64,000 nucleotides of DNA from Pseudomonadales bacterium (lineage in GTDB: Bacteria; Pseudomonadota; Gammaproteobacteria; Pseudomonadales; Azotimanducaceae): contig SKUB01000129.1 in NCBI GenBank assembly GCA_007122315.1, positions 1 through 64,000 on the forward strand, given 5' to 3'. Below are positions 1-64,000 of this stretch, one piece after another. Positions within the stretch are counted from its first letter, which is position 1. Each line of letters begins with the position of its first letter. Both the position numbers and the translations under genes were made by a program. The notes beneath the pieces were generated by a model. That model was given only the letters and a program-made list of their open reading frames with translations. It did no database searches and had not been told where the DNA came from.

Positions 1-2734
<2,734 letters not shown>

Positions 2735-2759
2735 GACGCACAGAATCGAGGAGACATGC

Positions 2760-3362
2760 ATGGCGCGAGCCGACAATGGCGGGCGGCGCGAACAGATCCT
2801 GAAGACCTTCGCCACCATGCTCGAGAGCCGGCCGGGGTCCAGGATCACAACGGCCGCGCTGGCACGGGAAGTCGGTGTGTCCGAGGCCGCGCTGTACCGT
2901 CATTTCCCCAGCAAGGCGCGCATGTTCGAAGGGCTCATCGAGTTCATCGAGGACACCGTCTTCACCCGGGTCACCCGCATCCTGGAGGAGCATCCGGATC
3001 CGGTGGGCCGCTGCCATGCCCTGCTGCTTCTGCTGCTGTCTTTCTGCGAGCGCAACCCGGGCTTTTCGCGCCTGCTGACTGGCGATGCGCTGGCCGGAGA
3101 AACCGATCGCCTGCGGCAGCGCATCGCTCAGTTCTACAGTCGCCTGGAGACCCAGCTGCGCACCATCCTCCGGGATGGGGAAATCGACCACGGCATTCGC
3201 AGCCAGATTCCCGCAGCTGTCGCCGCCAATCTGATGCTTGCCGCCGCGGAAGGCCGGATCATGCAGTTCGTGCGCAGCGAGTTTCGACGTGGGCCGACAG
3301 AGAACTGGGACCTGCAATGGTCCTGTCTTGCGCCGGCGCTGTTCGCGCGTCCGCCGGGCTGA
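2760..3362 (+). CDS. slmA: Nucleoid occlusion factor SlmA, TetR family
   Basis: SlmA binds specific chromosomal sites and blocks FtsZ ring formation over the nucleoid. The 200-residue protein has an N-terminal TetR-type helix-turn-helix (TTAALAREVGVSEAALYRHFPSK, quoted in part: VSEAALYRHF) and an all-helical C-terminal domain. An earlier in-frame ATG exists at 2712 inside argB. I chose 2760 because GAGGAGA at 2748-2754 gives a good ribosome site five bases upstream and the protein then begins MARADN, like known SlmA. Position next to argB/pyrE agrees with the slmA-pyrE neighbourhood of enterics. No SlmA binding site of the form GTGAGTACTCAC was seen in this window. Confidence 0.88.
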   Translation: MARADNGGRREQILKTFATMLESRPGSRITTAALAREVGVSEAALYRHFPSKARMFEGLIEFIEDTVFTRVTRILEEHPDPVGRCHALLLLLLSFCERNPGFSRLLTGDALAGETDRLRQRIAQFYSRLETQLRTILRDGEIDHGIRSQIPAAVAANLMLAAAEGRIMQFVRSEFRRGPTENWDLQWSCLAPALFARPPG

Positions 3363-3396
3363 GCATTGGCCGACGCCAGATCAGGCGACCTGCCGT

Positions 3397-4032
3397 TCAG
3401 TCCGGCTCGACCGGTACTCCGAGCAGGCGTGCTACCCGCTCGCGGTCGCGATCGAATGATTCCCGGGTCCGCTCGATCTCTTCCTCCCGATTGGCGATCT
3501 CTACCTCGCGATCGGCGATCTGCGTGTTGACGCGGGTCAAGCTGGTGAGGATGTGTTCCGGAACGCTGCGGCCCGCCCGCTCGAGCTCTGCTGCCTGGGC
3601 CTCGAGATCGCGTTTCTGATTCTCCAGCCGCGACTTCGTCGCGTTCAGCGACGCAATGTTGGTGCGGATGCTCTCGATCCGGCGATCCCGAGCCCGGGCG
3701 ACCTCGTTGGGACCACCGTAGAGGCGCAGCAGCTCCTCGTCCTGGGCGCGCCGCTGCTCCGCTGTCCGCTGCCGGGCTTCCCGCTCAGCCTCCTCTTCCT
3801 GTCGGGCCCGCAGCTCATCGGCGGTGAGCTGCCGCTCCACCTGGCGAACCACGCGACCCCGGGAGTCGATGACGGTGTATCCCCGGCTGGCATAACGGGG
3901 TGGCAGATTGCTCGAGATCACCACCACGCCATCGTCATTCACGTAGCGGAAGAGCTCTGCCGCCGCAGCCGGTCCAGCGACGCCCAGCCAAAGCACCAAG
4001 GCTGCGGCAAAGGCCGCAGGCCAAAGTGGCAT
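3397..4032 (-). CDS. DUF4124-type exported coiled-coil protein
   Basis: Function unknown. The 211-residue protein starts with a signal peptide (hydrophobic run to about residue 24, ending GPAAAA). A short DUF4124-like segment follows (ELFRYVNDDGVVVISSNLP), then a long Glu/Arg/Gln-rich coiled coil to the C-terminus, so it is probably periplasmic. The start at 4032 overlaps the pyrE stop as ATGA, which supports translational coupling; longer in-frame starts upstream would lie inside pyrE and put 31 residues before the signal peptide. DUF4124 is widespread in gammaproteobacterial envelope proteins, but I know of no assigned activity. Confidence 0.8.
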   Translation of the reverse strand: MPLWPAAFAAALVLWLGVAGPAAAAELFRYVNDDGVVVISSNLPPRYASRGYTVIDSRGRVVRQVERQLTADELRARQEEEAEREARQRTAEQRRAQDEELLRLYGGPNEVARARDRRIESIRTNIASLNATKSRLENQKRDLEAQAAELERAGRSVPEHILTSLTRVNTQIADREVEIANREEEIERTRESFDRDRERVARLLGVPVEPD

Positions 4033-4739
4033 CAGTCCTGTTCTGCTCTCGGTTGGCACCCGTAGCGCTCCCGATATGTGGTTACCGCGTCCAGCCACTT
4101 CGCGTCGTCCACCTTGCCGAGCCATGACTCCAGATCGGCCAGGGATATGATACTGAAGACTGGTACGCCCAGTTCATCTCCGAGTTCATGCACCGCCGAG
4201 CGCGAATCACGCCCCCGCTCCTGCCGGTCCAGCGCCGTGAGAATACCCACCAGGGTGCCCCCTTCGGCCGCGATCAGCGGCAGCACCTCGCGAATGGCTG
4301 CCCCGGACGTGATCACATCATCCACCAGCAGCACCCGCCCGGACAGTGACGCACCCACCAGGTTGCCGCCCTCGCCGTGATCCTTCGCCTCCTTGCGATT
4401 GAAGGCGACACCCCGGTTGCGGCCATGCTCGCGGGCCAGCGCGGTGGCCGTCGTGACCGCCAGCGGTATGCCTTTGTAGGCCGGTCCGAACACGACATCG
4501 GCCTCGAGACCGGTGTCCACCCAGGCCGCCGCATAGAACGCCCCCAGCAGACCCAGTGCATAGCCGTCCCGAAAGCGGCCGGAATCGAAGAAATAGGGGC
4601 TCACCCGACCGGACTTCAAGGTGAACTCACCGAAGCGCAGCACCTCCGCTTCCAGGGCGAAGCGAATGAACGCCTCCCTGCGGGTGGCGGCATCCGCCTG
4701 CGCGATCATCTCGGGAGTCAATCCTTCGACAGGTTCCAT
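4032..4739 (-). CDS. pyrE: Orotate phosphoribosyltransferase
   Basis: Joins orotate and PRPP to make OMP, the fifth step of pyrimidine synthesis. The 235-residue protein shows the PRPP-binding signature [11 protein letters not shown] and the flexible loop [13 protein letters not shown], with the conserved lysines present. The family normally runs 210-235 residues. I chose the ATG at 4739 (MEPVEGL), because upstream sequence in this frame is low-complexity and runs into rph. It lies 31 bases after rph on the same strand, the classic rph-pyrE order. The 3' end overlaps the next gene by four bases (ATGA). Confidence 0.94.
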
Positions 4740-4770
4740 GGTGCTCACCGGTCCGTGAATGCGTCCTGAA

Positions 4771-5493
4771 TCATGCAAGCGCTGCCCGCTGCGCCGCGAA
4801 CAGCTGCTCGGTCCCGCTGCGGGCGAGTGCCAGCATGCCTTCGAGCTCCGCGCCGTCGAACGCTGCCCCCTCGGCGGTACCCTGCAGCTCGATGAAGCCA
4901 CCGGCTTCGGTCATCACCACGTTCATGTCGGTTTCCGCGGTGGAGTCCTCTGCATAATCCAGATCGAGAACCGGAATCCCCTGCCAGATACCGACCGAAA
5001 CGGAAGCTACCAGCCCTTTCAGCGGCTGAGAAGTGATGCGCCGCTCGCGGCGCATGGCCTCGATGGCATCCGCCACTGCCACGCAGGCGCCGGTCACTGA
5101 GGCGGTGCGTGTGCCACCGTCCGCCTGCAGAACATCACAGTCGATCCGAATCGTATGCTCGCCGATAGCACTGAGGTCCACCGCCGCCCGCAGGGAACGG
5201 CCGATCAGGCGCTGAATCTCCTGAGTGCGCCCGCTCTGTTTGCCCCGGGAAGCCTCCCGGTCAGCGCGGGTGTGGGTGGAACCAGGCAGCATCCCGTACT
5301 CCGCCGTGAGCCAGCCCTGGCCGCGGCCGCGCAGGAACGGAGGCACGCCGGCCTCTACGCACGCTGTACAGAGCACGCGCGTATCGCCGAAGCTCACCAG
5401 CACCGAGCCGGCAGCGTGACGGGTATAGCCACGTTCGAAAGACACCGGGCGCAAGGCATCAGCCCCGCGCCCGCTGGGGCGGATGACGGTCAT
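4771..5493 (-). CDS. rph: Ribonuclease PH
   Basis: Phosphorolytic 3'-to-5' exoribonuclease that trims tRNA precursors and takes part in RNA turnover. The 240-residue protein matches the family length. It begins with the usual RPSGR segment and keeps the phosphate-binding GSTHTR-type motif ([12 protein letters not shown]) and the C-terminal GTAEG motif. The start is the ATG at 5493. A TATGAT -10-like hexamer on the minus strand lies at 5525-5530, but I found no good -35, so this promoter is tentative. It is divergent from yicC, separated by 114 bases. Confidence 0.95.
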
Positions 5494-5607
5494 GGACAGT
5501 TCCTGGATAGCGGAATAACGGGCCATCATAGCAGTCGTCACCCGGTCGAGCGCCGGCCTTCGTTGCGCGTTAAACTGCCCCGCCCTCGCGAGGAGTACAG
5601 AGCCGCC

Positions 5608-6477
5608 ATGATCCGCAGCATGACCGCGTTCGCCCGCGGCGAGCAGGATACGCCCTTCGGTCGCCTCGCCTGCGAGATCCGCTCCGTCAATCACCGCTAC
5701 CTCGACGTGGGCCTGCGTCTGCCGGAATTGCTGCGCAGCAGCGAGGCGTCACTGCGGGAGCGCATCCGCGCCCGCTGCGAACGTGGCAAGGTCGAATGCA
5801 GTCTGCGCCTGGAACGTGGTGCCGCCGTGGGGCCAGGACTCGAACTCGACTCCGTGGTGCTCGAGCAGGTTCTCGGCGCGCTGGCCGAAGTGCGCGCCGG
5901 TCTCGGCGCTGCCGCCGCCACAACCGACCCGGTGGACGTGCTGCGCTGGCCCGGAATCGTCCGCGAGCCCGACACGGATCCGGAGGCGGTGGGCGCAGTC
6001 GTGACCAACCTCGTCGATGAGGTCCTCGTGGCGTTCCTCGCCCACCGGGAACGGGAAGGCGCCCATTTGCACGAATTGCTCGAGCAGCGACTCGCGGCCA
6101 TCGAGACCATCGCCGCGGAGCTCGCCGGACAGTCAGCTCAGCTGGTCAGCGCCCTGCGCGACCGGCTGCGGGAACGGGCCCGAAGCCTCGCCGCCGAGCT
6201 CGATCCGCAACGCCTGGAACAGGAGGTGGCCCTGCTCGCCCAGAAGGCGGACGTGGCAGAGGAACTCGATCGTCTCGGCGCCCACGTAGCGGAGATGCGG
6301 CAGGCCCTCACCGCAGGCGGTTCTGTGGGCCGCCGGCTCGATTTCCTTGCCCAGGAGCTGAACCGGGAAGCCAACACGCTCGCTTCCAAGGCCACCGGCG
6401 CGGACGTGGCGGCCCGCGCAGTCGACCTCAAAGTCCTCATCGAGCAGATCCGCGAACAGATCCAGAACCTGGAATGA
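5608..6477 (+). CDS. yicC: YicC-family endoribonuclease
   Basis: YicC/YloC family proteins are recently described endoribonucleases; the physiological target in this organism is unknown. The 289-residue protein starts [12 protein letters not shown], the family hallmark, has the conserved SVNHRYLD and ERGKVECSL segments in the N-terminal half, and ends with the DUF1732 region ([20 protein letters not shown], quoted in part: [11 protein letters not shown]). GAGGAG at 5590-5594 region upstream of the ATG at 5608 supports the start. It overlaps or abuts gmk, the usual yicC-gmk pair of gammaproteobacteria. Confidence 0.92.
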
Positions 6478-6494
6478 GGAAGGAAGACGATTCC

Positions 6495-7166
6495 ATGGCC
6501 GACCAAGCACCCGGCAGTCTGTTCGTCCTGTCCGCGCCTTCAGGCGCCGGCAAGACGTCGCTGGTGCGCGCCTTGCTGGAGCGGGATTCGGGCATCGAGG
6601 TGTCCGTATCCCACACCACGCGCCCGCGGCGCGCAGGTGAAACGGATGGCGTGAACTACCATTTCGTGACGCAGGACGTGTTCGAGCACATGCAGCGCGA
6701 CGACGCGTTCCTGGAGCATGCCAGGGTGTTCGGCAATCTGTACGGCACCTCCCGCGCATGGGTGGCGGAACGCCTGGCGGCCGGCGGCGACGTGATTCTG
6801 GAAATCGACTGGCAGGGTGCCGAGCAGATCCGCGCCCGGCTCCCCGAGGCGGTGGGCATCTTCATTCTGCCGCCTTCCCTGCAGACGCTGGCGCGGCGGT
6901 TGGAAGGCCGCGGGCAGGACGATCCGGACGTGATCCAGCGGCGCCTGGCCGAGGCGCAACTGGAGATGAGTCACCACGGTCACTATGACTACCTGGTCGT
7001 CAACGACGATTTCGATGATGCGCTGGCGGACCTGTGCGCCATCATCCGCGCCGAGCGCTTGCGTCTGGTCCGTCAGCGGCTCCGACAGCACACCCTGATC
7101 GCCGGACTCATGGACCCTTCAGCCTCGGTCGCTGCTGTGCAGCCGGACCGCGGTCGAGTATCATGA
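6495..7166 (+). CDS. gmk: Guanylate kinase
   Basis: Phosphorylates GMP to GDP with ATP, essential for nucleotide supply. The 223-residue protein has the P-loop SAPSGAGKTS, the GMP-binding SHTTRPRRAGE...NYHFV region and the lid arginines. Two starts are possible: an ATG at 6474 overlapping the yicC stop (ATGA), and the ATG at 6495. I chose 6495 because AGGAAGGAAG at 6478-6487 is well placed for it and MADQAPGSLFVLSAPSG fits the family N-terminus. It is the first of the gmk-rpoZ-spoT set. Confidence 0.95.
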   Translation: MADQAPGSLFVLSAPSGAGKTSLVRALLERDSGIEVSVSHTTRPRRAGETDGVNYHFVTQDVFEHMQRDDAFLEHARVFGNLYGTSRAWVAERLAAGGDVILEIDWQGAEQIRARLPEAVGIFILPPSLQTLARRLEGRGQDDPDVIQRRLAEAQLEMSHHGHYDYLVVNDDFDDALADLCAIIRAERLRLVRQRLRQHTLIAGLMDPSASVAAVQPDRGRVS

Positions 7167-7220
7167 CCGGCTGACTTGCACAACCTGCCTACCTCCTGGC
7201 AGGCGACCGAGGAGACACTG

Positions 7221-7508
7221 ATGGCCCGCATCACCGTGGAGGATTGCCTCGACAAGGTCGAGAACCGCTTCCAATTGATCATGATCGCTTCCAAGCGGTC
7301 GCGTCAGATCGCCACGGGTGGCCGCGATCCCAAGCTGCCCGAGGAAAACGACAAGCCGACTGTGATTGCGCTGCGCGAAATCGCTGCCGGTCTGGTCGAC
7401 GTGAGCATTCTCGACGAGGTGGACCGCCAAGGCCGCGACGAGTTCGGTTTCAGCCTGCCGGAACCCGCGCCGCGCCATGCCGAGAGCGACGACCCCATCC
7501 TCGACTGA
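7221..7508 (+). CDS. rpoZ: RNA polymerase omega subunit
   Basis: Small RNA polymerase subunit that chaperones beta' and contributes to ppGpp binding in proteobacteria. The 95-residue protein begins [12 protein letters not shown] and has the conserved ASKRSRQI helix and [13 protein letters not shown] segment, so it is complete. GAGGAGA at 7210-7216 precedes the ATG at 7221. A small hairpin (stem CCTGCC/GGCAGG, 7184-7203) lies between gmk and rpoZ. It sits directly before spoT, the standard arrangement for the two stringent-response partners. Confidence 0.95.
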
Positions 7509-7534
7509 GCTGCCGAGCCGGAGTGAGCCTCCGG

Positions 7535-7560
7535 CGCGGACGGTTCGCGAACCGTCCGCG
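7535..7560. other. Perfect 26-nt palindrome between rpoZ and spoT
   Basis: The 26 bases form a perfect inverted repeat centred on TTCG|CGAA (half site CGCGGACGGTTCG). A second, smaller inverted repeat (CCGGAG...CTCCGG) sits at about 7518-7534, just before it. There is no U-run after it, so it does not look like an intrinsic terminator. It could be a translational or processing hairpin, or an operator. Its position between the rpoZ stop (7508) and the conserved start of SpoT argues that this is non-coding spacer. Confidence 0.6.
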
Positions 7561-7581
7561 GAGCCCATTGTCACCCTGAAG

Positions 7582-9714
7582 ATGCTCGTCGAACGCCTGC
7601 GCACCTATCTGGACGCAGACGCCATCGCCGAGGTCGAGCGCGCCTACGACTACGCCGCGTCTGCCCACGAAGGACAGATGCGGCGTACCGGTCATCCCTA
7701 CATCACGCACCCCACCGCCGTGGCTTACATCCTGGCGAACATGCACATGGACCATCAGACCCTGATGGCTGCCCTGCTGCATGACGTCATCGAGGACACC
7801 GGCGTCGGCAAGAAGACGCTGCGCGACCGCTTCGGCGAAGACGTGGCCGACCTGGTGGATGGGGTGTCGAAACTCGCCACCATTTTTCAGTCCCGGGCCG
7901 AGGCCCAGGCAGAGAACTTCCAGAAGATGGCCATGGCCATGGCGCGGGATATCCGCGTCATTCTGGTGAAGCTGGCCGATCGCCTGCACAACATGCGCAC
8001 CATCGGCGCACTCGGCGTCGAGAAGCGGACCCGCATTGCGCGGGAGACGCTGGACTTCTACGCCCCCATCGCGAATCGCCTCGGCATGCACGACCTCCGG
8101 GTGGAGTTCGAGGACCTCGGCTTCGCGGCGCTCTACCCCATGCGCGCAGAGCGCATTGCCCGCGCGGTGAAGGCAGCGCGCCGCAATCGCCGGGAGCTGG
8201 TGGTGCAGATCGAGCAGACCCTGCGCGACTGCCTCAGCCACGAGCAACTCGAAGCCACGGTGGTGGGCCGGGAGAAGCACCTCTACTCCATCTACAGCAA
8301 GATGAAGCAGAAGCGAAAGTCCTTCTCCGAGATCATGGACGTGTTCGCCTTCCGCATCGTGGTGGACAAGGTCGACACCTGCTATCGGGTGCTCGGCGCG
8401 GTGCACAATCTCTACAAGCCGGTGGCCGGCCGCTTCAAGGACTACATCGCGATTCCCAAGGCCAACGGCTACCAGTCCCTGCATACCACCCTGTTCGGCA
8501 TGCACGGAGTGCCCATCGAGATCCAGATCCGCACCCACCAGATGGATGCGGTGGCGAACAACGGCATCGCCGGCCACTGGCTTTACAAGTCGGAGGACGA
8601 TACCGGGGCCGGGGGCGTCCAGGGCGGCGGCAGCCATGCCCGCGCCCGGCAATGGGTGAAAGGCCTGCTGGAACTGCAGCAACGGGCCGGCGACTCGATG
8701 GAGTTCATCGAGAACCTGAAGATCGACCTGTTCCCGGACGAGGTGTACGTGTTCACCCCGAAGGGACGCATCTTCGAACTGCCCCAGGGCGCTTCCCCGG
8801 TGGACTTCGCCTACGCGATCCACACGGACATCGGCAACACCTGCGTCGCCTGCCGTATCGACCGTCGCCTCGCACCCCTTTCGAGCCAGCTGTCCAGCGG
8901 CCAGACTGTGGAAGTCATCACCGCCGAGGATGCCCGCCCGAATCCGGACTGGCTGTCCTTCGTGGTGACCGGCAAGGCCCGCTCCTCCATCCGCCACGCC
9001 CTGAAGAATCAGAAGGTGACCGAGTCGCGGGCGCTTGGCCGACGGCTGCTGAACCGCTCGCTGGCCAACGTCAGCAGCTCGCTGAAGGACATACCCGAAG
9101 AGCGGATGCAGGCGGTTCTGGATGAGCTGAGCTTCGCCCAGACCGAGGACCTGCTCGAGGACATCGGCCTCGGCAACCGCATGGCCTACGTGATCGCCCG
9201 CCGGCTGGTCGCCAGCGACGGGGCCGTCGCCGGAGCCGAGGACGACTCGGTGGCAGAGGCGAAAGGCGGATCCATCGCCATCCGCGGCACTGAAGGCATG
9301 GTGGTGACCTACGGCAAGTGCTGCTATCCGCTGCCCGGGGACCCCATCGTCGGCCACATCAGTTCCGGCCGCGGCCTGGTCATCCACCGGGACACCTGCC
9401 GCAATCTCGGTGATCTGCGCAAGAAACGGGACGAGATCCTGCAGGCGGTGCGCTGGTCAGACCGCATCGAGGGTGAGTTCTCCGCCGAGCTGCGCGTGCA
9501 GGTGGTGCCGCAGAAAGGGGTCATCGCCGAACTCGCCGCCCTGATCACCAGCCTCGATGCGAGCATCGAAAAGATCAACACCGAGGAGCGCAATCCCCGC
9601 CTGTCCACGGTCTGCATCGGGCTCGGGGTTCGCGATCGGGTCCACTTGGCCCGCATCATGCGGCGCCTGCGGGCCTTGAGCAGCGTCATCAGCCTGTCCC
9701 GGAGCAAGAACTGA
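7582..9714 (+). CDS. spoT: Bifunctional (p)ppGpp synthetase/hydrolase SpoT
   Basis: Makes and degrades the alarmone (p)ppGpp. Domains in order are: HD hydrolase with intact HDVIED, synthetase with the RFKD signature that marks bifunctional enzymes rather than RelA-only synthetases (EXDD), TGS (VYVFTPKGRIFELP), a helical/zinc-finger-like region (YGKCCYPLPGD), and a C-terminal ACT domain. Both catalytic halves look functional. An earlier in-frame ATG at 7477, inside rpoZ, would add 35 residues translated across the perfect palindrome. I prefer 7582 (MLVERLRTYL), which lines up with known SpoT N-termini; neither start has a strong ribosome site. ridA follows one base after the stop. Confidence 0.94.
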   Translation: MLVERLRTYLDADAIAEVERAYDYAASAHEGQMRRTGHPYITHPTAVAYILANMHMDHQTLMAALLHDVIEDTGVGKKTLRDRFGEDVADLVDGVSKLATIFQSRAEAQAENFQKMAMAMARDIRVILVKLADRLHNMRTIGALGVEKRTRIARETLDFYAPIANRLGMHDLRVEFEDLGFAALYPMRAERIARAVKAARRNRRELVVQIEQTLRDCLSHEQLEATVVGREKHLYSIYSKMKQKRKSFSEIMDVFAFRIVVDKVDTCYRVLGAVHNLYKPVAGRFKDYIAIPKANGYQSLHTTLFGMHGVPIEIQIRTHQMDAVANNGIAGHWLYKSEDDTGAGGVQGGGSHARARQWVKGLLELQQRAGDSMEFIENLKIDLFPDEVYVFTPKGRIFELPQGASPVDFAYAIHTDIGNTCVACRIDRRLAPLSSQLSSGQTVEVITAEDARPNPDWLSFVVTGKARSSIRHALKNQKVTESRALGRRLLNRSLANVSSSLKDIPEERMQAVLDELSFAQTEDLLEDIGLGNRMAYVIARRLVASDGAVAGAEDDSVAEAKGGSIAIRGTEGMVVTYGKCCYPLPGDPIVGHISSGRGLVIHRDTCRNLGDLRKKRDEILQAVRWSDRIEGEFSAELRVQVVPQKGVIAELAALITSLDASIEKINTEERNPRLSTVCIGLGVRDRVHLARIMRRLRALSSVISLSRSKN

Positions 9715-9715
9715 C

Positions 9716-10108
9716 ATGAGCCGCCCGTTCGAGCCGATCCACACCGATCAAGCCCCGGCCGCCATCGGCCCCTACTCCCAGGCGGTGCGTGCCGGCGAGC
9801 TGGTCTTCCTCTCGGGGCAGATTCCGCTGGTTCCCGCCAGCGGTGAGCTGGTGTCCGGCGACATCGACACGCAGATCGCCCAGGTGTTCGACAATCTGGA
9901 GGCGGTGGCCCGGGCCGCCGGTGGCAGCCTCGCCCACTTGGTGAAGGTGAATGTGTTCCTCACCGACTTAAGCCATTTCCCGCGCGTGAATGCCGCCATG
10001 GAGGCACGCTTCGAGGCGCCCTGGCCCGCACGCGCAGCGGTGGGCGTATCAGCCCTGCCCAAGGGCGCAGCGGTGGAAGTGGAGGCCATCCTCCGGCTGC
10101 CCACCTGA
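9716..10108 (+). CDS. ridA: RidA-family enamine/imine deaminase
   Basis: Hydrolyses reactive 2-aminoacrylate-type enamines released by PLP enzymes. The 130-residue protein has the family features AIGPYSQAV near the N-terminus, LSGQIP, the substrate-binding Arg in ARAAVGVSALPKGA and the final EVEAI. The ATG at 9716 begins one base after the spoT stop, so the two are almost certainly co-transcribed. spoT-ridA adjacency is also known in Pseudomonas. The gene converges on the next one with an 18-base gap. Confidence 0.93.
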   Translation: MSRPFEPIHTDQAPAAIGPYSQAVRAGELVFLSGQIPLVPASGELVSGDIDTQIAQVFDNLEAVARAAGGSLAHLVKVNVFLTDLSHFPRVNAAMEARFEAPWPARAAVGVSALPKGAAVEVEAILRLPT

Positions 10109-10126
10109 CCCGGCCGCACTCGGACC

Positions 10127-11002
10127 CTACAGACCGCCTCGATCCAAGGCATCGAGCTGGGCGCGATAACCAGCCCGGTAATCGGGATAGCGCCAGCTGA
10201 ATCCGAGTTCCACCAGCGCCCGTGGCCACAGACGCCGGCTGGGCGCCCGCGAACCGGCCTCCTCGGCACTCACGGTCAGCGTCACCCCGAGCTGTACGGC
10301 CAGCCAGGCCATGACCTCGTGCCGCGGGGTCGGCGCGCCATCACTGCCGATCACCACCTCCGGCACCGGATCGCCCGCCAGCGCTCGTGCCAGCAGGAAC
10401 ACGATCAGCTCCACCGCATCGTCCCGATGGATGCGATTGGTCCAGTGCACCGGCTCCGCGGGCACGCCCCGCCCCGATCGCACCCGGTCGATGAGCGCGT
10501 TCCGCCCCGGCCCATAAATGCCCGCCAGGCGCACCGCCGTCGCCGGCCAGTCCTGGCCCGACAGGGCCTGTTCTGCAGCCAGCAGCACGCGGCCGCGTTC
10601 GCTGTCCGGTTCCGCGGGCGTACTCTCGTCCACGTCGCCGCCGCCCTGCTCGCCATACACACCGGTGCTCGACACCCAGAACACCCGCGTCAGCCTGCGC
10701 CCGCCAAGTGCGGCGGCCAGATTGCGCGCGCCCTCGAGGTAGGTGGCGCGATAGCCGTCGAGGTCATACCGGTCCGGGGTGACGCTCACCACCAGGGCTT
10801 CGAGATCGTCGGGCAGGTCGGCGAGCGACGAGGCATCCGCCAGATCCGCGCGCAGCAATTCGACGCCGGGGGGCGCATCCCGGCCGCGGCGAACACCGGT
10901 CACGCTGGCACCCGCGGTCACCAGACGGCTCGCGAGGGCAGCACCGAGATCGCCGAGGCCGATCACGCCGATGCGCCGACGGGTCAGCGCTGTGTCCTGC
11001 AT
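10127..11002 (-). CDS. NAD-dependent epimerase/reductase-like protein (extended SDR, YeeZ-like)
   Basis: Putative NAD(P)-binding protein of unknown substrate. The 291-residue sequence has an N-terminal dinucleotide fold (IGVIGLGDLGAALASRL), the SSTGVYGEQGGG segment with Ser and Tyr of SDR type, and RLAGIYGPGRN followed by NRIHRDDAVE, all typical of the YeeZ-like atypical extended SDRs. The classic YxxxK is not clear (VYGEQ), so catalysis is uncertain. The start is the ATG at 11002. It is divergent from recG with only 41 bases between the two starts, and it interrupts the spoT-recG order. Confidence 0.75.
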   Translation of the reverse strand: MQDTALTRRRIGVIGLGDLGAALASRLVTAGASVTGVRRGRDAPPGVELLRADLADASSLADLPDDLEALVVSVTPDRYDLDGYRATYLEGARNLAAALGGRRLTRVFWVSSTGVYGEQGGGDVDESTPAEPDSERGRVLLAAEQALSGQDWPATAVRLAGIYGPGRNALIDRVRSGRGVPAEPVHWTNRIHRDDAVELIVFLLARALAGDPVPEVVIGSDGAPTPRHEVMAWLAVQLGVTLTVSAEEAGSRAPSRRLWPRALVELGFSWRYPDYRAGYRAQLDALDRGGL

Positions 11003-11043
11003 ACGGTTAGACTCCCATCGATTCTGTGATTGCCGGCGCAGCC

Positions 11044-13125
11044 ATGAACCGGAACCGCCCAGCCCCAGCTCCGCCCGCCGGACTCGGTGATCCGGTTCAG
11101 CGCCTGCGCGGTGTTGGTGGGGCACTCGCCGAACGGCTCGCCCGCCTCGAGATCCACCGCATCCAGGACCTGCTGTTTCATCTGCCCGCACGCTACGAGG
11201 ACCGCACACGCCTGACGCCCATCGGCAGCCTGCGTCCGGGTACCAGTGCCGTCATCGAAGGCACCATTCTGGCCGCGGACGTGGTGTTCGGTCGCCGTCG
11301 CAGTTTCCTGTGCCGGGTGCAGGACGGCAGCGGCACCCTGTCGCTGCGCCTGTTTCACTTCTCGCCGGCCCAGCGCGCGCAGCTGAAACCCGGCGCGCGC
11401 GTCCGCTGCTACGGCGAGGCCCGCAGCGGCGCCACCGGCCTCGAACTCTACCATCCGGAGTACCGGGTGCTCGGCGATCAGGCGCCATCGCTGCCGGATC
11501 GGCTGACGCCGGTGTATCCGGTCACCGAAGGTATCAGCCAGCAGCGGGTGCGCAGCCTCTGCGGTCAGGCGCTGGCGATGCTGCGCAGGCAGCCGAAGGT
11601 CTTCGAGCCTGACATCGTCGCCGCCCTCGAACTGCTGCACGGCCCGACGCCGGATATCTCCCTGGCGGCGTTGGAATCCGGCCGCCACCCTGCGCAGCAG
11701 CGACTCGCCATCGACGAGCTGCTCGCCCATCAACTGTCCCTGCTCCAGGCCCGCCGGCGCGTCCGCAGTCAGCCGGCACCCGTGCTCGAGGCACGCGGGG
11801 ATCTGCTGGAGCGGTTTCGGGCCGGGCTGCCCTTTCCGCTGACCGCGGCCCAGAATCGGGTCATCGGCGAGATCGCCACGGACCTGGCCGCCGGCGCGCC
11901 CATGCTGCGCCTGCTGCAGGGCGACGTCGGCTCCGGCAAGACCGTGATCGCTGCCGCCGCCGCACTGATCACCGCCGGCAGCGGAGCCCAGAGCGCACTC
12001 ATGGCACCCACAGAGCTGCTGGCCGAACAGCATGCCCGCACCCTGATCGAGTGGCTGCAACCCCTGGGTCTGGAGGTGGCATTGCTCACCGGGCGACAGC
12101 GCGCCGCCCAGAGGCGCGCGGAGGAAGCCCGAGTCGCTTCGGGCCAGGCCATCCTGGTAATCGGGACCCATGCCCTGTTCCAGGGTGACGTCAGCTTCCA
12201 CGATCTCGCGCTGGTGATCATCGACGAGCAGCACCGCTTCGGCGTCCATCAGCGTCTCGCCCTGCGTGCCAAGGGCGAACAGGGCAGCGTGCCGGGCGAG
12301 CGCGTTCCCCACCAGCTGGTCATGACCGCGACTCCGATTCCCCGCACCCTCGCCATGAGTGCCTATGCCGATCTCGAGCTGTCGGTGCTCGATGAGCTGC
12401 CGCCGGGGCGCACCCCGGTCAGCACGGTGGTGGTGGGCCAGGAGCGGCGCTTCGACGTGATCGAGCGGGTCAGTGCGGCCTGTCGCGCGGGCCGTCAGGC
12501 TTACTGGGTCTGCACCCTGATCGAGGAATCCGAGGCGCTGGAGGCGCAGGCTGCCGAGGACACTGCGCAGCTGCTCGGTGAGGAGCTCACGGATCTCCGC
12601 ATCGGCCTGGTTCATGGTCGCCTGAAGGGCGAGGAGAAGGCCCGGGTGATGGCCGCATTCGAGGCCGGCGAGGTGGACCTGCTGGTGGCCACTACGGTCA
12701 TCGAAGTGGGCGTGAACGTCCCCAACGCCTCCCTGATGGTGATCGAGAACGCTGAACGGCTCGGGCTCGCTCAATTGCACCAGCTGCGCGGCCGGGTCGG
12801 TCGCGGCGCCACCGAGAGCCACTGCGTGCTGCTCTACCAGCCGCCCCTGTCCCAGACCGGCCGTGAACGGCTGAAGGTGATGCGGGAAAGCACCGATGGC
12901 TTCGTGATTGCGGAGAAGGATCTGGAACTGCGCGGGCCAGGCGAACTGCTGGGCACGCGCCAGACCGGTCTCGTGGATCTCCGGGTGGCCGATCTCGCCC
13001 GGGACCGGGACCTCCTGCCGGAGGTCCAGGCCCGGGCTCAGGCATTGCTCGAACGGGATCCGGAACAGGCCGCGCGCATCATCGAACGCTGGCTCGGCAG
13101 CCGCGCCCGCTACGCCCACGCCTGA
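11044..13125 (+). CDS. recG: ATP-dependent DNA helicase RecG
   Basis: Branch-migrating helicase that remodels stalled forks and Holliday junctions. The 693-residue protein has the N-terminal wedge/OB domain (about 1-240) and two helicase domains with Walker A GDVGSGKT, the DEQH box in IIDEQHRFG, motif III TATPIPRT and motif VI QLRGRVGRG. The length is normal. A GTG at 11026 is in frame, but the ATG at 11044 gives the usual N-terminus. It sits in the gmk-rpoZ-spoT-recG neighbourhood common in gammaproteobacteria. Confidence 0.96.
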   Translation: MNRNRPAPAPPAGLGDPVQRLRGVGGALAERLARLEIHRIQDLLFHLPARYEDRTRLTPIGSLRPGTSAVIEGTILAADVVFGRRRSFLCRVQDGSGTLSLRLFHFSPAQRAQLKPGARVRCYGEARSGATGLELYHPEYRVLGDQAPSLPDRLTPVYPVTEGISQQRVRSLCGQALAMLRRQPKVFEPDIVAALELLHGPTPDISLAALESGRHPAQQRLAIDELLAHQLSLLQARRRVRSQPAPVLEARGDLLERFRAGLPFPLTAAQNRVIGEIATDLAAGAPMLRLLQGDVGSGKTVIAAAAALITAGSGAQSALMAPTELLAEQHARTLIEWLQPLGLEVALLTGRQRAAQRRAEEARVASGQAILVIGTHALFQGDVSFHDLALVIIDEQHRFGVHQRLALRAKGEQGSVPGERVPHQLVMTATPIPRTLAMSAYADLELSVLDELPPGRTPVSTVVVGQERRFDVIERVSAACRAGRQAYWVCTLIEESEALEAQAAEDTAQLLGEELTDLRIGLVHGRLKGEEKARVMAAFEAGEVDLLVATTVIEVGVNVPNASLMVIENAERLGLAQLHQLRGRVGRGATESHCVLLYQPPLSQTGRERLKVMRESTDGFVIAEKDLELRGPGELLGTRQTGLVDLRVADLARDRDLLPEVQARAQALLERDPEQAARIIERWLGSRARYAHA

Positions 13126-13141
13126 AGCCATTCCTGGCCCA

Positions 13142-14431
13142 CTAGGCTGCGGACGTCGGGACCTTCTCGTCCTCGTTGTCCACGGTCGCGTTCATGTCGT
13201 TGAAGCGTTCCATATCCATCTTGCCTTCGCTGCGACCGACCACCACCGCAACCATGCCGTCACCAGCCACGTTCACCGCCGTACGCATCATGTCCAGCAG
13301 GCGATCGACACCGATGATGAGCATGATGCCTTCCACAGGCAGCCCCACCTGCTGCAGCACCATGGTCAGCATGATCAGGCCTACCCCGGGCACACCGGCC
13401 GTGCCTATGGATGCCATGGTCGCGGTCAGGATGACCATCAGGTATTCCGCCAGGCCCAGGTCGATGCCGTAGTACTCGGCGATGAACACCGTTGCGACGC
13501 CCTGCATGATCGCGGTGCCGTCCATGTTGATGGTGGCGCCGAGGGGTACGGTGAAGGAGCCGACTTCATTGCGCACGCCCAGCCGTGCCCGCACGGTCTC
13601 CAGCGTGACCGGCAGCGTCGCGCCGCTCGACGAGGTGGAGAACGCGACCAGCATGGGTTCCCGCATCTTCAGGAAGAAGGTCTTCGGTGAGACGCGACCG
13701 AGGATCATCAGCAGCGCCGGATGCACCAGACACAGATGCATGAGCAGCACGCCTGCCACCGTCAGGAAATAGGCAGCCAGCGTACCGATCTCGCCCCAGC
13801 CCATAGTCGCGAACAGCGTCGCCATCAGGCAGAACACGCCGTAGGGCGCAAGCCAGATCAGAATCGTGACCAGACGCATGATGACGCTGTTGAAGTCCTC
13901 GAAGACACTCTTGATGCGCGCGCCCGCCGAACCTGCCCGGGCGACGGCGAATCCCAGCAGCAGTGCGAAGATGATGATCTGCAGCATCGACCCTTCCGCC
14001 ATCGCCTCCACCGGATTGGTGGGGAAGATGCCGATGATCACTTCCTTGAGACTCGGCGGCGTCTGGGCCTCGAACTCGACGTCGATGCCGGCATCTACGC
14101 TGCGACCGGGACGCACGATCAGGGCGGTCACCAACGCCAGGGTGATGGCGCTGGCCGTGGTGAAAAGGTACAGAGCAAGAGTCTTACCGCCCAGACGCCC
14201 GAGTGCGGCACCGTCACTGAGATTGCTGGCGCCGCAGACCAGGGACACCAGCACCAGCGGAACCACCAGCAGCTGCAGGGACGCGATGAAGATGCGCCCA
14301 CCCACGTCGAGCAGGCCATCGATGACGAGAACGCGGAAGTAGCCTTCGGGGTCGAGACCCAACGCGTGGACGATGGATCCGAGCACGAACCCGGCGACCA
14401 TGCCGGTGAGGATACGGGCAGTGAGGCTCAT
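13142..14431 (-). CDS. SLC1/DAACS-family dicarboxylate or amino acid:cation symporter
   Basis: Inner-membrane Na+/H+-coupled uptake carrier of the GltP/DctA family. The 429-residue protein has about eight membrane segments and the family motifs SSSSGATLP (serine-rich hairpin), NMDGTAI (cation/substrate site), ASIGTAGVPG and DRLLDMMRTAVNV. The binding-site Asp/Arg pattern DRLLDMMRT suggests an acidic substrate such as glutamate, aspartate or a C4-dicarboxylate, which I infer rather than see. The C-terminus is acidic. Phased 15-nt repeats lie 62-121 bases upstream of its ATG and could be regulatory. It ends 16 bases from the convergent recG stop. Confidence 0.9.
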   Translation of the reverse strand: MSLTARILTGMVAGFVLGSIVHALGLDPEGYFRVLVIDGLLDVGGRIFIASLQLLVVPLVLVSLVCGASNLSDGAALGRLGGKTLALYLFTTASAITLALVTALIVRPGRSVDAGIDVEFEAQTPPSLKEVIIGIFPTNPVEAMAEGSMLQIIIFALLLGFAVARAGSAGARIKSVFEDFNSVIMRLVTILIWLAPYGVFCLMATLFATMGWGEIGTLAAYFLTVAGVLLMHLCLVHPALLMILGRVSPKTFFLKMREPMLVAFSTSSSGATLPVTLETVRARLGVRNEVGSFTVPLGATINMDGTAIMQGVATVFIAEYYGIDLGLAEYLMVILTATMASIGTAGVPGVGLIMLTMVLQQVGLPVEGIMLIIGVDRLLDMMRTAVNVAGDGMVAVVVGRSEGKMDMERFNDMNATVDNEDEKVPTSAA

Positions 14432-14492
14432 GAGACTTCCGTGCCGGGGAAAGACGCTAAGCTAGCGGTCACGGCCGAAGATCGCAATTCAC

Positions 14493-14552
14493 GCGTCCGA
14501 CCGGGTCGCGTCCGACCGGGTCGCGCTCGACCGGGTCGCGCCCGACCTGATC
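14493..14552. repeat. Four tandem 15-nt repeats upstream of the SLC1 transporter gene
   Basis: Four head-to-tail units of 15 bases lie at 14493-14507, 14508-14522, 14523-14537 and 14538-14552. The first two are identical (GCGTCCGACCGGGTC), the third has two changes and the fourth is more diverged. Each contains the odd-length palindrome CGACC-G-GGTCG, degenerate in the last. They lie between the rubredoxin stop and the transporter start, both on the minus strand. They may be a regulator-binding array or a simple slippage repeat. Confidence 0.85.
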
Positions 14553-14575
14553 GCCTCCAGTACGGAATCCCCCGT

Positions 14576-14743
14576 TCAACCGACTTCGATCATCTCGAAG
14601 TCTTCCTTGCCGACCCCACACTCCGGACAGACGAAATCATCCGGCACGTCCTCCCAGGCCGTTCCGGGCGCAATACCTTCGTCCTCGTAGCCTTCAGCCT
14701 CATCATAGATCCAGCCGCAGACGATGCATTGCCACTTCTTCAT
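14576..14743 (-). CDS. rubA: Rubredoxin
   Basis: Small one-electron carrier with a single iron bound by four cysteines. The 55-residue protein reads [15 protein letters not shown]...[17 protein letters not shown], with both CxxC pairs (CIVCG and CPECG) and the FVCPECG hallmark. Its length is typical and it is intact. In Pseudomonas, rubredoxin genes lie near ubiC/ubiA, as here, where they serve alkane or sterol-type oxygenases or an oxidative-stress reductase; the partner here is not in the window. It is divergent from ubiC, with 127 bases between the starts. Confidence 0.93.
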
Positions 14744-14870
14744 GCCTGACTCCGGGAGCGGTTGCGAAGGCGCTGTAAACTACTGATCGATCCCGCGGAA
14801 ATCAATCGTGCGGGCGGCAGCGGCCGCAGGGATTGCCATCGGTCCGGGCATCGCGCAAAGTGCGCCCGCC

Positions 14871-15398
14871 ATGAGTCTTACGCCCCTCCCGACCACCCCC
14901 TACGCGCTGTTCGCGCTCCTGCACGGACAGTGCGCCGGCGACGACGACCTGCTGTTGCTGCGCAGCGAAGGCTCGATGACGCGCGCGCTGGCGCGGCGCT
15001 TCGGTCCTGTCCGCGTGGAGCGCAGCAGCGAAGGCCTCGTGGTGCCGAGGCCCGGCGAGGCTCGCCTGCTGGACAGGCGGCAACGCGGGGGCTTCTGGTG
15101 CCGGGAAATCAAACTCTTCGCTGGTGGCCGGGTGCGGCTCGAAGGACGCACGCTGGCGCCACCGGATGCCGTTCGGCTGCAGCGCGACCTGCGTCGGCTC
15201 GGGGACCGGCCGCTGATGGACCTCCTGTTCCGGAACGATCGTCTGCGCCCCGACGTGCAGCGGGAGCTGCGCCTGTTCGGGAGTGACCGGCGCGGCAGCC
15301 TCGTCCGCGGCACGCTGTTCCGCATCCGGAATGAGCCGCTGCTGCTGCTGGAATCGCTGCGTGGGCTAGACTCACAGACAAGCGACCTCTGCCGATAG
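14871..15398 (+). CDS. ubiC: Chorismate pyruvate-lyase
   Basis: Converts chorismate to 4-hydroxybenzoate and pyruvate, the first committed step of ubiquinone synthesis. The 175-residue protein contains the core REIKLFAGG with the substrate-contacting Arg, the GRTLAP segment and LGDRPLMDLLF. A GTG at 14808 is in frame, but the ATG at 14871 fits the family length of about 165-180. ubiA starts 17 bases after the stop, so ubiC-ubiA form an operon and feed one another. Overall similarity in this family is low, so the call rests on these short motifs and on the neighbour. Confidence 0.87.
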   Translation: MSLTPLPTTPYALFALLHGQCAGDDDLLLLRSEGSMTRALARRFGPVRVERSSEGLVVPRPGEARLLDRRQRGGFWCREIKLFAGGRVRLEGRTLAPPDAVRLQRDLRRLGDRPLMDLLFRNDRLRPDVQRELRLFGSDRRGSLVRGTLFRIRNEPLLLLESLRGLDSQTSDLCR

Positions 15399-15415
15399 CG
15401 GACCTCTGCCCGAGT

Positions 15416-16297
15416 ATGGATTCGACCTTCGAACGTATGCGCGACCGGATGCCCGTCTGGCTCGAGATCACCCGTCTCGATCGGCCTGTGGGCATCGGCC
15501 TGCTGCTCTGGCCCACCCTGTGGGCCCTGTGGGTCGCCGCCGATGGCGTCCCGAGCATCGCCAACCTGGTGATTTTCACCCTCGGCGTGGTGCTCACCCG
15601 TTCTGCCGGCTGTGTGATCAACGACTGGGCCGACCGCGATTTCGACGGTCACGTGGCGCGCACCAAGGGCCGACCGCTGCCTGAAGGCCGCATTCGCAGC
15701 CGCGAAGCCCTCACCCTGGCTGCCGCGCTGGTCCTGGTGGCATTCGTGCTGGTGCTGTTCACCAATCTGCTGACCATTCTGCTGGCCCCGGTCGCCGTCG
15801 CCCTGGCAGCGCTGTACCCGTTCATGAAGCGCATGACCCATCTACCGCAGCTGTTTCTCGGCGCCGCGTTCTCCTGGGCCATCATCATGGCGTTCGCCGC
15901 CGAGACGGGCTCCGTACCGGAGCTGGCGTGGCTGCTGTTCGTCGCCAATCTGATGTGGACCGTCGCCTACGACACGGAGTACGCCATGGTGGATCGGCCC
16001 TGGGATCTGAAGGTGGGAATCAAGTCCACAGCGATCCTGTTCGGGGACCTCGACCGGCTCATGATCGGCATCCTGCAGCTCGGATTCCTGTTCTCGCTGC
16101 TCCTGCTCGGCGATCGGCTCGAGTACGGCTGGATCTACATGCTGGGCGTTGCGGCTGCCGCGGCCGTGTGTGCCTGGCAGCAGTGGCTGATACGCGGCCG
16201 CGATCTCGATGCCTGCTTCCGCGCGTTCAAGAGCAACAATGCGGTGGGTATCCTGGTTCTGGTCGGCATCATCGCGGACCGGGCGCTGGCCGCATGA
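15416..16297 (+). CDS. ubiA: 4-hydroxybenzoate polyprenyltransferase
   Basis: Integral inner-membrane enzyme that attaches the polyprenyl tail to 4-hydroxybenzoate. The 293-residue protein has eight to nine membrane segments and both Asp-rich Mg/diphosphate motifs, NDWADRDFD and DTEYAMVDRPWDLKVGIKS (quoted for position; key residues DxxxD). The start ATG at 15416 is 17 bases from ubiC. Product feeds the ubiquinone ring-modification enzymes, which are elsewhere. Convergent with uvrD. Confidence 0.95.
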   Translation: MDSTFERMRDRMPVWLEITRLDRPVGIGLLLWPTLWALWVAADGVPSIANLVIFTLGVVLTRSAGCVINDWADRDFDGHVARTKGRPLPEGRIRSREALTLAAALVLVAFVLVLFTNLLTILLAPVAVALAALYPFMKRMTHLPQLFLGAAFSWAIIMAFAAETGSVPELAWLLFVANLMWTVAYDTEYAMVDRPWDLKVGIKSTAILFGDLDRLMIGILQLGFLFSLLLLGDRLEYGWIYMLGVAAAAAVCAWQQWLIRGRDLDACFRAFKSNNAVGILVLVGIIADRALAA

Positions 16298-16336
16298 AAC
16301 CCTGGCGCAGTCGGCCCGGCGGGAGGCCGTCGGCCT

Positions 16337-18505
16337 TCAGTCGATGACTTGGAGGCTGGCCATGCCGAGGATGAGCCACTTCGCCCCCACGGCATCGAAA
16401 TTGACGTGCACCCGCGCGCGCTGACCCTCACCCTCGCTCTCGATCACCACGCCCTCGCCGAAAGTGGGATGGCTCACCCGGGCGCCCAGCGCCATGCCCG
16501 TATCCGCAGCGGCGGGGGTGCCTACAGGACGGGTCACGGACGCGCTCAGGCGGACTTCCTCGAGCAGCTTCGACGGAATCTCCCGAAGAAAGCGGGACGG
16601 ACGATTGTAGCTGTCGGTTCCATGCAGCCTGCGACTTTCCGCGAACGTCAGGTACAGCTCCCGCATGGCCCTGGTGATGCCCACGTAACACAGGCGCCGC
16701 TCCTCCTCGAGACCGCCCGGCGTCTCCATGGCCATACGGTGCGGGAAAAGGCCCTCCTCGACTCCGGCAAGGAAGACCAGCGGAAACTCGAGGCCCTTCG
16801 CCGAATGCAGCGTCATGAGCTGCACGGCTTCGCCCGCATTGGCAGCCTGTGCATCTCCCGCTTCCAGCGCGGCCAGGTTCAGGAACTCCTCCAGCAGCCG
16901 CCGCTCCGACAGCGTCTCGTCGCCGTCCTCGTCCACAGGCAGCACCAGCTCGCCCGTGAACTGCCGCGCGGCGGTGACCAGTTCGTCCAGATTCTCCCTG
17001 CGGGCGAGACCGCGCTCACCTTTCTCGCGGCCGTGAAACTCGTACAGCCCCGATACCTGTATGACATGCTCCGTGAGTTCGTGGAGGCTCATGCCTGAGG
17101 TGCCTTCATCAAGCTCGTCGATAAGATCGATGAAACCCTTCAGGGCACGACCACCCCGGCCCCCATCCGCACTGGCAGCGACGGCAGCGCTCCACAGCGA
17201 GATGCCAGCCTCGCGGGCGTGGGCACGAATCGTATCCAGCGTCTTCTCGCCGATACCGCGGGTGGGTGTGTTCACCACGCGCTCGAAGGCAGCGTCCGCA
17301 TGGCGATTCGCCAGCAGGCGCATGTAGCCGAGCGCGTTGCGGATCTCCGCCCGCTCGAAGAAGCGGACGCCACCGTAGATCCGGTAGGGAATATCCAGCC
17401 GAAGCAGGGCCTCCTCGAGGTTGCGGGACTGGGCATTCGAGCGATAGAGAATGGCCGCCTCACTGGCGGCGCCGCCGCCCTCGAGCCACTCCTCGATGCG
17501 CTCGGCGATGAAACGCGCCTCATCGAGTTCGTTGTGCGCCGCATAGAGCCGAATGGGATCGCCACTGTCGCCGCTGGTCCACAGCTCCTTGCCGAGACGG
17601 TCCGCGTTGTGGGTGATGAGCGCATTCGCAGCCGCGAGGATGGTCCCTGTCGACCGGTAGTTCTGCTCCAGCCGCACCAGCTGGACGTCAGGGAAGTCCT
17701 TCTGAAAGCTGTGCAGATTTTCGATGCGGGCGCCGCGCCAGCCGTAAATGGACTGGTCGTCGTCTCCCACCACCATGACCTGCGCGGTGTCGCCTGCGAG
17801 CACGCGCAGCCACGCGTACTGCAGCGTGTTCGTGTCCTGGAACTCGTCCACCAGCAGATGCCGGAAGCGGCGCTGGTAGTGCTCGAGCAGGTCCCGGTTC
17901 TCGAGCCACAGCTCGTGACTGCGCAGGAGCAGCTCGGCGAAGTCCACCATGCCGCCACGTTCGGTGGCTTCCTCGTAGGCGGCATAGACCCGCAGCATGG
18001 TGGTCTCGAACAGGTCACCGTCGCTGCTCAGGTGGCGGGCCCGGCGCCCCTCTTCCTTCTGGCTGTTGATGTACCAGACGGCCTGCCGTGCCGGCCAGCG
18101 CTTCTCGTCCAGATCGAGGCTGCGCAGGATGCGCCGTACCAGCCGCTGTTGATCGTCTGCATCGAGAATCTGGAAGCCCTGCGGCAGACCGGCTTCCTGC
18201 CAGTGGTAGCGCAGCAGCCGATGAGCGATGCCATGGAAGGTACCGACCCACAGTTGCCCAACAGGCATGTCCAGCAGGGCCTCGGTGCGGTGGCGCATCT
18301 CAGCAGCCGCCTTGTTGGTGAAGGTCAGCGCCATCAGGCCATGCGGCGAAGCGCCCTCGGCCTCGATCAACCAGGCGATTCGATGCACCAGCACCCGGGT
18401 CTTGCCGGAACCGGCCCCGGCGAGCACCAGCAGGTGCCCCGGAGGCGCCGCGACTGCCTCCCGCTGAGCCGGGTTCAGACCCTCCAGAATGTGGGTCAGA
18501 TCCAT
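16337..18505 (-). CDS. uvrD: DNA helicase II UvrD
   Basis: 3'-to-5' SF1A helicase for nucleotide excision and mismatch repair. The 722-residue protein has Walker A AGAGSGKT, the DEFQDTN box, VGDDDQSIYGWRGA, the QNYRST motif IV region, TLHSAKGLEF and VGITRA. The C-terminal tail ends in a Tudor-like segment known to contact RNA polymerase. I chose ATG 18505 (MDLTHILEGLN), matching the E. coli N-terminus; an ATG 21 bases further upstream is also in frame. It follows glmS on the same strand. Confidence 0.95.
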   Translation of the reverse strand: MDLTHILEGLNPAQREAVAAPPGHLLVLAGAGSGKTRVLVHRIAWLIEAEGASPHGLMALTFTNKAAAEMRHRTEALLDMPVGQLWVGTFHGIAHRLLRYHWQEAGLPQGFQILDADDQQRLVRRILRSLDLDEKRWPARQAVWYINSQKEEGRRARHLSSDGDLFETTMLRVYAAYEEATERGGMVDFAELLLRSHELWLENRDLLEHYQRRFRHLLVDEFQDTNTLQYAWLRVLAGDTAQVMVVGDDDQSIYGWRGARIENLHSFQKDFPDVQLVRLEQNYRSTGTILAAANALITHNADRLGKELWTSGDSGDPIRLYAAHNELDEARFIAERIEEWLEGGGAASEAAILYRSNAQSRNLEEALLRLDIPYRIYGGVRFFERAEIRNALGYMRLLANRHADAAFERVVNTPTRGIGEKTLDTIRAHAREAGISLWSAAVAASADGGRGGRALKGFIDLIDELDEGTSGMSLHELTEHVIQVSGLYEFHGREKGERGLARRENLDELVTAARQFTGELVLPVDEDGDETLSERRLLEEFLNLAALEAGDAQAANAGEAVQLMTLHSAKGLEFPLVFLAGVEEGLFPHRMAMETPGGLEEERRLCYVGITRAMRELYLTFAESRRLHGTDSYNRPSRFLREIPSKLLEEVRLSASVTRPVGTPAAADTGMALGARVSHPTFGEGVVIESEGEGQRARVHVNFDAVGAKWLILGMASLQVID

Positions 18506-18539
18506 GTCTGCTTCCTGCGACCGCAATCGTCGGAGGTGA

Positions 18540-20372
18540 TCATTCCACCGTCACGGATTTGGCCAGGTTACGCGGCTGGTCGACATCGGTGCCGCGCAGG
18601 ACCGCAACATGATAGGCCAGCAGCTGCAGCGCGACGTTGTGGACCATGGGTGCGACGAACGCGTTCACCGCCGGCATCTGGATCACGGTCACGCCGGGAT
18701 CTTCACGGAAACTCACGGCCTCGTCCGCAAACACGAACAGCTGCCCACCACGCGCCCGGACCTCATGCAGATTGGACTGCAGCTTCTCGAGCAGGTCGTC
18801 GTTGGGCGCCACGGCGATCACCGGCATGTCCGCGTCCACCAGGGCGAGCGGACCGTGTTTGAGCTCCCCCGCCGGATAACCTTCGGCGTGGATGTAGGAG
18901 ATTTCCTTGAGCTTCAGGGCACCTTCGAGGGCGATGGGATAGAGCTCGCCGCGACCGAGAAACAGCGCATGGTGACGCTCCACGAACTGCTCCGCCAACT
19001 GCTCGATGCGCCCCTCGAGCCGAAGCGCGCGCTCGAGACTTGCCGGCAGGGCATGCAGGGCGGCGACGATCTCTGCTTCCTGATCAGCAGTCATCGGACC
19101 TCGACGACCGAGCAGGACGGCGAGCAGCAACAGATCCGTGAGCTGTGCCGTGAATGCCTTGGTGGAAGCCACGCCGATCTCGGGGCCGGCCTCGGTCATC
19201 AGTGCAAGGTCAGACTCCCGGACGATGCTGCTGGTGGGAACGTTGCACAGCGTGAGTGACGCCAGATAACCGCTGTCCTTTGCCAGACGCAATGCGGCCA
19301 GGGTATCGGCGGTCTCGCCGGACTGGGTGATGGTGACGAACAGCGAATCCGCCGCCACGGCCACGTCCCGATAGCGGTACTCGCTTGCGATCTCCACGTT
19401 GCAGGGCATGCGCGCGAGGGATTCGATCCAGTATCGCGCCACACAGGCCGCATAATAGCTGGAGCCACATGCGACGATGGTCACGGCACGGGTAGCGTCG
19501 AAAATCTCCCGCGCACGGAAGCCGAATGACGGCTCGAGCACGCGTTCGCTGGACAGGCGGCCTTCCAGCGTGGCGCGAACCACTTCGGGTTGTTGATGAA
19601 TCTCCTTCGCCATGTAGTGCCGGTAGTTGCCGCGTCCCGTGTCCTCGGCGCCCATCCGCACCCGCTCCACAGGACGCTGCACGGTGCCACCGTCGACGGT
19701 GAAGATCCGGTAACCGTCGCGAGTGACTTCGGCGAGATCGCCTTCCTCGAGGAACACGAACCGGTCCGTGACCGGGCGCAACGCCAGGACATCGGAGGCG
19801 ATGTAGTTCTCACCGATGCCGACGCCGAGCACCAGCGGGCTGCCACGCCGCGCCGCAACGAGACGATCGGGATGGTCGCGATGCACCACCCCGATCGCAT
19901 AGGCACCCCGCAGTTCCCCCAGTGCCAGACGCACCGCTTCGAGCAAATCACCGCAGGCACGATGATGATGATCGATCAGGTGCACCACCGTTTCGGTATC
20001 GGTCTCGGAGCTGAACTGATAACCAAGTTCAATGAGGCGCGCCCGCAACTCGTCATGATTCTCGATGATGCCGTTATGAACCAGCGCAACCGTATCCCCC
20101 GACATCTGCGGGTGGGCGTTGGCTTCGCTGGGTACGCCGTGGGTCGCCCAGCGGGTATGGGCGATGCCTGTGGTGCCGGTGGCCGGCGATTCGATGAGCG
20201 CCTCACGCAGCTGGACGACCTTGCCCACGGTGCGACGCCGGTCGATGCCTTCCGCCTCCCGGACGATGGCGACTCCGGCAGAGTCATAGCCGCGATACTC
20301 CAGGCGATCGAGCCCTTCGAGCAGGATTCCCGAGACCTGACGACGCGCCACCGCGCCCACGATGCCACACAT
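18540..20372 (-). CDS. glmS: Glutamine-fructose-6-phosphate aminotransferase
   Basis: Makes glucosamine-6-phosphate from fructose-6-P and glutamine, the entry to peptidoglycan and LPS amino sugars. The 610-residue protein starts MCGIVGA, so the nucleophile Cys is residue 2 after Met removal. An N-terminal Ntn glutaminase domain and two SIS sugar-isomerase domains (VACGSSYYA and the GRGELYPIALEGALKLKE region) follow. The C-terminus ends LAKSVTVE, as in known GlmS, close to the canonical attTn7 position, but no Tn7-like element is present. It is 15 bases after glmU, so they are co-transcribed. Confidence 0.97.
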   Translation of the reverse strand: MCGIVGAVARRQVSGILLEGLDRLEYRGYDSAGVAIVREAEGIDRRRTVGKVVQLREALIESPATGTTGIAHTRWATHGVPSEANAHPQMSGDTVALVHNGIIENHDELRARLIELGYQFSSETDTETVVHLIDHHHRACGDLLEAVRLALGELRGAYAIGVVHRDHPDRLVAARRGSPLVLGVGIGENYIASDVLALRPVTDRFVFLEEGDLAEVTRDGYRIFTVDGGTVQRPVERVRMGAEDTGRGNYRHYMAKEIHQQPEVVRATLEGRLSSERVLEPSFGFRAREIFDATRAVTIVACGSSYYAACVARYWIESLARMPCNVEIASEYRYRDVAVAADSLFVTITQSGETADTLAALRLAKDSGYLASLTLCNVPTSSIVRESDLALMTEAGPEIGVASTKAFTAQLTDLLLLAVLLGRRGPMTADQEAEIVAALHALPASLERALRLEGRIEQLAEQFVERHHALFLGRGELYPIALEGALKLKEISYIHAEGYPAGELKHGPLALVDADMPVIAVAPNDDLLEKLQSNLHEVRARGGQLFVFADEAVSFREDPGVTVIQMPAVNAFVAPMVHNVALQLLAYHVAVLRGTDVDQPRNLAKSVTVE

Positions 20373-20387
20373 GTTTTGGCGTACTCC

Positions 20388-21770
20388 TCAGTCGGTCTGC
20401 TTGGGTTTGGCGGGGCGTTTCCAACCATCGATGTTGCGCTGCCGCGCCCGGCCGACACCGAGGCTGTCCGCAGGGACGCGGCTGGTGATCGTGGAGCCGG
20501 CGGCTACGTAGGCGCGATCGGCCAGTTCCAGCGGGGCCACCAGGGTGGAGTTGGAACCGACGAACACTTCGTCGCCCATGCGGGTCGGGTGCTTGTCCAC
20601 GCCGTCGTAGTTGCAGGTGATGGTGCCAGCACCCACGTTGCACCCGCTGCCGAGGGTCGCATCCCCCAGATAGGCCAGATGGTTGGCCTTGCTGCCTGCA
20701 CCGAGCCGGGTCTTCTTGGTCTCGACGAAGTTTCCGATGCGGGCGCCTGCGCCGATGTCCGTGCCTTCACGCAGCCGCGCAAACGGTCCGATCCGGGCAT
20801 CGCAACCGATGTGCGCCCCATGTATATGGGTGAACGGCGCGATGACGGCGCCGTCATCGATGGTCGCGTGCTCGATGACGCAATGGGCGCCGATGCGAAC
20901 ACCACGGCCCAGGGTCACGGCGCCCTCGAAGACACAGCCGACGTCGATGATCGTATCCTCACCGGCTTCGAGTTCACCGCGAATGTCGATGCGGTCCGGA
21001 TCCATGACCGTGACGCCGGCTGCCAACAGACGCTCAGCCACGCGCTGCTGGTACAGACGTTCGAGGCGGACGAGCTGGGCGCGGTCATTGATGCCCGCGA
21101 CTTCAGCCAGATCTTCGCAGGTCACGGCCGTCACCGGCAGCGAAGCCTCCACGGCGAAACGCACCACGTCGGTGAGGTAGTACTCCCCCTGGGCGTTGTC
21201 CGAACTCAGCTGACCCAGCCAGTCCCCGAGGCGCTGCGCAGGCAGCAGATAGATGCCGGCGTTGATCTCATCGATGCGCCGCTCAGCCGGAGTGGCATCC
21301 CGCTCCTCGACGATCGCGGTGATACAACCCTCGCCATCCCGAAGAATGCGGCCGAGCCCCTTGGGATCGGGAAAGCGCGCGGTCACCAGCCCCAGCGCTT
21401 CTTCCGGCGTGGCCGCCCGCAGGCGCTTCAAGGTATCGTTGCCAAGCAGCGGCACGTCGCCGCACAGCACCAGCACCTGGCGGGCGGATGCGGGCAGAGC
21501 GGTCAGTGCCGCGGCCAGTGCGTCGCCGGTACCGCGCTGTTGTTCCTGGACGGCAAAGGTGACGCCTGAGTCACTCAATGACTCGCGTACGGCGTCCGCA
21601 TCCGGCGCGGTGACCACGGTCACGGCATCGGTCAGCGTGAGGGCCGTGTTCACGACGCGCCGGATCATGGGCACGCCGGCCAGCGGGTGCAGCACCTTAG
21701 GCAGACTCGATCGCATCCGGGTCCCCTTGCCGGCGGCAAGGATGACCACCGCGAGAGGCGGCGCAGACAT
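20388..21770 (-). CDS. glmU: Bifunctional GlmU: glucosamine-1-P acetyltransferase / UDP-GlcNAc pyrophosphorylase
   Basis: Carries out the last two steps to UDP-GlcNAc. The 460-residue protein has the N-terminal nucleotidyltransferase signature LAAGKGTRMRS.LPKVLH and GDVPLL, then a left-handed beta-helix of hexapeptide repeats (about 250-440) with the acetyltransferase elements NFVETKK, NHLAYLGDA and CNYDGV. The ATG at 21770 gives the usual N-terminus. It begins 25 bases after the ATP synthase terminator on the same strand, so its promoter must be close or overlap that hairpin, or it depends on read-through. Confidence 0.96.
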   Translation of the reverse strand: MSAPPLAVVILAAGKGTRMRSSLPKVLHPLAGVPMIRRVVNTALTLTDAVTVVTAPDADAVRESLSDSGVTFAVQEQQRGTGDALAAALTALPASARQVLVLCGDVPLLGNDTLKRLRAATPEEALGLVTARFPDPKGLGRILRDGEGCITAIVEERDATPAERRIDEINAGIYLLPAQRLGDWLGQLSSDNAQGEYYLTDVVRFAVEASLPVTAVTCEDLAEVAGINDRAQLVRLERLYQQRVAERLLAAGVTVMDPDRIDIRGELEAGEDTIIDVGCVFEGAVTLGRGVRIGAHCVIEHATIDDGAVIAPFTHIHGAHIGCDARIGPFARLREGTDIGAGARIGNFVETKKTRLGAGSKANHLAYLGDATLGSGCNVGAGTITCNYDGVDKHPTRMGDEVFVGSNSTLVAPLELADRAYVAAGSTITSRVPADSLGVGRARQRNIDGWKRPAKPKQTD

Positions 21771-21794
21771 CGCGGCAACTCCTTGAGCAGTACG

Positions 21795-21817
21795 AAAAAG
21801 GCAGCCCGTGGGCTGCC
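21795..21817 (-). terminator. Intrinsic terminator of the ATP synthase operon
   Basis: An 8-bp stem (GGCAGCCC/GGGCTGCC, 21800-21807 and 21810-21817, two-base loop) is followed on the minus strand by five Ts (21795-21799). It lies after atpC. A second hairpin without a T-run (ACCGTCC/GGACGGT, 21828-21846) lies just upstream, between atpC and the terminator. Confidence 0.75.
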
Positions 21818-21873
21818 TCTGCTTTGTACCGTCCCCGGAGGACGGTGTCACGTTTCGACTGCCGGAAGCGCTG

Positions 21874-22299
21874 TCAGCCGGTCCCACGACCCTTGCGCTT
21901 GCGCAGCATGCGCAGCTGGGCCGAAGCCTCCGCGAGCTGGGCCGCGACAGCGGAATACTCGAACTCGGAGGTTTGTTCCGCCAGCGCCTTTTCCGCAGCT
22001 TCCTTCGCGGCAATGGCAGCGGCCTCGTCGAGATCCTCTGCACGCTCCGCCGTGTCCGCGAGAACGGTGACGATTCCGGGCTGCACTTCGAGATAGCCGC
22101 CGGAGGCGAAGATGGTCTCCTCGGTGCCGTTGTCGAACAGCAAGCGCACCGGACCCGGCATGATGCCGGTGAGCAGCGGTGCGTGGCCCGGCAGAATGCC
22201 CAGTTCACCGAGGGTGCCGGTGGCAACCACCATCGTCACCCGACCGGAGAAGAGCTCCTTCTCCGCGCTGACGACATCACAATGTATGGTCATGGCCAT
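21874..22299 (-). CDS. atpC: ATP synthase F1 epsilon subunit
   Basis: Rotor stalk subunit that links gamma to the c ring and can inhibit ATP hydrolysis. The 141-residue protein has the N-terminal beta-barrel ([19 protein letters not shown], key [14 protein letters not shown]) and the C-terminal two-helix hairpin ending [13 protein letters not shown]. Length and start match the E. coli protein (MAMTYHLDVVS). Last gene of the atp operon, followed by a clear terminator. Confidence 0.95.
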
Positions 22300-22326
22300 G
22301 TCAGGCCTCCTCGCTCACGCGAATGC

Positions 22327-23757
<1,431 letters not shown>

Positions 23758-24618
23758 TCAGACCGCGGACGCGCCGCCCACGATCTCCGAAATCTCCTGG
23801 GTGATGGCCGCCTGGCGGGCATTGTTGTAGAGAAGCTGCAATTCCTCGATGAGCTCGCCGGCATTGTCGGTGGCGTTCTTCATGGCGATCATCTTCGCCG
23901 CCTGCTCGCAGGCCGAATTCTCCACCACCGACTGGTAAACCTGACTCTCGATGTAACGGGTGATCAGCGGATCGAGCAGGCTCTCCGCGTCGGGCTCGTA
24001 AATGTAGTCCCAGGAGTGCTTGTAATCCGCTTCCCCGGAAGCCGGCAGCGGCAGCAGCTGGCTGACGGTGGGCTCCTGGGTCATGGTGTTCGCGAACATG
24101 TTGTAGGCGATGTCCAGCCGCTCGATTCGACCCTCGATGAAGGCATCGAGCATCACCCGGATGCCGCCGATGAGATCCTCGAGCTGCGGGTACTCGCCCA
24201 GGCCATCCAGCGTGGCCACCACGTTGCCGCCGTGGGTACGGAAGAAGGCCTGTGCCTTGCGTCCGATCAACGCCAGGTCGACCTTCACGCCCATGGCCTG
24301 ATGGCGCTGCATGCGCTTGGCCAGTTCCCGGAACAGGTTGACGTTGAGGCCGCCGCAAAGGCCCTTGTCCGAGGACACCACAATGTAGCCGACCCGGGTC
24401 ACGGGCCGCTCGAGCATGAACACGGAGCGATACTCCGGATTGGCGCTGGCAAGGTGTCCCACCACCTGGCGAATGCGGGTGGCGTAGGGACGTCCCTGGG
24501 CCATGCGCTCCTGGGTGCGGCGCATCTTCGATGCCGCCACCATTTCCATCGCCTTGGTGATCTTCTGCGTGTTGCGCACGCTGCCGATCTTGGTGCGAAT
24601 TTCCTTGCCTACTGCCAT
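23758..24618 (-). CDS. atpG: ATP synthase F1 gamma subunit
   Basis: Central rotor shaft. The 286-residue protein has the N-terminal coiled-coil helix ([21 protein letters not shown], key IRTKI and [15 protein letters not shown]), the [11 protein letters not shown] segment and the C-terminal helix with [18 protein letters not shown]. Normal length. Between atpA (40-base gap) and atpD (54-base gap). Confidence 0.96.
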
Positions 24619-24658
24619 GGGTGATCCCTGCTCGGTAACCGACGCGCTTGACCCTGCT

Positions 24659-26203
<1,545 letters not shown>

Positions 26204-26240
26204 CGGTCCATCCTCGAAAATTCGTGGGTGCCGCCGACCA

Positions 26241-26816
26241 TCAGGCGACGGTGCTGCGTGCGGCGGCGTCGCGACGGACACCGAGCGTCTCGGCGAGACG
26301 CACGAGGCGTCCGCGCACCGAGCCGTCGATGACTGTGTCGCCGGCCCGGATCACCGCGCCACCTATCAATGTGGAATCGAGTCGCTGCTTGATCTCGACC
26401 TTGCACCCGAAGCGTCGCGACAGGCGCTCGGCCAGGTTCGCTTCGACGTCCGCCGAAAGCTCATGGGCCGTCACCACTTCCACCTCGAGCACCTTCTCAT
26501 GGGCGGCGCGCAACTGCTCGTACTGATGCTGAATCTCGGGCAGCAGGCCGAGCCGGTCCTGCTCCGCGAGCAGCGCGACGAAGTTACGCCCGTGGGGCGA
26601 GAGCTCATCACTGAAGATCTGTCCGATGAGTTCGGCCTTCTGGGCCGCGCCGCGACCCGGAGACAACAGCTCGGCCCGCAGCTGCGGTTCCTCGACGCAT
26701 CCGGTCAGCAACGCCAGCTCATAAGAGAATCCGGACAGCGCATCGCCACCACGATCCAGCGCTGACTGAAACGCAGCGCGGGCGTAGGGTCGGGCAAGAG
26801 TTGCCTGTTCTGCCAT
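26241..26816 (-). CDS. atpH: ATP synthase F1 delta subunit
   Basis: Peripheral stalk cap joining the b dimer to alpha. The 191-residue protein starts with the conserved [10 protein letters not shown], has the six-helix N-terminal domain and the C-terminal stretch [21 protein letters not shown] (key IGGxxIRxGDxxxDGS), which matches the family. Length is slightly above the usual 177-180 residues, with extra residues at the C-terminus. Confidence 0.95.
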
Positions 26817-26834
26817 GCCAGATTCCTCGTCGCT

Positions 26835-27305
26835 CTAAAGATCGGCGGCAAGCCGCTCGAGCATCTCGGCGTGTGCGGCAGCGTCGACGTCGCGCTCGAG
26901 GATGCGCTCTGCACCCAGCATCGCCAGCGTCGCCACTTCCTTGCGCAGGGACTCTTTAGCCCGCTGCACTTCCTGCTGCACATCGGTGGTGGCGGCCGCC
27001 TTCAGGCGCTCGCCTTCCTCCCGCGCTTCGCGCTTGGCTTCCTCGATCATCTGGGCCGAGCGCTTGCGCGCCTGCTCGATGATTTCGGCAGCCTCACCTC
27101 GCGCTTTCTTGATCTCGTCTGTCGCGCGCTTCTGCGCAAGACTGAGATCCTTCTTCGCGCGCTCAGCAGTCTCCAGCCCTTCCGCAATCTGCTCCTGCCT
27201 GGCCACCATGGCCGCCACGATCGGCGGCCACACCATGCGCATGCAGAACCAGACGAAGAAGAAGAACGCGAGCATCTGGCCGAACAGCGTCAGATTGATG
27301 TTCAT
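26835..27305 (-). CDS. atpF: ATP synthase Fo b subunit
   Basis: Peripheral stalk. The 156-residue protein has one N-terminal membrane helix (about 5-26, MNINLTLFGQMLAFFFFVWF) followed by WPPI and a long charged coiled coil (ARGEAAEIIEQARKRSAQMIEEAK region). It matches the E. coli b protein in length (156). Confidence 0.96.
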   Translation of the reverse strand: MNINLTLFGQMLAFFFFVWFCMRMVWPPIVAAMVARQEQIAEGLETAERAKKDLSLAQKRATDEIKKARGEAAEIIEQARKRSAQMIEEAKREAREEGERLKAAATTDVQQEVQRAKESLRKEVATLAMLGAERILERDVDAAAHAEMLERLAADL

Positions 27306-27369
27306 GCGTCAAGCCTCTCGTCTGTCTCGACTTTACGTACAGCGGTCACCGTGGTGACCCGTGCCGACG

Positions 27370-27591
27370 TCAAATAAAGACGAACAGGATGTACAGCGAG
27401 ATGCCCACCCCGATCATGGGGATCGCATCGAGCAGGCCGAGAATAATGAAGAGCTGGGTACGAAGTACCGGCAGCTGTTCCGGCTGCCGCGCGACGCTCT
27501 CGATGAACTTGCTGCCCAGAATGGCAACACTGAAAGCGCCGGAGACAGCCGCGATACCGAGGAGAAAAACGACTGCAAAAATGGGGTCCAT
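27370..27591 (-). CDS. atpE: ATP synthase Fo c subunit with glycine-poor helix 1
   Basis: Proteolipid that forms the rotor ring. The 73-residue protein has two membrane helices, the ARQP loop (residues 34-37) and the ion-carrying Asp at residue 55 in GLLDAIPMIGVG, so it should be functional and probably H+-driven: no Na+-type residues were recognised. Helix 1 is odd. Where most c subunits have GxGxG-type packing (AIGAAIGIGILGGKF in E. coli), this one reads SGAFSVAILGSKF, with Ser or Ala replacing four glycines. Small residues are kept, but the ring packing may differ. Helix 2 is closest to the enterobacterial type rather than the Pseudomonas type. Confidence 0.93.
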   Translation of the reverse strand: MDPIFAVVFLLGIAAVSGAFSVAILGSKFIESVARQPEQLPVLRTQLFIILGLLDAIPMIGVGISLYILFVFI

Positions 27592-27641
27592 GGATACTCC
27601 CGCTCAAAAGCTCTGCTGTGGATGAATCGTTCGGTTCGTGG

Positions 27642-28529
<888 letters not shown>

Positions 28530-28925
28530 TCAGGCCTCTCGTCCATCCCCCGTATCGAGTACGAGGGCTGCGTGATGTGTCGCCAGGGCGACAATGAAGC
28601 CGGCGAAGAAGGCCGGCGCGCTCAACTCATCCAAGCGCAGTAATGCGAACGCCAGCAGGCCCACGGTCAAGGCCAGCTTCTCGAACGCTCCGAAAAGCAT
28701 TCGCCAGGCATCCCGGCCGGCATCTGCTCCCATCCTCCGCCGCACCCGCCACGCCATCCAGGCGTTCGGAACCAGCGCACACAAGCCCCCGGCGAGGAAT
28801 GATTGATGCGGGCCCGTCAGCAGTACCAAGCCCAGCGTAATCAGCGCGACGACAGCACCCTGCAAGCCGACCAACCGGTATTCGAGCGGCAGTCCCGCAG
28901 CAACCCTGCGCCAACGCCCGCTCAC
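28530..28925 (-). CDS. atpI: ATP synthase subunit I (AtpI)
   Basis: Small membrane protein with four predicted helices, thought to help c-ring assembly or Mg2+ supply. The 131-residue sequence shows the family pattern GGLCALVPNAWMAWRV and FGAFEKLALTVGLLAFAL. First gene of the atp operon; its ATG is about 50 bases downstream of a good sigma70 promoter. Confidence 0.87.
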   Translation of the reverse strand: MSGRWRRVAAGLPLEYRLVGLQGAVVALITLGLVLLTGPHQSFLAGGLCALVPNAWMAWRVRRRMGADAGRDAWRMLFGAFEKLALTVGLLAFALLRLDELSAPAFFAGFIVALATHHAALVLDTGDGREA

Positions 28926-28982
28926 AGCCTGGCGCCGGAATCTCGATCGAGCATGGGGTACGGCCCCATCAAAAGCGCGCGG

Positions 28983-29011
28983 ATTATAGGCAAGGCATCA
29001 GCCCGCCGCAA
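28983..29011 (-). promoter_or_regulatory. Sigma70-type promoter of the atp operon
   Basis: On the minus strand, TTGCGG (29006-29011) and a perfect TATAAT (28983-28988) are separated by exactly 17 bases. The expected transcription start is near 28976, about 50 bases before the atpI ATG at 28925. It lies in the 149-base gap between parB and atpI, which otherwise shows no feature except the parB 3' end. Confidence 0.72.
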
Positions 29012-29074
29012 GGAAACGGGAGGTCATAGCGGCCATCGGCACCATCCAGGCACCTTGTCTTCGACGAGCAAGGA

Positions 29075-29986
29075 TCACTTGATGTGGGCCAGGATGCCAT
29101 CGAGCTCCTCGAGACTCGAATAGCGAATCACCAGCTGACCGCTGCCGCGGGCCGTATGGCGGATGCTCACGGGAGCGCCCATCTGATCCGAAAGCTTTCG
29201 CTCCAGCGCTGCAGTATCGGGATCGTGGTCCGCCTCGGCGCTACGCCGCCGTGGAGCCGTGCCGCCCTCGGCGGCGCGCCGAGCGAGTGCTTCCGCCTGC
29301 CGGACCGACAACCCCTTGTCTACGACCTCACGGGCAATGGCGAGCTGATCCGCAGGCTCCAGCGTCAACAGGGCCCGGGCATGCCCCATCTCGATGTCGC
29401 CGCGATCGAGCAGTTCCCTCACCTCGCCGCTGAGTTTCAACAGCCGCAGCATATTGGTCACGGTGGTGCGCGACTTGCCGATGGTGTCTGCCAGCGCCTG
29501 CTGAGTCATGCCGAACTCACCCACCAACCGCTGCAATGCCACCGCCTCCTCGATGGGCGTGAGTTCCTCGCGCTGGATGTTCTCGATCAGTCCCAGCGCC
29601 ATCGCGGCTTCGTCGCTGAGCTCCCGGACGATCACCGGAATGCGCTCGAGGCCCGCGAGCTGGGCCGCCCGCCAGCGGCGTTCACCGGCGATGATTTCGT
29701 AGCTGTCGCCGCCCGGGAGGGGACGCGCGACGATGGGCTGCATCACGCCCTGGGCGCGGATGGAGGCCGCCAGCTCCTCGAGGCGCTCCGGATCCATCTC
29801 CCGACGCGGCTGAAACCGGCCGCGACGAAGCTGATCCAGCGGCAGCCGCTGCAACCGTTCGCCACTGCCGTCCTCCTGGGCTTCGGCCGCGTCCGGCGTG
29901 ATCGCAGCGGGGGTGTCCGTCTCCGGGCGGCTGCCCCCGAGCAGGGCGTCGAGCCCACGGCCAAGTCCTCTCTTGCGCGCCACCAT
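29075..29986 (-). CDS. parB: Chromosome-partitioning protein ParB
   Basis: CTP-dependent clamp that loads at parS and directs origin segregation with ParA. The 303-residue protein has RGLGRGLDALLG at its N-terminus (ParA contact), the CTP/arginine region GERRWRAA (the GERRxR box), ENIQREELTPIEEA, a helix-turn-helix (ALADTIGKSRTTVTNMLRLL region) and a C-terminal dimer domain. Two starts are possible: ATG 30016 overlapping the parA stop (ATGA), and ATG 29986 giving MVARKRGLGRG. I prefer the latter because it matches known ParB proteins. Its likely binding sites lie in recF at 46276 and 46912. Confidence 0.93.
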   Translation of the reverse strand: MVARKRGLGRGLDALLGGSRPETDTPAAITPDAAEAQEDGSGERLQRLPLDQLRRGRFQPRREMDPERLEELAASIRAQGVMQPIVARPLPGGDSYEIIAGERRWRAAQLAGLERIPVIVRELSDEAAMALGLIENIQREELTPIEEAVALQRLVGEFGMTQQALADTIGKSRTTVTNMLRLLKLSGEVRELLDRGDIEMGHARALLTLEPADQLAIAREVVDKGLSVRQAEALARRAAEGGTAPRRRSAEADHDPDTAALERKLSDQMGAPVSIRHTARGSGQLVIRYSSLEELDGILAHIK

Positions 29987-30012
29987 GCTGTCGTTCCCGT
30001 CTGCGATTGGGT

Positions 30013-30783
30013 TCATGCGGAATGGCGCCGGATCAGTTCCCCCGCCAGCGCCTGATAGGCCACCGCACCACGCGAGATGCGGTCATAGACCACCACGGGC
30101 ATGCCGTGACTCGGCGCCTCGGCAAGACGCACGTTGCGCGGGATCACAGTCCGATAGACCCGCTCGCCGAAATGCTGCATGAGTTGCCGTGACACGTCGC
30201 GCGTGAGGCTGTTGCGCGGATCGTACATGGTCCGCAGGAGGCCCTCGATCTCGAGTTCAGGGTTGGTCCGTTCGCGCACCGCAGCAATCGTGTCGAGCAG
30301 GGCGCTGAGACCCTCAAGCGCATAGTACTCGCACTGCATGGGGATGATGACCCCATGGGCAGCGGTGAGGGCATTCACCGTCAGAATGGACAGGCTCGGC
30401 GGACAGTCGATCAGAATCCAGTCGTACTCTGCCGTGACTGTTTCCAGCACGCGGCGCAGCCGATACTCGCGGCCCTCCACCGCCAGCAGCTCGACCTCGG
30501 CAGCAGTCAGGTCCGCGTTCGCCGGCAGCACGTCGAAGCCGGGATCCGCACAGCGCTGCCGAACAGCGGCCACGGACTGCTGCGGGTCCAGCAGCAGATC
30601 ACACACCGTGGCGTCCAATGCCCGCTTGTCGACCCCGCAGCCCATGGTGGCATTGCCTTGGGGATCGAGGTCGACCAGCAGCACGCGGCGACCCTGGCTG
30701 GCCAGAGAAGCCGCCAGATTGACGCTGCTGGTGGTCTTGCCCACGCCGCCTTTCTGGTTCGTGATGGCCAGAATCCGGCCCAT
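30013..30783 (-). CDS. parA: Chromosome-partitioning ATPase ParA
   Basis: Walker-type ATPase that moves ParB-parS complexes. The 256-residue protein has the deviant Walker A KGGVGKTT, the DLDPQGNAT switch and DCPPSLSILT. This is the short chromosomal type without an N-terminal DNA-binding domain. It starts inside the rsmG stop and ends inside the upstream parB start (ATGA at both ends), so mnmG-rsmG-parA-parB are a translationally coupled operon. Confidence 0.96.
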   Translation of the reverse strand: MGRILAITNQKGGVGKTTSSVNLAASLASQGRRVLLVDLDPQGNATMGCGVDKRALDATVCDLLLDPQQSVAAVRQRCADPGFDVLPANADLTAAEVELLAVEGREYRLRRVLETVTAEYDWILIDCPPSLSILTVNALTAAHGVIIPMQCEYYALEGLSALLDTIAAVRERTNPELEIEGLLRTMYDPRNSLTRDVSRQLMQHFGERVYRTVIPRNVRLAEAPSHGMPVVVYDRISRGAVAYQALAGELIRRHSA

Positions 30784-31415
30784 CAGGCCCCCTCCTCCTG
30801 TTCGATTCTGAGCAGAACATGATCGTGATCACGTCCCGGCAGGCGATAGTGATCGCTCGCTTTCAGTTGCCAGCCCGGTGCCAGCGACGCCACCTCATCG
30901 CGCCAGCCCGGACCTTTCATGGCCAGTAGAGACGTTCCCGTACCCAGCAGCGGTGCGCACAGGCTCACCAGCCTTTCCAGGGGCGCAACGGCCCGCGCCA
31001 GCACCCCGGCCAGTGCCTGCGGTGGCCGCCACTGTTCGCTGCGCGCGGCCACCACCTGTACCAGTCCAAGCCCGAGTTCGAGCACCGCGTGCTCGAGAAA
31101 CGCCGCTCGCCGCTCGAGGGGCTCGAGCAGAAACATGGGCCGGTCCGGTTCCATCATCGCCACCACCAGCCCCGGCAACCCGGCGCCGCTGCCGACGTCT
31201 GCCAGCGCACCGGCAGGCAGAAAGCGGACGATGGCAGCGCAATCCACCAGGTGGCGGTCGATGAGCTCTGCATCCGTACGGGCACCGGTGAGGTTCATCC
31301 GTCGCGACCAACGCGCATGCAGCGCGAGCCACCCTTCAAGCTGCTCGAGGACGTCCCCGTCCGGGGTCACTCCGACTGCAGCCAGCCCGGCTGCCAGTCG
31401 CTGCGCCCGGTTCAC
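30783..31415 (-). CDS. rsmG: 16S rRNA m7G527 methyltransferase RsmG
   Basis: Methylates N7 of G527 in 16S rRNA using SAM. The 210-residue protein has the SAM-binding [12 protein letters not shown], the [12 protein letters not shown] strand and the [10 protein letters not shown] segment. It starts at GTG 31415, overlapping the mnmG stop as GTGA; upstream sequence in this frame is within mnmG and low-complexity, so the GTG is well supported. Loss of this gene in other bacteria gives low-level streptomycin resistance. Confidence 0.93.
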
Positions 31416-33295
31416 GCGCTGCGCGCGAGCGCGCCCTGCTTCTTCAAATGGATCAGGAGCTGGGAAATGGCCGCCGGCGTCACGCCAGGAATGCGGCTTG
31501 CCCGCGCCAGGTTGTCGGGACGCGCAGCCGCCAGCTTCTCGCGCACCTCGGTGGACAGTCCATCCACGCGAGCATAATCGAGATCCAGCGGCAGCGGCGT
31601 GTCTTCGTGGCGACGGATGCGCTCGACCTCGGTCTGCTGCCGGCTGATGTAACCGAAGTACTTGACCTGCACCTCCACCTGCTCGGCGACGTCCTCGCAC
31701 ATGGCGGGCAGCGGCAGGATCTCCGCGAGACCAGCGAGGGTGACCGCGGGCCGGCGCAGCAGATTCTCCAGGGTCACGTCCCGCTCCAGGGTCTCGCCAA
31801 AGCGGGCAGCAATGCCCTCGGCGGCGTCGCTGCCGGGTGCAATGCGGATCCGGCGCAGATCGGCAAGCCGGGCCTCGACCGCATCGCGGCGGGTCGTGAA
31901 CGCGTTCCAGCGCGCATCGTCCACCAGGCCGAGCTCCCGGCCCGTCGGCGTCAGACGGAGGTCTGCGTTGTCCTGGCGCAGCAACAGCCGGAACTCCGCC
32001 CGGCTGGTGAACATGCGGTACGGCTCGCTGGTGCCGAGCCGGATCAGATCGTCGATGAGCACGCCGATGTAGCCTTCGTCGCGCCGCGGCGTCCAGCCCG
32101 GCAGACCGGCAACCCGGCGGGCTGCGTTCAGCCCGGCGATGAGGCCCTGGGCCGCCGCTTCCTCGTAGCCGGTGGTGCCGTTGATCTGACCGGCGAAGAA
32201 CAGGCCCTCGATGACCCGGGTTTCCAGGGTCGGCGACAGGTCCCGGGGGTCGAAATAGTCGTACTCGATGGCATAGCCGGGCCGCGTGATCCGAGCCTGC
32301 TCGAAGCCGCGGATGGAGCGCAGCAGCGCCAGCTGCACGTCGAAGGGCAGACTGGTGGAAATGCCGTTCGGGTACAGCTCGTGGGTATCGAGTCCTTCCG
32401 GTTCGACGAAGATCTGATGGGAGTCCTTGTCCGCGAATCGCACCACCTTGTCTTCCACCGAAGGACAGTAGCGCGGCCCCGTGCCCTCGATGACGCCGGA
32501 ATACATGGGCGAACGATCAAGGCCGGCGCGGATGATGGCGTGGGTGGTGGCATTGGTGCGGGTGATCCAGCAGGGCACCTGCCGCGGATGCTCCGCCACC
32601 GAGCCCAGGTAGGACATCACCGGCAGCGGCGTGTCGCCCGGCTGCTTCTCCATGACCGCATAGTCGACGCTGCGCCCATCGATCCGGGGTGGCGTCCCGG
32701 TCTTCAGGCGACCGACCCGGAACGGCAGCGCCCGCAAGCGTTCTGCCAGGGCATTGGACGGCGCATCGCCGGCGCGACCGCCGGCATGCTGTTCGAGGCC
32801 GATGTGGATGCGGCCGCCGAGAAAGGTCCCGGTGGTCAGCACCACCGACCGTGCCGCGAAGGTCAGGCCCATCTGGGTGACGACGCCCGTGACCCGGTCA
32901 TCTTCCACCCGCAGATCCGTCACCGACTGCTGAAACACGTCGAGTCCCGGCTGCGTCTCCACCATGGAGCGGATGGCGTTGCGGTACAGCACCCGGTCAG
33001 CCTGGGCACGGGTGGCGCGAACCGCTGGTCCTTTGCGCGCGTTCAGCACCCGGAATTGGATGCCGGCGCGATCCGTGGCCCGGGCCATGGCACCACCAAG
33101 GGCATCGATTTCCTTCACCAGGTGGGTCTTACCGATGCCGCCAATGGCGGGATTGCAGGACATCTGGCCGATGGTCTCGACGCTCTGAGTAAGCAGCAGC
33201 GTCCGGGCACCCGTGCGCGCCGCAGCCAATGCCGCCTCGGTGCCGGCATGGCCGCCACCGATGACGATGACGTCGTAGCTGTCTGGATGTTCCAT
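31412..33295 (-). CDS. mnmG: tRNA uridine-5-carboxymethylaminomethyl enzyme MnmG (GidA)
   Basis: FAD enzyme that with MnmE makes cmnm5U34 in tRNA. The 627-residue protein has the N-terminal FAD fold [13 protein letters not shown], the [10 protein letters not shown] and TTGTFLGG motifs and the C-terminal helical MnmE-interacting region. The ATG at 33295 gives the usual [14 protein letters not shown] start. A TATGAT -10-like box (33332-33337, minus strand) lies about 37 bases upstream, without a convincing -35. In Pseudomonas mnmE directly adjoins; here five genes lie between. Confidence 0.96.
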
Positions 33296-33345
33296 GGGCC
33301 TTGGATTCAACGGTCGCGGAGCGAACCGCGCATCATACAGGCGCT

Positions 33346-34365
33346 TTACGGCACGATGCGATAGACACGCTCTGCCGTGTCCCGGAACAGGGCCGCCTTC
33401 TCCGCCGCAGAAAAACCCTCCGCAAGTCGCTTGAAGCTGTTCCACAGCACCGGATAGGACACGCTGGCCTTGTCCACCGGGAAATTGCTCTCGAACATGC
33501 AGCGCTCGGGACCGAAACAGTCGATGGCATGCCGGTACCAGTCTGCCGTGGCGTCAGCCAGCGTCTGCGAGTCCGGGGGCGACGGCTGCCGGTGGAATCC
33601 GAACCCGTTGATGGGCATCACCAGGCCACCGATCTTCGCCACCACGTTGGGACAGCGGGCGAGGTCAGCGAGATCCTGGCGCCAGCGATCGAAAATCGCG
33701 TCCCGTTGCCCCTCGTAGGGACCGATCCCCAGAGGGCCGCTGAAGTGATTGAGGATGATGGTGGTCTCCGGAAAGGCCCGGGCCAGTTCCGTCACCTGGG
33801 GCAATTGGTGGTGATACTGCCAAGCCTCGAAGCTGAGTCCGAGGGGCGCCAGGCGTGCGAAACCGCGCCGGAAATCCTCCCGTCCGTAGAGTCCCTCGGG
33901 CGGGTTCGTGTGCGAGTTGCGCACCTCCGGACTCGGGTCGAACCCCGCCGCATGGCGGATCCCGCGGAAGCGCTCGCTGGCTGCCATGTGGGCTTCGAGG
34001 ACTTCGACAACGCGCTCGCCGAGCAGCAGGTCTGCGAACCCGACGATGCCGGCACAGGCCCGCACCGGACCGTAGCCGCCGCTGGCACTCATGGCCGCAA
34101 CGCCGTTGACGAATTCCGTCTCGCCCACCGGGCGCAGCGCCTCGGGACCGGACGCCCGATACATGGCAGCACACTCGACGAACACCGTCGAGACCACGTT
34201 GTGACCCGTGTTCAGGTCCGCGAGCAGTTCGTGCAGCAGATAACGGGAGCCGTCGCGATCCCAGAGATGGTGGTGGGGATCGCAGATGGGCAGGTCCGGT
34301 TCGAGAATGGGCTCGTCATGCTGGGCCAGCCAGGTCAGGTGCTCCGGATCCGTGACAGCGGCCAC
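33346..34365 (-). CDS. Amidohydrolase-2 family metal-dependent hydrolase
   Basis: TIM-barrel hydrolase of the amidohydrolase-2 group (COG3618-like, which includes lactonases and decarboxylase relatives). The 339-residue protein has the N-terminal metal motif DPHHHLWD, a central LNHFSGPLG histidine and FESNFPVDK near the C-terminus (the usual metal-binding Asp position). The substrate is unknown. It starts at GTG 34365, sharing one base with the SDR stop (TAGTG), so both are one transcript and probably one pathway. It is part of the block inserted between mnmG and mnmE. Confidence 0.85.
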
Positions 34366-35168
34366 TACTGCGGCCCCTCGACGTAGCCCGGGAAGAACAG
34401 GACCTCGTCCTCCAGCATCGCCGCGAAGATGTCGGCCGCTGCAATCTCAGGTGGTTCCCAGTCGTCCGCCCGGTCGCGTCGGCCGTCTGCCAGCGGTCCC
34501 ACCGCATTGCGTCCGATGTTGGTGCGCATGCCTCCGGGGGAGGCCAGAAACACCTTGATACCGTAAGGCTCGAGTTCCTGCGCGGCCGCCTGGAAGATGC
34601 CCACCAGCGCCGCCTTGCTGGCCGCGTAGTGTCCGGTTCCGGGTGGTGCTGCGCGATGGGCGAGGATGGAGACCACGTTCAGGATGCTGCCGCTGCCCTG
34701 CTCTTTCATGATCGGGATGACCTGCTGCGCCAGGTCCACGTAGGCCCAGTAGTTCACCTCGAACAGGTGCTGGGCCATGTCCACGTCCATCTGTTCGAGG
34801 GTGGCAAGGTAGGAATAGCCGGCGTTGTTGAACAGGTAGTCCACCGTGCCGTAGGCCTCCAGCGCGGTTTCGATCACCCGCGCGCGCTGCGACCGCTCCG
34901 CAAGGTCCGCTTCCACCGCGATCGCTTCGCCGCCCTCGGCGATGACACGGGTGGCGAAGGCAGCCGACGGACCGAGGTTGATGTCCGCCAGGACCAGCTT
35001 CATCTCCTTCTCGGCGGCCAGCTTGGCCAGTTCGTATCCGAGTCCGCTCGACGAGCCGGTGATCACGGCCACTTTGCCGCGCCAGGGATCGTCTTCAGCC
35101 ATCACTGTAACGGGCAACAGCAGCATCGGCAGCAGCAGAAGTCGGCACAGTGCGGAAACGCTGGGCAT
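34365..35168 (-). CDS. Short-chain dehydrogenase/reductase with an N-terminal signal-like segment
   Basis: Classical SDR of unknown substrate. The 267-residue protein has TGSSSGLGYEL (cofactor loop), FNNAGYS, and the catalytic Ser-Tyr-Lys (SILAHRAAPPGTGHYAASK, key S..Y..K). It is preceded by a strong signal-type or anchor segment (about 1-24: Arg, LLLLPMLLLPV, then VMAEDD). The ATG at 35168 has a clear GGAGGGA ribosome site, so the segment is probably real. SDRs use NAD(P)H and are normally cytoplasmic, so an exported SDR would be odd; a membrane anchor facing inward is another option. Forms an operon with the downstream amidohydrolase. Confidence 0.85.
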   Translation of the reverse strand: MPSVSALCRLLLLPMLLLPVTVMAEDDPWRGKVAVITGSSSGLGYELAKLAAEKEMKLVLADINLGPSAAFATRVIAEGGEAIAVEADLAERSQRARVIETALEAYGTVDYLFNNAGYSYLATLEQMDVDMAQHLFEVNYWAYVDLAQQVIPIMKEQGSGSILNVVSILAHRAAPPGTGHYAASKAALVGIFQAAAQELEPYGIKVFLASPGGMRTNIGRNAVGPLADGRRDRADDWEPPEIAAADIFAAMLEDEVLFFPGYVEGPQ

Positions 35169-35241
35169 GGTCAGTCTCCCTCCAGAACCAGAATCGCCAT
35201 AATGCCGGGCGCCCTGCAGGACGCAAATCCCCAAGACCAGG

Positions 35242-37167
35242 TCACAACGGCCAGACGATGAGCAGCAGTGGCATGCTGACGGCGATCACCAGCAGTTCCA
35301 TGGGCAGACCGAGCCGCCAGTAGTCGCCGAATCCGAACCCGCCGGGACCCAGGATCAAGGTATTGTTCTGGTGTCCGATGGGGGTGAGGAAGGCGCAGGA
35401 CGCGCCGATGGCGACGGCCATCAGGAACGAGTCAGGGCTGACTCCCAGGGTGATGGCGGTGCTGATGGCGATGGGACACATCACCGCGGCTGTCGCTGCG
35501 TTGTTCATGAAGTCCGACAGGGTCATCGTCACGACCAGTATCAGCAGCAACCCGAGCACGGCATTACCGCCTGCGATGTTGTCCACCATGGCGGTGGCCA
35601 GCAAATCGGCAGCACCCGTACTCGCCATGGCGCCAGCCACAGGAATCAATGCCCCGAGGAGGACGATGACCGGCCAGTCGATGGCGTCGTAGAGGCTGCG
35701 CGGCGGCACCACGCGCAACAGCATGTAGGCCAGCACGCCGGCAACGAAAGACATGGCCGCCGGCACCAGGCCGAGAGCGGCTCCGCCAACGGCGAAGGCC
35801 ATGACCACGCCCGCGACCGTAGTCACGCGCTTGTCCGCAATGCCCAGGGATCGCTCGGCCAGGGGCACGCAGGCATAGTCGCGGGCGAACGAAGCAATGG
35901 CTTCTGCAGATCCCTGCACGAGCAACACATCTCCCGCCTCGATGGCGGTGGAACGCAGGCGCCTGATGCTCTGGCGCCCTTGCCGCGTCAACGCGAGCAG
36001 GTTGAGGCTGTAGCGGGTTCTGAGCTCGATGTCGCTAGCCGAGCGCCGGATCAGGCTCGACTCGGGTCGTGCCACCAACTCACGCAGGACCACATCTTCC
36101 GAGTCCCGCTTGCCGTCCTTGGCCGGTGTTTCTTCCTCATCTGACGAACTCTCATCTGCTGCCGTTTGCGAGGCGTCGTCCTCCGCGTCCTCGACCTCGC
36201 CGCGGTGCTCCTCCTGCGTACCTTTTTCCTCCTTGTCGTTGGCAGCGTCGGCGTCCTGGTCGCTGGCGTCCTCGGTAGGAACGTCCTCTTCCAGACGCAA
36301 ACCGAGATTCGAGAGCACTGCCGCAAGCGCCTCAGGCTCCGCCTCGATCACCAGGATGTCGCCCCGACGCAACACGCGACCCGGCCGCGGCGCAGCCACC
36401 CGATAATCGTTTCGCACCAGACCGATGATCTGGGCATCCGCATCCTCGAGCAGCGCCTCGGCGTCCCGCACCGTCTTGCCGCTGACTTTGCTCACTTCGG
36501 TGACTCTGGCCTCCGTGAGGTACTTGCCTGTTTCGAAGGTATCGGCGCTGGATGCCTCTCGCCTCGGGACCAGCCGCCAACCGAGCACCGCCACGAAGGT
36601 GATCCCGACAATCGCTACGCCTGCACCAACAGGCGTGTAATCGAACATCGCGAAGCCGCCGTCCCCGAGCTCGGCGCGGAAACCGGACACGATCAGGTTC
36701 GGAGGGGTTCCAATCATGGTCGTCATGCCCCCGAGAATGGTTCCGAACGCGAGCGGCATGAGCACCTGGCCGGGCGTGAGGTCGAGTCTGCCAGCGACAT
36801 GAATCGCAACCGGCATCAACAGCGCCATGGCTCCGACGTTGTTCATGAACGCGGACAGAAAGGCGCCGAGCCCCATCAGCGCCGTGATGGTGATCATGCG
36901 ACCTGAGTTCTTCGGCAACAGTCTCGCCGCCATCAGATCGACGACGCCTGCGTTCTGCAGGCCACGGCTGAGCACGAGCACTGCTGCCACCGTGATCACG
37001 GCCGGATGGCCGAAACCGACGAAGGCGGATTCGGCGGGCACGAGACCTGCCGCGACACAGGCCAGCAGCGACGTGATGGCGACGGAATCGTGTCGCCAGC
37101 GTCCCCACAGAAACAGGACCACGGTGGCCAGCAGGATGCCCAGGATCAATGACTGGTCAATGGTCAC
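35242..37167 (-). CDS. SLC13/DASS-type permease with two RCK_C domains and an acidic insert
   Basis: Predicted Na+-coupled anion transporter or ArsB/NhaD-like permease; the substrate could be a dicarboxylate, sulfate or similar. The 641-residue protein has membrane helices in two halves (about 5-200 and 445-640) and each half carries a family motif (MNNVGAMALLMPV and MNNAATAAVMCPI). Two TrkA-C (RCK_C) domains lie between them (about 217-285 and 358-430). A 66-residue linker between the two (about 293-358) has 29 Asp/Glu residues and no hydrophobic core. The start ATG is at 37167. USP lies 39 bases upstream on the same strand. Confidence 0.87.
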   Translation of the reverse strand: MTIDQSLILGILLATVVLFLWGRWRHDSVAITSLLACVAAGLVPAESAFVGFGHPAVITVAAVLVLSRGLQNAGVVDLMAARLLPKNSGRMITITALMGLGAFLSAFMNNVGAMALLMPVAIHVAGRLDLTPGQVLMPLAFGTILGGMTTMIGTPPNLIVSGFRAELGDGGFAMFDYTPVGAGVAIVGITFVAVLGWRLVPRREASSADTFETGKYLTEARVTEVSKVSGKTVRDAEALLEDADAQIIGLVRNDYRVAAPRPGRVLRRGDILVIEAEPEALAAVLSNLGLRLEEDVPTEDASDQDADAANDKEEKGTQEEHRGEVEDAEDDASQTAADESSSDEEETPAKDGKRDSEDVVLRELVARPESSLIRRSASDIELRTRYSLNLLALTRQGRQSIRRLRSTAIEAGDVLLVQGSAEAIASFARDYACVPLAERSLGIADKRVTTVAGVVMAFAVGGAALGLVPAAMSFVAGVLAYMLLRVVPPRSLYDAIDWPVIVLLGALIPVAGAMASTGAADLLATAMVDNIAGGNAVLGLLLILVVTMTLSDFMNNAATAAVMCPIAISTAITLGVSPDSFLMAVAIGASCAFLTPIGHQNNTLILGPGGFGFGDYWRLGLPMELLVIAVSMPLLLIVWPL

Positions 37168-37206
37168 GAGCCGCCTCCTCGGTCTCCATACCTTCGGAAC
37201 TGCCGA

Positions 37207-38085
37207 TCACTGCACGACCAGGACGTCACAATCGGACTCGTCGAGCACGCGCAACGTCACGCTACCGAGCAGAAACTGTTCGGTTGGGGGGCGCGCGTGC
37301 TTGCCGATCACAAGCAGATCAGCTTCCACTTCCGCGGCCTGCTCCAAAAGCGCGGTAGCCGGGTCACCAACGACGACTCGATGGCTCGACGCCGGGGGCA
37401 ACGGTCCGATGTCACCCACCAGATTTTCCATCCTCTGTTCCGTCTTCAACAGCAGCCGCCGGCGGAACTTCGCCAGTCCCTCGTGGTTGACGCGCATGTA
37501 CGATGCGCTGCGGGGTGAAGGGTTGTCGAAAACGTGGATGAGATGCAGGGCGGCTCCAGGCGCAAGCGCTCGCGCCCAGTCAAGCGCGCGCTTCGCGTAA
37601 TCAGAGAAGTCCATGGCAACGAGAACGTTGCGGTAGCCTGCCTCGGCCTCTCGCCTGACCAGGAGAACAGGTTCCGGATGCGCTCTGAGCAGAGCGCGGC
37701 TGGTGGTGCCCAGGGCGAGTTGATGTTTCTTGTGCTGCCCCCTCGCACCTACCACCAGCAGGTCGAAGTCCTCGGCCACCTCGAGGACGTTTTCCAGGGT
37801 CTTGCCGCTCTTCACCAGTGGCTCGAGGATGCAGCCGGTGTCTTCGGCCACTTCCTTCAGCAATCGCTCCAGCGTCTGGCGGGCACCGGCTTCGAACGGT
37901 TCCGGCAAGTCATGTGCCCCCCCGAACAGACGTCTCAAGCCGTCGAGCACCCCTCGCTCGACGACATGCAGTGCCGCAATGCGCCCGATCACGAGTTCGT
38001 TCGCGAGTCGGGCACTGCGGGTAACGGCATGCCGCGCGCCGGCGGAGAAGTCGGTAATGGCGAGGATCGAATCGAGGTGAGGCAT
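37207..38085 (-). CDS. Tandem-domain universal stress protein
   Basis: UspA-superfamily protein with two tandem domains (about 1-145 and 150-292). The first carries the ATP-binding pattern G-2x-G-9x-GT (GARGQHKKHQLALGTTS); the second is degenerate (GKHARPP...FLLGS), so it may bind ATP only in one half. In some genomes such proteins regulate neighbouring transporters, here an RCK-domain permease, but that is inference. I used ATG 38085 (MPHLDSIL), with GGAG nine to ten bases upstream; ATG 38100 is also in frame. Confidence 0.88.
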   Translation of the reverse strand: MPHLDSILAITDFSAGARHAVTRSARLANELVIGRIAALHVVERGVLDGLRRLFGGAHDLPEPFEAGARQTLERLLKEVAEDTGCILEPLVKSGKTLENVLEVAEDFDLLVVGARGQHKKHQLALGTTSRALLRAHPEPVLLVRREAEAGYRNVLVAMDFSDYAKRALDWARALAPGAALHLIHVFDNPSPRSASYMRVNHEGLAKFRRRLLLKTEQRMENLVGDIGPLPPASSHRVVVGDPATALLEQAAEVEADLLVIGKHARPPTEQFLLGSVTLRVLDESDCDVLVVQ

Positions 38086-38182
38086 CAACCGGATCTCCAT
38101 TACCGCGGTTGCTGTCGCAGGAGGCGAAAGGTATCCGACCCCGCGTCAGTTTGCAGTGATTTCCTGAACACCGCTGGGCTGG

Positions 38183-38722
38183 TCAAGCAACCACCCCACT
38201 CACCTCCAGAAGGATCCATAGCCCAATCAGCAGGAAGAGCAATGCGCTGAGCCAGCGTATCCGAGTCATGGGTAAACGGCCGGCGAAGCGCTGTCCGAGC
38301 CAGATCGCCGGCGCATTGACCATCACCACACCGAGCACCCCGCCGGCAAGAACCGGAAGGAACACGTCGAATCGAGCTGCGAGGGCCAACGTGGCGAGCT
38401 GTGTCTTGTCGGCCATCTCGAGCAGGAAATAACTCACGGCCACGGTCATGAATTGACCGCCAGACGAAGTCGGATCCGGTGGTTGTTGCGACTCGGGAAA
38501 AAGGGACCACGCCGCCATGGCCAGGAAGGATGCTCCAAGAACCCAACCCAGCACATCACTGGCAAGCCAGTCGGCAAGCAATGTTCCGACCCCGGCAGCC
38601 AGTGCCAGATTGGCGCTGATACCGGCGACCAGACCCAACAGAACCAGCAACGGCCGCTGGTAGCGAATGATCAGCAGGATGGTGAGAAACAGGCTCTTGT
38701 CGCCTATTTCGGCAACGCCCAC
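38183..38722 (-). CDS. TMEM165/Gdt1 (UPF0016)-family membrane protein
   Basis: Six- to seven-helix membrane protein of the Gdt1 family, whose members transport Mn2+ or Ca2+. The 179-residue frame from GTG 38722 contains both signature motifs, EIGDKS at residues 5-10 and EMADKT in the second half. That GTG leaves only three residues before the first motif, whereas the family normally starts about ten residues earlier, in a segment like MEAFLVS. Here the upstream frame reads I-EAFLVSIVLVGVAEIGDK from ATC at 38752-38750, with the SD-like AGAGGG upstream. I list the conventional start; the real one is probably the ATC codon. It lies 14 bases from the in-frame mnmE stop. Confidence 0.8.
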   Translation of the reverse strand: MGVAEIGDKSLFLTILLIIRYQRPLLVLLGLVAGISANLALAAGVGTLLADWLASDVLGWVLGASFLAMAAWSLFPESQQPPDPTSSGGQFMTVAVSYFLLEMADKTQLATLALAARFDVFLPVLAGGVLGVVMVNAPAIWLGQRFAGRLPMTRIRWLSALLFLLIGLWILLEVSGVVA

Positions 38723-38764
38723 CAGAACAATGGAAACCAGGAAAGCTTCGATATCCCCGCCCTC

Positions 38765-40135
38765 TCACTTGCCGATGCAGAAACTCGAGAAGATACGGCC
38801 AAGAAGAGCATCGGGTGTCATGCTACCAACGATCTCACCGAGGTGCGCATGCGTGATCCGAAGATCCTCCGCAACAAGGTCGCCCGCGCCGCTGCTCGCG
38901 AGCGTCTCGAGCGCCGCTCTGATTCCGTCAGCGGCGAGGTCCATTGCATGCAGATGCCTGGCGCGCGCAGTGAAGGTGGTCTGCGGATCGGCGCTGAAAC
39001 CAACCTGATCACGTATGCACTGCTTGAGAGCTTCGAGGCCTTGTCCGGTCAGCACGCTGGTCGCCACCACAGGCAGGTTACCGGAATACGCAGAAAGGTG
39101 GTCAGGCGGCAGCAGATCAGATTTGGTACGAACGAGGATCACCTTGGCGGGAACGGTTGCGCCGACAAGACGTGTCACCTCGAGCCTATCCTTGGGCAGG
39201 TCCATATCTTCGGTGGCATCAACCAGAAGCAGGAGGCAGTCGGCGCGTTCGATCTCCGTTCGGGCACGACGGATGCCTTCCTGCTCCACCGGATCCGCGC
39301 TGCTGCGCAGACCCGCGGTATCGAGCAGTTGCACAGGCAACCCGTCGAGATCGATGCGCTCGGTGAGGATGTCTCGCGTCGTTCCAGGTATGGCGGTGAC
39401 AATGGCCGTGTCCCGCCGCGCGAGCGTATTCATCAAGCTCGACTTCCCCGCGTTCGGGGCGCCGGCAAGAACCAGCGTGATGCCCACGCTCAGCAGGACG
39501 CCCTGCCCTGCCTGGGCACGAATCGCTTCCAGCATCGTGGCCAGCCCGACGAGGCGGGACTGCACGTCACCGTCCGCCAGAAAGTCCACTTCCTCGTCCG
39601 GAAAGTCCATGGCGGCTTCCACATAGACCCGCAACGCCGTCACCGCCTCCATCAGTTCGTGCACCTGCCGCGAGAAGTCACCCTGCAGGCTTCGCAGCGC
39701 ACCCCGGGCTGCTGCTTCGGTTCCTGCATCGATGAGGTCGGCAATGGCTTCCGCCTGGGCGAGATCAAGGCGGTCGTTGAGGAAGGCCCGCTCCGAGAAC
39801 TCCCCGGGCCGCGCCAGGCGCGCGCCGAGTCCGAGGGCTGCGCGGAGGATGCGCTGCAACACCACAGGGCTGCCGTGCCCCTGCAGTTCCACCACATCCT
39901 CGCCGGTAAAGGACCGGGGCCCACGGAAACCGATGGCGATGCCGTCGTCGAGCAGTTCGCCCGATCCGTCCCGGATCAGGCAGTGATGCGCATGGCGAGG
40001 CTGCAGGGTTCGTCCGGCAAGGGACTCGCCGATGGCAAAAGCTGCGGGGCCGGACAGGCGGACGATGCCGATGCCGCCGCGCCCGTCCGCAGTAGCCACC
40101 GCAGCAATGGTGTCGCTTTCGCCTGGCAGGGACAT
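38765..40135 (-). CDS. mnmE: tRNA modification GTPase MnmE (TrmE)
   Basis: K+-activated GTPase that works with MnmG at U34 of tRNA. The 456-residue protein has the N-terminal folate-binding domain (SDTIAAVAT, RPGEFSERAF), the central G domain with P-loop GAPNAGKSSL, DTAGLR and TKSD, and the invariant C-terminal FCIGK. Complete and likely active. The ATG at 40135 fits (MSLPGESDTIAA). Its stop codon (TGA, 38767-38765) is in the same frame as the downstream Gdt1-like gene. Confidence 0.96.
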   Translation of the reverse strand: MSLPGESDTIAAVATADGRGGIGIVRLSGPAAFAIGESLAGRTLQPRHAHHCLIRDGSGELLDDGIAIGFRGPRSFTGEDVVELQGHGSPVVLQRILRAALGLGARLARPGEFSERAFLNDRLDLAQAEAIADLIDAGTEAAARGALRSLQGDFSRQVHELMEAVTALRVYVEAAMDFPDEEVDFLADGDVQSRLVGLATMLEAIRAQAGQGVLLSVGITLVLAGAPNAGKSSLMNTLARRDTAIVTAIPGTTRDILTERIDLDGLPVQLLDTAGLRSSADPVEQEGIRRARTEIERADCLLLLVDATEDMDLPKDRLEVTRLVGATVPAKVILVRTKSDLLPPDHLSAYSGNLPVVATSVLTGQGLEALKQCIRDQVGFSADPQTTFTARARHLHAMDLAADGIRAALETLASSGAGDLVAEDLRITHAHLGEIVGSMTPDALLGRIFSSFCIGK

Positions 40136-40173
40136 GAGCGCTGAATCACCCCGCGGTGCCGGAACACGCGGCG

Positions 40174-41916
40174 CTACTTGGCGCCCTTCGTTGCTCCCGC
40201 CTTCTGCTCGATCTGCCGCATGACGTACCACTGCTGAGCGATGGAGAGGACGTTGTTGGTCAGCCAGTAGAGCACGAGACCCGCCGGGAAGAACAGGAAC
40301 AGCACGGTGAACATCACCGGCATCAGTTTCATGATCTTCGCCTGCATGGGATCAGGCGGCGGCGGGTTGAGCTGCATCTGGATGAACATGGTCGCGCCCA
40401 TCAACAGCGGCAGCACGAAATAGGGATCGATGGCCGAGAGATCATCGATCCAGAGCATGAACGGCGCGTGGCGCAGCTCCACTGATTCATACAGGACCCA
40501 GTAGAGCGCCAGAAACACCGGCATCTGCAGCAGCAAGGGCAGACAGCCGCCCAGGGGATTGATTTTCTCCTTCTTGTAGAGACTCATCATTTCCTGGGAC
40601 AGTTTCTGGCGGTCGTCGCTGTAACGTTCCTGCAGCCGCTTCATCTCCGGCGCCATGCGACGCATGTTGGCCATGGACCGATAGGCGGCGGCAGACAGGG
40701 GGTACAGGACCAACTTCACGAGCAGGGTCAGCAGGATGATCGCCACTCCCCAATTGCCGGCGATGCCGTGGAGGAAATCCAGCACCCTGAACAGCGGTAC
40801 CGAGATCCACCACAGGAAGCCGTAATCCACGGTCAGGTTCAGGTTGTCAGAGATCTCTGCAAGCCGGCTTTGGATTTTTGGTCCAGCGTAGAACGTGGCT
40901 GCAATGACCTGAGAACCGGAGGCTGGAACTTCGACGATGGGGCCGATGAACTCGACCAGGTAGGTTCCGTCGGGGCGCTGCCGGCCACGGTAGAGGTGTT
41001 CGGCGTCGCTGTCCGGGATCCATGCGGAGAGGAAATAATGCTGCAGCATGGCGAGCCAGCCACCGCGAACACGTGCCTCCCAGCCTGATTCCAGATCCGA
41101 GAAACTGACCTTCTTATAGCGGGTGTCCTCCAGGGTGAACGCAGGGCCCACATAAGGCCGCATCCCCATGCCTGGCGGGGAAAAATCCGGTGGCTGGCCG
41201 CCGGAGCGGCGGATCTGCGCATACATGGCGGTACGCAGCGGGCGCGTGAGGGGATTGGTCAGGTGATACTCGAGGCGGACCTTATAGTCGCCGCGGGTGA
41301 AAATGAAACGTTTCTCCACGCGCACGCCGTCGTCACCCTCGAACACCAGCGGCACGACCAGTTCGTCGTCTCCGGGACCCATCTCGAACAGATCGCGATC
41401 CGTACGGTAGTTCGGGCGTCCTTCCGGACGGGCATCGACCCCGTCAGGCCCAGCGAGGCCGCTCTGGGCCACGTAGAGAAAACTAGGAGTGCGATCCAAG
41501 AGGGTCAGCGGTACGTCCGGTGTATCGAGGCTGACCGGATGCCCGGGCAGTGTCACCTTGACGATATCGCCACGCCGATCGAGCCACACATTGAGGGTAT
41601 CGGTACGAACCCGGATCAGTCCTTCCTGGGACAGCGGCGCAGCGTCGGGGCTCGGCGCGGCGATCTCGGGCACCTGCCCGGCGACGACATCCGGAACCTC
41701 GTCATCCGCAGGTTGCCGCGACGCTTCCGCTGCTTCGGGATCCGGAACACCTGTTTCCGGCACATCAAGATCGACCAGGGGATCCGCGGTGGCGGCCCCG
41801 GCGTCAGCCGGACGCGCCGCGCTGCCGTAATCCTGATTCCAGGCGAGGATGAGCAGGTAGGCGGTGATGAGCAGCCCGGCAAGCAAGGCATAGCGGATGA
41901 TCTCGGTCTGCTGCAT
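40174..41916 (-). CDS. yidC: Membrane protein insertase YidC
   Basis: Inserts and folds inner-membrane proteins alone or with SecYEG, including ATP synthase c. The 580-residue protein has an N-terminal membrane helix (about 7-25), an acidic and Ala/Pro-rich linker (about 35-95), a periplasmic beta domain (about 95-350) and the conserved C-terminal five-helix core with the hydrophilic-groove Arg in YRSMANMRRMAP. The C-terminal core (about 355-580) is intact. The start ATG 41916 shares one base with the yidD stop. Confidence 0.95.
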   Translation of the reverse strand: MQQTEIIRYALLAGLLITAYLLILAWNQDYGSAARPADAGAATADPLVDLDVPETGVPDPEAAEASRQPADDEVPDVVAGQVPEIAAPSPDAAPLSQEGLIRVRTDTLNVWLDRRGDIVKVTLPGHPVSLDTPDVPLTLLDRTPSFLYVAQSGLAGPDGVDARPEGRPNYRTDRDLFEMGPGDDELVVPLVFEGDDGVRVEKRFIFTRGDYKVRLEYHLTNPLTRPLRTAMYAQIRRSGGQPPDFSPPGMGMRPYVGPAFTLEDTRYKKVSFSDLESGWEARVRGGWLAMLQHYFLSAWIPDSDAEHLYRGRQRPDGTYLVEFIGPIVEVPASGSQVIAATFYAGPKIQSRLAEISDNLNLTVDYGFLWWISVPLFRVLDFLHGIAGNWGVAIILLTLLVKLVLYPLSAAAYRSMANMRRMAPEMKRLQERYSDDRQKLSQEMMSLYKKEKINPLGGCLPLLLQMPVFLALYWVLYESVELRHAPFMLWIDDLSAIDPYFVLPLLMGATMFIQMQLNPPPPDPMQAKIMKLMPVMFTVLFLFFPAGLVLYWLTNNVLSIAQQWYVMRQIEQKAGATKGAK

Positions 41917-42146
41917 CAGTGCTTGGCCTCATTCGGGCAGGGTACCGGGTCGTATCCACCTTCGTGGAACGGATGACAGCGCCCAACCCGGCGCAACGCC
42001 AGCCAGGTGCCTTTGAAGACCCCGTAGCGCTGCAGGGCTTCCATCGCGTAGGCGGAGCACGTGGGGTGGAATCGGCAATGAGGACCCAGCAGCGGGCTGA
42101 TGAGATATTGATAGCCGCGGATGCAAGCGATCAGAACCCGTTTCAC
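41916..42146 (-). CDS. yidD: Membrane protein insertion efficiency factor YidD
   Basis: Small membrane-associated protein that assists insertion through YidC. The 76-residue protein has the Cys-containing motif [15 protein letters not shown] and [15 protein letters not shown], complete for the family. It starts at GTG 42146, overlapping the rnpA stop (GTGA), and its stop shares a base with yidC. The tight rnpA-yidD-yidC packing implies one transcript. Confidence 0.95.
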
Positions 42147-42535
42147 GACCGCCCTCCGGACCGCCCCTCACCGTTTCCCTGCAGCTGCTGCTCGAGACGC
42201 GCCCAGAGCTGCTCCAGGCTCTCGGCCAGCATCTGCTTGCTGCATGCACCCGCTCCCGGTCGTGCCAGGATCACCACATCGACGGGGCGAGTGAGCGAGC
42301 GCTGTCGAAACGTTTCACGTACCTGGCGGCGGATCCGATTTCGGTCCACTGCGCGCTTCGCATGCCGTTTACCGACAACCATACCCATGCGACTCGTGGT
42401 GCCGGTTCCCGGCGACGCAAGCAGAAGAAACGGATGGCGGCTCAGACGTATTGCAGCGGTGGCGAACACCCGATCGAAATCAGCTTTACCGGGCAACCTG
42501 CGCTGGTGGCCGAATCCCTGTGGACCTCTCCCCAT
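42143..42535 (-). CDS. rnpA: Ribonuclease P protein component
   Basis: Protein cofactor of RNase P, which matures tRNA 5' ends. The 130-residue protein has the RNR motif [15 protein letters not shown] and the early hallmark [12 protein letters not shown]. The ATG at 42535 gives a normal-length protein; the frame stays open further upstream through the rpmH region, which I treat as non-coding in this frame. The C-terminus ([11 protein letters not shown]) is Gly/Arg-rich. Confidence 0.92.
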
Positions 42536-42581
42536 GCCCTCGCCGGGACCGACGCGAGTCGGCTGTCCGGCATGCGGCTGG

Positions 42582-42716
42582 TCAGGCGCAGAGACGCTTG
42601 CGCCCTTTGGCGCGCCGGCGGGCGAGAACGGCACGCCCATGACGGGTCGCCATGCGAGCGCGGAAACCGTGGGTCCGCTTGCGCTTCAAATTGCTGGGCT
42701 GGAACGTGCGCTTCAT
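42582..42716 (-). CDS. rpmH: 50S ribosomal protein L34
   Basis: 44-residue ribosomal protein. It reads [22 protein letters not shown]...KGRKRLCA, the invariant L34 sequence apart from a final Cys in place of the usual Ser. First gene of the minus-strand rpmH-rnpA-yidD-yidC-mnmE group and the nearest gene to the origin on that side. It is transcribed from a very strong promoter about 90 bases upstream. Confidence 0.98.
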
Positions 42717-42808
42717 GGTCTCGACTCACCAATTCAACTGACTGCCATCCGGCAGATCACCGGGCCGTGATGACTTAGCGTCAGAGACGGTCCGGAAAAA
42801 GAGCCGCG

Positions 42809-42837
42809 ATTCTAATGATGGCCTCCGGAGGTGTCAA
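42809..42837 (-). promoter_or_regulatory. Near-consensus sigma70 promoter of the rpmH operon
   Basis: On the minus strand, a perfect TTGACA (42832-42837) and TAGAAT (42809-42814) are separated by exactly 17 bases, which contain the palindrome CCTCCGGAGG. The expected start is near 42802, giving an 85-base leader before rpmH. Confidence 0.8.
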
Positions 42838-43075
42838 TTTGGCCGGGCCCGAAGAGCTGTCGGGAGACGTAAAGATATAAGAATGTATTAGAAAGACTTG
42901 TTGTGGTTGTTTGTTGGGGTCTCCGTGGCTGTGGACAGTCCGCCTGACGCTGCAGGTGGCGGTGGTTTCAGACTGATGGCTGCTTGTGCGTGAACGCCCC
43001 GGAACCCTGTAGGTAGAAACGGGAGCGATGTGCGTAAGTGTCCCCTTGCACCGTTTTGGTGCGACGGCGGGGAAG

Positions 43076-43084
43076 TTATCCACA
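43076..43084 (+). promoter_or_regulatory. Consensus DnaA box
   Basis: TTATCCACA matches the strong DnaA box exactly. It is 228 bases upstream of the dnaA ATG. Confidence 0.75.
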
Positions 43085-43312
43085 GGTCGTCCCCCGGTAC
43101 TGCACAGGGTCTGCACAGTCGACATTTGAGTCGGTTCCTGTCGATAATACCGAATAGCATTCAAATGACTGAAAAATATAGTAATTTAATGCAATCAGCG
43201 CGGATGACGAAAGCGGTTCGACATGGCTTCCTGGCGCCGGCTGCGGGTAGAATGTCGACCCCGAGGGGGATCGTTCTGAAACTGTCAGCATCCGTAGGAG
43301 GGTCGACGCGGA

Positions 43313-44644
43313 ATGGACTCAGCCGTCTGGCGTAAGTGTCTGGATCATCTCCAGGATGAGCTTAGCACCCAGCAATTCAATACCTGGATCCGGCCACTTC
43401 AGGCCGTGGAGGGCGATGCCGAAATCCGACTGCTGGCGCCGAACGTCTATGTGAGAGATCAGGTCTCGAGCCGGTTCATGGATCGGATCAGCGAGCTGGT
43501 GGGAGATCTCGCGCCGCGCAACGGCCAAACGCGGGTGGAACTGACGGTGGGAAGTTCAGACGTCGTCGAAGCGCCGCGGCAGGAAGCAGGGAAACCCCCA
43601 CCCTCGTCCGTTTCGAGTGGGGCGCGATCCGAGCTGAATTCCGAATTCACGTTCTCGTCCTTCGTGGAGGGGAAATCCAACGAACTCGCGAAGGCGGCGG
43701 CGATCCAGGTCGCGGAGAATGCTGGTCGGTCCTATAACCCACTTCTGCTTTATGGGGGCGTGGGCCTGGGCAAGACCCATCTCATGCAGGCGGTCGGCAA
43801 TCTGATCCTGGCCCGGGACCGTTCGGCGAAAGTGGTGTACCTGCATTCCCAGCGTTTCGTTCAGGACATGGTGAAAGCGCTGCAGCAGGGCACCATGCAG
43901 GACTTCATGAACTACTATCGCTCGGTGAACGCGCTGCTCATCGACGATATTCAGTTCTTCGCGAACAAACTTCGATCCCAAGAGGAATTTTTCCACGTTT
44001 TCAATGGCTTACTCGAAGGTGGGCGGCAGATGGTGCTCACCTGCGACCGTTATCCGCGGGAGATCGACGGACTCGAGGAGCGCCTGAAGTCGCGCTTCGT
44101 ATGGGGCCTCACAGTCGCAGTCGAGCCGCCGGAGCTCGAGCACCGCGTGGCCATCCTGATGAAGAAGGCGGAGCAGGAAGGCGTCGAGCTGCAGCAGGAA
44201 GTGGCCTTCTTCATCGCGGAGCGCATACGCTCCAACGTGCGTGAACTCGAGGGTGCGCTGAAGCGGGTGATCGCCAACGCCCAGTTCACCGGGCGCGGGA
44301 TCAGTATCGAGCAGGTGCGCCTGGCGCTCCGGGATCTTCTGGCCATTCAGGAACGCCAAGTCGGAATCGACAACATTCAGCGTACCGTGGCTGAGTATTT
44401 CAAGATCAAGATTGCCGATCTGCTCTCGAAGCGGCGTAATCGGGCGGTGGCGCGGCCGCGTCAGGTGGCCATGTCGCTGGCAAAGGAGTTGACGAGTCAC
44501 AGTCTGCCCGAGATTGGGGACGCCTTCGGCGGCCGGGATCACACGACCGTGCTGCATGCCTGCCGCAAGGTTGCGGAGTTGCGCGGGACGAGTAGCGATT
44601 TGGCCGAGGATTACAAGAACCTGGTGCGCCTGCTGACCACTTGA
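43313..44644 (+). CDS. dnaA: Chromosomal replication initiator DnaA
   Basis: AAA+ initiator that opens oriC and regulates its own gene. The 443-residue protein has the N-terminal DnaB-loading domain I, a short linker (about 85-110), an AAA+ core with Walker [10 protein letters not shown] and Walker B LLIDDIQF, and the C-terminal duplex-binding signature [11 protein letters not shown]. The linker domain II is short. AGGAGGG at 43296-43302 supports the ATG at 43313. Confidence 0.97.
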
Positions 44645-44683
44645 TGTAACGGCCACCGGATCGAACCGTCAGCCCTGCTCCGG

Positions 44684-44709
44684 GACGAAGCACCCGGGCG
44701 GGCTTCGTT
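44684..44709. other. Hairpin in the dnaA-dnaN gap
   Basis: A seven-base stem (ACGAAGC/GCTTCGT) with a ten-base loop lies 18 bases before the dnaN ATG. There is no clear T-run, so it may be a translational or attenuation element rather than a terminator. Confidence 0.4.
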
Positions 44710-44726
44710 ATGGAAGAGAGACCCTC

Positions 44727-45830
44727 ATGAAGTTCTCCGTTTCGCGTGATCTGCTACTGCGTCCGCTGCAGCTGGTGACCGGTGTGGTCGAGCGACGGCA
44801 GACGCTGCCGGTGCTGTCCAACCTGCTGGTGACCGTGGATGGGAAACAGCTCACGCTCACGGGGACCGACCTCGAGGTGCAGCTCGTGGCGCGGATCGAG
44901 CTTCCGGAGCCTGCGGCGGACAGCGGTGAGATCACCTTGCCTGCGCGCAAGCTGGTGGACATCTGGCGGGCGTTGCCGGATGGCGCGAAGGTGGAGGTGG
45001 CTCTGGATGATCAGCGGGCGGTGCTGCGATCCGGTCCGAGTCGCTTTCAGCTGGCCACGCTGCCCGCGGCGGAGTTTCCCGGCATAGATGAAGGTGCTGG
45101 TGAGCTCGAGATCACATTGCGCCAGAGTCAACTTCGGCACCTGATCGACCGCACTGCGTTCTCCATGGCGCAGCAGGACGTCCGCTACTTTCTCAACGGG
45201 ATGCTGCTCGAGGTCACTCCAGAGCACCTGCGCTCAGTGGCCACTGATGGCCACCGCCTGGCCATGTGCACGGTAACTCCTGGCGCAGGCGCTGATCGCA
45301 AACAGGTGATCGTGCCGCGCAAGGGTGTGAACGAACTGTCGAGGTTGCTGGCGGAGGGCGATGACCAGGTCACGCTGAATCTGGGCAGCAATCACCTCAG
45401 GGCGGAGGTCGGTGGTTACAGCTTCATCACCAAGCTCGTGGACGGACGTTTTCCGGATTACGAGAAGGTCATTCCTCGCGGGGGTACGCGGGAAAGCATC
45501 GGTGATCGGCAACAGCTGCGGGAGGCCTTCTCGCGTGCGGCCATTCTCTCCAACGAAAAGTACCGGGGCGTGAGGATCATCCTGTCGGAAGGTCTGCTCA
45601 CGGTGCAGGCGAATAACCCTGAGCAGGAAGAGGCGGAGGAAGCGGTTCCGGTTCAGTTTTCCGGAGATACGCTTGAGATGGGCTTCAATGTGTCCTATCT
45701 GCAGGACGTCCTCGGCGTGCTGGAATCCGAGCAGGTGCGGTTTACGGTCTCCGATGCGAACAGCTCGGCGCTGCTCGAAGAGCCCGGCGGCGGTGACGCA
45801 CTGTACGTGGTCATGCCGATGCGGCTGTAG
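44727..45830 (+). CDS. dnaN: DNA polymerase III beta clamp
   Basis: Sliding clamp for replication and repair polymerases. The 367-residue protein has three clamp domains and the conserved VGRF-type cleft (DGRFPDYEKVIPR) with the C-terminal VMPMRL that forms part of the peptide-binding pocket. GGAAGAGA precedes the ATG at 44727. Between dnaA (82-base gap) and recF (24-base gap). Confidence 0.97.
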   Translation: MKFSVSRDLLLRPLQLVTGVVERRQTLPVLSNLLVTVDGKQLTLTGTDLEVQLVARIELPEPAADSGEITLPARKLVDIWRALPDGAKVEVALDDQRAVLRSGPSRFQLATLPAAEFPGIDEGAGELEITLRQSQLRHLIDRTAFSMAQQDVRYFLNGMLLEVTPEHLRSVATDGHRLAMCTVTPGAGADRKQVIVPRKGVNELSRLLAEGDDQVTLNLGSNHLRAEVGGYSFITKLVDGRFPDYEKVIPRGGTRESIGDRQQLREAFSRAAILSNEKYRGVRIILSEGLLTVQANNPEQEEAEEAVPVQFSGDTLEMGFNVSYLQDVLGVLESEQVRFTVSDANSSALLEEPGGGDALYVVMPMRL

Positions 45831-45854
45831 GCTGGCGGGGTCAAGCCCAGCCTG

Positions 45855-49389
<3,535 letters not shown>

Positions 49390-49409
49390 CGTCGCGCGCT
49401 GGGCGCAAC

Positions 49410-49447
49410 CCAATTTATTGTTTTAAAACAAAGAGTTGGTGATTTTT
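49410..49447 (+). terminator. Candidate terminator after gyrB
   Basis: A 14-nt perfect palindrome TTGTTTTAAAACAA (49418-49431) is enclosed by a CCAA/TTGG outer match (49410-49413 and 49435-49438) and followed by five Ts at about 49443. It lies between convergent gyrB and plsC. The AT-rich stem is weak, so the call is tentative. Confidence 0.4.
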
Positions 49448-49458
49448 CGGGCCCCAGG

Positions 49459-50205
49459 TCAGTCCGCGCGGGGTTCCTGCTCCTGGAGGTAGAGGCGGGC
49501 CATGGCGTCTCTGAGCCAAGCCTCGGCGGCGTCGTTTATCTCTCCGCTGCTGCGGCCGGTGCTTTCGATGGGGGGCGAGATTTCCACCCGAATGACGCCG
49601 GGTGACTTGATCCAGCTGCGAGCGGGCCAACAGCGCCCGGCATCGTGGGCGATCACCACCACCGGACAGCCCGCCGCGTTGGCTAGCGCTGCGCCGCCAC
49701 GCTGGAACCGCCCCACCTCGCCCGGTGCCATGCGCGTGCCCTCGGGGAACATGAGCACCCAGGCACCGTCATCCAGCCGCTCCTTGCCGATGCGGATCAG
49801 GCTGCGCAGCGCTCCCCGGGCATCGCTGCGGTCGATGGCGATGGGCCGCAACATGCTGTATGCCCAGCCGAAGAAAGGAATTCGCAGCAGCTCCCGCTTG
49901 ATCACGGTTGCCTGAGGCGCGAACTGGGCTTGCAGAAAAAGCGTCTCCCACGTGCTCTCATGCCGCACCAGGACCACACAGGGATCCTTGGGCAGATTCT
50001 CGCGCCCGTGGACCTCGTGGCGAATGCCGCAGGTGATGCGCAGCCACCAGAGGACCATGTGGGTCCAGATCACAATGATGTAAATGAATCGGGCGCGGTA
50101 GGGCAGCAGCCATCCCGTGAGCACGCCCAGAGATCCCCAGATCACCGTGGCGACAACATAGCCCGCCGTGAACAGCAGGCTGCGCAACATTGCGAACAGC
50201 TTCAT
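49459..50205 (-). CDS. plsC: 1-acyl-glycerol-3-phosphate acyltransferase (PlsC family)
   Basis: Transfers a second acyl chain to lysophosphatidate, or a related acceptor. The 248-residue protein has an N-terminal membrane helix, the catalytic HxxxxE/D block (VRHESTWET), FPEGTRM and the downstream PVVVIAH motif, all in the family spacing. The catalytic block reads HESTWE (H-x4-E), seen in many gammaproteobacterial PlsC. It overlaps gmhB by one base (TGATG), as in Pseudomonas. Confidence 0.9.
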   Translation of the reverse strand: MKLFAMLRSLLFTAGYVVATVIWGSLGVLTGWLLPYRARFIYIIVIWTHMVLWWLRITCGIRHEVHGRENLPKDPCVVLVRHESTWETLFLQAQFAPQATVIKRELLRIPFFGWAYSMLRPIAIDRSDARGALRSLIRIGKERLDDGAWVLMFPEGTRMAPGEVGRFQRGGAALANAAGCPVVVIAHDAGRCWPARSWIKSPGVIRVEISPPIESTGRSSGEINDAAEAWLRDAMARLYLQEQEPRAD

Positions 50206-50759
50206 CAAGCGGATCTCTCCCCGAGCAGGCAGCGCACGAACGCGGCCAGGTCGTCGTACACCTTCACGCCGCTGAGATCGGCCTGTCTTTCCGTAGCTTG
50301 GCCTTTCCCGGTGCGCACCAGGACCGGGCGGCAGCCCGCGGCTCGGGCGGCCTGCAGGTCCCGCTCGGCGTCGCCGACGAAGGGCGCGTCCCGCAGCGAG
50401 CGTCCAAGACGCCGTTCCAGCTGATGGACCAGCCCCGGTGCCGGCTTGCGGCAAGCGCAGCCGGCTTCCGGTCCATGGGTGCAACTGGCAATGGCGCGGA
50501 TCGATCCCCCTGCCGCGGTGACCTGGTGGCACATGTGGGCATGAATCGAGTCGAGCTCCTGTTCGGTCAGCAGACCCCGCGCCACCCCGGACTGATTGGT
50601 GGCCACCACCACCTCCCACCCTGCCCGCTGCAGCTTGCCCAGCGCCTCCAGACTGCCAGGCAGCGGCTGCCACGCAGCGATGCTGCGGACATGCTCCGAC
50701 GAATCGGCATTGATCACGCCGTCCCGATCGAGAATCACCGTTGCTGTGGCCGGTACCAA
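50205..50759 (-). CDS. gmhB: D-glycero-beta-D-manno-heptose-1,7-bisphosphate 7-phosphatase
   Basis: HAD phosphatase in the ADP-heptose route to LPS core. The 184-residue protein has LDRDGVIN (nucleophile Asp), TNQSG, the zinc loop CTHG...CACRKP and GDAERDLQAA. It has no ATG near its conserved start. I placed it at TTG 50759, preceded by GGAG, giving the usual short N-terminus; the frame stays open upstream to 50876 but that sequence is unlike the family. Pairs with plsC. The divergent tag promoter must lie in the gap of about 130 bases. Confidence 0.87.
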   Translation of the reverse strand: MVPATATVILDRDGVINADSSEHVRSIAAWQPLPGSLEALGKLQRAGWEVVVATNQSGVARGLLTEQELDSIHAHMCHQVTAAGGSIRAIASCTHGPEAGCACRKPAPGLVHQLERRLGRSLRDAPFVGDAERDLQAARAAGCRPVLVRTGKGQATERQADLSGVKVYDDLAAFVRCLLGERSA

Positions 50760-50890
50760 GCGTCCCGCTCCGCGCCCTTGCTGCGGGCGGCATTCTGCGG
50801 GATTCAGGGGCCCTGGGAAAGCTGGCCGGTTACGCCTGCTGCCGCTGCCGGTAGAATCCGGATGCTCCCCCCTCACGGTTCAAGGTGGGC

Positions 50891-51469
50891 ATGACCGACC
50901 AACGATGCGACTGGTGTGGCGTCGATCCGCTCTACGTGGCGTACCACGATGAGGAGTGGGGAGTGCCCTGCCACGATGAGCGCGCCCTGTTCGAGTTACT
51001 CATTCTCGAAGGCATGCAGGCGGGTCTGTCCTGGCTCACCATTCTGCGCAAGCGGGCAGAGTTCCGGCTGGCATTCAAAGGGTTCGTACCCGAAGTGATC
51101 GCTCGCTTCGGGCGTCGCGAGCAGGACCGCCTGCTGGCCAACGCAGGGATCGTCCGCAATCGGGCCAAGATCACTGCGGCCATCGGCAATGCCCGAGCCC
51201 TGCTCGCTGTCCATGACCGGGGCGAGAGCCTCGCCGGCTGGCTCTGGGAGGGAACAGATCGACCGACCCGCCATCGTTTTCGCAGCCTCGCTGAAGTGCC
51301 AGCCCAGACGCCCGCTTCGAAGGACCTTTCGAAGCGTCTGCACGCGGCCGGGTTTCGGTTCGTGGGACCCACCATCTGCTATGCCTGGATGCAGGCCAGC
51401 GGCCGGGTCAACGACCACCTGCTGCACTGTCCTCGGCACGACGCCTGCGCGCAGCTGGGGGGTGGCTGA
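50891..51469 (+). CDS. tag: 3-methyladenine DNA glycosylase I
   Basis: Excises 3-methyladenine from alkylated DNA. The 192-residue protein has the N-terminal Cys/His zinc region (CDWCG), YHDEEWGVP, the catalytic LEGMQAGLSW (Glu) and GPTICYAWMQASGRVNDH near the C-terminus, all as in Tag. The ATG at 50891 is chosen over a GTG six bases upstream. In Pseudomonas glyS and glyQ lie between gmhB and tag; they are not here. Confidence 0.94.
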   Translation: MTDQRCDWCGVDPLYVAYHDEEWGVPCHDERALFELLILEGMQAGLSWLTILRKRAEFRLAFKGFVPEVIARFGRREQDRLLANAGIVRNRAKITAAIGNARALLAVHDRGESLAGWLWEGTDRPTRHRFRSLAEVPAQTPASKDLSKRLHAAGFRFVGPTICYAWMQASGRVNDHLLHCPRHDACAQLGGG

Positions 51470-51471
51470 CC

Positions 51472-52359
51472 ATGCGGATGGAACCTGCGAGCGAGCGCGC
51501 CCTGCTGTTCGCCATGCGCGGCGTGTTGACCGCTGCACGGGCTTTGCCGTTGAGTTGGTCGCGCAGCATCGGCCGCGGCGGTGGCCGCTTCGTGGCCGGC
51601 ATGGGCAGCGACACCTTCGAGGTCATCTGCCGCAATCTGGCGCTGGCGTTTCCGGATCTGGACGCCAGCGCCCGCCTCGCCCTGGCCCGTCGCAGCGCCA
51701 TGGAAGCCGGGGCGCTCCTCTCGGAGCTCGGACTCCTCTGGCAGGCGCCCGTGGAACACGCCCTCGCCGCCGTGCGCAACGTCGAAGGTGCCCGCCTGCT
51801 GGAGGCGGATCGGGGCTGCCTCCTGCTCGGCCCCCACGTCGGCAACTGGGAGTTGCTGAATCACTGGGTGGCGCGGCGAATGCCGTTCACGGTGCTGTTC
51901 GACCCTGAAGGACCGCCGCAGCTGATGGCCTGGCTGCGGCAGCGCCGCGCCCGCAGCGGGGCGCGTCTGCATCCCCTCGGCCCGGGTGGACTGAGGGCGG
52001 CTCTGGCAGCGCTCCGGGCGGGGGAAGCCGTGGGGTTGCTGCCGGACCAGGTTCCCTCCCGGGACGCAGGCGTCCACGTACCCTTCTTCGGTGCCCCGGC
52101 GCTGACCATGACGCTGGTCCAGCGTCTGCTGCGAAGAAGTGGTGCCCGGGCCGTGTTCGCGGTGGCGGCGCGGGTGGACGGTGGCTTCGACCTGCGCTTC
52201 ACTGCGGCGGAGGGCATCGACGTCAGCGACTCAGAGGTCGCAGCCCGGGCGCTCAACGCGGGCATCGAGGACTGTGTCCGCCCGCTGCTGCCCCAGTACC
52301 TCTGGGCCTACAAGCGTTACAAGCGGCCCCCTCCGGGAAGGCCCGACCCGTATCGGTGA
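51472..52359 (+). CDS. Lipid A acyltransferase, LpxL/HtrB-like
   Basis: Adds a secondary acyl chain to lipid A, or to a related lipid. The 295-residue protein has the LpxL-type catalytic HxxxxE (LGPHVGNWE), the LLPDQVPSRDAG motif and VPFFG. A weak N-terminal hydrophobic segment is present. It begins two bases after the tag stop, and its TGA stop lies at the start of the first 140-bp repeat. Which acyl chain it transfers cannot be told. Confidence 0.87.
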   Translation: MRMEPASERALLFAMRGVLTAARALPLSWSRSIGRGGGRFVAGMGSDTFEVICRNLALAFPDLDASARLALARRSAMEAGALLSELGLLWQAPVEHALAAVRNVEGARLLEADRGCLLLGPHVGNWELLNHWVARRMPFTVLFDPEGPPQLMAWLRQRRARSGARLHPLGPGGLRAALAALRAGEAVGLLPDQVPSRDAGVHVPFFGAPALTMTLVQRLLRRSGARAVFAVAARVDGGFDLRFTAAEGIDVSDSEVAARALNAGIEDCVRPLLPQYLWAYKRYKRPPPGRPDPYR

Positions 52360-52495
52360 GGCGCCGCGTTCAGCAGTCGCTTCGTAACTGAGGTCGTCGC
52401 CGCCGTCCCTGACGGGATGCTGCGTTTCTTTTGGCCCCCTGCCCGGCCGTCCATGGCCGGGCGTTCGCCCCACCGCCGAGTGCCACCGGCACTCG
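52356..52495 (+). repeat. 140-bp direct repeat, copy 1
   Basis: 140 bases that recur at 52602-52741 with five mismatches (135/140 identical). The copy starts at the stop codon of the lpxL-type gene. It holds a hairpin GCCCGGCC-GTCCAT-GGCCGGGC and ends with CGAGTGCC-ACC-GGCACTCG. The 396-base gap between the two genes (52360-52755) consists only of this repeat pair and a 106-base spacer, which contains a further partial match and its own GC-rich hairpin (GCCGGGGC/GCCCCGGC). Confidence 0.9.
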
Positions 52496-52601
52496 CTTCG
52501 AAAGCGGACTCATCGCTGCCGTCCCTGGCGCATCGCTCAGCTCCTCTTCACCCCCAGGGCTCGCTTCAACGCCGGGGCGCAGAGGCCCCGGCTGCTCGCC
52601 C

Positions 52602-52741
52602 GTGAGGCGCCGCATTCAGCCGTCGCTTCGTAACTGAGGTTGTCGCCGCCGTCCCTGGCGGGATGCTGCGCTTCTTTTGGCCCCCTGCCCGGCCGTCCAT
52701 GGCCGGGCGTTCGCCCCACCGCCGAGTGCCACCGGCACTCG
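52602..52741 (+). repeat. 140-bp direct repeat, copy 2
   Basis: Second copy, in the same orientation, 246 bases downstream of copy 1 (start to start). It ends 15 bases before the trkH stop, so it lies 3' to trkH on the opposite strand. The five differences fall in its first 70 bases; the hairpin-bearing part is identical in both. Confidence 0.9.
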
Positions 52742-52755
52742 GCAAACGGCGGGGC

Positions 52756-54204
52756 TCACCCACGCCAGAACGCGGGGGTGATGAGCACCAGGATCGTGAA
52801 TACTTCCAGCCGTCCGAGCAGCATGGCGATGCACAGGAGCCACTTTGCTGCACCCGGGATATCGCCGTAGTGAGCGGCCACTTCGCCCAGGCCTGGGCCA
52901 AGGTTCGTCAGGCAGGCGCCCACCGCCGAGAAGGCGGTGAGGAAATCGAGACCGGTGGCCAGCAGGCCCACCATGATCATCATGAAGGCCACGACCCAAG
53001 CCGAGAAGAAGCCCCAGATCGCATCCACCACCCGGTCCGGCACCACCGCCGAGCCGAGCTTCACCGGAATCACCGAGTGCGGGTGGATCAGGCGGCGGAC
53101 CTCCCGCAGACCCTGAAGGATGATCAGCAGCACCCGGACCACCTTGAGTCCGCCGCCGGTGGACCCGGCACACGCGCCGGTAAAGGCGGCGAAGAAGATC
53201 AGAAATGGCAGGACACCGGGCCAGGCGCTGAACTCGGTGGTGGTGAACCCGGTGGTCGTGGCGATCGACACGGTCTGGAACACGCCGTCGCGCCATGCCT
53301 CCCCCCGGTCCGCACCGGTCGTCGACAGCAGCAGGGCGACGGTGATCGCCGCGATTCCCGCGAGCAGTGCTACGTAGGCGCGCGCTTCGACGTCGCGCAG
53401 GTAAAGCCAAGGGGCGCGACGATTCCAAACAGCAAAATGAAGCCCAAAGTTGATGCCGCAAAGAACCATGAACACGATGGCAACCGATTCGATGGCGGCA
53501 GAATCGAAGTGCCCCATCGAGGCATCGTAGGTCGAGTAACCGCCGATGCTCACCGTAGAGAAGCTGTGGGCGAGCGCATCGAACGGCGACATGCCCGCGG
53601 CCCAGAAGCCGAATGCGCAGGCTGTGGTGAGTCCCAGGTAGATGTACCACAGGGCCTTGGCCGTCTCGGCGATGCGCGGCGTGAGCTTGGTGTCCTTCAC
53701 CGGCCCGGGCATCTCGGTCCGGTAGAGCTGCATGCCGCCCACCCCCAGCATGGGGAGGATGGCGATGGCCAGGATGATGATGCCCATGCCCCCGAGCCAC
53801 TGCAGCTGCTGGCGGTAGATCAGGATGGATCGCGGCAGATCGTCGAGGCCGGTGGCTACTGTCGCGCCGGTGGTGGTGAGACCGGAGAAGGACTCGAACG
53901 CCGCGTCGGTAAAGCTCGCCCATGCCCCCGCCTCCAGCCACAGCGGCAGCGCGCCGAACAGGCCCAGGGACAGGTAGAACACCGCGGTCACCAGAAAGCC
54001 CTCGCGAATGCGCAGTTCCTGGCGCGTACGGGCGACAGGCAGCCAGGCAAGCAGCCCGCCGGCGAACGTGAGGCCGAACGCGGCGAGGAACACGTACGCG
54101 GTGGCTTCCCCGTAGTACCAGCTGAACGGCAGCGGCGTCAGCATGGTGAAGCTGAACAGCATCAGCAGCAGACCGGCGATCCGCAGAACGGCGCTCAAAT
54201 GCAT
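52756..54204 (-). CDS. trkH: Trk potassium uptake channel TrkH
   Basis: Membrane channel of the K+ uptake system. The 482-residue protein has about 10-12 membrane segments and four selectivity-filter repeats, visible as SGLTTTGATV, STVSIGGYS, ATTTGFTTT and SAVGACLTNLG. Works with the cytoplasmic NAD+-binding regulator TrkA, whose gene lies 25 bases upstream. The next gene 3' of it is separated by the repeat pair. In Pseudomonas the gene after trkA differs (not searched). Confidence 0.94.
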   Translation of the reverse strand: MHLSAVLRIAGLLLMLFSFTMLTPLPFSWYYGEATAYVFLAAFGLTFAGGLLAWLPVARTRQELRIREGFLVTAVFYLSLGLFGALPLWLEAGAWASFTDAAFESFSGLTTTGATVATGLDDLPRSILIYRQQLQWLGGMGIIILAIAILPMLGVGGMQLYRTEMPGPVKDTKLTPRIAETAKALWYIYLGLTTACAFGFWAAGMSPFDALAHSFSTVSIGGYSTYDASMGHFDSAAIESVAIVFMVLCGINFGLHFAVWNRRAPWLYLRDVEARAYVALLAGIAAITVALLLSTTGADRGEAWRDGVFQTVSIATTTGFTTTEFSAWPGVLPFLIFFAAFTGACAGSTGGGLKVVRVLLIILQGLREVRRLIHPHSVIPVKLGSAVVPDRVVDAIWGFFSAWVVAFMMIMVGLLATGLDFLTAFSAVGACLTNLGPGLGEVAAHYGDIPGAAKWLLCIAMLLGRLEVFTILVLITPAFWRG

Positions 54205-54229
54205 GGTTAGTGAACGCCGCGGGTCATGA

Positions 54230-55603
54230 TCAGAAGAAGTGCACGCTGACCTGGAACAGGCGCTCCACCTCGGGGATGCGGCGCTTGTCGGTCACGAACA
54301 GGATCAGGTGGTCGTCGGTCTGCACCACCAGATGGTCATGGGCAATCAGAACCTCCTCGCCACGGACGATGCCACCGATGGTGGTGCCCTTGGGCAGCTT
54401 GATCTCGTCTAAGGTGCGGCCAACGAGTTGCGACGAGCGGGCGTCCCCGTGGGCCACTGCTTCGATGGCTTCCGCAGCGCCTCGCCGCAGAGAGTGGATG
54501 CGGGCGACGTCCGCTTTGCGCACATGCACCAGCAGCTCCGAAATCGTCGCCTGCTGTGGCGAGATGGCGACATCGATGAGTCCGCCCTGGACCAGATCGA
54601 CATAGGCGGGCTTGCCGATCAAGGTAAGCACCTTGCGTGCGCCGAGCCGCTTGGCCAGCATCGACGACATGATGTTGGCCTCGTCGTCGTTGGTCAGGGC
54701 GCAGAAGATGTCGGTGTTCTCGATGTTCTCCTCGAGCAGCAACTCGCTGTCCGTGGCGTCGCCGTGCAGAACCACCGTGCTGTCGAGCGCGCCGGAAAGG
54801 ACCTGACAGCGTGCAGGATCGAATTCGATCAGCTTCACGTTCAGCCGGCGCTCCAGCGTCCTCGCCAGCCGCTCCCCGATGTTGCCTCCGCCGGCGATCA
54901 TGATGCGTTTGTAGGGTTTCTCGCGCCCCCGGAGTTCGCTCATCACCGGCCCGATGTCGCGACGGGCGGCGAGGAAGAACACCTCGTCGTCCACCTCGAG
55001 CACCGTATCCCCCTGGGGCATGATGGCCCGGTCGCGGCGAAAGATCGCAGCGACCCGGGTGTCCACCTTGGGCAACTGTTCCCGCAGCGCACTGATCGCC
55101 TTGCCGGCCAGAGGTCCGTTCGAATAGACCTTCACCGCCACCAGCTGCATCCGCCCCTGGGCGAAGTCCAGCACCTGCAGGGCGCCGGGATGCTGCAGCA
55201 GGCGCTCGATGTGGTCCGTGACCACCTGCTCCGGATAGATCAGCACATCGATGGGCATGTGCTCGCGGGAGAAGAAGCCGGCCCGGGTCGAGTAGGCGCT
55301 GGCGCGAATGCGGGCGATCTTCGTCGGCGTCCTGAACATGGAGAAGCTGACCTGACAGGCCACCATGTTCACTTCGTCGGAGCTGGTGACGGCGACCAGG
55401 ATGTCCGCGTCCTCGGCCCCCGCGCGGCGGAGCACATCCGGATGCGATGCGTGCCCCTCCACGGTCTGGATGTCGAGCCGTTCCCGCAGCCGGTGCAGGC
55501 GGTCAGGATTGGAATCCACCAGGGTGATGTCGAACTTCTCGCTGGACAGATTCTCGGCGAGGGTCCCGCCTACCTTGCCGCCGCCGAGAATGATGATCTT
55601 CAT
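54230..55603 (-). CDS. trkA: Trk system K+ uptake regulator TrkA
   Basis: Peripheral regulator of TrkH, controlled by NAD(H) and ATP. The 457-residue protein has two dinucleotide folds ([19 protein letters not shown] and [16 protein letters not shown]) each followed by an RCK_C domain, the usual four-part layout. It overlaps the rsmB stop by four bases (ATGA), so rsmB-trkA-trkH is one transcript. Confidence 0.95.
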
Positions 55604-56943
55604 GCTGCGGTCGTCCGGCGTTCGAGCAGCGCAAAATAGAAACCGTCGTGCTCCGCAACGGTGGGGAGCAGCTGTTGTCCGAACGCGCGTGGACGGGCCT
55701 GCTCAGGCGCGTTGCCGAAAACGATGGGCAGGCACAGGGCGTCGTCGTGTTCCGCAAGGAAGGCGCCAATCACGTCCTCGTTCTCCTCCGCCAGCACGGA
55801 ACAGGTGCAGTAGAGTAGCCTGCCACCAATGCGCAACAGCGGCCAGAGATTGCGCAGAAGATCACGCTGCAGGCGCAGCAGCTCGGGCATGTCTTCGGCT
55901 TCGCGCTGCAACCGGATGTCGGGCTGGCGGCGCAGAATGCCGGTGGCGCTGCAGGGTGCGTCCACCAGAATCCGGTCGAATGGCTTGCCGTCCCACCACT
56001 GCCTGGGCGTGCGGCCGTCTCCGGTCCGCACATCGATGGTGACGCCTGCCCGGGCGACGTTCTCGCGGATACGCTGGCAGCGGCGCGGATCCACATCGAG
56101 CGCCAGAATCTCTGCGGCCGGCTCCATCTGGGCCAGGTGCAGTGCTTTGCCGCCCGGCGCGGCACAGGCATCGAGAATGCGTTCCCCGGGCGCCGCGCCG
56201 AGCAACGGCGCAGCGAGCTGGGCACCTTCGTCCTGCACGCTCAGCTCGCCGTCGGCGAATCCCGGCAGCGCAGTGACCGGGAGCGGCTGCTCCAGATAGA
56301 TGGCGGTGTCGCTGAGCGTTCCCGCATGCGCCGCAATGCCGGCGTCCGCCAGCGCTGCCAGGGTCAGTGAGCGCTTACGACGAGTGCGCAGGGTCATGGG
56401 TGGGCGGGCATTACCGGCATTGACGATGGCCTGCCAGTCCTGCGGCCAGGCGTCTCGAAGCCGTTGCAGCCACCACTCCGGAAGGCCGAAGCGGGCGACG
56501 TCCGGCAGCGACGGATCGTCACCCCGCAGGTCCGCGCCAGCCAGCTTACGCAGCACCGCATTCACCAGACCCCGGGCCCAGCCCTTGCCCAGCCCTGCGG
56601 TGGCGGCGACGGTGGCGTGGACGGCGGCATGATCCGGAACGTCGGTGTGTGCCAGCTGGTAGCCGCCGAGCAGCAGCAGTGCGTGCACATCGAGATCCTT
56701 CGCGCGCGGGGCCTGGCGCAGATGGCGTCGAACTTCATGGTCCAGGCGCAGGGCGTGGCGCGCCGTCCCGAAGCACAGCTCGCGCACGAAGCTGTCGTCT
56801 GCGGCGGGGCCGTTGTGTCGGGCCAGGGCTTCCGGCAGCGTGGCGCGCCGCGCCAGCACATCGGCGAGGACGCGCGCTGCACGCACTCGGGCGGCGACAC
56901 CCTCCCCTTGGGCTTCAGGCGGGCTCAAGCTGTGCCCCTTCAT
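55600..56943 (-). CDS. rsmB: 16S rRNA m5C967 methyltransferase RsmB
   Basis: Methylates C967 of 16S rRNA. The 447-residue protein has an N-terminal NusB-like helical domain, then the SAM site [13 protein letters not shown] and two catalytic Cys motifs, DAPCSATG and YCTCSV. The ATG at 56943 overlaps the fmt 3' end by 29 bases. A GTG at 56886, with GGGGAGGG upstream, would avoid the overlap and start at [10 protein letters not shown]; both are possible. Confidence 0.94.
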
Positions 56944-57871
56944 GCAGCAGATCGGCCTGGGTCCGGGCCAGGGTCGCCGCGTCCATCACGCTGCTCTTGC
57001 CCCGCAGCACGCGCGCTTCGAGGATGCGCAGCACGCCATCGCCACAGGCCACGTCCAGGCCTTCGGCCTGGACAGCCACGACGGTGCCGGGTGCCGCATC
57101 GCAGGGGGTGTCCATACCGATGGCGCGCAGGAGTTGGACCCGGATCCCGTCCCGGATCACGGCCACCGGTTTGCTCGGGTTCATGGCGCGGATCCGGCGT
57201 CCGACCTCACAGGCAGGGTCGGCGAAGTCGATCCTGGCGTCCTCCCGGGTGAGTTTGCTGGCGTAGGTTGCGCCGGTGTCAGGCTGCGGCACGGCGGGAT
57301 GCTGTGCCAGATCCGCAAGGACATCGAGCAGCGCCTCCGCGCCGAGTGATGCCAGGGCGGACTCGAGCTCGCCACCGGTCTCCAGCGCTCCGATGCTTCG
57401 GCTCCTGGCCAGTCGAACCGGACCGGTGTCCAGGCCCGCATCCATCTGCATGATGCAGACCCCGGTTTCCGTGTCGCCCGCCATGATCGCGCGCTCTACT
57501 GGTGCGGCCCCGCGCCAGCGGGGCAGCAGCGAGGCGTGCACATTGAGGCAGCCATGCTCGGGGAGGTCCAGTACGGCCTGGGGCAGGATCAGGCCATAGG
57601 CCGCGACCACCAGGAGGTCAGGAGCCAGCGCTGCAAGTGCGGCCTGGGCGTCGGGTCCCCGCAGGGAGCCGGGTTGCGCAATGGGCAGGCCTGCCTCCAG
57701 CGCGCGCTGCTTCACCGGCGACGCGGTCAGCCTGCGACCGCGCCCGGCGGGTCGATCCGGTTGGGTGAGCACAGCGCACACGGGCAGATTGGCGGTCAGC
57801 ATCCTGCCGAGGATGCTGGCTGCGAACGTCGGCGTTCCGGCGAAGACGATGCGGCGCGGCGATGTACTCAC
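56915..57871 (-). CDS. fmt: Methionyl-tRNA formyltransferase
   Basis: Formylates initiator Met-tRNA using 10-formyl-THF. The 318-residue protein has [11 protein letters not shown], the folate/catalytic [14 protein letters not shown] (His and Asn region) and the C-terminal tRNA-binding domain. The start is GTG 57871, overlapping the def stop as GTGA. def-fmt-rsmB is a well-known order. Confidence 0.95.
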
Positions 57872-58371
57872 GCGCTCTGGCGATGCCGCTTTTCGAGCTT
57901 TTTGCGGATGCGTTGCCGCTTCAGGCCGGAGAGGTAGTCGACGAACAGCTTGCCGAGCAGGTGGTCGCACTCATGCTGGATACACACCGCCAGCAGCCCT
58001 TCCGCTTCCAGCTCGTAGGGTGAGCCGTCCCGATCCAGCGCCCGCAGACGGATGCGTTCGTTACGATCGACGGATTCATAGTAGCCAGGCACCGACAGGC
58101 AGCCCTCCTGGCTGTCCACGCTGCCGCCGAGCAACTCGATCTCCGGGTTGATGAGAACCCGCGGTTCGTTACGGGCTTCGGAAATGTCCATCACCACCAC
58201 CCGTTTATGAACATCGACCTGGGTGGCGGCGAGTCCGATCCCTTCGGCGTCGTACATGGTTTCGAGCATGTCATCCACCAGCTGCTGGATGGACGCATCC
58301 ACCTCGCCCACGGGCGCAGCCCGGGTCCGAAGCCTGGGATCGGGAAATTCTAGAATCTCGAGGCGCGCCAT
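57868..58371 (-). CDS. def: Peptide deformylase
   Basis: Removes the N-formyl group from new proteins. The 167-residue protein has the three metal motifs [17 protein letters not shown] and QHECDHLLG. The C-terminus is basic ([17 protein letters not shown] region). The start ATG is at 58371. It is divergent from the LysM gene with 143 bases between the starts, where no strong promoter was recognised. Confidence 0.96.
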
Positions 58372-58514
58372 GGGAACGTGAGCTATCTTTGGTTCTAGTG
58401 GAAATTCTGTTACTAAAATGGTGCCAGCTAAGGGTTTTGCAACCTCGGGCTAAGGCCTCAGCGGGCGCTGCCGAAAGCTGGTACGTAGCGGGCGATGATA
58501 CGGGGATCGGGGTC

Positions 58515-59621
58515 ATGAGGAAAATGCTGTGCCGCATGTCGGCACTTTGCCCGGGCTGGCGTTCCGGTTCCCTGAACGGTGCAGTCGCCCTTCTGTTGCT
58601 GCTGGTCCTGGCCGCACCCTCGGCGGTGGAGGCTCAGGTCCGCGAAGATCAGCCGGGCGTCTACATCGTTCAGCAGGGCGACACGCTGTGGGACATCTCC
58701 GGGCGTTTTCTCACTGAGCCCTGGCTGTGGCCTGAGATCTGGCGGGTCAATCCAGAAATCGAGAACCCTCACCTGATCTATCCGGGCGACGTCATCCGCC
58801 TGCGTTGGATCGACGGCGAGCCGGCTCTGGTTCTGGAGCGCGGTGACCCCTCACGCACGGTGCGCATGGTGCCGGACGATACCGTCCGGCTGGAGCCCCG
58901 GATTCGCTACGAGCCCATCGTCACCGCGATTCCGACCATTGATCTGGAGGCCGTCGGGCCTTTCCTGTCCGCCAACCGGGTGGTGCGCCCACGGGAGTTG
59001 GAGAACGCGCCGTACGTGGTCCAGGGCGATTCCGGCCGGCTGCTGACCGGTGCCGGTGACCGCATGTATGTTCGCGGGCGGGAACTTGGCAGCGCCGGCG
59101 ACAGCTACGCGGTCGTGCGTCGTGCCACGAATCTCATCGATCCGGATACCGGAGAGCTGCTCGGGCTCGAAGCCGAGGAGATCGGCGCCGGGCGGGTGAC
59201 ATCAGTTGAGCGGGACATCGCCACCCTGCTGGTCACCAGTTCGCGAGAGGACATCCGCATCGGGGATCGCATCCTGCCCATGGAAGCCCGGGCACTGGAG
59301 CCGCGATTCTTCCCCAGCGCGCCGGACGGTGATATCCGGGGACGCATCATCAAGGTTCTCGGCGGCGTCACCCAGGTGGGTAACCTGTCCGTGGTGGTGC
59401 TGAACGTGGGCGAGCGCGAAGGCATCGTGCCGGGGAACGTGCTGTCGATCTGGCAGCAGGGCGCCGTGGTCCGCGATCGGGAACGCAATGAGTCCATCCG
59501 TCTGCCCAGCGAGGAAGCGGGACTGCTGATGGTGTTCCGGGTGTTCGACCGGGTGGCTTACGGCCTCGTGCTCGAGTCCCGGCGACCGCTCGCCGTCCTC
59601 GATGAGGTGCTCAACCCCTGA
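58515..59621 (+). CDS. LysM-domain exported protein
   Basis: Probable periplasmic or envelope protein. The 368-residue sequence has a signal peptide (hydrophobic LLLLLVLAAPSAVEA, cleavage near residue 42), then a LysM domain (YIVQQGDTLWDISGRFL...NPHLIYPGDVIRL), which binds peptidoglycan, and a long C-terminal beta-rich region of unknown role. It matches the Pseudomonas PA0020-like position divergent from def. The ATG at 58515 is chosen over an upstream one because it gives a proper signal peptide. The last 11 bases overlap the convergent oxygenase gene. Confidence 0.87.
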   Translation: MRKMLCRMSALCPGWRSGSLNGAVALLLLLVLAAPSAVEAQVREDQPGVYIVQQGDTLWDISGRFLTEPWLWPEIWRVNPEIENPHLIYPGDVIRLRWIDGEPALVLERGDPSRTVRMVPDDTVRLEPRIRYEPIVTAIPTIDLEAVGPFLSANRVVRPRELENAPYVVQGDSGRLLTGAGDRMYVRGRELGSAGDSYAVVRRATNLIDPDTGELLGLEAEEIGAGRVTSVERDIATLLVTSSREDIRIGDRILPMEARALEPRFFPSAPDGDIRGRIIKVLGGVTQVGNLSVVVLNVGEREGIVPGNVLSIWQQGAVVRDRERNESIRLPSEEAGLLMVFRVFDRVAYGLVLESRRPLAVLDEVLNP

Positions 59622-61077
59622 CGGCGCTGCCCGGTGCCCAGGTCGCATGGGTACCGCTGGAGATCCGGTGTGGCAGCATGATCCGGCACACCGGGCCGGC
59701 TTCTATGTCTCCGGCGTCGAGCAGCACGCACTCTGAACGGTCCGCCACCAGATCGGTGATGAACGTCACCAGGTAACCGTCGTCCTCCGCCACGGCGCCG
59801 ATGCGAGGCGCGAACGGCGCTTCACTTCCGTAGCGACCCTCCCCGAAAGGCAGCGACCAACTGCGTCCGCTGTCGAGATCGTGCTTCACGACGCCGTTGA
59901 ACAGGAACCAGCCCGGCTCGGTGGTCGTGGAGTAGAGGTAGCGTCCGCGGGTCCCGGCGCTGGTCTGGTTGAAGGTGCCGAATTCCAGGATGCGATCGTC
60001 CAGGTGGGTCTCCTTCACGGCCCCGGTCTTCAGGTTGAAGCGCCAGCGGTGCAGCTTGGACTTGAACGAGTGCTCGTCCACGTAGGCCATCAGCTTGGCC
60101 ATGCGGGGATCCCGGTGCTCGAAAGGCAGGGGGGCCGGCGAAGGATTCTCCTGGAAGTAGCCGTCGAGAACGATCTCGTCGCCTTCTTCGTAGGCGTTCA
60201 TCCAATGCAGCACGAAAGTCGGTTCCGCTTCGAACCAGCGGATCGACTCGGGTCCGCCATACCGCGGCAGGATGGCGAAGCGGGTGGGCAAGTCCGGATA
60301 GAAGCGGTTGGCGTGGAAGCCCTTCTCGAGCAGCTTCGGATCCCAGAACAGCGGCAGGTCCGCAAGAATGCTGTAGTTGCGGGTGAAGGCCATGTCGTGG
60401 GGCAGACGCGGTCCGGGCAAGGGTATCGGGACGTAATGTACGAGGCGATTGTCCGGACTGACGACGCCGTAGTGCATGTAGGGGGCGTGGGTCGAGTAGT
60501 TGAAGAACAGCAGCTCGCCCGTGGCCTCGTCCACCTTCGGGTGCGCGGAAATGCCGTCCAGCGGCGTCCAGGCCTCGGTGCCCAGGGTGTCCAGCGTGTG
60601 CGGGTCGAGCCGATAGCCCTCGCCGCACTGGTAGAACGTGCTCAGCACCTTGCCGGCATGCACCACGACATCCGTGGATGAGGCGTCCTTCACCGCGCCA
60701 TGGGCGCCCCAACCCGGCCTGAGTGAGCGGCGCGGGTCCTCGGCAATCCCCGCCCACAGCGCGTGCCCGGCTTCCTGCTCCGCCGCGAATGCGCGAGTGC
60801 GCACGAAGCGGTTGCAGTAGCGGGCGCGTCCATCCCGGAATGTCATGGCGTGGATCATGCCGTCGCCGTCGAACGGGTGATACAGCCCGATGGCATCGTG
60901 CACGGGATTCTCGGTGTTGCGGAAGTAGATGCCGTCGATGTCCCGCGGGATCTCGCCGATCACCTCGAGGTCGTCCGCATCGTATTCTTCGAACACCGGG
61001 GTCCAGGCGCCCGAGAGGTAGGGGTGGTCGCTTTCCCCAAGGGTGTGCGGGACGCTGCTGACGCGGATCCTGGGCAT
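59611..61077 (-). CDS. Carotenoid-cleavage-type (RPE65/CCD) oxygenase
   Basis: Non-heme iron oxygenase that cleaves double bonds in carotenoids, apocarotenoids, stilbenes or lignin-type substrates. The 488-residue protein is a seven-bladed propeller by family and shows four iron-ligand histidine positions, in SAHPKVD, LPHDMAFT, VLHWMNAYE and SGTHATW. No signal peptide. The substrate cannot be told; the acyl-CoA ligase and thiolase next door hint at a degradation route. It begins a region not syntenic with Pseudomonas. Start ATG 61077. Confidence 0.9.
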   Translation of the reverse strand: MPRIRVSSVPHTLGESDHPYLSGAWTPVFEEYDADDLEVIGEIPRDIDGIYFRNTENPVHDAIGLYHPFDGDGMIHAMTFRDGRARYCNRFVRTRAFAAEQEAGHALWAGIAEDPRRSLRPGWGAHGAVKDASSTDVVVHAGKVLSTFYQCGEGYRLDPHTLDTLGTEAWTPLDGISAHPKVDEATGELLFFNYSTHAPYMHYGVVSPDNRLVHYVPIPLPGPRLPHDMAFTRNYSILADLPLFWDPKLLEKGFHANRFYPDLPTRFAILPRYGGPESIRWFEAEPTFVLHWMNAYEEGDEIVLDGYFQENPSPAPLPFEHRDPRMAKLMAYVDEHSFKSKLHRWRFNLKTGAVKETHLDDRILEFGTFNQTSAGTRGRYLYSTTTEPGWFLFNGVVKHDLDSGRSWSLPFGEGRYGSEAPFAPRIGAVAEDDGYLVTFITDLVADRSECVLLDAGDIEAGPVCRIMLPHRISSGTHATWAPGSAVRG

Positions 61078-61107
61078 CGAAATTGCTCCACGGCCTCGGC
61101 GGGCCAA

Positions 61108-61123
61108 TCGCTTGCATAAGCGA
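61108..61123. promoter_or_regulatory. 16-nt palindrome in the oxygenase/thiolase divergent gap
   Basis: TCGCTTGCATAAGCGA has a 6-base inverted repeat (TCGCTT/AAGCGA) around GCAT. It lies 30 bases upstream of the oxygenase start and 81 bases before the thiolase start. It could be an operator for a regulator of both genes. No regulator gene is nearby in the window. Confidence 0.45.
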
Positions 61124-61204
61124 ACTCTTTCGCGCAAGACTAGCGAAGTCCGTGCCGGTGCGAAAGTGGATGCGCCGCTGAACCGACCATTCGAGGGTGA
61201 TGTC

Positions 61205-62440
61205 ATGGCTGAACCGGTCTATGTCCTGGGCGGCGCCCAGAGCGACTTTGCCGCCAACTGGACCCGCAACAACAAGGCGCTGTTCGATCTCATCGCCGAG
61301 ACCACGGAGGCGGCGCTCGCCAGCGCTGGCCTCGACGCCGCCGCAGTTGATGCGGTGCACGTGGGCAACTTCGCGGCGGAGCTGTTCTGCGGCCAGGGTC
61401 TGCTCGGCGGCATGATGGGGCATGTGCATCCCGGCTTCGAAGGCAAGCCGAGCAGCCGGCACGAGGCGGCCTGCGCCTCCGGATCCATGGCCGTGCTCGC
61501 CGGCATGACCGACATCCTTGCCGGCCACTACGATCTCGTGGGCGTGGTCGGGGTGGAGATGATGCGCAACGTGGCCGGACAGACTGCGGCGGAGCACCTC
61601 GGTGCCGCGGCCTGGGCGGGTCGCGAGGCGCAGGGCGCCCGCTATCTCTGGCCCGCGATGTTCTCGGACCTGGCCGAGGAGTACGACCGTCGCTATGGAC
61701 TCGACCCCGCCCACCTGGCAGCAATTTCGCGTATCAACTTCGCGAATGCCAAGCGCAACCCCTTAGCCCAGACCCGGGCCTGGACCCTCACCGACTCGAG
61801 CTTTGCCCGGGATGACGACGAGTCGAATCCGGTGATCGAAGGCTGGATGCGCAAGAGTGATTGCGGCCAGGTCACGGACGGCGCGGCCGTTCTGTTCCTG
61901 GCGTCCCGGGAGCGGGCCGAGGCCTATGCCCGCGAGCGGGGCCTGAGCCTGGATGCCATTCCGCGCATCAAGGGCTGGGGTCACACCACCGCCCCGCTGC
62001 TGATGGCGACCAAACTCGAACGCAGTGCCAACGACGGCGGCTACATCTTCCCCTGGGTGCGCAAGGCCATCACGGATGCCTACGGCCGTGCCGGGCTGCG
62101 CGGTCCGGAGGACCTCGACGCCATCGAGACCCACGACTGCTTCTCGGTAACCGAATACATGGCCATCGAGCATTTCGGCATGACCGCTCCGGGAGAAGGC
62201 TGGAAGGCGGTGGAAGACGGCCGCATCGACTTCGACGGCAGTCTGCCGGTCAACCCTTCCGGAGGGCTGATCGGCCTCGGCCATCCGGTGGGTGCCACGG
62301 GCGTGCGCATGGTGCTCGATGCCTACCGCCAGACCAGCGGCCAGGCCGGCGATACCCAGGTGGAGAACGCGCGGACAGTCGCCACCTACAACGTCGGCGG
62401 CTCGGGTACCGCGAACGCCTGTTTCATCGTCGGGGTCTGA
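61205..62440 (+). CDS. Thiolase-superfamily acyltransferase (SCP-x type)
   Basis: Probable acetyl-CoA acetyltransferase/3-ketoacyl-CoA thiolase-like enzyme. The 411-residue protein has the catalytic Cys in HEAACASGS, the second-site ETHDCFSVTE and the C-terminal GGLIGLGHPVGATG with the catalytic His. The HDCF pattern is typical of the SCP-x subgroup that handles steroid or branched substrates, though this is only a hint. The ATG at 61205 follows a GAGGG site. It converges on the acyl-CoA ligase. Confidence 0.87.
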   Translation: MAEPVYVLGGAQSDFAANWTRNNKALFDLIAETTEAALASAGLDAAAVDAVHVGNFAAELFCGQGLLGGMMGHVHPGFEGKPSSRHEAACASGSMAVLAGMTDILAGHYDLVGVVGVEMMRNVAGQTAAEHLGAAAWAGREAQGARYLWPAMFSDLAEEYDRRYGLDPAHLAAISRINFANAKRNPLAQTRAWTLTDSSFARDDDESNPVIEGWMRKSDCGQVTDGAAVLFLASRERAEAYARERGLSLDAIPRIKGWGHTTAPLLMATKLERSANDGGYIFPWVRKAITDAYGRAGLRGPEDLDAIETHDCFSVTEYMAIEHFGMTAPGEGWKAVEDGRIDFDGSLPVNPSGGLIGLGHPVGATGVRMVLDAYRQTSGQAGDTQVENARTVATYNVGGSGTANACFIVGV

Positions 62441-62468
62441 CGAGTCTGCCCGGTCGCGACTGCGCGCC

Positions 62469-64000
62469 TCAATCGAGGCGCTGGCGCAATTCGCCCCGGA
62501 CCACCTTGGCAAGCGCATTGCGTGGCAGCTTGTCGATCACCTCGAGTCGCTCCGGCAGTTTGAACCGGGCAATGCCCTGTTCCTCGAGGAAGGCGGTGAT
62601 GTCCGCCAGCGTCACCTCGGCATCGGGTTTGGGGACCACGAACACGCACACCTTTTCGCCGAGCACATCGTCCGGGTAGCCGACGCAGGCTGCCTCCGTG
62701 AGCCTCGGATGCGATGCCAGCAAGGTATCGAGTTCGTCGGGAGAGATGTTGTAGCCACCGCGGACGATGATGTCCTTGCAGCGTCCCACAAAACGATAGT
62801 ACTCCGGAGGGTCGCCGCTGCCGGTGATCTCGAACAGGTCGCCGGTCCGGAACCAACCGTCTTCCGCGAAAGCCGCGTCATTGTCCGCGGTGTCACCGAG
62901 ATAGCCGTCGAACAGCGTCGCTCCACGGACCTGCAGCTCTCCCGGGCTGTCGACAGCGGTGATCTCAGCCCCGGTTTCGGTGTCCACAAGGCGGGTCTCG
63001 ATCATTGCTGCCACCCGGTTCGACCACTCGAGATCCCGTGCGCCGAAACGGGGAAACAGCGTCGCCCGTTGCTCCGGATCGGGAATCTCCCGGGGCCCAG
63101 CCGCCAGGGAGATGCCTTCGTTGGAGCCGAACAGATTGATGATGTCGATGCCATGCTGCTCAGCGAACCCGCGAACCATCCAGGGGGACAGGGGCGCGGA
63201 GCCGGAACCGATGGCGCGCAGCCGGCTGAGATCGACCTGGGCCAGCAGGGATTCCTGTTTCAGCAGCATGTTCAGCAGTGCCGGCGGCGCGATGGTGAAA
63301 CTGCTGCCTTCGGCCGCGATCTGCTGCAGGAATACGGGCAGATCCAGCGGATGATGCAGGACCAGCGTCCCCGAGCATCGCAGCCAGTTGAACAGAAAGC
63401 CGCCGATGCTGGCCATGTTCACGAACGGAAACGGATTCAGTAGCACGTCGCCGTCACGCAGCTCCGCCGCGTCGAAGGTGGCCCAGGAAATGGCGGCCCA
63501 CTGATTCTGGGTTCGCGGCACGCCCTTCGGCGTGCCGGTGGTGCCGGAGGTCCAGCATACCGTGAAGACATCGTTGGCAGCGTCCTTCGCGCTGCCCTTG
63601 CTGCCGTTCCCTGAGCGCGATTCGGTCAGTGCCGCGGCCAGGTCCGAGTCAAGGGATTGCCCGCCCTGCGGCGGTTCGCTGCCCAGGAACAGGCGTTTCG
63701 GAAAGGCGATGTCGGCGCCCATGGCGTGATTGCCGTAGGCCTGTCCGCCGACCTGCGTGATGCCGAGGTAGGCCTTTGCGGGCAACTCGCGGCTCACCAT
63801 CCGCAGTTCGTGGGCACCGTACTGGACTGGCAGCGGGCTGATGATGGCGCCGATCCTGGCCATCGCCAGGTAGACCAGTACGAACTCGGTAACGTTCGGA
63901 AGCTGGGCGACCAGTACGTCTCCGGCACCGATGCCGTGCTGCTCGAGGACCTCGGTCCACGCCCCGACATGACGCTCTAGCTCGCCGTAGCTGAGTCGCT
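62469..64000 (-). CDS. AMP-dependent acyl-CoA synthetase/ligase (5' end outside window)
   Basis: Activates a carboxylic acid to its CoA thioester with ATP. 509 residues are visible and the frame is open to the window end, so the start lies further on. Motifs present are TSGTTGTPKGVPRT (P-loop), GSNEG, the hinge FRTGDLFEI, KDIIVRGGYNISPDEL (A8) and the catalytic Lys in RNALAKVVRGEL (A10). All catalytic parts look intact. The substrate is unknown. The convergent thiolase lies 28 bases away. Confidence 0.9.
   Translation of the reverse strand, partial: RLSYGELERHVGAWTEVLEQHGIGAGDVLVAQLPNVTEFVLVYLAMARIGAIISPLPVQYGAHELRMVSRELPAKAYLGITQVGGQAYGNHAMGADIAFPKRLFLGSEPPQGGQSLDSDLAAALTESRSGNGSKGSAKDAANDVFTVCWTSGTTGTPKGVPRTQNQWAAISWATFDAAELRDGDVLLNPFPFVNMASIGGFLFNWLRCSGTLVLHHPLDLPVFLQQIAAEGSSFTIAPPALLNMLLKQESLLAQVDLSRLRAIGSGSAPLSPWMVRGFAEQHGIDIINLFGSNEGISLAAGPREIPDPEQRATLFPRFGARDLEWSNRVAAMIETRLVDTETGAEITAVDSPGELQVRGATLFDGYLGDTADNDAAFAEDGWFRTGDLFEITGSGDPPEYYRFVGRCKDIIVRGGYNISPDELDTLLASHPRLTEAACVGYPDDVLGEKVCVFVVPKPDAEVTLADITAFLEEQGIARFKLPERLEVIDKLPRNALAKVVRGELRQRLD

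Follow-up and report, generated by a model that had tools for sequence, protein, structure and literature searches.

Repeats between convergent trkH and lpxL-type genes as members of a dispersed, apparently mobile family of non-coding hairpin elements

What fills the gap between two convergent genes in this Pseudomonadales genome, and did it arise in place or come from elsewhere? Within the window (the whole 64,000-nt stretch of DNA that was analysed), an lpxL-type gene (Lip_A_acyltrans, PF03279, 9.9e-42) and trkH (TrkH, PF02386, 2.5e-87) face each other, and a repeat region occupies the space between them. The first-pass annotation had described a pair of 140-bp direct repeats, 96% identical and separated by a 106-base spacer holding a further partial match, and had proposed either a mobile REP/MITE-like repeat or a duplicated terminator of the convergent genes. 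The pair was recovered as one direct-repeat family, with starts 246 nt apart. The two copies agree at 135 of 140 positions and differ at positions 13, 20, 40, 57, and 70 of the repeat. The hairpin GCCCGGCCGTCCATGGCCGGGC occurs twice in the window and in none of 100 shuffles when up to 3 mismatches were allowed.

The partial match in the spacer proved to be a divergent third unit, B, which is 86% identical over 102 nt to another place in the same genome (G000:C22:219-320; G000 is the window's own genome). The region consists of three family members, A2, B, and A1, all in the direction of trkH (Table 1). Some details of the earlier description had to be redrawn. The left edge of A1, said to start exactly at the lpxL-type stop codon, lies one base ahead of it, and the 140-bp repeat ends close to the trkH stop as described, but the A2 unit runs on through a further helix, P1, up to the G immediately before that stop codon. 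The half of the repeat called perfectly conserved is identical where P2 and the next hairpin lie, but P3 of A1 contains a mismatch.

Table 1. Features of the repeat region between trkH and the lpxL-type gene (positions in the window; loops in square brackets; the dot in a stop context precedes the stop codon).
Feature	Position	Strand	Description
Unit A1	52356-52495	-	P2, P3, and inner P1 hairpin; abuts the opposite-strand lpxL-type stop; model match 52396-52474, 77.8 bits
Unit B (spacer between the 140-bp copies, 106 nt)	52496-52601	-	divergent family member, no P1 of its own here; model match 52512-52570, 31.7 bits
Central G+C hairpin of unit B	about 52572-52591	-	
Unit A2	52602-52759	-	complete, downstream of trkH; 140-bp repeat 52602-52741 plus P1; model match 52642-52720, 76.5 bits
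P1 of A2	52709-52759	-	GTGAG...CGAAC helix with tandem G-A, encloses hairpin GCCGAGTGCC-GGT-GGCACTCGGC; TGA is the trkH stop; from fold and arm pairing
P2 of A2	52687-52708	-	GCCCGGCC[ATGGAC]GGCCGGGC
P3 of A2	52646-52661	-	CCGCC[AGGGAC]GGCGG; from hairpin scan, the minimum-energy fold pairs this stretch otherwise
P2 of A1	52441-52462	-	GCCCGGCC[ATGGAC]GGCCGGGC
P3 of A1	52400-52415	-	CCGTC[AGGGAC]GGCGG, one G-T pair; from hairpin scan
P3 of B	52518-52529	-	GCC[AGGGAC]GGC; pattern match on the + strand
lpxL-type stop codon	52357-52359	+	context CGG·TGAG
trkH stop codon	52756-52758	-	context GGG·TGAG, the 5' end of A2; last residue Gly

Read in the sense of trkH, a complete unit is a non-coding element of about 100-155 bp that begins with P1 and continues with P2 and P3, two hairpins with ANGGAY-type loops. 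P1 opens with GTGAG (or GTTCG) and closes with CGAAC, and GTGAG pairs with CGAAC through a tandem G-A. In A2, the P1 helix GTGAGCCCCGCC...GGTGGGGCGAAC surrounds its hairpin and is followed by P2, a purine-rich linker, and P3; the TGA of the trkH stop sits in the GTGAG of P1, opposite CGAAC across two G-A mismatches. Folding of the copy, which the first-pass annotation had suggested as a check, gave -73.8 kcal/mol for A2 with P1 as trkH-sense RNA (z -4.23), a value equalled by none of 200 shuffles. The isolated 140-bp copies fold less strikingly (z -1.76 to -4.17 over both strands of both copies), and the plus strand of the spacer alone showed no notable fold (z +0.38). The case for P3 comes from comparing units, because its stretch takes part in other pairings in the minimum-energy fold.

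A covariance model of P2-P3 (R1) was built from 11 seeds and used at E ≤ 0.05. It matched 31 of 97 genomes of relatives, with 7 places in the own genome, 9 in G005, 7 in G052, and 6 in G010. Over 50 sources R1 gave 64 matches, from which the weakest three were dropped, so that the counts below use 61. With the whole copy as a BLAST query, the full 140 bp was found nowhere else in the own genome (3.99 Mb in 396 contigs), and the other match was one of 38 nt at 92% beside nusG on contig C379; the purely local duplication that this result had suggested was overturned by splitting the query and by searching the relatives. The earlier expectation of dispersed copies therefore held for the sub-elements and the relatives, but not for the full-length copy in the own genome.

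Eleven of the 97 relatives were matched by BLAST of the copy at E ≤ 0.01, the best match being a single copy, 79% identical, in the orthologous trkH-lpxL gap of G003 (REEU01000186.1). R1 likewise matches this gap once (L095): it holds one A and no B. At the other trkH loci of the same group (L096-L099) there was no R1 match, and the gap sequence was unrelated or absent. Because one copy stands in the gap of G003 and none in the others, the A-B-A arrangement of the window arose later, from a single A. Elsewhere in the family, units are often duplicated in tandem (L246, L249, L260, L295).

Phage or plasmid cargo was considered and rejected. The phage sequences gave no family match, an exact pattern had 0 matches among viral sequences, and blastn against 72,556 plasmid records found the family in one of them, the complete Xanthomonas sacchari plasmid NZ_CP010410.1. 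This plasmid carries a tandem array of four units, three of them strong and one weak (66.4, 61.3, 56.0, and 23.9 bits), the sole R1 places in its 508,653 bases, located directly after a gene for a carbohydrate ABC transporter permease that ends in Gly-TGA. In many cases a unit is no further than about 300 bp from a contig end (both ends of G005:C328, the end of G005:C53, G004:C195, G010:C5, G022:C211, and G035:C110), and the copy numbers in draft genomes are therefore probably too low. A second dispersed repeat of the own genome, GCGCCATCC(A/C)TGGCGCGCACCCC...GGGGCGCAC, was seen at G000:C51:4000, C269:6784, C283:48261, C24:38, and C389:378, near a contig end at four of these five places (C24, C51, C269, C389); on the other strand, the loop of its hairpin likewise reads NGGA.

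The P1 arms were scanned in 64 units, namely the 61 matches and three units of X. sacchari. Twenty had UGAG/CGAA arms with the tandem G-A, and two had UUCG/CGAA. No arms were found in 42 of the 64 units with a scan reaching up to 75 nt upstream, in part because inner tandem copies lack P1 or because the scan ended at that distance. Among the 20, the pairs adjoining UGAG/CGAA differ by locus (for example CACCGCC/GGCGGTG, GTAGG/CCTAC, CAAGA/TCTTG, CGAC/GTCG), which supports the P1 helix as real. Covariation in the 79-nt alignment of the 11 seeds was weak, with two pairs changed on both sides and 20 of 500 shuffles as good.

At 17 of 47 loci, ARAGORN placed a tRNA gene no more than 120 nt from a unit. 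At five of them (L251, L252, L262, L283, and L285), the order is a 5' piece of the tRNA, the unit, and then the same piece continuing as the whole tRNA; the repeated pieces measure 17, 11, 19, 26, and 21 nt, respectively, and stop at the GG of the D-loop except at L251, where the end lies close to it, and at L252, where it lies at the base of the D-arm. At L279 and L284, the repeated stretch measures 26 and 32 nt and reaches the loop of a terminator-like hairpin, AACCGCCGGCCTGG·AGAGGAAGCCGGCGGTT. Another unit (L255) is located antisense in the apex of a 5S rRNA, with a 28-nt repeat further away, and five (L263, L264, L286, L292, and L293) lie in the T-arm of tRNA-Gly, in arrays.

Under the distance limits applied, an exact flanking repeat of at least 11 nt was present at 16 of the 61 matches and at 1 of 342 random placements; for repeats of at least 15 nt the numbers were 14 and 0. 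The 16 comprise eight tandem copies of the element, one tRNA-Gly array, and seven target duplicates of 11-32 nt, two of which (L279, L284) are also within tandem arrays. Direct repeats of the target flanking the element, a criterion for transposable elements, were found at these seven sites, with some room for a tandem-gene origin: a tRNA fragment could instead be the relic of a tandem tRNA gene that mimics a target duplicate.

Gene ends are another site. An open reading frame of at least 90 codons, ending between -5 and 90 nt ahead of the match, was found for 22 of the 61 matches, and in 15 of the 22 it was coding-like and ended in Gly-TGA. Such ends occur in 44 of 736 predicted genes of three genomes (6%), a baseline from greedy ORF calls in which some real genes were lost. 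The stop context of the 15 is GGG·TGAG in 13 cases, GGC·TGAG at L040, and GGG·TGATG at L294; the genes are nusG (3), trkH (2), nqrF-like (4), DUF2333 (1), MoaA-like (2), S49 peptidase (1), and two without a Pfam family. Outside this rule are seven matches, of which unit B of the window follows Gly-TGA in a non-coding-like frame and six follow frames that end otherwise. GTGAG also opens units away from stop codons, as at the tRNA sites L251 and L262, and we therefore infer that the element itself carries the TGA, which also acts as the stop.

The nusG genes offered occupied and empty sites for comparison. Among 30 nusG loci, of which 28 had a readable gene end, R1 matched three (G000, G003, and G005). 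The distance from nusG to rplK with a unit was 307 and 313 nt, with G005 running to the contig end, and it was 59-187 nt at loci where rplK was found and neither a model match nor a repeat remnant was present. The two exceptions with no model match, G004 (191 nt) and G002 (308 nt), both retain TGAGCACC/TGAGCCCC starts. In the G002 gap (L304), the start of P1 is kept, the remainder of the unit is missing, and other repeats beginning with GTGGGAAGCGGC come next. Most unit-free nusG genes likewise end in a Gly codon, followed by any of the three stops. From the shorter unit-free gaps and these Gly ends it follows that the unit was added where a Gly-stop end already existed. A strict rule placing units in 3'UTRs in the sense direction was contradicted by a G010 array with hairpins in both orientations and by units located ahead of tRNA genes.

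We consider that the region belongs to a REP-like family that is dispersed, non-coding, and apparently mobile, that provides a stop codon within P1, and that inserts after GG with copying of the upstream target, and we give this reading a probability of roughly two in three. Units would insert after GG, often in sequence able to form a hairpin, and each insertion would copy 11-32 nt or more of the upstream target. A tRNA or terminator could then stay whole because its upstream part has been copied, and insertion at a last Gly codon could be harmless because the TGA in GTGAG would serve as the stop. Once transcribed, the units would form a strong hairpin cluster at the 3' end that may stabilise the end of the mRNA; that their GGA loops may bind CsrA/RsmA is the least certain step.

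For the 140-bp pair itself, two origins may be envisaged: insertion of B with a target duplication of unusual length, or a tandem duplication of A and B that lost one B. In numbers, A2-B-A1 corresponds to a 140-bp target duplicated around B, or to a 246-bp tandem unit present 1.57 times. On its left, the duplicated block has its edge (52356) at the opposite-strand GG·TGAG of the lpxL stop, like edges elsewhere. We make no choice between the two, because 140 nt exceeds the clear target duplicates and because tandem duplication is common; the length is far above their 11-32 nt and also above the 55 nt of the tRNA-Gly arrays.

Other explanations of the region were weighed against this reading. 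A terminator of convergent genes, duplicated locally, would suit a strongly folded region that fills the gap between two such genes. However, the stretch 52250-52850 holds 0 intrinsic terminator-like sites (a G+C hairpin followed by a T run; mean of 0.4 in shuffles), related units lie between nusG and rplK, at tRNA genes, and in front of genes, and the corresponding gaps at L096-L099 lack the element, so that this second proposal of the first-pass annotation appears highly improbable. Its mobile alternative fared better: a dispersed, apparently mobile, non-coding repeat that favours gene 3' ends was found, and it behaves in the manner of REP/MITE elements, but membership of the REPs was not borne out, as there is no link to RAYT. 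A classical REP/BIME element spread by a RAYT would account for the tandem clusters, the short palindromes at gene 3' ends, and the stop codon supplied by a terminal tag, as the accessible part of PMC3733652 describes for GTAG REPs, which supply TAG, and the own genome has one Y1_Tnp match. RAYT (PF01797) is present in 68 of the 97 genomes; yet 22 of the 31 unit-bearing genomes and 46 of the 66 unit-free genomes have it, leaving nine unit-bearing genomes with no RAYT match, and none of 10 RAYT loci holds a unit. The units also measure 100-155 bp, with three hairpins, flanking duplicates, and a tag that is paired rather than unpaired. We judge RAYT-driven spread improbable. For REPs, the part of PMC2817692 available gives a copy number above 100 per genome; R1 found 7 places at E ≤ 0.05 in the own genome, but this count comes from a 396-contig assembly with many units at contig ends. 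The sole Y1 transposase match of the own genome (L090, G000:C190) lies amid direct repeats of the CACAATTGGGGTCGGACCAATTCAAGTCAT type.

A reverse transcriptase as the mover was also rejected, since over the 97 genomes, of which 25 carry PF00078, the enzyme shows no association with the units (6 of 31 unit-bearing and 19 of 66 unit-free genomes). With neither RAYT nor reverse transcriptase tracking the family, the elements might have no dedicated mobility: replication would stall at hairpins, and template switching would copy the element into other hairpins while duplicating the upstream DNA. The variable length of the duplicates and the position of one edge in a hairpin arm or loop are in line with this, but template switching alone fails to explain why one element with the order P1-P2-P3 is the one copied, and we hold it to be unlikely. 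Equally unlikely, in our estimate, is the most far-reaching extension of the preferred reading, a new class of mobile element that would possibly be copied through RNA or single-stranded DNA, insert after GG in the loops and arms of structured RNA genes and at last Gly codons, duplicate the upstream half of its target and so keep the gene intact, carry its own stop in a tandem G-A helix, and tie its copies to a global regulator through paired CsrA-type GGA hairpins.

It is also conceivable that the units are RNA elements selected as CsrA/RsmA sites, as 3' hairpin clusters that would regulate the host mRNA or act as sponges, and that this function drives or keeps their spread. We regard this as possible but doubtful. 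CsrA/RsmE sites are characterised by the SELEX sequence RUACARGGAUGU and the ANGGAN hexaloop in the part of PMC7652899 consulted, and csrA is present in 37 of 38 genomes, with two matches in the own genome. The loops of P2 and P3 are ANGGAN/NGGA, with a variable N and a fixed GGA that is invariant in both loops of the 11 seeds. Since N may be A, C, G, or T, which breaks the palindrome while GGA stays, a palindromic DNA-binding site is disfavoured. Among the 61 matches, 44 have a P2 hairpin with a stem of at least 5 pairs, and 35 of these carry a GGA loop, over 19 different arms; however, GGA is present in the best P3 hairpin of only 30 of the 61, and R1 was trained on GGA loops and its matches are therefore biased toward them.

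The pattern CGGCCANNNNTGGCCG, with fixed stem and free loop, was searched in 81 genomes of the family and matched in 42; NGGA occurs in 22 of the 75 matches listed, against about 2.3 expected. The stem itself is not enriched, because a reversed control pattern matched about as often overall. In G010, ANGGAY hairpins were the commonest of 64 analogue loops (25 against a mean of 1.42), in dense arrays with many stems, within a 400-kb sample of which 40 kb (630-670 kb) had been chosen for known matches. Against a selected function, the own genome is not rich in ANGGAY outside the locus (2 in 361 kb; analogue mean 0.58), G041 had 1, the stretches of G043, G039, G065, and G088 had 0 each, and the hairpins within one G010 array face both ways. 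The very stable stems of the units could also be an obstacle, as such stems may hinder CsrA binding according to the portion of PMC7652899 seen. From their sequence, then, the resemblance of the GGA loops to CsrA/RsmA sites is suggestive and marks candidate binding sites; it is a safer guess that the units act in a general way, as a strong cluster of hairpins where the mRNA ends.

Hairpins with ANGGAY loops and many different stems form arrays at L184 (8100-9650; G010:C1:638.1-639.65 kb), where orientation is mixed, and at L175 and L183. We take these arrays to lie between PPIase-like and glutamate dehydrogenase-like genes, 3' of an isocitrate lyase-like gene, and next to an RND-type gene. A perfect 10-bp hairpin, TGCGGGCGCC[AGGGAC]GGCGCCCGCA, is located at G000:C152:11125-11150, presumably just past the end of an isocitrate lyase gene, whose copy in G010 would also be followed by a GGA array.

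If the preferred reading of a mobile REP-like family holds, a large gammaproteobacterial family of intergenic repeats would gain a definable structure and a precise target rule (Gly-TGA ends and tRNA arms). Datable insertions with intact empty sites would then make it directly testable how REP-like repeats move and why they lie at gene ends. Should the GGA loops bind CsrA, mobile repeats would rewire or titrate a global regulator.

A search of part of the open-access literature found no description of this element family, and the known systems nearest to it were compared with the units. MITEs and other non-autonomous transposons are likewise small, non-coding, and associated with target duplicates, which are apparent in the units, but the duplicates of the units vary from 11 to 32 nt at the seven sites, and neither terminal inverted repeats of a known transposon nor a parent element was found. 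The TwoAYGGAY motif consists of two hairpins with AYGGAY loops. It is listed as an RNA motif for Gammaproteobacteria in the accessible part of PMC2864571, which describes neither its targets nor a P1; Rfam gave no match for positions 52000-53000 up to E 5 except a chance mir-1231, and for seven loci it gave one tRNA only. CsrB/RsmZ-type RNAs and CsrA sites, as far as covered by the text of PMC7652899 at hand, share the presence of several ANGGA-loop hairpins, but the units are dispersed and attached to other genes, with no Rfam match and no promoter-like site in the part of the window examined. The TAACTGA intergenic repeats of Beggiatoaceae are also abundant, and CsrA binding was considered for them; it was rejected there for lack of GGA, and their sequence and structure differ (available part of PMC4679880).

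The closest precedent is provided by the GTAG/CGTC REPs and the Rickettsia RPEs, which, in the section of PMC3733652 available, are short palindromic intergenic repeats in Gammaproteobacteria with clusters and a stop-supplying tag. The same source describes a palindrome of 20-40 bp whose GTAG or CGTC tag, at its foot, is left unpaired, and GTAG REPs whose ends often supply the stop codon to open reading frames. Compared with these descriptions, the units are longer, have GGA loops, pair their GTGAG/GTTCG tag with CGAAC, and sit in tRNA, 5S, and terminator hairpins with flanking duplicates and no RAYT link found. We therefore place them as kin to the known REP-like dispersed hairpin repeats, as a new variant that differs in size, paired tag, tRNA sites, and the lack of a RAYT link.
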